DNA from: a bacterium
Lineage (GTDB): Bacteria > Patescibacteriota > Minisyncoccia > CAIUEV01
NCBI GenBank assembly: GCA_021779255.1
Contig: JAJYBC010000005.1
Coordinates: 1 to 35,719 of the forward strand
Reading direction: 5' to 3'
Length of the DNA stretch: 35,719 bases
A model generated the notes under the pieces. The model saw only the letters and a program-made list of their open reading frames with translations, made no database searches and was not told the origin of the DNA. Shown piece by piece: positions 1-35,719 of this stretch. Numbering within the stretch: the stretch's first letter is position 1; every line of letters begins with the position of its first letter. The position numbers and the translations under genes are program-made.

Positions 1-24
1 GAGGGAGTGGAATAGTCTTTGTTT

Positions 25-52
25 CTTCGCCACCGCCTGGGCGGTGGCGAAG
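25..52. repeat. Perfect GC-rich inverted repeat (13-bp stem, 2-nt spacer)
   Basis: CTTCGCCACCGCC-TG-GGCGGTGGCGAAG read directly; no adjacent T-tract. Confidence 0.8.
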
Positions 53-151
53 ATCGCGTCTTTCAAAAGTGTTTTTTAAGAGGAATTATATGTTAGCCGA
101 GCTAGATAAATTTTTTTAAGGTGTTTCTCAGTTATTTTTCAAAGTAAAACA

Positions 152-1156
152 ATGCCGAAAAATTACAAGAAAATCATATTATTGTTTCTAGTCGCGTTGG
201 TCTTAGTTTTTTTAGGAGTTTTTCTATTGCGAAAGACGATTTTCAGTTCTCTTTCCAATAAAAAAATTAATCCGGTTGTTTATAACCAGCTAAACGACAA
301 AAAAATTGGGTCGGAAACTTTTTCTTTCGCCGTTATCGGGGATACAAAATCTTTTGACAACGATCCTCAAAACGGTCTTAAACAAGCGGTTTCGCTTATA
401 AACGGAAAAAATCCGGATTTAACTTTTGTGGTGGGGGATTTAATCCAAAAATGTAGTGATTTAAATCAGTGTGAAAATCTTTACAATCAATGGAAGCAAG
501 TTATGGAACCGATTTTGCCAAAAACTTATGAGATAGTGGGAAATCATGACCGAACGGGTGGCAAGGTGGCAGATCAAGCGTGGCAAGCAATTTTTGATCT
601 TCCCACAAACGGACCGGCCGGTTTTTCCAAGATGGTTTATTCTTTTGATCATGCCAATGCCCATTTTGTTGTTTTGGACACGGAAAAACCCAGAGAACAC
701 GATATTAGTTCTGATCAACTTGATTGGCTAAAAAAAGATCTGGATCAGAATAAACAATCGCTCACTTTTGTCTTTTTTCACGAACCAGCTTTTCCGGTCG
801 GCTCGAAAATCGGGAGCTCGATCGATGTTCATTCGGCAAACAGAGACGCTCTTTGGTCAATTTTAGACTCGCACAATGTTACGGCTGTTTTTGCTGGCCA
901 CGAACATCTTTTTAGCCGTAGGTTGATTGATAATTCGGTTTTTCCGGGAGCAAAAAACAAAATTTATCAGTTTATCGTGGGAAACACCGATGCTCCAATT
1001 GACACTCCTCCCCAAAAAGGGCTAGCGGAATATTTCAATATGGATCATACTTTTGCTCTAATAAAAATAGATAAAAACAAAATTACGGTGGAGCTTTATG
1101 ATCTCAAAGGAAATTTGGTTAATTCGTTTGATTTTAACGCGACGAATACTCAATAA
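152..1156 (+). CDS. Membrane-anchored metallophosphoesterase (calcineurin-like)
   Basis: N-terminal TM helix, then phosphoesterase motifs VIGDTKS, VVGDLIQ, VGNHD, FFHEPAF, FAGHEH. Confidence 0.85.
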   Translation: MPKNYKKIILLFLVALVLVFLGVFLLRKTIFSSLSNKKINPVVYNQLNDKKIGSETFSFAVIGDTKSFDNDPQNGLKQAVSLINGKNPDLTFVVGDLIQKCSDLNQCENLYNQWKQVMEPILPKTYEIVGNHDRTGGKVADQAWQAIFDLPTNGPAGFSKMVYSFDHANAHFVVLDTEKPREHDISSDQLDWLKKDLDQNKQSLTFVFFHEPAFPVGSKIGSSIDVHSANRDALWSILDSHNVTAVFAGHEHLFSRRLIDNSVFPGAKNKIYQFIVGNTDAPIDTPPQKGLAEYFNMDHTFALIKIDKNKITVELYDLKGNLVNSFDFNATNTQ

Positions 1157-1181
1157 AATTTTTAAATAACTAATTTTACCC

Positions 1182-1919
1182 ATGCCAAAAAGTGACAAAT
1201 TCGTTATCGAAGCACATTCCCTAACCAAAAAATACAAGGATTTTACGGCTCTTTCGGATTTGAATTTGGAAGTGGAAAAAGGAGAAATATTTGGTTTTCT
1301 TGGTCACAATGGAGCGGGCAAGACCACCACGGTGAACATCCTTACTACTCTTCTGGAACCGACATCTGGGAATGCTTCAGTATGCGGATTTGATACCCAA
1401 AAAGACAGTTTGGAAGTGAGAAAAAGAATCGGCTATTTGCCGGAAAATGTGAAATTTTATGAGGATCTTACGGCTTTTGAAAATTTGGAATTTTTTGCCA
1501 AATTATCTGGAATTCGGGAGCCGAAAGATAAAATAGAAGAGGTACTAGATTTTCTCGATTTTAAAGGTTTTGAAAATAAAAAATTGGGGGAATTTTCCAA
1601 AGGGATGCGTCAAAGAATCGGTATTGCTCAAGCCATCATTCATGATCCGGAAGTATTGTTTCTGGATGAACCAACTTCAGGGCTGGATCCGATGGGAATA
1701 AAAAATTTGAGAGAAGTGATTATTGAGTTGAACAAGAAGAAAGGAATAACTATTTTTATGAACACGCACCTTTTGTCGGAAGTGGCAAAAACGTGCACCA
1801 CTATTGGAGTTTTAAACCATGGCAAATTAATCTACAAAGATTCTCTACCAAACACACTCAAGAAATTCAAAGACGAAGTGTCCCTGGAAGAAATTTATCT
1901 TAATATTGAATCCAAATAA
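1182..1919 (+). CDS. ABC transporter ATP-binding protein
   Basis: Walker A GHNGAGKTT, signature FSKGMRQR, Walker B VLFLDEPTSGLDP. Confidence 0.95.
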   Translation: MPKSDKFVIEAHSLTKKYKDFTALSDLNLEVEKGEIFGFLGHNGAGKTTTVNILTTLLEPTSGNASVCGFDTQKDSLEVRKRIGYLPENVKFYEDLTAFENLEFFAKLSGIREPKDKIEEVLDFLDFKGFENKKLGEFSKGMRQRIGIAQAIIHDPEVLFLDEPTSGLDPMGIKNLREVIIELNKKKGITIFMNTHLLSEVAKTCTTIGVLNHGKLIYKDSLPNTLKKFKDEVSLEEIYLNIESK

Positions 1920-2837
1920 ATGTTTTTTACAATTGCAACTGTTTCCAAAAGTGAAATTCGGTCTTTAATAAGGCAAAAAACGTTTGTTTTGATGCTCGCT
2001 GTTTTTCTTTTTATGGCTTCCTTTTCTGCCTACATCGGTTGGTCTACTAAAAATACCATTCGGAGTGTTTATGCCCAAACGGTTAAAGAAATGACAGCCC
2101 AAGGAATAAAAGAAATACCGAATAATCCCTTTCTCAGTACTCCCCCGCTTTCAATCCTTAAAAATATGGTGGTTTATGTTTTTCTCATTGGATCACTGAT
2201 GGCCATTATTATTGGACACAGTTCTTTCATTCGGGAGCGAAGAGCGGGAGTTTCCAAAATTATTTTTTCTAAATCAATAGGAAAATGGGAGTTTGTTTTG
2301 GGAAAGATGGGTGGTATTTTTCTAGCTTTGATGCTTATTAACGTGATATCCTTCGCTCTGAGTTTTTTTTCGATAACGATTATTTTCTCTCACTTTCTTT
2401 CAATTTCGGAAGCTTTCAACCTCCTAGCCTTTTATGGAACTTCTCTGGTTTATATGCTTTTTTTTGCTTATTTGGGGCTTTTTTTTGCGATTGTTTCAAA
2501 AAGTGAATCTCTGGCACTTCTCGCCCCAGTTATGTTCTGGATTTTTATCAGTTTTGTTATGCCACAACTGACTTCTGCTCTTGATCCCACTGCTCTTCTT
2601 AATCCAACCAGCATTCAAACACCTGCTCCGCAAAACAATTTTTTTCAGATTGCTCAATCAATCATTCACCCTTTCTCTGTTTCTGAAAGCTACAAATCGA
2701 TTGGACGCTCCTTATTGCAAGGAGATTCTAGCTCCTATCCCCTTTTTCCTTTAGTGGTCTACTTAATTGTTGTTGCTGGGAGCTGTTTTTATGGCGTTAA
2801 ACAATTTAATATTTGTGAGGCAGAAATTGATCAATAA
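1920..2837 (+). CDS. ABC-2 type transporter permease
   Basis: Starts directly after the ATPase stop; multiple TM helices; FIRERRAGVSKIIFSKSIGKWEFVLGK resembles ABC-2 permeases. Confidence 0.8.
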   Translation: MFFTIATVSKSEIRSLIRQKTFVLMLAVFLFMASFSAYIGWSTKNTIRSVYAQTVKEMTAQGIKEIPNNPFLSTPPLSILKNMVVYVFLIGSLMAIIIGHSSFIRERRAGVSKIIFSKSIGKWEFVLGKMGGIFLALMLINVISFALSFFSITIIFSHFLSISEAFNLLAFYGTSLVYMLFFAYLGLFFAIVSKSESLALLAPVMFWIFISFVMPQLTSALDPTALLNPTSIQTPAPQNNFFQIAQSIIHPFSVSESYKSIGRSLLQGDSSSYPLFPLVVYLIVVAGSCFYGVKQFNICEAEIDQ

Positions 2838-2846
2838 TATTTTACT

Positions 2847-3821
2847 ATGCAGAAAATAATTACCATTGCGGGAAAAGAGTATCAAGATTCCACCAGAAAC
2901 AAGCTCTTTTTGATTTTACTCGCTTTTCTGTTTGTCTTGACTGTCACTTCTATCGCGGTGGCCTCCTCGGATTTTCAAAGCAAAGTAGTGGAATATAATA
3001 AATCTGTGCAAATTCTGTCCAGTCTTGGGAAAAGTGGCGAAACAATCTCAGCCCCTCAGTTTTTTCCGCTCAAAATGCTTCGGGGCGTGATGGACTATCT
3101 CGAAATAATTGGAGCTATTATTGGCATCATTCTTGGATATTTGAGCATTGCCAAAGAAAAGGGCAAGAATACTTTGCAACTCCTCCTTAGTCGGCCACTG
3201 GGAAAATTTGATATTGCTTCGGGAAAATTTTTAGGCAACAGCTTGCTCGTTCTTTCGGTTTTGGCGATTGAGGCCTTTACCACTTATTTTATCATGTGGT
3301 CAGTGGGAGGAGCCCAGCTTTCATTGGTTGAAATCGCGAAATTGGGTTTTGTTCTTCTTGCTTCTTACTTTTATGTTATGTTTTTTTTCTGTTTTACTTC
3401 GGTTCTTGTTCTGAAATTCCGTTCGCTTCCTAACGCGCTGATTGTCAGTTTTGTTGTTTGGCTGATTTTTGTTCTCATTATCCCTCAAATCGGTGACACG
3501 ATGGATCCGGATAACCAAATTCCTGGTGGGTTTTTCAAAAGTATGAGCATCGCTAAACCGCAGGAAAAGGAAATTATGGCTCGGTTTAAAACCTATGAAA
3601 CCGTTCGCAATGCGGTAGAAGAAAGTTCTGTAACCAAACATTATGAAAGACTGAGCTTCGCACTTCTGGGAATCAAGGATGAATATAACGGAAAAAGCGT
3701 GGGGTATGTCCTAAAAGATAGATGGAATGATTGGGTTTGGGTAGCGGCTTTCTTCGGAATAGCTTTGTTTCTGGAGTATTTTGCTTTTAGAAAACGAAGC
3801 TTTTTAAATAAGACTGATTAA
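2847..3821 (+). CDS. ABC-2 type transporter permease (second subunit)
   Basis: Multi-TM; AKEKGKNTLQLLLSRPLGKFDIASGKFLGN typical of ABC-2 permeases; same operon. Confidence 0.82.
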   Translation: MQKIITIAGKEYQDSTRNKLFLILLAFLFVLTVTSIAVASSDFQSKVVEYNKSVQILSSLGKSGETISAPQFFPLKMLRGVMDYLEIIGAIIGIILGYLSIAKEKGKNTLQLLLSRPLGKFDIASGKFLGNSLLVLSVLAIEAFTTYFIMWSVGGAQLSLVEIAKLGFVLLASYFYVMFFFCFTSVLVLKFRSLPNALIVSFVVWLIFVLIIPQIGDTMDPDNQIPGGFFKSMSIAKPQEKEIMARFKTYETVRNAVEESSVTKHYERLSFALLGIKDEYNGKSVGYVLKDRWNDWVWVAAFFGIALFLEYFAFRKRSFLNKTD

Positions 3822-3860
3822 ATTTAGTATTTTTTTAAATAATTCTTAAATATAATTTTT

Positions 3861-4619
3861 ATGCAGAACAAAAAATGGGTAATCCCTTTGGTTGGAGTGG
3901 TTGTTGTAGTAGTGGGATTTTTGATGTTTTACAGAGGTCGCAAAGTGGAAACGTTGCAAACCGCTGTTCCTTCAAACTCCAGTCAAAAAATTGAATCTCA
4001 AAATGCGGTTTCTGCCCCTGCTTCCCCCACTTCTTCCCCATCAGCCAAATCAGTGGTCAGTGGATCTGGAGGAGCGGACGCTGACAACGATGGCGTTCCC
4101 GATGTAGCGGAAAAAACTTTAGGAACCGATCCAAATAATCCCGATACCGATGGAGACGGAGCAAATGATTTACAAGATCAAAACCCAGTTTTTACGGAAA
4201 ATCCAATTAAAAATGATTCTGTGGCAGAGGGTTTCAAAATCACAGACGCACTGGTGGAAAACAATCTCGATCCAACTACGAACAAGGCAACCAACGATCA
4301 TTTGGAAGTAATTGTCAAAAATATCGCTTCAAAAGATCTGTCTGACTTCGAATTTTATTATACGGTGGTCGACCCAGCGACTAATAAAACCGAAGGGTAT
4401 TACAAAAAATTGACTGGTTTTATTTTGAAAAGCGGTGAAACGAAAAGTATTCACTTTGACGACATAAAAGCTGTTGATCACTTTCGTGACAATCCAAACA
4501 GCATTTATCATACAACCAGCGCGGCTAAAGTTTTTAATCTTGTGCTAAGCACTCCCGGCTATAAAATCGAAACCGTCAAAATCAACAAAGATCCCGGAGG
4601 CGACGAAAAGGCTGATTAG
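3861..4619 (+). CDS. Membrane-anchored protein with thrombospondin type-3-like calcium-binding repeats
   Basis: N-terminal TM helix; DADNDGVPDVAEKTLGTDPNNPDTDGDGANDLQDQNP. Confidence 0.75.
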   Translation: MQNKKWVIPLVGVVVVVVGFLMFYRGRKVETLQTAVPSNSSQKIESQNAVSAPASPTSSPSAKSVVSGSGGADADNDGVPDVAEKTLGTDPNNPDTDGDGANDLQDQNPVFTENPIKNDSVAEGFKITDALVENNLDPTTNKATNDHLEVIVKNIASKDLSDFEFYYTVVDPATNKTEGYYKKLTGFILKSGETKSIHFDDIKAVDHFRDNPNSIYHTTSAAKVFNLVLSTPGYKIETVKINKDPGGDEKAD

Positions 4620-4659
4620 GGATAATTAATATAAAAATAAAAAACAGAAACATTTGTTG

Positions 4660-4687
4660 AGTCTCGATAATCTTTTTTATCGAGACT
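4660..4687 (+). terminator. Intrinsic terminator-like hairpin
   Basis: AGTCTCGATAA/TTATCGAGACT stem with a T-rich loop, downstream of the 3861-4619 CDS. Confidence 0.6.
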
Positions 4688-4690
4688 TTC

Positions 4691-4726
4691 AAAATTTGTT
4701 AAAATTTTTAAAATTTGTTAAAATTT
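4691..4726. repeat. Two-copy ~19-bp tandem repeat (AAAATTTGTTAAAATTT)
   Basis: Adjacent direct copies at 4691 and 4710. Confidence 0.6.
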
Positions 4727-4760
4727 CCTAAATAATAATAATAAATTTTAAGTATAATTT

Positions 4761-5183
4761 ATGTTGGAAAATTTCATTTCGACAGCGGAAAAAGGCGAAC
4801 CGACGGTGGAACAAATCGCTCACGAGAATTTTGCTCGTTGGAATAAAACGCTTTTAACGTTAGAAGCTGATCAAGTGGCTAATCTTTATACCGAAGAGGC
4901 GACTTTTTTGCCAACCGTTTCCGGAGAATTCAAAAAAGGCCAGACGGGAGCGGCAGAGTATTTTAAACATTTTTTGGAAAAAAATCCCACGGGTGAAGTG
5001 ATAGAAGAAGCGATACAAGAGCTTAGTGATAATTGCTATTTACATTCCGGTCATTATAATTTCGAAGTCGGTCCAGCCGATAAACGCGAAATGGTGGAAG
5101 CTCGCTTTTCCTTTGTTTGGGTAAAAGATGATCGAGGAGAATGGAAAATTGCCCATCATCATTCATCTCAAAAACCAAAATAA
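4761..5183 (+). CDS. SnoaL/NTF2-like (DUF4440-type) protein
   Basis: ARWNKTLLTLEADQVANLYTEEATFLPTVSG...FSFVWVKDDRGEWKIAHHHSS pattern of the NTF2-like fold. Confidence 0.75.
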   Translation: MLENFISTAEKGEPTVEQIAHENFARWNKTLLTLEADQVANLYTEEATFLPTVSGEFKKGQTGAAEYFKHFLEKNPTGEVIEEAIQELSDNCYLHSGHYNFEVGPADKREMVEARFSFVWVKDDRGEWKIAHHHSSQKPK

Positions 5184-5203
5184 AATAATCTTTAAATATT
5201 TCA

Positions 5204-5800
5204 ATGCAAAACAAAAATAAAATCATTATTGCCGGTGGAGTACTTCTCTTCTTGCTGATTGCTTTGTTAATAATTTTTTCTTTAAAAAAAATATCTCGGC
5301 CTGTTGTTTCTACCAATTCGCCCCAAAAAGTAGTTTTAGAAGAAAAATTAGATAGTTCGGATATAGGATTGTCCCTAGATTATTCTAAAGGTTTCAAGAT
5401 CGTTGCCAAAGATAACGAAAATTTTTCTTTAGCCGAAGAAAATAATTCAGCGGTTAAGATAAATATTCAGAAAATTAAATCCCAAAATGTGAACGGAAAA
5501 GCTATTGATATTTATACTTTATTTGATAATTTCAAAAAGAGTTTTTTGAAAATTGATAAGGATAGCAAATTTTTCAACGAGACGAAATTTATTAAAAATC
5601 AAAATAACAACACCGAAAAATTTCCCGGGATGGGCTTTGAAGTACAATACAAGCTGAACGGGGTAGCGACTAAATATTTCTTGGCCGTGATCCAGAAAGG
5701 CTCGGATTTCTATGTTTTTTCGCTCTCGGCTCCCCTTAGTGATTATCCAAATAAAATCGGGATAATTACTTCGATGCTAGGGACTTTGAATTTAAAATAG
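5204..5800 (+). CDS. Hypothetical membrane-anchored protein
   Basis: N-terminal TM helix followed by a soluble extracytoplasmic domain; no family recognised. Confidence 0.6.
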   Translation: MQNKNKIIIAGGVLLFLLIALLIIFSLKKISRPVVSTNSPQKVVLEEKLDSSDIGLSLDYSKGFKIVAKDNENFSLAEENNSAVKINIQKIKSQNVNGKAIDIYTLFDNFKKSFLKIDKDSKFFNETKFIKNQNNNTEKFPGMGFEVQYKLNGVATKYFLAVIQKGSDFYVFSLSAPLSDYPNKIGIITSMLGTLNLK

Positions 5801-5853
5801 CAGAAATAGAAGCATAATATAATTGAATTTAAAAAAAATAATTAACTACAATC

Positions 5854-7749
5854 ATGCTAGAAAGTAACCTCGAAAAAAAGATAGATGGTATAGAAACGGA
5901 AAAGCAGAATGAATTTGAAAAATATAAACAGGAAGTAGCCGAGTCTGTTGGTTTGGTTCAAAAAAGAATTGAAGAAGAGCAAAAAAATCGGAGGTATATC
6001 GATTTGGAAAATTATCCGGTAGCGAATTTAAAAAAAGAAATAGGAGAGATTGTAGAAGGGATTTTGGGTGTCCAAGGGAAAGATTTGACACTGTCGGTGC
6101 CACCGACGCACGTAATTAGCGACTTTACTCTAGAAGTTTTTAATTTAGCGAAAAAATCTGGAGAAAAACCAAATGAGCTGGCAAAAAAAATTGTTGACAA
6201 TATAAATGAGCGTAAAACGGATTTAATTAAAGAGGCTTCTGTCGCCGGTGCTTTTGTGAATATTGAAGTAAACAAAGAAAAACTTTATCAAGAAACTCTT
6301 TCAAGAATTCTTGAACTCGGTGAGCGATATGGGGAAAGCGATATAAATGCCGGAAAAACAGCTATTATTGATTATTCGTCACCCAATATAGCCAAACCTA
6401 TTGGCATTGGTCATCTAAGATCTACTATTATCGGACAAGCTCTGGCGAATATTTATCACGAAACAGGATATAGTGTTGTTAGAGATAATCATCTTGGTGA
6501 TTGGGGGACACAGTTTGGCTCGCTTATCTATGCTTACAAGGAATGGGGCGATGAGAAAAAAATAAAGGAAAATCCTATGAGAGAGCTCAAAGAACTGTAT
6601 GTAAAATTCAGTCAATTAGCCAAAGAACATCCAGAAATCAAAGATAATGCACGAGAATTATTTTCGCGACTCGAGAAAAAAGATCCGGAGTTAATTGCTC
6701 TTTGGAAACGTTTCCGAGATTTAAGTTTAGAAGATTTCAAACACGTTTATGAAGAATTGGGAATTAAATTCGATACTAATATCGGGGAAAGTTATTTTAC
6801 CGAAAAAGCAGATAAACTGGTAGACGAATGTTTACTGAATGGATTTTGCAAAAAAGACGAAGATTCAGAAGCGGTTATCGTTGAAAAAATAGGAGAGATA
6901 CCCTCTTTCTTACTAAGAAAACAGGACGGGTCAAGTCTATATCTGGCAAGGGATTTAGCCACAATTCAGTTTAGAGCAAAGATTTTTAATCCAGAGACTG
7001 TTTTATATGTGGTGGGAAATGAGCAAGATTTAAACTTCAAACAATTACTGGAACTAGGCAAACGCGCCGGTTATATTCCTGAAAACATGAAAGCAAAACA
7101 TATTAGTTTCGGCATGGTTTTGCGCGATGGCAAAAAAATGAGTACTCGGGAAGGAACGCTGATTGAGCTAAATGATCTCATCTCTCAATCTGTTGATAAA
7201 TCTAAAGAAATTTTGCGTCTGAAAAATCCAAATATTGGTGTAGAAGAGTTAAAAAAAGTATCGAAAATAGTTGGTATCGGAGCAATTATTTATGATGATC
7301 TTCGCCAATCGAGAACTAAAAATATTTCTTTTGACTGGAATAGAATGCTTGACTTAGAAGGAGGAAGCGCAGTATATCTTCAATATACTTATGTTCGTAT
7401 CAATTCTATTTTAAAAAAAATAGCGGAAAATTATGGAGAATTAAACTCGGCCAAGTTGAAAAAGAATGATATTTCTTTCGAAAATAAGAGCGAATTCGAT
7501 CTGGCTAAAAAGTTGATGATGTTTCCTGAGATTGTCGCGAAAGCTCAAAAAACCGATTCTCCCCATCAAATTTGCGGGTATCTTGAAGAATTATCCCAAC
7601 TTTTCAATAGTTTCTATAATGCAGTATCGATAATGAAAACTGCAGATCAAAAACTTCGCAACTCTAGGGTAGCGCTTATTGAAGGAGTAGCTTTGGTTGT
7701 CAAGAAAGGCTTAGCCTTATTAAATGTTGAAGTGCCTGAAAAAATGTAA
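5854..7749 (+). CDS. argS: Arginyl-tRNA synthetase
   Basis: DYSSPNIAKPIGIGHLRSTIIGQALANIYHETGYSVVRDNHLGDWGTQFG and FGMVLRDGKKMSTREGT; C-terminal anticodon-binding-like region. Confidence 0.95.
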   Translation: MLESNLEKKIDGIETEKQNEFEKYKQEVAESVGLVQKRIEEEQKNRRYIDLENYPVANLKKEIGEIVEGILGVQGKDLTLSVPPTHVISDFTLEVFNLAKKSGEKPNELAKKIVDNINERKTDLIKEASVAGAFVNIEVNKEKLYQETLSRILELGERYGESDINAGKTAIIDYSSPNIAKPIGIGHLRSTIIGQALANIYHETGYSVVRDNHLGDWGTQFGSLIYAYKEWGDEKKIKENPMRELKELYVKFSQLAKEHPEIKDNARELFSRLEKKDPELIALWKRFRDLSLEDFKHVYEELGIKFDTNIGESYFTEKADKLVDECLLNGFCKKDEDSEAVIVEKIGEIPSFLLRKQDGSSLYLARDLATIQFRAKIFNPETVLYVVGNEQDLNFKQLLELGKRAGYIPENMKAKHISFGMVLRDGKKMSTREGTLIELNDLISQSVDKSKEILRLKNPNIGVEELKKVSKIVGIGAIIYDDLRQSRTKNISFDWNRMLDLEGGSAVYLQYTYVRINSILKKIAENYGELNSAKLKKNDISFENKSEFDLAKKLMMFPEIVAKAQKTDSPHQICGYLEELSQLFNSFYNAVSIMKTADQKLRNSRVALIEGVALVVKKGLALLNVEVPEKM

Positions 7750-7798
7750 CGTCTTTTTAATTTAGCTTAAAGAATCTAATTGATTGCTAAACTTCTAA

Positions 7799-10700
7799 AT
7801 GGAAAATAAAAATAAAGAAAGATTAGAAAATATAATTTCAAAAGATAAGAGTGTAACTGAATTTCAGCTAGTTGATAAATTAAAATCGGTCAGGAAAATA
7901 TTTTTGATCATATTTCTGGCTATTTTTACTATTTCTTTCTATATAATTGTTTTCTTTTATTTCAAAAATCAATTCACGAATTCTCGCAATGTTCGAAATC
8001 AGGATATTCAGCTATCACAAAAATCGGCTCAGCCTACTGCCGGCCCAGTATCTTCAGTCTTAAAATTGTCCAAAGGCTATTATAAGTTGATTTCCAGAGA
8101 AGGTTATAATAAACTAGCTCCCCTAGGTGATGCTCCTTCAGCTAATAAACAAGTTATTCAAGAAGCGAAAGATTTGCTTGGCAAGGAAGGTATGGAGTTA
8201 AAAAATGTTTCTGGTGGTGTCAGAGAGCTTCTTCCTGACGAATTAAAGCCGGCAACTCAATTAATGCAAGAGCGCCAAGAGCTGGCCGATTCCGGAAAAA
8301 ATCTTGTTGATTATTTAACAAACTCATCTAGTCAAGTTAATGAGATCGGTGAGCTAAATTATGTTATTGGTGGTTCTACTAGTCCAAGTATCTTGCTTAA
8401 AGCCGATAAAATTACTGAATTAGACGCAACAAAACTACCAGCTATAGTCGAGACGGGAACCAGAGAAATATCTAACACAGCTAGGGACGCCTTAAGTGAG
8501 TTTCCTCGTAAAATTACAGATTTTGATGTTATTTCAACAAAAGATAATTTTGAGTTTTCTGGACTTTCAAAAACGATGTCTATGAATAATGGCATACCTT
8601 ATGAAAAATACTATATTCCCAATAGTGAAATACCTCAGGAGGCAAAAGCTGTGTTAAAAGATCCAATGGGGATAGCCGTTGATAATCGAAATAGCAGTGT
8701 CTACGGTGATATAAATGTTGTTAAAGCAACGGTTGAAGGCAAAGATTACTACGTGACTCGACCAGACGATGCTTTATCCAATAAAACCCTTGATGCCCTT
8801 TTAAGATATAAAGATGATCCGGAAAAATTTAATAAGGATTTTGGGAAAATTTATAATTTTGCAAATGAAATATATAGTAAAGACGAGCTTCTTACCAACA
8901 ATAAGGCGGTTCTAGAAGGTTTTCAAGGAAAATATAATAATAGTAAGCAAGTCCTTGACGATGGAATTAAAACTATTTTAAATGATGAATCCGCTTCTCC
9001 TGAACTTAAAAATTGGATTGAAAAAATAAAAGGAAATTTGGAAGAAGATACTGTTTTTGCCAAAGAAACAGGTAGCGGTGTAAAATCAGAAACGGAAAAT
9101 TTTGTTGTCGGTGCTGTTCCAGCAGGGGCAATAGTGGCCGTTGACTGGACGAGCGGAGAAAGCGATGGCAACTCAATTATAAAAACGCCAGACTCTCCTT
9201 ACAATTTATCGCCTCAAGAAATAGGGCAAATAGTAGCAACAACTTCGGGAGATTCTGCTGAGTCGTCCTCATGGCTTGATTCTTGGAATAAAGGAGCCGA
9301 CACTGTAAATGGTGCTCTCGAATCAGTCGGAACTTCAGTTCCTATTGGTTTTGGTGTCTTGGGCGCAATGGGGATAACAGGTGCGACTGATGCAGCGATG
9401 GCATTAGTTTCGCCACCGGTGGCGGCAGCGTTTATCCTTTCTCAAGCGGCTCTGGCACTACCAAGCGTAATCAACGATCCGAGTATTATTACTAAACCGC
9501 TTGGAGAAGCAACTCGAGCTACAAAGGATTTTTTTACTACTCCTCTTGATCCAAAGGGAACTTCTCCTCAAACTGATAGCTATGGTCAGCCTCAAAGTTC
9601 CGTAATTACTGATGATCAGGGGTCATTTACAGCGGTTAATTCAACGAATCAGTCAACATCGCAATTTTCCTCTCAACAACAAAGTTCTGTCCAACCGGGG
9701 GATGTTGTTGGAACGCCAGCCAGTGATAGTAAGATGTATACAGTTCAAAATGGACAAGTGGTTGATGAAAACGGCAATTCTACTCTAACTGCTTTTACTA
9801 AAGACCAAACCGTTTCTACTACAAACGATGCAGGGGATTTAGCAGGATCAAAAACCGGAGGTGAAATTTCTGAAAGTGCCTATAATTTTCAAACGGGAAT
9901 GAAAAAATATATGGACGCAAACCCCAGTGCCACACCGGAAGAAATGAAGAATGAGGCTAACAGAATAATCGATAATGACTCGTCTCTATCGTCCTCTCAA
10001 AAAGATGAATTGACTAAGTCTTTGCAGGAAAATTCTTTCGGCGGAACAAATTCTGGCAATGCCCCGCAAGAACTGCCTCCAATTGGACAGAGTCTCGAAG
10101 GAGCAACGGCTACTCCGGAACAAATGGCAACCGCTTCGGCGAATTTTCAAAAAGAAATGAAAAATTTCGACGATGCTAATCCAGACGCTTCAAACTATGA
10201 CAGACTGCTTAAAGCCAGTGAGATTATAGATAATCAACCTGACCTCCCCCCGGAAATAAAAGAAGTATTGAAAAATCAAGCGGCGGACTTTTATAATATT
10301 TTTAAAAATTATCAAGAACCAACCGGACCGAATACTGATCGGCAAGGAGAAGATATACTTAATCCAGATGGCACGCCTCTTAAGGATAAAAATGACGCAC
10401 AAATCCTCCCAGGGGACGAGCAACCATTGGGAAGATCTATAAATCCGGGAGGTACACAAGATGGCATTGTTACTCCAGATGCTAATGATCAGGCGATCCC
10501 TTTACAGTCTGGCAATCCTCTTCAAGGGACACTTGGTGTTACAACGATAGGAAGTGATAATAACGACTCTAGTCCTTTTAATAAGATTGAAAATGTGACG
10601 GAGCAAAGTAAGCTTGAAAGTACAACTACTAATGTCGGTTCAAGTAGCTCAACCCAAAATTCTTCCGAAAGGACGGTCTATCAGGTCGATCCAAGTACTG

Positions 10701-12829
10701 GTAAAATTATTAATGCGGACACGGGAGAATTTTTTCCGGGGGAAGGAAATATTATGGCTTCTCCGATGGGACCGGGGCACAAATCAAGACTTCCGCTTTC
10801 GGAAGAAAAAGGGGAAGACGGTATAACAACCACTACTTATGATGATGGAAGTCAAACAATGACGGATAACGCTGGAAAGGTTATTTATGATGGCAAAGTT
10901 GGAGGACAAGCGTCCGGCGTTCCCAATGCAGATGGTTCTTCTACACCAAACGTGACAGAACAGGATATCACAAGCCCACCAAGCCAACCCCAACAAACGG
11001 CTTCTGAAACGGGTGGAACTGTCTATCAAGTTGGTTCTGACGGTCAATTAATGAATCCTCAAACCGATGAAGTTTATCAAGGAAATACCTATGCCCAGTC
11101 TGATGGAGGCGAGGGAACAACGACAATTTCATCATCATCTCCTCCTAGAAATGTGGTTACTAATTATCCCCCATCCGATGGAAATTCAATCGGGTCTGCT
11201 AATAAAGTTACTACCAACCAACTTCCCCAAGAGCAAGACCCCAGTACTTTTAAAAATAAAGTCAGCACTAGTGATCCGTTTAATAACATTGAAAACGTTA
11301 AAACAGATGACGAAATAATTGCTCAAAGCGCAAGTGATTTTCAAAAGACAATGGAGGAATTTCAAAAAAATAATCCTTATGCTTCATCTAAGGAAATATT
11401 GGGCAAAGCAGAAGAAACTATCAATGCGGACAGCAACCTCCCTCAAGATTATAAAGATTATTTAATTGATTATCTTCCCCCTGAATCAAGTCAAAGCGGA
11501 GAAATAACCAAGGAAGAATACGACATTCAAAATAAAGTTGCGGAGTGGACAAAAAACAACCCTCTTGCCACGCAAGAAGAAATAAATTGGAAGACAGCAG
11601 ATATTATCGATAAAAATCCAGACCTTACCCAGGAAACAAAAGACAATTGGAAAGACTCTATTTTTGGTACGGGAGCAATAACAGAGAATGAATATAACTT
11701 TTTGAACGATCTAAATGATTTTAAGAAAAATAATCCCAATGCTACGGAGGCAGAAATAGAGGCTGAAGCTGAGAGAATTGTAAGCGTAGACCCAAACCTT
11801 AATACCCCAGAGGGAGAAATTACTCAGGAAGGACAAGATCTACTACAAACTCTTTATGATAAGCACGATCAGCCTTATCAGGCGGGTATAAACAACTATC
11901 AAGGAGGTGACAATATAGTTGATAAAAATGGGAAGCCACAGGATTCTTATAGTGCAAATCCTTATGGAGAAACGCCAATGTTTGTTCCAGTTGAAACTTT
12001 TCCGAACGATATCGAACCAAACAAAATAGGAGATAGCGATGTCACACCTAGAGCAGTTGACACTGAAACAACCTTTGGCAACTTAATACTTCGTCCAGAT
12101 GATACGATGTATACAAATAGCTTAACTCCCATTAATAAAGTAAATTCTTCTGAATCAGTTACAGAAGGCAGTAGCTCTGTGTCTAATGTTTCCTCTGTTC
12201 CTACGGGAGAGAGAGCGATGATTTCAAGCGGTGATCGGACCGCGGTTGATACGCCTAATTTCTGGGAGGTCGCAGATAATAAATATTCTTCTTCTTTTGC
12301 TTCATTGATTAATTTGCCTTCGGCAGAAGAAGTAGCTAATATTAAAGACAATCCGGTGAATACACCTTCACCGGATCCGGTGATTCCCGAATCAAAGCCG
12401 ATTGAGTCAGTTGGTCCGCCCACTTATTTAAGTAATTTTACCAATGCTAATAATGAACCACAAGGCAACGGGTCAACTTTGTATCCTTTTATTCCGAATT
12501 CAGAAACTCTAAATAAAATGTACGATTATGACCCTATTGAAAATAAAATTAAATTGAAAGACAATTGGCAAGAACTTTTAGGTATAGAAGGAACAGGGTT
12601 AAATATTAAAGGTTCCAGCACTGAAGAAATTATCGATGCTAAGGTTAAAACTGGTGGAATGACCGAAAAAGAAAAAGAGAAATTTATGCAAAAGGAAGAT
12701 AATCAAAGTGTCGAAGTACCAGACGATACAAATTTAAGAGATAGCCGAACAGGAGAAATTAAGCCCGATGATTCCGATAAAAAGCCGGATACGGTTAAAA
12801 AGCTCGAGGATGATTTACTGATGCCCTAG
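7799..12829 (+). CDS. Giant membrane-anchored, low-complexity putative surface protein with internal repeats
   Basis: 1676 aa; N-terminal TM (IFLIIFLAIFTISFYIIVFFYF); S/T/N/D/Q/G/P-rich body; about five copies of a ~50-aa helical repeat. Confidence 0.75.
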   Translation: MENKNKERLENIISKDKSVTEFQLVDKLKSVRKIFLIIFLAIFTISFYIIVFFYFKNQFTNSRNVRNQDIQLSQKSAQPTAGPVSSVLKLSKGYYKLISREGYNKLAPLGDAPSANKQVIQEAKDLLGKEGMELKNVSGGVRELLPDELKPATQLMQERQELADSGKNLVDYLTNSSSQVNEIGELNYVIGGSTSPSILLKADKITELDATKLPAIVETGTREISNTARDALSEFPRKITDFDVISTKDNFEFSGLSKTMSMNNGIPYEKYYIPNSEIPQEAKAVLKDPMGIAVDNRNSSVYGDINVVKATVEGKDYYVTRPDDALSNKTLDALLRYKDDPEKFNKDFGKIYNFANEIYSKDELLTNNKAVLEGFQGKYNNSKQVLDDGIKTILNDESASPELKNWIEKIKGNLEEDTVFAKETGSGVKSETENFVVGAVPAGAIVAVDWTSGESDGNSIIKTPDSPYNLSPQEIGQIVATTSGDSAESSSWLDSWNKGADTVNGALESVGTSVPIGFGVLGAMGITGATDAAMALVSPPVAAAFILSQAALALPSVINDPSIITKPLGEATRATKDFFTTPLDPKGTSPQTDSYGQPQSSVITDDQGSFTAVNSTNQSTSQFSSQQQSSVQPGDVVGTPASDSKMYTVQNGQVVDENGNSTLTAFTKDQTVSTTNDAGDLAGSKTGGEISESAYNFQTGMKKYMDANPSATPEEMKNEANRIIDNDSSLSSSQKDELTKSLQENSFGGTNSGNAPQELPPIGQSLEGATATPEQMATASANFQKEMKNFDDANPDASNYDRLLKASEIIDNQPDLPPEIKEVLKNQAADFYNIFKNYQEPTGPNTDRQGEDILNPDGTPLKDKNDAQILPGDEQPLGRSINPGGTQDGIVTPDANDQAIPLQSGNPLQGTLGVTTIGSDNNDSSPFNKIENVTEQSKLESTTTNVGSSSSTQNSSERTVYQVDPSTGKIINADTGEFFPGEGNIMASPMGPGHKSRLPLSEEKGEDGITTTTYDDGSQTMTDNAGKVIYDGKVGGQASGVPNADGSSTPNVTEQDITSPPSQPQQTASETGGTVYQVGSDGQLMNPQTDEVYQGNTYAQSDGGEGTTTISSSSPPRNVVTNYPPSDGNSIGSANKVTTNQLPQEQDPSTFKNKVSTSDPFNNIENVKTDDEIIAQSASDFQKTMEEFQKNNPYASSKEILGKAEETINADSNLPQDYKDYLIDYLPPESSQSGEITKEEYDIQNKVAEWTKNNPLATQEEINWKTADIIDKNPDLTQETKDNWKDSIFGTGAITENEYNFLNDLNDFKKNNPNATEAEIEAEAERIVSVDPNLNTPEGEITQEGQDLLQTLYDKHDQPYQAGINNYQGGDNIVDKNGKPQDSYSANPYGETPMFVPVETFPNDIEPNKIGDSDVTPRAVDTETTFGNLILRPDDTMYTNSLTPINKVNSSESVTEGSSSVSNVSSVPTGERAMISSGDRTAVDTPNFWEVADNKYSSSFASLINLPSAEEVANIKDNPVNTPSPDPVIPESKPIESVGPPTYLSNFTNANNEPQGNGSTLYPFIPNSETLNKMYDYDPIENKIKLKDNWQELLGIEGTGLNIKGSSTEEIIDAKVKTGGMTEKEKEKFMQKEDNQSVEVPDDTNLRDSRTGEIKPDDSDKKPDTVKKLEDDLLMP
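9872..11809 (+). repeat. Region of about five imperfect ~50-aa repeats within the giant ORF (discontinuous)
   Basis: Units near 9872-10033, 10123-10290, 11321-11480, 11506-11661 and 11678-11809; shared pattern YNFQ..M..F...NP.AT.EE....A..IID..P.L....KD.L. Confidence 0.75.
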
Positions 12830-12972
12830 ATTGAGATCAAAATTAACCATTAAATTTTTCCACCAAAGTATAACAGCTGTTGCAAATTTTTTTCCTCTGT
12901 GTTAAAAAAGAATAAGCTCTTTAATCGTTCTTTATAGTTTTTTCATAATTTCAAACCCAAAGGAGGCAGGGT

Positions 12973-13206
12973 ATGAAAAATAGGGGAAATGGTTGTTGGA
13001 ACCATAAAAAAATAACCGAACAAAGATGTCGGTTAAATGATTTTGCCGAAGATGTGGATTCCTTAGCGGAAACTGCTTTGGCAGATATCTACCCGATGAT
13101 GATATTTCCCAGTAATAAATTGCGTAATTCGGAAATGAAAAAGAAATTTAGCGAAAACCAACAATTTCAAAAAGCCACAGAATCTCTTCGTGGAAAAATC
13201 GGTTGA
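12973..13206 (+). CDS. Hypothetical protein (77 aa)
   Basis: Strong SD (AAAGGAGG) upstream of ATG; terminator downstream. Confidence 0.6.
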   Translation: MKNRGNGCWNHKKITEQRCRLNDFAEDVDSLAETALADIYPMMIFPSNKLRNSEMKKKFSENQQFQKATESLRGKIG

Positions 13207-13286
13207 ATTAAAGAACAAACAATTTTTCTCTTCCCTCCTCTCATCCCTCCTATTCTCCCCTCCTCTTATTTCCCACCTTATCTTAT

Positions 13287-13317
13287 AAAGAGTCACAACG
13301 TTGACTCTTTTTCTTTT
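13287..13317 (+). terminator. Intrinsic terminator
   Basis: AAAGAGTCA-CAACGT-TGACTCTTT followed by TTCTTTT. Confidence 0.8.
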
Positions 13318-13323
13318 GGAGCT

Positions 13324-13352
13324 TGACTTTTTCGTTGTTTAGCAGTAGAACA
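13324..13352 (+). promoter_or_regulatory. Putative sigma-70 promoter
   Basis: TTGACT-17 nt-TAGAAC upstream of the 13410 CDS. Confidence 0.45.
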
Positions 13353-13409
13353 ATCAAAAGAAAAGTTGTTTAACATTGGGTTAAAAAAGCAAAGGAGGTC
13401 ATTGCTATT

Positions 13410-13913
13410 ATGGACAGAAGAGAAGAAGGTTTTGAATTTCTAGAGTTGTTAGAGCTTGTGTTACCCGGACTATTCATGATGAGTGTTAGCGCCTTGACTA
13501 TTCTTGGTGTTTACCATCTTTTGGGTAGTCGAGCCTTGGCTCTTTCAACCGGAGTTGTCACTGTAGGTCTAATTTCAGCCAGAACAACTTTCCAGAGGAT
13601 GAAAAATCTGATTTTGGCTTACAGATTAGACCAGATAGAAGGGGAAATACAAACGTTTCCTAATAATTATTTGCGTGAAAATGCGGAGATACTTGATCTG
13701 AGCTTTGTCTCAGGTTTAGCGGGATTAGTAAGTGTTTTAATTTTCACTTTTTGGTTTTGGCAAATCAGCTTTTTCTTAACGTTTGTTCTTTCCAGTTTTA
13801 GTTTTTTAACGATAATTTTCTTTAATTTTAGTGCCATTGATTTGGCCGAAGAATTATACATAGTAAAAAATTCTTTTTGCCAAATGGTTTTTTTCAATCA
13901 AAAAATCAAATGA
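13410..13913 (+). CDS. Hypothetical membrane protein (four predicted TM segments)
   Basis: Strong SD (AAAGGAGG) upstream; hydrophobic segments LELVLPGLFMMSVSALTILGVYHLL and LVSVLIFTFWFWQISFFLTFVL. Confidence 0.65.
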   Translation: MDRREEGFEFLELLELVLPGLFMMSVSALTILGVYHLLGSRALALSTGVVTVGLISARTTFQRMKNLILAYRLDQIEGEIQTFPNNYLRENAEILDLSFVSGLAGLVSVLIFTFWFWQISFFLTFVLSSFSFLTIIFFNFSAIDLAEELYIVKNSFCQMVFFNQKIK

Positions 13914-13932
13914 TTGATTTTGTTTAAACCTT

Positions 13933-13962
13933 AAAAGCCCCGACAATGATCGAGGCTTTTTT
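13933..13962. terminator. Intrinsic terminator, probably bidirectional
   Basis: AAAAGCCCCGA-CAATGA-TCGAGGCTTTTTT. Confidence 0.8.
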
Positions 13963-14015
13963 AGTTGTTGTGGTTATACAAAAAACCGGAAAGCGGATGC
14001 GGAAATAGATTTTTG

Positions 14016-14023
14016 GCGGAGAG
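14016..14023. repeat. Putative attL core (GCGGAGAG)
   Basis: Identical to the core at 28634-28641; the minus strand of the left flank reads CTCTCC-G-CCA. Confidence 0.6.
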
Positions 14024-14191
14024 TAGCGGACGACGTTAGAACCTATTGGCAGAACACTTCTACTCGGATATTTATACCAAGTTTATCTTTAGATTACGCT
14101 AAAATCAACTAATTTTGCCTCATCCTCTGTTACAATATACAAAATATGAACAATTTGGTTTGACAATTAGACAAGTAAATTACTTATAGAC

Positions 14192-14386
14192 TTAATTAAA
14201 ATATTTCCAACCGCTCTTTCGATTTGCGTTGTAATTATAGGTTCGTAGCATTTCAAGTTGTTTGATTGCCCGTTGCTTTTCAATAGAGGTTAATTCCTTT
14301 GTTCGACTTGCATAGTAAAAGACTAATAAAATAATACCCCCTAACAAAATTGAAATTAGTAATAGTAGTTTGTTCTTCTTTTTCAT
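14192..14386 (-). CDS. Small single-TM hypothetical protein
   Basis: KKKNKLLLLISILLGGIILLVFYYASRTKE. Confidence 0.45.
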   Translation of the reverse strand: MKKKNKLLLLISILLGGIILLVFYYASRTKELTSIEKQRAIKQLEMLRTYNYNANRKSGWKYFN

Positions 14387-14429
14387 TTATTATTTTAGTA
14401 ATAATAGTTTGAACATTTACCCCACCCCG

Positions 14430-14736
14430 TCACTCACTATTGTTTATTGTTTCATCTCTTTTTTGAGTCTCAAAGATAATTTCTACTAGTTCACGGCAAT
14501 CATCCCTAATCTTTTTTGCTTCTTCATCTGAAATTGTCTCGTCGTTTAATATTTTTTTTACTTTTTTCAAGGTTAGCATCTTTTTTTCTGCAATCAATTT
14601 TATAAAGCAGGTCAAAAAAACCTATAAGATTATTGGCTCCTTCTAAAGTATCTTGGTAAGAAATTTCTTTTTTACCTTGTTTTCTCATCATTATACTCTT
14701 TATATGCAGTACAAATCCACTTGAAGGTTCAGCCAT
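14430..14736 (-). CDS. Overlapping small ORFs (14524-14736 and 14430-14615); possibly one frameshifted gene or two overlapping genes
   Basis: ORF 1 NNLIGFFDLLYKIDCRKK... and ORF 2 ...MLTLKKVKKILNDETISDEEAKKIRDDCRELVEIIFE overlap at a 7-T (minus-strand A7) run, 14581-14587. Confidence 0.45.
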
Positions 14737-14759
14737 TTTTTACTTAACTAGTGTTATAG

Positions 14760-17288
14760 TTATACCCGCTTAATAGACTTAAGCAGTTCTTGCTGTCTTG
14801 TCTGGAGTGAAGCATCGAAGATAATGCGGTATTCAAAATTTTTGTTAGCTTGCTGAAAATCCTTAAAACCTATTTCTTTTGCAAAGACTTCATTAAATAA
14901 ATTTTCCACTTTTCCCTTATATTCCTGTTTGTTCTTGCTATAACCTTCTTTTTCTTTGTTCGATTTAACCTCAACAACTAAAAATCTTCCTTTTGTTGTT
15001 TCAATAAGAAAATCTGGAAAATAACGAGCCATTCTTTTATTTTCTGGACTATAGTATTCAAAATAGAAATCGTTGTGAGTGGGGTCGACGGCTCCACCAG
15101 TAAAATAAACATCCACAATCGCTTCATTCTCGTCCAATACGTCTCGTAAGTACTTAAATAAATCTTTCTCGTCAGTGCTAGCAAAATTATAGGGATTGAT
15201 GTGAAAACCAATACGGCTTTTTCCGTGAGCTTCCTCCATTTGCTCTTTGGAAACAACAAGAATGTTTTTGCCTTGTTCAACGTTTATCTTAAATGGGTAC
15301 ATTTTTGTCAGCTCTATTTCTTCTTCAACACTTTCGGTTTTTTCTTGATACTTATAGGCGTTTTCTAGAATACTGTTAATAATAAAAGACGACAAAGCCA
15401 TATTTTCATTTACTTTTTTAACAATATCTTCTCTGGATAATCCGTTTTCTTTCAAAATTCTTTCAATGGACAGACACGGTAAATGAGTGTATCGGTTAAT
15501 ACTTTCCACGATTTCATAGAATGTTAAATTCCCCTTTTCTTTAAGCTCTTGTGTCGCTTGAGCTTGTCGATAACCAGCTTTTCCCTCTTTACTTAAAAAT
15601 ATTCCTCCTTCACCCAATAATGATTTGTATTCTTCTGGTTTAAAATTCCTCAAGTTAATCTTAATATCCTTCAAATCTTGATTTTGAATGGCGATTATTT
15701 CTTTGAGTAACTTAGTGACTTTAAACTTTTTTCTCTTCTCTATTTTAAGAGTGTGCTCGTAAGTTTTAATTTCTTGAGCAGATAATTCTTCAATACTAGT
15801 GGCAAAATTGTTCTTTAACTCCTTGTCTAGAATGCGATAATTTTCTTCTGAAAGAAAGATTGAACCAACAATTGAATTATCACCTATACTACGTAAGCAA
15901 CGAGTAGAGGACTGAAGCACAAAAATTGCACTTTTCGGTTTCCTGTATAATGCACAAGCAACAAGTGAGCGACAGTTCCAACCCTCAGTGCCTTTCCCAA
16001 CGAGCAGTATAAATTGCTTTTTGCTGTCTATAGTGTCGCAGTTTAAAAATTCCCCTCTGTTTTCTTCAGCTTTAGTGTGATATTCTAATATTTTTTCCAA
16101 AGCAATCCCTCGCTCCGCTAAAATTTTCTCTAACTTTGGTTTTAATTCTTGTTGTAAATCATCGATACTGGCTGAGTAAAAAGCAATTTTTGGTAATCTG
16201 CTTTCTATTTTTTTCTCGCCATACTCATCCCAAAACTTATCAATAACATCCCGAATAAATTTATCGCTTCTAACTTGCGTGTATTCAAAAAATCTTACCT
16301 GTTTTAAAATTCCCTTTTCAATCCCTTGTTTCAAGCCAAAATGATAAACCACGTCAGTAATCATTTTGTTGTTTATGTAGGGTGTCCCTGTAAGGTTTAT
16401 AACACCAACTAGCGGAGCATTACCGTGTAAATAATCAATGGTTTGTCTCGTTTTTTTTAACATTCCTTCAAGATTTTTACCATAGGAATGGTGGGCTTCG
16501 TCAACAAAGACTATAAGGTCAGAAAGTTCACGTAGCGTGGCAAGTCTTCTATTCTCAATTTCTTTTTTCTCTTGTTCTTTCCAATCCCCAAACAAACGTT
16601 TTGTAGCACTATTCTCCACTCTGCGTGTTTTTAATATGATTTTTTGGGAATTTGAGACAATTATATTATAATTACCAATGGGATTAAGCGGGGTTTCTGG
16701 GCTTTCCAAATAATGATACTTTAAATTCAAAAGAATATTTTGATATTCTTTGGGGATAACTCTTGTATAATCAAAGGTCTTAATCTCTTTTAAGCTTTCA
16801 ATGATAGTTGTGTCTGGAGAGAATACCAAAGCATTCTTTGCAAAACGTTTGTCATTTGGATGATAAAAGGAAAGTACAAAATCATATACAGTCATTACTG
16901 CCATTAAAATTGTCTTCCCAGTACCCATCGTTAGAGCGTAAACCTGATTTGGATAATCTAAAGCACCAAATTTGTCAGACATCAATTCTTCAATTTTTTC
17001 TTCATTGCCCAGTAAATCAAATGCCTCTTCTCGTGAAACACCGAGACCTAAAAGCATATCTTTTTCGCTTTCAAAAAGGGATTTAAATACTGCCAGAGAA
17101 GATTTATTTCCAATAATCTCCTTGAGATAAATGTAAGTTTCCAATGCCTCAATTTGTGGCTGATGCAAAAAACCTACTCGTTTAATGTAGGTTAAGATAT
17201 TCAATGTTTCCCGCTCAACGCCTTTGTAATTTTCAATACGCCAAGCGACAACCTTCTGCTGAATTTGTTGCAAAAATGGATTTTCCAT
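14760..17288 (-). CDS. res: Type III restriction enzyme Res subunit (SF2 helicase plus PD-(D/E)XK nuclease)
   Basis: Walker A TMGTGKTILM, VFVDEAHHSYGK, LTGTPYINN, C-terminal YFPDFLIETTKGRFLVVEVKSNKE. Confidence 0.9.
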   Translation of the reverse strand: MENPFLQQIQQKVVAWRIENYKGVERETLNILTYIKRVGFLHQPQIEALETYIYLKEIIGNKSSLAVFKSLFESEKDMLLGLGVSREEAFDLLGNEEKIEELMSDKFGALDYPNQVYALTMGTGKTILMAVMTVYDFVLSFYHPNDKRFAKNALVFSPDTTIIESLKEIKTFDYTRVIPKEYQNILLNLKYHYLESPETPLNPIGNYNIIVSNSQKIILKTRRVENSATKRLFGDWKEQEKKEIENRRLATLRELSDLIVFVDEAHHSYGKNLEGMLKKTRQTIDYLHGNAPLVGVINLTGTPYINNKMITDVVYHFGLKQGIEKGILKQVRFFEYTQVRSDKFIRDVIDKFWDEYGEKKIESRLPKIAFYSASIDDLQQELKPKLEKILAERGIALEKILEYHTKAEENRGEFLNCDTIDSKKQFILLVGKGTEGWNCRSLVACALYRKPKSAIFVLQSSTRCLRSIGDNSIVGSIFLSEENYRILDKELKNNFATSIEELSAQEIKTYEHTLKIEKRKKFKVTKLLKEIIAIQNQDLKDIKINLRNFKPEEYKSLLGEGGIFLSKEGKAGYRQAQATQELKEKGNLTFYEIVESINRYTHLPCLSIERILKENGLSREDIVKKVNENMALSSFIINSILENAYKYQEKTESVEEEIELTKMYPFKINVEQGKNILVVSKEQMEEAHGKSRIGFHINPYNFASTDEKDLFKYLRDVLDENEAIVDVYFTGGAVDPTHNDFYFEYYSPENKRMARYFPDFLIETTKGRFLVVEVKSNKEKEGYSKNKQEYKGKVENLFNEVFAKEIGFKDFQQANKNFEYRIIFDASLQTRQQELLKSIKRV

Positions 17289-17290
17289 AA

Positions 17291-17590
17291 TTATTCTGGT
17301 AGTTTTTCGTGAGCTTTATATAAACATTTGGAGTCAGCGTCATACACTCTTACATCGTGTCCCGCATCCCATTCAATCCAATCTGCTTGAGTTTTGACAT
17401 TCGGGTTAAGAGCCCAAAACAAACGGTCTGCCAATTCAATACAGGCAACTAATTTTGAATAATTCTTCCCAATAATTGCATATCGCTCTTCATCAAAAAC
17501 ATCCGCATAATGGTATGCGTCAAACAGGTCAATAACAGCAACTGTATAGGGAAGTTTTCCTTCTTTTATCGGATTTTTATTGTCAATCAT
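17291..17590 (-). CDS. Hypothetical 99-aa protein encoded between mod and res
   Basis: Start overlaps the mod stop by 4 nt (17587-17590); ends 2 nt before the res start. Confidence 0.7.
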
Positions 17591-19401
17591 ACGTTTATTT
17601 CAAAAGTTTCAAAATATTCCTCACCAAGAACATCAATAATTTTTACAGCAACTTTATTTTTACCTTTTTTTGAATATTCCCATTCGTATTTTGCCTTGAT
17701 GAGCTCTTTTTTATTTGGTAAATCCATAATTTCAGCATTGAAAATTTTATCATTGTAATCGACATCGATAGCCACGCTGTCTATGATTTGTTTGAAATCC
17801 TCAACTTTCGCTTGATGTTCTCTTTTCACTATTTTTTCATTCTCAATCTCCAATTTTCTCATCAAAATAGGTGAGTAAAATTCTTTAAGCTCAACAGACA
17901 ATTTTTTATCCTTTATTTTCACCTCAATTTTTGCTTCTGGCTTCTGTTTAAAAATAAGGTTTTTTTTATCAGTGAGAATATCTCTTATTTCAACCTTGAC
18001 TCCTGTTTTATTTTCTTTCTTTAGAAAATCGTAAACATCAAGTTCCAGACCAGAAGCAATTATTAAAACACCCTCCTCATAAACGGGTTCGCCTGATTTT
18101 GATTTTTTCTTAACGGAGAAGGTATCAATTTTGTCCTCAATATTTTTAATTATGGTTCTTATATCTAGTTTGTTTAGCACCCTATTCAGTGGCATTACCT
18201 TAACGAAATTGTTATCCAAAAAACCGTCAAAATAAACTCTTTTTATTGGTTCAATTCCATACATCTCCATAATAATTTCCTTCGCTTCAAGCTCGTTCTT
18301 GAAAATACCATAGTCATTAACGTTATAAATTTTGAAAGCAGTTAAACCCCTAAACTCTTTTAAGATGTTTAATTGTCCTTTGATTTGTTCTTGAATAGCT
18401 TGGTTGACCCGCTTAGCGGTTGTTTGTATCGCTCCTAAATTTATATCACAACTAATCCATCGTCTTCCGAGTTTTTGAGCAACAATAGGAGTTGTACCAG
18501 AGCCAACAAAAAAATCAGCCACTAAATCACCTTCGTTGGATGATGCTTTGATTATTCTTTCAACTAATCCCTCTGATTTTTGAGTAGGATACTTCGTTTG
18601 CTCTTTCACTAACCTGTCAACAGGCGATATGTCTGTCCACCAGTCTTCTACAACTTTACCTTTTTCTCGATATTCTTTTTCTAGTTCTTCATCTATCCCT
18701 TCGCCAAAATATCCGCCACCCTGATGAAGTGCCTTATATGGAACTCTGACCGCATCAACATTAAATACTTTTCTGTTTTTATTTTTTACATAATAAAAAA
18801 TTACGTCGTGCTTACGTGGAAAATTATTTATTTGTCTTGTGGGACCCGTGTAACACCATACTATTTCATTGATAAAATTATCTTCTCCAAAGACTTCGTC
18901 CATTATTAACCGCAGATATCCTCCTTTGTGCCAATCACAGTGTAAATAAATACTTCCTGTATCTGAAAGAAGCTCTTTCATAAGCAAAAGCCGTTCATAC
19001 ATAAATTGCAAATACTCGTCCTTTTCCCAAATGTCGGTATATTGCATTTCTTCAAGGAAACTTTGTGGTTGTCCTCCCATTTTTTCTCCTTTGATTTGAA
19101 CTTTCTTTACATAATCCGCCTTGCTATCAAAAGGTGGGTCAATATAAATTAAATCGACTTTACCTCTATAATCTTTGAGAAGGTGAGACAAAACTTGAAG
19201 ATTATCACCCCAGAAAAGTTTATTGAAATCTTTTGATTTTTTATCGCCGTAAAATTCTTTTTCTTGAGCAGGGTAGTATTCAACTTTGTCTAAAGGTTTT
19301 TTACCAACCCATTGAAGCATCGGTCTACCTTTGACTTTTTCAATACTAAAACAATTTGTGGTAGCTTTCGCCACCGATTGTAATTGTAATTTCTTAGACA
19401 T
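17587..19401 (-). CDS. mod: Type III R-M DNA methyltransferase (Mod), beta-class
   Basis: [17 protein letters not shown] motif, then [24 protein letters not shown]; adjacent res. Confidence 0.92.
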
Positions 19402-19408
19402 TGCTGAT

Positions 19409-19463
19409 GACTATAAGTATCTTATATAAATTTAATAACATAAGAATATAGATACTCATAGTC
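19409..19463. promoter_or_regulatory. C-box-like palindromic operator in the mod/XRE intergenic region
   Basis: GACTATAAGTATCT (19409-19422) and AGATACTCATAGTC (19450-19463) are inverted repeats matching at 13 of 14 positions. Confidence 0.65.
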
Positions 19464-19488
19464 CGTCGCCTTATTGTCATCATACCTT

Positions 19489-19494
19489 TAAGAT
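19489..19494 (+). promoter_or_regulatory. Putative -10 element for leaderless transcription of the XRE gene
   Basis: TAAGAT ends 7 nt before the ATG at 19501, placing +1 at or near the start codon. Confidence 0.45.
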
Positions 19495-19500
19495 GTAGGT

Positions 19501-19725
19501 ATGAATAAAAACAACGACGACATAAGAAAAAAGTTTGGGAGGAGAGTTAGAGAGCTTCGTTTAGAGAAGAGCATTACCTCTCAAATGGATTTAGCAAACA
19601 AGGCACAGCTAGACCGCACTTATGTTGGAGGGATAGAAAGAGGCGAAAGGAACGTTGGATTGAAAAATATAGAAAAAATAGCCAAAACTCTTGATGTAAA
19701 AATCGAAGAACTGTTCAAGTTATAA
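19501..19725 (+). CDS. XRE-family HTH regulator (R-M controller C-protein-like)
   Basis: 74 aa; FGRRVRELRLEKSITSQMDLANKAQLDRTYVGGIERGERNVGLKNIEKIAKTLDVKIEELF. Confidence 0.88.
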   Translation: MNKNNDDIRKKFGRRVRELRLEKSITSQMDLANKAQLDRTYVGGIERGERNVGLKNIEKIAKTLDVKIEELFKL

Positions 19726-19749
19726 ATTTTTAAACAGACTTTAAAGCTC

Positions 19750-19773
19750 AAAGCTCCTTTTAGGGGCTTTTTT
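19750..19773 (+). terminator. Intrinsic terminator
   Basis: AAAGCTCC-TTTTA-GGGGCTTT followed by a T-run. Confidence 0.75.
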
Positions 19774-19845
19774 AAATTTTAAAAGATTGATTTTTTAGTA
19801 TTTTTCAGGGTAAAATGAAGAAAATTACAATGACAATTATTCAAT

Positions 19846-22416
19846 ATGAACGAAACAATAATTTTATCATCAGAAAGAGCAAAAAAATTCGGTATTATAG
19901 CCAATAAATCTTCCAAAAATGAAGAAATTAAATTTGAATTTAAATCAATTAAAGACGACAAAAATAAAATTACGGTAACAATAAAAATAGAAAAAAACGA
20001 TAGAAAAATCCAGAAAAATCTTCTATACTACTTAAGAAATATCACCCCACACCAAGCAACGTTTATAGGTTGGGCTTTTATTCTTTTAGACGATTTTTCG
20101 AATAAGAAAAACTATAGAAAAAAAGCAAAAAAGTTTTTAGATGTTGCTATAAAGGACGAAAAAGATAGGTTATGGGATAGGAAAAAATTTTCCTGTTTAC
20201 CATATTTTCTTCTAGCAAAACACAATTTGACAGACTGGCACGAAGATAGAATAAGAATGGCATTGTATGACGCTATTAGATGTGACGATTTGTTTCCAGA
20301 TTTTTTTAGAATTTTGTTAAGATTTGAGGATAACAGAATACGTAAATTAGGTATTGTAAAAAAAGCACTTAAAAGTTTTCCTAAAGATGAGTTCTTTATT
20401 GACCAAATTGCCGAGAATTTATTAGAAGACAGAAAATATAAAGAGTGTGAAAAATTTATTTTAAAACAAAGAAAATTTATTAGCGAAAGGCTTTGGATAG
20501 GTTATGAACATTTGCGATTTACCTTTTTCAAAACACTCTTAAAGCTTAAAAAATTTGATGAAGCTGAAAAGCTAGTAAAAACAAAAATTATACAAAGTGA
20601 AACCTTCACAGCATTTTTGTTGGGATTACTGAACTACAAAAAATGTAGATATAAGAAAGCCATTAATTATTTTTATAGAACTATCCAAGGAAACATATTT
20701 GGTAATATAGACGAAGTAAGAGCTAGTTTCTACTATTTACTTGGTTGTTTTATTAAAATTGGTGATTTTCGTAAAATTAAAGAGATAGTCGAAGAATTTT
20801 CACTTATTTCTGATGAGTTTGAGATTTATATTCCTTTTTCTTTTTCTTACAGAAAAGATGCAGAAAACATATTGAGAGAAACACTAAATTCTTCCTTAGA
20901 CGACCTAGTAAAAGCAAAAATAAAGGGCTTATTGGCATACGTCTTACATCAGAAGTTACCAGATGCAGAAGAAGAAAGCGAGAGGAATCTTACAAATAAA
21001 GAAAAAGTAATTTTGAAAGAAGGAATAAAACTTGTAAAAAAAGCTTTGATTTTTTATCCTAAAAGTAGTTTCTTTAATACAATTTATTCAAACTTTCTTT
21101 TTCTTAAAAAGGATTATGACGAAGCAATGAGATACAATATAAAAACTTTAGATAGAAATGAAAACAAAAACGATGATATTACTTGTTCCCCTTGCATTAA
21201 CCTTAGCTATTGCTCGGATTATTTTTTGAACAGTTATGCGGATAATTTGAAAGAAGCAATTGGAAATTCAAGCACTTTGACTTCTGCTTATATTACTGAG
21301 AATTTCGTTTGGGATATTGGATATTTATGGAGAAGAAAAAATTATTTTGCAATCGCTAATTTATACAATTTTTTGGAATCAGAGCCAGATTTTAATCTAT
21401 TGTACATTGAAAAGTTGAGTAAATCATATAGGATTGACGACGGAAGTTTATTTGAGATAGCTTACTCTCTTGGAAAACAGGGTTATGAAGAACAAGCGAA
21501 GTACATTTATGAAGAACTTCGCAAAATATATAAAGAGTCTTCGGCAGTTCTAAATAATCTCTCTTTAATATACGAGAAAGAAAACAATTATAAAAAAGCT
21601 ATAGAACTGATAAAAAAAGCAAAAAAAATAGCTGGTTCTTCAGATAAAATTGTGAGTAGAAATTATGAGAGAATTATATTTAATCCAGAAAAGAGTAATA
21701 AAAATACCGTAAACGAAAAAGATTTGAAAAAAGATTTTATTGAAAAAGAAACTAAAAGTGAAAATTTAGATTATACAGATACTGCTACTAGAAAAGCTTG
21801 GGAGAAAAAATGGGATGTGCTTCAGTCAATATGGATTGTTTATGAGAGCAACAATAAACCAGATAATTTACTGATAGCTGAGACAAAATTAGAAATCAAA
21901 GATAGAACAGCTTCTGAAATTGCTGGCATATTGAATGGTCTCAAAAAAGAAGACTGCTTCAATTGGAACAAAAAGACAAATTACAGTATAGATAAAATAA
22001 ATCATAAAAAACTTGAAAATATCTACATAAAAACAGGTCTGGTCTACAACAAACTTGCGAAAGTTTATCAAGAAATGACAATAGGCAAAGAAAAAAACAA
22101 CGAAACAGAAACACACAAAATTGAGATTGTTGGTGGTAAAATAGAGGTTGAGGGTCTAAAAGAAGGGTTAAAAGTTATTACTCACTCCAAAAAAGAAGAT
22201 AACAAACTGAAATTTCCTTATAAACTTCCCGCAGGAACACATTGGAAAAATATAGCAATTAAATTTTTAGACGATGAAAATGTTTATATTGAAATAAAGC
22301 AATTTAAACACAATACAAACTTCAAAGAAATGGGATTTGTTGGCAAAGGAAATAATCCAAATCCAAGTGAAGCGTGGGAATTTCTAAAAGTATTAGCTAA
22401 ACTCAACGGGAATTGA
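19846..22416 (+). CDS. Large TPR-repeat protein of unknown function with a distinct C-terminal domain
   Basis: 856 aa; TPR-like helices (e.g. SSAVLNNLSLIYEKENNYKKAIELIKKAKKIAG); C-terminal LPAGTHWKNIAIKFLDDENVYIEIKQFKHNTNFKEMGF...SEAWEFLKVLAKL. Confidence 0.75.
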   Translation: MNETIILSSERAKKFGIIANKSSKNEEIKFEFKSIKDDKNKITVTIKIEKNDRKIQKNLLYYLRNITPHQATFIGWAFILLDDFSNKKNYRKKAKKFLDVAIKDEKDRLWDRKKFSCLPYFLLAKHNLTDWHEDRIRMALYDAIRCDDLFPDFFRILLRFEDNRIRKLGIVKKALKSFPKDEFFIDQIAENLLEDRKYKECEKFILKQRKFISERLWIGYEHLRFTFFKTLLKLKKFDEAEKLVKTKIIQSETFTAFLLGLLNYKKCRYKKAINYFYRTIQGNIFGNIDEVRASFYYLLGCFIKIGDFRKIKEIVEEFSLISDEFEIYIPFSFSYRKDAENILRETLNSSLDDLVKAKIKGLLAYVLHQKLPDAEEESERNLTNKEKVILKEGIKLVKKALIFYPKSSFFNTIYSNFLFLKKDYDEAMRYNIKTLDRNENKNDDITCSPCINLSYCSDYFLNSYADNLKEAIGNSSTLTSAYITENFVWDIGYLWRRKNYFAIANLYNFLESEPDFNLLYIEKLSKSYRIDDGSLFEIAYSLGKQGYEEQAKYIYEELRKIYKESSAVLNNLSLIYEKENNYKKAIELIKKAKKIAGSSDKIVSRNYERIIFNPEKSNKNTVNEKDLKKDFIEKETKSENLDYTDTATRKAWEKKWDVLQSIWIVYESNNKPDNLLIAETKLEIKDRTASEIAGILNGLKKEDCFNWNKKTNYSIDKINHKKLENIYIKTGLVYNKLAKVYQEMTIGKEKNNETETHKIEIVGGKIEVEGLKEGLKVITHSKKEDNKLKFPYKLPAGTHWKNIAIKFLDDENVYIEIKQFKHNTNFKEMGFVGKGNNPNPSEAWEFLKVLAKLNGN

Positions 22417-22685
22417 ATATCAAAGATAAAGAGGCACGAGATAAATACAAAAAGCAAAAGGAGTTCTTGACAAGTGGACTCCAGAATTATTTTTCATTGG
22501 ATTATGACCCATTTTACCCATATTCTTCATCTTCAGAGAAAATTGGTAATTCCTATAAAATAAAACTTATTTTAATACCACCGACGACAAAGAATAAAAT
22601 AAATACCAGAGAAGAAGACGACAATGATGATAAATGGGGAACAAAAGAGTATTTAGATGAACAAACTCCACAAGTGTTTGAATAA
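22413..22685 (+). CDS. Hypothetical 90-aa protein, possibly coupled to the TPR gene
   Basis: TTG start overlaps the stop of the upstream gene by 4 nt; no competing ORF. Confidence 0.5.
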   Translation: MNIKDKEARDKYKKQKEFLTSGLQNYFSLDYDPFYPYSSSSEKIGNSYKIKLILIPPTTKNKINTREEDDNDDKWGTKEYLDEQTPQVFE

Positions 22686-22730
22686 TTGTAGCGAAATTTG
22701 TTTTTAGTATTAGCTATTTCTGATTTTTAT

Positions 22731-22758
22731 AAAACTCCTATTTTACGGGAGTTTTTTT
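22731..22758 (+). terminator. Intrinsic terminator
   Basis: AAAACTCC...GGGAGTTTTTTT hairpin with T-tract. Confidence 0.75.
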
Positions 22759-22792
22759 GTTTTTCTCTACTTCAGCGTGAAATTCGCCATTG

Positions 22793-22812
22793 ATGGTTAG
22801 AAGCATAACCAT
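22793..22812. repeat. Short inverted repeat upstream of the 22825 CDS
   Basis: ATGGTTA-GAAGCA-TAACCAT. Confidence 0.5.
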
Positions 22813-22824
22813 TAAAAAAATTAT

Positions 22825-23109
22825 ATGACAAAAAATGGCAACCAAGAAGAAAGGGGTCGGATTTCTTCTGACAATTATCAAGACTTTATGACCACTTTTG
22901 ATTTAGGCTGTTCGGCTGTTCTAGTGAGCAGTGGCTTTGAACTTGTCTCACTCGACAAATCAAATCCCAAAAAAGTTCAGTTTGTCTTTCGCCGAGAAAT
23001 AGGGATAGAAAGGGTCGTAGACGATTACTGGTCTGACCGACTAGAAGTTAAGGCGAGAACTTTCTTTGATAACGTGAAGATGCTTAAAAATCGCATTTAT
23101 AGCGAATAA
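22825..23109 (+). CDS. Small protein resembling DUF5659
   Basis: TFDLGCSAVLVSSGFELVSLDKSNPKKVQFVF pattern; family name recalled, not searched. Confidence 0.6.
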   Translation: MTKNGNQEERGRISSDNYQDFMTTFDLGCSAVLVSSGFELVSLDKSNPKKVQFVFRREIGIERVVDDYWSDRLEVKARTFFDNVKMLKNRIYSE

Positions 23110-23113
23110 ACAA

Positions 23114-23302
23114 ATGATTTCAGAAACCGCTCTACAAGATTTTAAGAAAATGTATTTAGAAGAGTTTGGAAATGAGATTTCTGATGAGAAAGCTATGGAA
23201 CTAGGTACAAATCTCTTAACACTTTTTCATCATATCTACCGCCCAGTGAAAAAAGACTGGGTTAGGGAAGTTTCTGACGAAGAGAAACTTAATAAAATCT
23301 AA
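23114..23302 (+). CDS. Hypothetical 62-aa protein
   Basis: Compact ORF between DUF5659-like and primase genes, same strand. Confidence 0.55.
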   Translation: MISETALQDFKKMYLEEFGNEISDEKAMELGTNLLTLFHHIYRPVKKDWVREVSDEEKLNKI

Positions 23303-23312
23303 CATTATAATT

Positions 23313-25520
23313 ATGCAAACATTACAAACAATTACCCCAAAAGAGTATTTAACACGAAAAGGTATCGGCTTTCGCGAGAGTGGAAAAGAACTAATAGCGA
23401 AGTGTTTATTTAACGGATGTGATAGAGATAGCCAAAGCAATGAAGCTCACCTTTATTTTGATGCTGAAACGGGTCAATACGAGTGCAAGAAGTGTGGAGA
23501 AAGAGGCAACCTCGTAACTCTTGCCAAACACTTTGACGACGGCATACAGGAGATTGCTCTTAATCCTATAATACCTGTAAAAAATCCACGAAAATCCACG
23601 AAATTTGACCCAGAGCAAGTTGAAAGATGCCATCAAGCACTTACCCCTAGCATACGCCAGTATTTGAACACCAGAGGCATTTCTGACGCAATCATAGACG
23701 AATATAAACTCGGCTGGGGCACTTTTTATGGAAAGTGGTGGATTACTATACCGATAAAGGATATTTATGGAACATTTCAGTTTTTAAAACTAAGACAAGA
23801 CCCCGATGCTGGGAATGATAAAATTACTTATCCAAAAGGAATAGAAGCTCAAATTTATGGCTGGGATATACTATCTGACGATAACAACAAGATTGTAATT
23901 TGTGAGGGTGAATTGGACAGATTAGCTCTACTCTCAAAAAATATACTTTCAATTACCTCTACACACGGAGCAATGACATTTAAACAAGAATGGTGCGAAA
24001 AAATAGGAAAAGGAAAGAAAATTTATATTTGTTTTGATAATGATGACACTGGTAAGAAAGGAGCGGAGAGGGTCGCAAAAATGGTGGAAAATGGCGGAAA
24101 TGAGACATACATAATTACACTTCCACAAGAAGTTGGTGAGGGTGGCGATATTACTAATTATTTTGTGAAGCTCAGTGGCAACCCCGACGATTTGTTTAGC
24201 AAATATGCAAAAGAATATCCAGAGAGAATTGATATTTCACAGTTTGAACCCCTTTCCTCACAAGATTTGGTCGACATATTGGGATTAACAATAAAACAAG
24301 ACGAGGAAAATAAAGTTGTAACCTTCCTTTGTGAAATATCTGCATTTACAGACAATGCACAATTCAATATTAGTTATAACGCCCCCTCTTCTACTGGTAA
24401 AAGTTATATTCCTACTGAAGTTGCCCGTTTATTTCCAGAGGAAGACGTAATAGAACTTGCATATTGTAGTCCTACGGCATTTTTCCACGATGTTGGAGAA
24501 TACAATAAAGAATTGCAAGGCTATCTCGTTGATTTATCCCGTAAAATACTTATTTTCTTAGACCAGCCACACAATGAATTACTAGCAAGATTAAGACCTC
24601 TTCTCTCACACGATAAAAAGCAAATAACGCTTAAGATAACTGACAAAACGCAGAAATTTGGTTTGAAGACGAAAAACATTTTACTTAGAGGATACCCAGC
24701 TGTTATTTTTTGTACTGCGGGATTACGGATTGATGAACAAGAAGCTACGAGGTTTTTACTGTTAAGCCCAGAAGTCAATCAGGAGAAAATCAGGCAAGGA
24801 ATTTTGGAAAGTATTAAAAAGGAGGCAGACGCCGAGAGTTACAAAAATTGGCTTGAGGAGAACCCCGAAAGAAAACTCCTTAAAGAACGCGTACGGGCAA
24901 TAAAACTAGAAGGTATACAAGAGGTTAAGATTGATAACTATAAAGAAGTAGTTGAGAGATTTTTAAGTGAGAACAAGGTGCTTAAACCCAGACACCAGCG
25001 AGACATTAAACGCCTAACTTCACTCATTAAATCCTTTGCCCTGATAAATCTTTGGTGGAGAGAAAAGGACGAAACAACGATTGTTGCTAATCAAGACGAC
25101 ATTGAACAAGCATTTAGGGTTTGGGAAGTCATATCCATTAGCCAAGAACTAAATCTGCCACCTTACATCTTTAATCTATATCAGGAAGTTATATTGAAGG
25201 CATGGAATGAAAAAAATGGCAATAGAAATGAGGATTTTGCACAAGCAACAGGACTACTTGGTCTATCAAGACAAGAACTTTTTCAAAAACATTTTGAAGT
25301 ATATGGACGGATGCTGGATACAAATCAGCTACGCCAACAAATTTTGCCAATGCTAGAAACGGCTGGTCTTATAGTACAAGAACCAGACCAAAACGATAAG
25401 CGGAAAATTTTAATTTATCCTACGGCACTATTTAACGCCTCTAATAACCAAAAAGACAATGAGGTAATAAACAATAGTGTAATAGAGGGTGGGGTAAATT
25501 TAGATTTAGGAGTTTTTTGA
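23313..25520 (+). CDS. CHC2 zinc-finger / TOPRIM primase fused to a P-loop ATPase-like domain
   Basis: Zinc finger CLFNGC...YECKKCGERGNLVTLAK; TOPRIM IVICEGELDRLAL...IYICFDNDDTGKKGAERV; P-loop NAPSSTGKSY and KILIFLDQPH. Confidence 0.85.
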   Translation: MQTLQTITPKEYLTRKGIGFRESGKELIAKCLFNGCDRDSQSNEAHLYFDAETGQYECKKCGERGNLVTLAKHFDDGIQEIALNPIIPVKNPRKSTKFDPEQVERCHQALTPSIRQYLNTRGISDAIIDEYKLGWGTFYGKWWITIPIKDIYGTFQFLKLRQDPDAGNDKITYPKGIEAQIYGWDILSDDNNKIVICEGELDRLALLSKNILSITSTHGAMTFKQEWCEKIGKGKKIYICFDNDDTGKKGAERVAKMVENGGNETYIITLPQEVGEGGDITNYFVKLSGNPDDLFSKYAKEYPERIDISQFEPLSSQDLVDILGLTIKQDEENKVVTFLCEISAFTDNAQFNISYNAPSSTGKSYIPTEVARLFPEEDVIELAYCSPTAFFHDVGEYNKELQGYLVDLSRKILIFLDQPHNELLARLRPLLSHDKKQITLKITDKTQKFGLKTKNILLRGYPAVIFCTAGLRIDEQEATRFLLLSPEVNQEKIRQGILESIKKEADAESYKNWLEENPERKLLKERVRAIKLEGIQEVKIDNYKEVVERFLSENKVLKPRHQRDIKRLTSLIKSFALINLWWREKDETTIVANQDDIEQAFRVWEVISISQELNLPPYIFNLYQEVILKAWNEKNGNRNEDFAQATGLLGLSRQELFQKHFEVYGRMLDTNQLRQQILPMLETAGLIVQEPDQNDKRKILIYPTALFNASNNQKDNEVINNSVIEGGVNLDLGVF

Positions 25521-25549
25521 CACTATAAAAAGACCTTTAATCATAATCT

Positions 25550-26065
25550 ATGAGTCAAATATCACAAAAACAGCTAGAAGCGAACCGTAAAAACGCTAAA
25601 CTTGGCGGTGTAAAAACAGAGGAAGGAAAAATAATAAGCAAATATAATGCATTAAAACACGGTTTATTAAGCAAAGAGGTTCTACTGGAAGGAGAAGATG
25701 AAAAAGCTCTCATTGATTTTGGGGGGAAATTACGATTAGAGTTAAACCCAAAAACAGAGTTTGAACTGTTATTAGTTGATAGGATTGTGGCAAATTCGTG
25801 GAGATTAAGAAGGGTGATACAAATTGAAGTAGAAATGATAAAGGATGACTGCAAAGATAGCCTTGGAGAAACAAAGGGGTTGGGCGAAGCCTTCAGTTAC
25901 GATTTTGCAAATTATGACACCTACGGTAAGCTACTCCGCTACGAAACTGGCATTGAGCGTGGAATTTACAAAGCTCTACACGAGTTACAACGTATCCAAT
26001 CAACTAGAATGGGAGAAAAACCAGTTACTCCATTGGCAATTGACATTGATGTCTCAAAAGATTAA
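25550..26065 (+). CDS. Conserved hypothetical of mobile-element type
   Basis: QLEANRKNAKLGGVKTEEGKIISKYNALKHGLLSKEVLL pattern is common in mobile-element-associated hypotheticals. Confidence 0.65.
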   Translation: MSQISQKQLEANRKNAKLGGVKTEEGKIISKYNALKHGLLSKEVLLEGEDEKALIDFGGKLRLELNPKTEFELLLVDRIVANSWRLRRVIQIEVEMIKDDCKDSLGETKGLGEAFSYDFANYDTYGKLLRYETGIERGIYKALHELQRIQSTRMGEKPVTPLAIDIDVSKD

Positions 26066-26200
26066 AAATGGGTTCGTTTCGCAAAATTAACTGCTTTCTA
26101 GTTTTTTTAAAAAAGCTATTTTTATGTTTATTTATCATTACAAACACCTATTTCATTAAAATCAATCCTTAATGATTTCGGCGGTTTTTAAAGAAAAAAT

Positions 26201-26818
26201 ATGGCAAAGCAAGAAGCAGAATGGAGTAATCGTTTAAGTATCTTTTGGCTAAAGAAATATGGATATTTAGATAAAGATTATTCTTTCAAATCAGGTGGCA
26301 TCAAGTGGACTTATGGGCTAAGTGAAAATCAAAGCAGTATAGGATTTACTGTTACGAGAGAAGATTGGAAAACTCCTGAAGAAAAAACTTTTATCGAGCT
26401 ATCCTACTCACATACCAACAGAGAAAGTGGAGAGAAGGAAGACATAAAACACAAGATTGAACTTGCCACAACGCCTTGCAATCTTGGCGGTGTTAGATAT
26501 TGGTTTATATGTCCGCTTTGGAAAAAGGGGCAATATTGTGGCAAACGTGTTGGAGTCTTATATGGCATTGGTAAATATTTCGGATGTCGCCATTGTGGAG
26601 AAATTGCTTATGCCTCTCAAATGAAAAGTGGCAGATTTAGAGGAGGCTCAATATCAATCCCAGATATAGAGAGATTGGAGAAAGAGATAAAACGCCATTA
26701 TTACAAAGGTAAACCGACAAGAAAGCATCTGCGACTTGTCAAAATGAACAATAAGTTTAACCGAGATTTTATACTGATGGTGTCATATTTGGATAAACGG
26801 CTCGGTCGGTCAATTTAG
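26201..26818 (+). CDS. Putative zinc-ribbon protein
   Basis: CPLWKKGQYCGKRVGVLYGIGKYFGCRHCGEIAYASQ: two Cys pairs typical of a zinc ribbon. Confidence 0.65.
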   Translation: MAKQEAEWSNRLSIFWLKKYGYLDKDYSFKSGGIKWTYGLSENQSSIGFTVTREDWKTPEEKTFIELSYSHTNRESGEKEDIKHKIELATTPCNLGGVRYWFICPLWKKGQYCGKRVGVLYGIGKYFGCRHCGEIAYASQMKSGRFRGGSISIPDIERLEKEIKRHYYKGKPTRKHLRLVKMNNKFNRDFILMVSYLDKRLGRSI

Positions 26819-26843
26819 CTCCTTTATAAGCACAAGAAATAGT

Positions 26844-26872
26844 TTGCGAACTTTCATAAATAGCTTTATTAT
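26844..26872 (+). promoter_or_regulatory. Putative sigma-70 promoter for the recombinase leader
   Basis: TTGCGA (26844-26849)-17 nt-TATTAT (26867-26872); predicted +1 near 26879. Confidence 0.6.
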
Positions 26873-26878
26873 ACTCGT

Positions 26879-26995
26879 GTAGCCCAAAGTCGCAAAAATC
26901 CGTGAGTTTTTATTTGGTTTCTGTCCTTGAAAGGACGGTTTGCCAGAAGCCATCCTCACGGAGAAGCGACTGGGCTACCAAACCGTCCTTTTAAT
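26879..26995 (+). ncRNA. Candidate structured leader RNA / riboregulator upstream of the serine recombinase
   Basis: Nested helices GTAGCCCA/TGGGCTAC, GTCGC/GCGAC, TCCGTGAG/CTCACGGA, TGGTTTCTG/CAGAAGCCA, plus a competing 13-bp AAAGGACGGTTTG/CAAACCGTCCTTT helix. Confidence 0.6.
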
Positions 26996-27002
26996 TATAT
27001 CT

Positions 27003-28745
27003 ATGAAAAAAGATACAACAGAGATTAAATACATCCTTTACTGTCGTAAAAGTACCGAGAACGAAGACCGACAGGTGCTTTCTCTTGATGACCAAAAAAG
27101 GGAATTGGAAGTCGTGGAAAGAAGAGAAAATTTAAAAGTAATTGAAAGATACGGTGGAGTCGAAAAAGGAGAGAGCCATACTGCCTTCAAAAGAGGTCGC
27201 CCCATCTTTAACCTTATTATGCAGAAAATTGAAGCGGGTAGAGCTAGTGGATTACTAGTTTGGCACGCAAATCGTATAGCTCGCAATGCTTTTGATGGTG
27301 GATGGATTATCACAGCTATGGATGAAGGGAAACTTTTGGAAGTAAAAACCCCATCTAGAACATACAGAAATACTCCTGATGATAAATTTTTCTTACAACT
27401 AGAATTCGGCATAGCCAAAAAATCATCTGATGATAGCAGTGTTGCGATAAAACGAGGTCTCAAAACTAAATTACAAATGGGATGGTATCCAAGTCGAGCA
27501 CCTCTTGGCTATCTCAATACCATAATAAAGGAAAAAGGAGCAAATGAGGTTATCAATGACCCAGAAAGATTTGATATAGTTAAGCGGATGTGGAATTTAA
27601 TGCTAACGGGAAACTATACCCCACCTCAAATACATAAAATTGCAAAAGAAAAATGGAAGTTTAAAACTAGGACTACAAAAAGATTTATTGGTAAGCCACT
27701 TTCAAAAAGTGGGATTTATCGTATTTTTACCAATCCTTTTTACTATGGCTGGTTTGAATATGGAAAACCAAAACAGTTATATAAAGGCAATCACAATCCA
27801 ATGATTACAGAAGAAGAATTTGACCGAGTGCAAAAACTGCTTGGGAGAGAAGGCAGACCAAGAGCGAAAGAACACCGTTTTGCTTTTACTGGTTTAATGA
27901 AATGTGGTAACTGCGGAGCGATGATAACTGCAGAAGAAAAAATTAAGAAACAAAAGAATGGCAATGTACATCATTATGTTTATTATCATTGTACTAAGAA
28001 AAAAGACGAAAAGTGCCCAGAAAAAACAATTGAGCTTAAAAACTTAAACACCCAAATTGACGCATTGGTCAAAAATTTAACCATATCTGATAAGTTCAAA
28101 GACTGGGCAATTAAGTATTTGCACGAAATCCGCCAGAATGAAGCCCAGAGCAACGAAAATATTTTAGAAAATAAACAAAAAACCTTACTCCAACTAACAA
28201 AACAGTTAGATAGCCTTTTGCTAAAATATACTTCTCCAGAAAATGAGAATGGAGGGTTTATTACTGACCAAGAATATCAATCTTTAAAAGTGCGTTTAAT
28301 TAAAGAGAAAACAATAATTGAAAATGAATTAAAATCTCACGGTCAGAAAGTTGAGGAATGGGTCGAATTAAGCGAGAAAACTTTTAACTTCGCCCGTTAC
28401 GCTCAAATTTGGTTTAATAAAGGTAATATGGAAACAAGAAGAGCAATATTTTCCGCTTTAGGTTCGCACCTAATTATAAAAGACCAAAAACTCAATATAG
28501 AACTACATCCTTACTTCAAAATCATCTTTGAAAATCTGCCAAACGCAGAGAAAGAGCTTCTTAAGGTTAGAACCTCTGGAAATACAGTAAATAAGGGACA
28601 AATTACCGAAATTTTGGCAAAGTGTCCCACTTTGCGGAGAGGGAGGGATTCGAACCCTCGAGGCTCTTTCGAACCTAACACCTTAGCAGGGTGCCCCTTT
28701 CGACCACTCAGGCACCTCTCCTTTTTTGTATTCTGGCAATTTTAA
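27003..28745 (+). CDS. Large serine recombinase (site-specific integrase)
   Basis: YILYCRKSTENEDRQVLSLDDQKREL...LLVWHANRIARNAFDGG resolvase domain, recombinase domain, zinc ribbon CGNCGAMIT...CTKKKDEKCPEK. Start taken as ATG 27003, not TTG 26940, because 26940 lies inside the structured leader. Confidence 0.93.
   Translation: MKKDTTEIKYILYCRKSTENEDRQVLSLDDQKRELEVVERRENLKVIERYGGVEKGESHTAFKRGRPIFNLIMQKIEAGRASGLLVWHANRIARNAFDGGWIITAMDEGKLLEVKTPSRTYRNTPDDKFFLQLEFGIAKKSSDDSSVAIKRGLKTKLQMGWYPSRAPLGYLNTIIKEKGANEVINDPERFDIVKRMWNLMLTGNYTPPQIHKIAKEKWKFKTRTTKRFIGKPLSKSGIYRIFTNPFYYGWFEYGKPKQLYKGNHNPMITEEEFDRVQKLLGREGRPRAKEHRFAFTGLMKCGNCGAMITAEEKIKKQKNGNVHHYVYYHCTKKKDEKCPEKTIELKNLNTQIDALVKNLTISDKFKDWAIKYLHEIRQNEAQSNENILENKQKTLLQLTKQLDSLLLKYTSPENENGGFITDQEYQSLKVRLIKEKTIIENELKSHGQKVEEWVELSEKTFNFARYAQIWFNKGNMETRRAIFSALGSHLIIKDQKLNIELHPYFKIIFENLPNAEKELLKVRTSGNTVNKGQITEILAKCPTLRRGRDSNPRGSFEPNTLAGCPFRPLRHLSFFVFWQF
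28635..28721 (-). tRNA. tRNA-Ser(GCU)
   Basis: Acceptor GGAGAGG/CCTCTCC, anticodon loop CTGCTAA, long variable arm, T-arm GAGGGTTCGAATCCCTC; 3' CCA not encoded in the present form (G-CAA). Confidence 0.92.
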
Positions 28746-28750
28746 TAACT

Positions 28751-28835
28751 TTTTCTCAGCTACTTTAAAATTTTGGAAGTGGAAAAGTCACCCTGCCGGG
28801 GGCACACTTCCAAAATTTCAAAGTAGCTGAGAAAA
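28751..28835. repeat. Long inverted repeat with conserved 23-nt loop (copy 1)
   Basis: 31-bp arms 28751-28781/28805-28835 with one mismatch; loop GAAAAGTCACCCTGCCGGGGGCA. Confidence 0.9.
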
Positions 28836-28911
28836 CATTGCCAAATATGGCAAAAAATTGCCAAAACACAAAAAGTAATGCGAAAAATTAAAAGCGGCTT
28901 AAGTAAACGTT

Positions 28912-29637
28912 TTAGAACATTTTTTCCTGCTTCTTCTCTTTATTATTGCCTATTTCCATCGAATCCCATTCAATTGTTGTCCCATTAGTTTTTTCTTCGG
29001 CACGGTTAGCTTCCAGATGTTCCAGAATCTTAGGAATCTTGGCAAAATCTTCTTGCAGAAATTTTAACCATTCACGATGGTAAAGAACGGCGGCGGGATG
29101 ATAAGTTGGCATAAAAACTTGCGTTCCTAAACCAGCCACGTTTTTCCTTAATATTTTACCTCTCACAGCGGAAATTTTCATATCCGGTAAAAAGCGTTCC
29201 ATGGCGTGTCTGCCTAAAGGAATAATCAGTAACGGTTGGATAATTTCAATCTGCTTTTGCAACCACGGCCAACACGCTTTAACTTCCTCGGGCAAGGGAT
29301 CGCGATTACTGGGCGGACGACATTTTACGACATTGGCAATAAAAATATCTTTTCGTTCAAAGCCGATTGATTGCAACAGTTCCGTAAGAAGCTTACCGGC
29401 TGAACCGATAAAGGGTTTCCCTTCCTCATCTTCCTTTCGACCGGGACCTTCGCCGATAAATAAAACTTTGGCATCGGCATTTCCCTCTCCGGGCACGAGA
29501 TTAAGACGAGTTTTGGCCAAGCGACAACAAGATTGAGAACTCTCCATCTCTTGGCGTAGTCGTAACATCTTCTCGTTTTTGATTAGATCTTCTTTTCCAT
29601 TTTCGATTTGAATTTCCATTCGGTCAAAATTATTCAA
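28912..29637 (-). CDS. Uracil-DNA glycosylase, family 4 type
   Basis: VPGEGNADAKVLFIGEGPGRKEDEEGKPFIGSAGKLL...NVVKCRPPSNRDP...PTYHPAAVLY. Confidence 0.92.
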   Translation of the reverse strand: MNNFDRMEIQIENGKEDLIKNEKMLRLRQEMESSQSCCRLAKTRLNLVPGEGNADAKVLFIGEGPGRKEDEEGKPFIGSAGKLLTELLQSIGFERKDIFIANVVKCRPPSNRDPLPEEVKACWPWLQKQIEIIQPLLIIPLGRHAMERFLPDMKISAVRGKILRKNVAGLGTQVFMPTYHPAAVLYHREWLKFLQEDFAKIPKILEHLEANRAEEKTNGTTIEWDSMEIGNNKEKKQEKMF

Positions 29638-29676
29638 TGATAATCCTTTCCTCTTTTAAACGGGATAGTCTCTTTT

Positions 29677-30924
29677 CTACTTCTCCTTAACTGTTTTGCC
29701 TTTTTTCTCAGCTTTGGGTTTTTTAACGATCTTTTTCTTTATTTCTGGCTTTTCAGCTTTTTTTTCTGGGGAAGATAACTTTGTCTCCGGTTCTTTCTCT
29801 ACTTTTTTTCCTCCTTCCGGAGCCAAAGTTAAACCTAAACGATGACTTTCTGATTCGATGGAAAGGATGACAAAGGAATATTGCTTACCCACTTCTAAAA
29901 TGTCGGCTAAATTTTTAGCTTTAATTTGACTTAGGATCTCGGAAACGTGGGCTAAACCATGAATATCATTATCTAATTGGACAAAAGCGCCAAAAGGATT
30001 AAGTTTAGTTACTTCGCCGATAACAATATCGCCAACTTTATATTTTTCGTTTATTTTACTCCACGGGTCAGCAACTAGAGCTCGCAAAGATAAGGAAACT
30101 CGCGTTCCGTCAATATCGATAATCTTGCATTTAACTTTTTCGCCGGTTTTAACGACAGAATGAGGATCTTCGATTAGTTGCCAAGCTAATTCGGAAATAT
30201 GAACCAAGCCTTCCAAAAGCTCTCCCTCGGCGTTTTCATCGAATTTATGATTTTTAGGAGCAAATTTGACAAAAGCTCCAAAGTTAACTACTCCGCTGAT
30301 AATCCCTTCCACAATATCGCCGACAGCGAAAGACTCAATAATCGCTTTTTCTTTTTCTTCGTAGGTGGCTTTCTCCGAAACGATTAGTTTTTCTTCTTCG
30401 GCGTTAACGTCGATAACCTTAACGTTAATTTCTTGATTGACCATTTTTAATAACAATTGCAGAATCTTGTTTTTATCTCCATCTTCTACTCGTGGATAGT
30501 GTTCGTGACTCAGTTGAGAGACAGGTAAAAAGCCGTAAATTCCGTTGACTTCCACCATTAATCCTCCGCGATTAGCCTCTAAAATTCGAGTCTTAACACT
30601 TTCTTTTTCCTTCATCTTTCTGGCCAGTTCAGTCCAAGCCTTTTCGTAAGCGGCTTCTCGAATGGAAAGTTCAACGTAACCGTCTTCGTTTTCCAATTCA
30701 ACCACAGTCGCTTCAATATCGTCATCTTCTTTTAAATTTTCAATAATACCCATACCGTCTTTCATCTCGCGACCCATAATAATTCCCGTTTTTAAAATCG
30801 GAAGGTCAATGTAGACAGCATTATTAGTAATAGTGATAACTTTGCCTTTAATAAGATCGCCTATAGAGGGCATTACAAAATCATTTTGGCGGAGCAGAGT
30901 CTCCATGATATGATTAGGTTCCAT
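29677..30924 (-). CDS. rpsA: S1-domain RNA-binding protein (ribosomal protein S1-like)
   Basis: Four S1-like domains (GDLIKGKVITI, ESVKTRILEANRGGLMVEV, GDIVEGIISGVVNFGAFV, GDIVIGEVTKLNPFGAFVQL); Lys-rich C-terminus. Confidence 0.85.
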   Translation of the reverse strand: MEPNHIMETLLRQNDFVMPSIGDLIKGKVITITNNAVYIDLPILKTGIIMGREMKDGMGIIENLKEDDDIEATVVELENEDGYVELSIREAAYEKAWTELARKMKEKESVKTRILEANRGGLMVEVNGIYGFLPVSQLSHEHYPRVEDGDKNKILQLLLKMVNQEINVKVIDVNAEEEKLIVSEKATYEEKEKAIIESFAVGDIVEGIISGVVNFGAFVKFAPKNHKFDENAEGELLEGLVHISELAWQLIEDPHSVVKTGEKVKCKIIDIDGTRVSLSLRALVADPWSKINEKYKVGDIVIGEVTKLNPFGAFVQLDNDIHGLAHVSEILSQIKAKNLADILEVGKQYSFVILSIESESHRLGLTLAPEGGKKVEKEPETKLSSPEKKAEKPEIKKKIVKKPKAEKKGKTVKEK

Positions 30925-31032
30925 AAAATAAAGCGGAGTTTAATAATTAAAAAATGCTAGCCATTTCCGCATAAGACTGGCATCCTTTCCAGACTAACTT
31001 TGTTTTTTGATTTGGACAAGAAAAAAGATTTT

Positions 31033-32025
31033 TTATTCCGCCATAGCGGTCATGCCGGCCGATATTTCCAATAATTCTTTGGTGATGCCGGCTTGTCTAG
31101 CTAAATTGTAGTAGAGATTGAATTCGGTCATCATATCTTTGGCAACATCGGAAGCATTTTTCATAGTGAGCATACGAGAAGAAAATTCGGAAGCTTCCGC
31201 TTCCAAAAAAGCTTGATAAATTTGACTCTCAATCATGCGAGGGAGAATAAGATTTAAAACTTTTTCTTTTGACGGTTCAAAAATATAGTTGGTTTCTTCG
31301 GCTTTTTCCTCCATCTGATCCATTTCTTCTCTTCTTTTTTCCTTTAAATTATTTTCTTTGCCAAGTTCTTCGATTTGTTTTTCTAAGTCTTGACGAGAAA
31401 AAGGTAATATTTGGCGAATTTTTGGTTCGTTTCTAATGACGGAAACGAAATTGGTATAAGCTACAACAATTTTATCGCATTGGCCGGACGTATATTTATC
31501 AATCAACAGTTGAGACAGCGGATAAATATTATCCAAACCCAACTGTTCGTTCCAATCAAGAAAACTGGCTACTACTTTTTGTCCAGCTCGAACCAAAGCT
31601 TCCGTTCCTTTTTGTCCAATGGTAATAAATTCTATCTCCACTTTTTGGGGATCAATTTTCGGTTCAATTTTGATTTTTTTAACTCGATTAGTTGCGATAC
31701 TTTCGGGATTTTTAACTTGTTCTAGAATTTTTTTAATCAATTGAGAATTTAATCCGCCACAGAGTCCACGGTTAGAAGAGAAAAGAACCACGCAAATTTT
31801 TTGAACGGGTCGAACTCGAAGCAAAGGGTTGCCTTCCCTAACCGATTCTGAAATATTAACCAGTATTTCCCAAGCCACTTCTGAATAAGATCGAGAGGAA
31901 ACTGTCTTAGCGATAATTTTTTTCATTTTGGCGGCGGCCACCATTTCCATCGCTTTGGTTATCTTGCGAATGTTGCCAACTGATTTAATTCTTTTTTTAA
32001 GCTCTTTTGCTCCACCTTTTGCCAT
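31033..32025 (-). CDS. atpG: F1 ATP synthase gamma subunit
   Basis: N-terminus LKKRIKSVGNIRKITKAMEMVAAAKMKK; C-terminus SRMLTMKNASDVAKDMMTEFNLYYNLARQAGITKELLEISAGMTAM. Confidence 0.93.
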   Translation of the reverse strand: MAKGGAKELKKRIKSVGNIRKITKAMEMVAAAKMKKIIAKTVSSRSYSEVAWEILVNISESVREGNPLLRVRPVQKICVVLFSSNRGLCGGLNSQLIKKILEQVKNPESIATNRVKKIKIEPKIDPQKVEIEFITIGQKGTEALVRAGQKVVASFLDWNEQLGLDNIYPLSQLLIDKYTSGQCDKIVVAYTNFVSVIRNEPKIRQILPFSRQDLEKQIEELGKENNLKEKRREEMDQMEEKAEETNYIFEPSKEKVLNLILPRMIESQIYQAFLEAEASEFSSRMLTMKNASDVAKDMMTEFNLYYNLARQAGITKELLEISAGMTAMAE

Positions 32026-32061
32026 AAAATAATACGATAATTTTCAAAATGTAATAAGAAT

Positions 32062-32140
32062 GTTTTTAGCTATATATTTATTTTTAGTAGAGAAGTCACC
32101 CTGCCGGGGGCATACCAAAAATAAATATATAGCTAAAAAC
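32062..32140. repeat. Long inverted repeat with conserved 23-nt loop (copy 2)
   Basis: 28-bp arms 32062-32089/32113-32140 with one mismatch; loop GAGAAGTCACCCTGCCGGGGGCA. Confidence 0.9.
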
Positions 32141-32193
32141 TCCAAAAAGAAAAAGAAATAAATGATTAGAAATTTTAAATTTAATGCAAGAGG

Positions 32194-32649
32194 TTACTTT
32201 TGAAAGTATCCAGCTAACAATTCATCAACCATGTGAGGACGGACTTTCTCGTAAATATTGCCGTTAACAACTAGAAGCGGTCCTCTTTGACAACGACCTT
32301 GACAACTAGTTGTTTTAACTTCTAATTTAACATTAAGATTGCGATCGGCTTTGGTTCCAAGGAAATTTTCCACTTCCTGCAAAACTTGTTTGGCGCCATT
32401 TAATTCGCAAGGAGTGCTCATACAGACTTTAACTTCCAAATTGGGTTTGGGCTTAATCCGAATATCGTCAAAAAAACTCACCGCGCTGAAAGCTTCGGCG
32501 GGACTGAGAGAAAAATAGCGAGCCAAATGGTAAAGATTTTCTTGAGAAATATAACCGAAAACTTCATTAATTTTTTTACTGGCCGGCAAGAAATTTTCTC
32601 GATCGGGATTAAATCCTAAAAGAATTTTTTGAACGGAAGGAAGAAGCAT
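32194..32649 (-). CDS. NuoE-like thioredoxin-fold [2Fe-2S] protein
   Basis: Cysteines in CMSTPCELNGA and TTSCQGRCQRGPLLVVNG; NuoE-like N-terminal helices. Confidence 0.85.
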   Translation of the reverse strand: MLLPSVQKILLGFNPDRENFLPASKKINEVFGYISQENLYHLARYFSLSPAEAFSAVSFFDDIRIKPKPNLEVKVCMSTPCELNGAKQVLQEVENFLGTKADRNLNVKLEVKTTSCQGRCQRGPLLVVNGNIYEKVRPHMVDELLAGYFQK

Positions 32650-32684
32650 TTGTTTTAAAATTAGATTTTAAATCTATTTCTAAT

Positions 32685-32873
32685 CTATTTTTGCGTCTTG
32701 GATTGACTTTTAAGACATTTGGTACAAATTCTAACTTTCTTGCCGTCAATAATTTTCCATTGCAAATTAACCAGTTGCCTTTTGGAGCCGGCGCGGTTAT
32801 ATTTTCCTCTCAATTTATTGACAATATTGGCTTTGTGATAACTGCGACCACAAATTTCACAGACTCTGGACAT
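32685..32873 (-). CDS. rpmB: Ribosomal protein L28
   Basis: MSRVCEICGRSYHKANIVNKLRGKYNRAGSKRQLVNLQ; start taken at the second Met. Confidence 0.9.
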   Translation of the reverse strand: MSRVCEICGRSYHKANIVNKLRGKYNRAGSKRQLVNLQWKIIDGKKVRICTKCLKSQSKTQK

Positions 32874-32902
32874 GATAAAATTCAAAATTTAAATAAAAAA
32901 GA

Positions 32903-33352
32903 TTAACGTTTCTGCCATTGAGGAGCTCGGCGTGCCTTTTTTAATCCTGGTTTTTTTCTTTCTTTGACTCGAGGATCTCTGGTTAGAAAACCAGAATCTC
33001 GTAATTGCGATTTATAATTCTCGTCTAAAACAATCAAAGCGCGAGCAATCCCGTGACGACAAGCCTCAGCTTGGCCTTTCTGTCCACCGCCACAAACTTT
33101 GATTGAAATGGTAAACTTACTCTTGTTGCCGGTTACTCTCAGCGGATCTTCAATAATGCGACTCAACTCCAGAGTGGGGAAATATTGTTTATGCTCTTTT
33201 TCGTTAATTAAAATCCCTTTCTTCTTTCCTTCTGTGTAAATTCGAACACGGGCAACGGCGTTTTTTCTACGACCGGTGCCATAAAAATATTTACCACTGA
33301 AAGTAATTTTTTCTTGATCTTGGGGTTTTTCTTTAAAAGAAACTTTGCTCAT
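32903..33352 (-). CDS. rpsI: Ribosomal protein S9
   Basis: YFYGTGRRKNAVARVRIY...GGGQKGQAEACRHGIARAL...LTRDPRVKERKKPGLKKARRAPQWQKR. Confidence 0.97.
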   Translation of the reverse strand: MSKVSFKEKPQDQEKITFSGKYFYGTGRRKNAVARVRIYTEGKKKGILINEKEHKQYFPTLELSRIIEDPLRVTGNKSKFTISIKVCGGGQKGQAEACRHGIARALIVLDENYKSQLRDSGFLTRDPRVKERKKPGLKKARRAPQWQKR

Positions 33353-33386
33353 TTTAACTGATTAAGATAATAAAATTGAAATAAAG

Positions 33387-33848
33387 CTATTTAGTCTGAG
33401 ACTCTGAACTTTTTTGCCCTTTTTTCTTCATAGAAGCGTATAATTCCTTTCCTTCTTGGCTATCAACAAATAGTTTAAGGCGATTAAAGCGTAAAGTACG
33501 AAGCTTGTTTTTGGGAAGCATATTATAAATGGCTTTTTTGATAATCTCGTTAGGATCCTGATTGGCTAACTCCCTTAAAGTTTTTCCTGTCAAGCCGCCC
33601 GGATAGCCTGAATAAAAATGATAAACTTTCTTGTCCCATTTGGCAGGATGACTAATCTTGACAAATTGAGTGTTTATGACAATAACAAAATCGCCACAAT
33701 CAAGTTGGGGAGCAAAGATAGCTTTGTTTTTACCTTGTAAAAGAAGAACAATGCGAGAAGCTAATCGACCCAAGCTTTCCGTTTTGGCATCAATCAAATG
33801 CCATTTTCTCTGACCATCAAATTGGTATTCGGTAGTTTTACTAAGCAT
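33387..33848 (-). CDS. rplM: Ribosomal protein L13
   Basis: WHLIDAKTESLGRLASRIVLLLQGKNK...DFVIVINTQFVKISHPAKWDKKVYHFYSGYPGG. Confidence 0.97.
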   Translation of the reverse strand: MLSKTTEYQFDGQRKWHLIDAKTESLGRLASRIVLLLQGKNKAIFAPQLDCGDFVIVINTQFVKISHPAKWDKKVYHFYSGYPGGLTGKTLRELANQDPNEIIKKAIYNMLPKNKLRTLRFNRLKLFVDSQEGKELYASMKKKGQKSSESQTK

Positions 33849-33903
33849 AGCTGATCAAAAATTATAAATAAAAATATGATTATCGGTATGGGTAGGCCGA
33901 GAC

Positions 33904-34356
33904 TTACTCCTCTTCCTTCTTTTTCTTTGGCGCGTTCTTCTTCTTTGGCGCGGACGGGTCGCGGTCTATCTCTTTGGATGCAATTTTATCTTTCTTTTCA
34001 ACTATTTTTTCGATAAACTCGATATAAGCCATTGGACTGGCATCGGAAATACGATTTTTCAACTTAATAATCCTCGTATAACCACCGGATCTTTCTTGAA
34101 AAAGAGGCGCCCATTTTTTGATTAAATCTTGAACGGTTTTTTCGCAAAAGTCTTTTCGCAAAGCTCGAATAGCCAAAAAATTATTTTTTTTCGCCTTAGT
34201 TAAAACTTTTTCCATAATGGGGCGTAAGTTTTTGGCTCTAGGTAAGGTCGTTTTAATCCTCCCTTGTTCCACTAAAGCCGTAGCCAAAGCTTTCATTAAA
34301 GCCTTTCTTTTTCTGGAAACCAGACTCAATTTATTACCTTTTCTTAAATGTCGCAT
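33904..34356 (-). CDS. rplQ: Ribosomal protein L17
   Basis: MRHLRKGNKLSLVSRKRKALMKALATALVEQGRIKTTLPRAKNLRP. Confidence 0.97.
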   Translation of the reverse strand: MRHLRKGNKLSLVSRKRKALMKALATALVEQGRIKTTLPRAKNLRPIMEKVLTKAKKNNFLAIRALRKDFCEKTVQDLIKKWAPLFQERSGGYTRIIKLKNRISDASPMAYIEFIEKIVEKKDKIASKEIDRDPSAPKKKNAPKKKKEEE

Positions 34357-34365
34357 AATAGTTGT

Positions 34366-35439
34366 TTATTTCTTCTTTTTCTTCTTTAGTTCTTTCTCTT
34401 CATCGTTCTCAAGGACTAAGCCATAATTGCCCAAAGCTTTTTTGATGTCTCGCAAACCCTTTTCTCCCATTCCTTCCGTTTTTAAGATTTCTTCCTCGGA
34501 GAGAGTAACGAGATCACCGATTGTTTTAAAATTCTGATCGGCGAGTAAATTAGCTGTTCGAGAAGGCATTTTTAATTTTTGAACTGGCATTTCTAACAAA
34601 TCTCCATCTGACATTTCAGCCAATATTTTTTCGTAAGAAGTTTTCTTCTTTCGGCGTCTTTTACCTACGATTAACTCTTCCAACTCTTCCGCTTGGGGCA
34701 TTTCGATAATTTTTTCCTCTTCAACTATCGAAATTTCAGTTTTGTCTTTGGCTTTAACGGGAGAAACGATCTGAGAAAATTGTTTAACTAAGACACCTGC
34801 TACATCTTTTAAAGCTTTTTCCGGATTGATAGTGCCGTCAGTTTCAATTGTCAAAATTAATTTTTCGAAATCAGTTCTTTTACCAACGCGCATATTCTCC
34901 ACTTCTAAGTTAACGCGAGTAACTGGTGAAAAAAGAGAATCAATTTCGATAGTGCCAATTTCTTTCTCTTTTCTTTCTCTCTCCTCCGCCATTTGGTAAC
35001 CAACTCCTTTTTCGATGGTAAATTCAATTTCCAGTTCCGCTTTTTTATCGGTTAAGTTGGCGATAATTTGATCTTTATTGATAACTTCCAAATCGCTGGC
35101 CGTTTGAATATCGCTGGCTGTCACAACCTTTTCTCCTTTAACCAGTAGTTTGGCTTTAGCAGGGTCGTTTTTGTGCATTCGAAAACGAATTTTTTTCAAA
35201 TTGAGAATAATTTGGATGACATCTTCCATCACGAAAGGAATCGTAGAAAATTCGTGAGCTACATCTTTAATTTTAACATTAGTGATGGCCGCTCCTTCAA
35301 GACTAGCCAATAAAACTCGACGCAAAGCATTACCCAGAGTTACTCCATAACCGGGATAACATTCGGCAATTTCAAAAACCCCCTTAATTTCGGATAGTTC
35401 TTTGGATTTAGGAGGCAAGGGTAAAGAAATGTTTTGCAT
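34366..35439 (-). CDS. rpoA: RNA polymerase alpha subunit
   Basis: GYGVTLGNALRRVLLASLEGAAITNVKI; C-terminal alpha-CTD (MPSRTANLLADQNFKTIGDLVTLSEEEILKTEGMGEKGLRDIKKAL). Confidence 0.97.
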   Translation of the reverse strand: MQNISLPLPPKSKELSEIKGVFEIAECYPGYGVTLGNALRRVLLASLEGAAITNVKIKDVAHEFSTIPFVMEDVIQIILNLKKIRFRMHKNDPAKAKLLVKGEKVVTASDIQTASDLEVINKDQIIANLTDKKAELEIEFTIEKGVGYQMAEERERKEKEIGTIEIDSLFSPVTRVNLEVENMRVGKRTDFEKLILTIETDGTINPEKALKDVAGVLVKQFSQIVSPVKAKDKTEISIVEEEKIIEMPQAEELEELIVGKRRRKKKTSYEKILAEMSDGDLLEMPVQKLKMPSRTANLLADQNFKTIGDLVTLSEEEILKTEGMGEKGLRDIKKALGNYGLVLENDEEKELKKKKKK

Positions 35440-35462
35440 ATCTTTAAATTTAATAGTTAAAA

Positions 35463-35719
35463 TTATCTCGAATAAAACTCGACAATGACTTGTGATTTAG
35501 CGGCCGGTTTAACTTCTCCTTCTTTAGGAACTTGAAGCAAGCGACCTTTTAATTCTTTGACGTTCAGTTCTAGCCAAGCGGGAATATTCAATTTCTTATT
35601 AGCTAATTTATCCTTCAATAAAACAACGTATTCTTTTTTTAAACGGGAAGGATTAAAAGATATTTCATCATCTTTTTTAACGATTGAAGAAGGAATATTG
35701 TTTTTTTTACCGTTAATGC
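35463..35719 (-). CDS. rpsD: Ribosomal protein S4, C-terminal part (truncated by window end)
   Basis: Reverse translation ends ...KPAAKSQVIVEFYSR*; upstream of rpoA as in rpsD-rpoA-rplQ order. Confidence 0.85.
   Translation of the reverse strand, partial: INGKKNNIPSSIVKKDDEISFNPSRLKKEYVVLLKDKLANKKLNIPAWLELNVKELKGRLLQVPKEGEVKPAAKSQVIVEFYSR

Follow-up and report, generated by a model that had tools for sequence, protein, structure and literature searches.

A dispersed family of long hairpins with a constant apex and covarying stems in a Moranbacteria-type genome

Introduction

Several kinds of dispersed hairpin-forming sequence have been described. Bacterial MITEs (BOX, RUP and others) are AT-rich, intergenic sequences with inverted arms and strong folding that occur in both orientations; their copies are united by terminal sequence in common with a transposon, and target duplications are usual (PMC3049150). 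REPs, the dispersed intergenic palindromes of REP/RAYT systems, make use of a folded strand and have a partner Y1 gene; they are 20-40 bp long and carry a GTAG or CGTC tag (PMC3733652). The hairpin elements of sponge mitochondria are short, non-coding, intergenic and dispersed, are thought to be mobile, and have conserved stems and varying loops (PMC2800124). Double hairpin elements of Allomyces, as summarized there from Paquin et al. 2000, have no flanking duplications, and an RNA intermediate was suggested for them. In template-switched hairpins (PMC8794818; Nematomorpha mitochondria, PMC6649704), perfect arms change in concert by multi-base compensatory changes at separate loci. Here we describe a long hairpin in a 35,719-nucleotide stretch of bacterial DNA (the window, meaning the whole stretch analysed) and the family to which it belongs, and compare them with these systems.

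Results

No long inverted repeats in the window are stronger than the hairpin under study, which we call copy 2, and a second hairpin, copy 1. The features that concern us are as follows.

32062-32140, minus strand: copy 2, a long hairpin with arms at 32062-32089 and 32113-32140; minus is the strand taken as folded (sense)
32090-32112, minus strand: constant apex of copy 2, reading TGCCCCCGGCAGGGTGACTTCTC on the minus strand, with a 4-bp mini-stem, the hexaloop CCGGCA and a 3' bulge
28751-28835, minus strand: copy 1, a 31-bp hairpin with the same apex (28782-28804); matches covariance model R1 at 84.3 bits
28838-28853, minus strand: small hairpin TTGCCA-AATA-TGGCAA adjoining copy 1, from sequence, folds and comparison
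28723-28743, minus strand: one arm of the outer helix of copy 1, pairing with 28854-28874 (inverted repeat I5, 90% complementary)
28854-28874, minus strand: the other arm of this helix, from the inverted repeat and the fold
31033-32025, minus strand: gene for the ATP synthase gamma subunit (PF00231, E 7.9e-80); it starts 36 nt from copy 2, which precedes it
32194-32649, minus strand: gene for a thioredoxin-like [2Fe-2S] ferredoxin (PF01257, E 9.4e-28); copy 2 lies 53 nt past its end
28634-28721, minus strand: tRNA-Ser(GCT), neighbour of copy 1

Copy 2 has a 23-nt loop inside a 28-bp stem with one mismatch, just as the original prediction described it, and matches R1 at 32061-32141 on the minus strand with 88.4 bits (E 6e-19; plus strand, 43.2 bits). 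The near-identical loop reported for copy 1 is also there, at 28782-28804 with one mismatch, where shuffled sequences lead one to expect 0 matches. Beside copy 1, a reading frame of 601 aa (window 26940-28745) encodes a large serine recombinase (PF00239, PF07508, PF13408) and overlaps the opposite-strand tRNA-Ser gene, possibly marking the end of an integrated element. Elsewhere in the window, a 1676-aa open reading frame (7799-12829) has zero Pfam matches.

The host is a Moranbacteria-type bacterium with an assembly of 844 kb in 50 contigs (94% complete). Judged by RpoA, a Moraniibacteriota MAG is the named relative closest to it, the two proteins being 66% identical. Its genome contains the 20-nt loop core AAGTCACCCTGCCGGGGGCA at 27 sites with at most three mismatches, 20 of them exact, and the reversed control at none. 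Twenty-five of these sites fit one covariance model at E<1e-12, 10 of the fitting copies having been used in building it; the other two are degenerate (C6:23814) or truncated (C48:39466). The model adds a diverged copy (C48:33974-34046) whose apex ends in CGACAGGATGACTTGTC. The original prediction of a dispersed family with a near-constant loop and varying but paired stems is thus fully supported by the number of sites and by the covariation described below; there are 27 loop sites and not only two copies genome-wide. An adapter or assembly artefact was rejected as the source of the family on the grounds that stems stop near 30 bp, follow a common consensus and show strand-specific wobble.

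Read along the folded strand, which in the window is the minus strand, members of this family, family A, run from a T-rich 5' arm through a mini-stem and hexaloop (TGCCC-CCGGCA-GGGTG) and a brief 3' bulge, in most cases ACTTCTC or ACTTCG, to an A-rich 3' arm, and stems are 28-34 bp in most copies. Copy 1 and three more copies have in addition an outer helix, a joint of GAAATT type and a small TTGCCA-like hairpin, which together give a three-way junction; for copy 1 this is the predicted fold. The outer helix in these copies likewise varies yet pairs. The hairpin at 28838-28853 is common to a family A subgroup and to all copies of a second family in the host genome, family B. This has five copies with the loop GGGTTTGCTACGCAAAA, 29-bp covarying stems and a three-way junction with conserved joints; three of them have a family A copy 76-115 nt away, in the opposite orientation.

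L033:5182-5256, L035:4904-4978, L035:5586-5660, L045:8727-8801 and G000:C42:2743-2759: family B copies

The stems of the two window copies had been called essentially unrelated, which is wrong. Family A stems are diverged homologues with a mean pairwise identity of 51% at arm positions 6-28 (counted from the loop as anchor) and a common loose consensus consisting of AGTG/CACT beside the loop, a T-rich 5' arm and, some 19-22 nt away from the loop, a block that contains G/C. Watson-Crick pairs are formed at 96% of positions between the arms of one copy versus 55% when the arms come from different copies. A MAFFT alignment (A1) misplaced the arms, and a structure-fitted alignment (A7) was used alongside the loop-anchored count. 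In this alignment of 25 copies, which is biased to structure and with which the count anchored on the loop alone agrees, 98.1% of cells are paired versus 69.1±1.1% in shuffles. Both sides are altered in 26 of 33 stem pairs, the covariation score is 0.731 versus 0.166±0.015 in shuffles, and sliding the partner by 1-3 columns lowers pairing to 44-54%. Judged as a structured RNA, the family therefore shows covariation beyond both the shuffled and the slid controls.

The pairs that are not Watson-Crick are informative about strand. Among 22 well-fitting copies they comprise, on the minus strand, 16 G.U, 2 A.C and 8 G.A cells, the last being tandem G.A within one subgroup. The 16:2 ratio of G.U to A.C has p=0.0013, a value somewhat too small since the copies are related; on the corresponding strand the ratio is 7:3 in family C (see below) and 2:0 in family B. 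Because these leftover mismatches favor G.U over A.C, we take the minus strand as the folded one. The A opposite C remarked on in both window copies is real, and on the minus strand it reads G.U, a bias found family-wide. On this sequence evidence, the minus strand is the folded molecule and the A opposite C its mirror image.

Covariation beneath an unchanging apex, with G.U favored on one strand, is the classical sign of selected RNA structure. The copies might then be structured non-coding RNAs or cis-acting RNA elements that function in situ, with stems changing by stepwise compensation under selection and an apex bound by a protein or RNA. The three-way junction with its conserved joints in a family A subgroup and in family B fits this explanation, as does the apical bulge, which the diverged copy retains. 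However, the strand of the copies is inconsistent with respect to neighboring genes (11 with and 16 against the upstream gene, in tandem, convergent and divergent contexts), and the loops are not conserved in other genera. The manner in which the stems change also argues against it: the 25-copy alignment contains 217 cells altered on both sides versus about 17 altered on one side, and comparisons of closest copies yielded 38 compensated transversions and 31 compensated transitions. One-sided intermediates are too few, and compensated transversions too many, for stepwise change. We consider functional RNAs of this type rather unlikely, while noting that strong selection on structured RNA could yield the same covariation.

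Stepwise change via G.U hardly yields UA-to-AU swaps without mismatched intermediates, whereas copying of one arm from the other does. Full compensation, by transversion in half of the cases, is far more frequent than a change on one side only, and this pattern suggests that arm-to-arm copying lies behind it. Template switching that makes and mends hairpins leaves the same signature in RNA hairpins (PMC8794818), and concerted arms are described in Nematomorpha mitochondria (PMC6649704).

As far as can be judged, family A sites are intergenic; six overlap nothing but mechanical open reading frame calls, which either are short or begin at a distant, doubtful start. In the stretches read around the copies, the neighbors are mostly core or housekeeping genes together with several tRNA genes. 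Orientation relative to genes or GC skew showed nothing consistent, and family A has no replication-strand preference (12 of 27 on the G-rich strand); the corresponding figure for family B, 0 of 5 (p=0.06), comes from too few copies to use. Ordinary intrinsic transcription terminators are likewise long intergenic hairpins, and some copies are near gene ends, but this identity was rejected and is hardly credible: the 3' arm is A-rich and as a rule there is no U run, seven sites lie between divergent neighbors, others lie inside a ribosomal-protein operon, and terminators would not be expected to have a constant 20-nt loop.

Within that operon, 299 nt separate S17 from L14 and 327 nt separate L14 from L24, and both spacers contain a single element from each of families A and B; the same spacers in five relatives measure 13-153 nt and contain neither. 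This is suggestive of insertion, although the relatives belong to other genera and so provide no true empty site. Homology among copies ends near the hairpin and the flanks are unrelated. No target duplication of fixed length was found, the mean direct repeat being 2.5 nt versus 1.8±0.3 nt in shuffles; a 20-bp direct repeat does enclose the copy at L043:2779, and a 13-bp one the copy at L031:874.

A linked transposase or nuclease recognizing the loop, which the original prediction had envisaged, was not found among the mostly housekeeping neighbors of the copies. A retro-element was rejected since RVT_1 is not matched in the host genome (94% complete). This genome does have two Y1_Tnp genes, and RAYTs move dispersed intergenic palindromes, which raises the question of whether the hairpins are REP-like palindromes moved by the genome's own Y1 (RAYT/TnpA-REP) transposases. 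We regard this as very improbable. The palindromes beside the two Y1 genes are particular to those genes, neither of which is a partner with a palindrome matching family A; no GTAG/CGTC-type tetranucleotide or other common motif is present at the hairpin base in 26 copies; the lack of a replication-strand preference in family A also counts against it, and a related genome with 16 family C copies (G002) gave no Y1_Tnp match. REP/RAYT was accordingly rejected, and identity with terminators or an Rfam family was not supported either. Rfam searches of the window and 13 loci gave only tRNA above the gathering score; matches below threshold were to microRNA models and reflect the long AT-rich hairpin. 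No hairpin repeat family in Moranbacteria or CPR was found in the open-access literature.

The Y1 loci themselves deserve a brief description. One gene (L048:3280-4224, on G000:C48) is enclosed by 23-bp tandem repeats in inverted arrays and by two AGAGACGGGTCTCAGACCCGTCTCT copies, and has the look of a RAYT that carries its own REP and is flanked by satellites. The other (L049:2890-3515, on G000:C1) has the palindrome GTAGGGGCGTATTGCAATACGCCCCTAC, a typical GTAG-tagged REP, with one copy within the reading frame region.

Conservation in relatives, which had been named as a check on the prediction, came out in two ways. The family A loop is absent as such from 54 relatives, in which a single genome of the host's GTDB family has one 3-mismatch site that does not fold, and R1 has zero matches in relatives. 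Scans of IMG/VR and other GTDB genomes, which may omit a query's own and very near genomes, found no exact loop. On the other hand, two relatives, G001 and G002, representing two genera of the host's GTDB family, hold analogous families with other loops, and each loop, those of the host included, was met in one genome only. Family D in G001 has eight copies (L144-L151) with a 34-nt loop containing an internal palindrome and stems of about 35 bp that vary less and have no strand bias (8:7); it is nearer to an ordinary MITE. Family C in G002 has 16 copies (L075-L090) with the loop TGATTTTCNNNTAGRAAATCCC and nearly perfect stems of mostly 36-54 bp, in which 97% of positions are Watson-Crick between a copy's own arms versus 56% across copies. 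Short samples of G003, G004, G005 and G007 revealed no constant-loop family. Long perfect palindromes with a common GGGTCTGTTGCCAAAT are present in G007 (L126:2382-2430 and L129:5951-6033), and a similar palindrome, AAGGGTCTTGCC, in G004 (L091:203-261); these are perhaps another dispersed family.

The outer arms of family C are all different, and some extend to the last bases of the neighboring gene. These arms, 36-54 bp long and perfect, would fit construction on site, as in the second option of the original prediction: what inserts would be a short apex carrying a few inner pairs, and fold-back synthesis would copy the host flank in inverted form. By contrast, the arms of families A and B keep a position-specific consensus over their full length despite unrelated flanks, and host-derived arms are in our estimation improbable.

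Discussion

Family A is a real dispersed foldback family with covarying stems and an apex that is probably recognized. Our preferred explanation, to which we assign a probability of roughly 0.5, is that copy 2 represents a non-coding foldback element of about 80-130 nt that spreads. Its route to new positions between genes would be a folded single strand, either ssDNA or RNA, the apex of which would be recognized by a putative trans-acting factor. The arms would need only to fold; they would be free to change because hairpin-templated (template-switch) synthesis would copy a change in one arm to the other, and leftover changes would be tolerated where they form G.U, or tandem G.A in one subgroup, on the folded strand. 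We infer mobility from the dispersion of the copies and the long ribosomal-protein spacers. The alternatives originally posed, selection on structure or a process that regenerates the arms, were the right dilemma, and the data show signs of both.

The analogous families in relatives point to a type of spreading hairpin element that has not been described before. More tentatively, Moranbacteria may harbor a lineage-wide class of mobile, apex-recognized foldback elements with species-specific loops; a putative enzyme would move them as folded single strands, and copying between the arms would keep their pairing perfect.

With 25 parallel copies in one small genome, the family is a test bed for how changing long stems remain paired. 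Stepwise compensation predicts G.U intermediates and mainly transitions, whereas templated copying predicts double transversions and no intermediates; these copies show many double transversions without intermediates. Should mobility be confirmed, bacteria would gain a foldback element whose loop is constant and whose stem is free, and there would be a clue to the agent that moves DNA in this group with its small genomes.

Family A resembles bacterial MITEs in its inverted arms, non-coding nature and dispersed copies. MITEs have ends in common with an autonomous transposon; the genes in the stretches read around our copies are mostly housekeeping ones. Family A differs from MITEs in that the apex is constant, the ends vary and there is no regular duplication. 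It shares dispersed intergenic palindromes and use of a folded strand with REP/RAYT systems and differs in having long variable stems and neither a tag nor a partner gene. Template-switched hairpins are alike in the concerted change of their arms and unlike in forming no dispersed family with one constant loop. The mitochondrial hairpin elements come closest in behavior; those of sponges have conserved stems and varying loops, and here the arrangement is the reverse.
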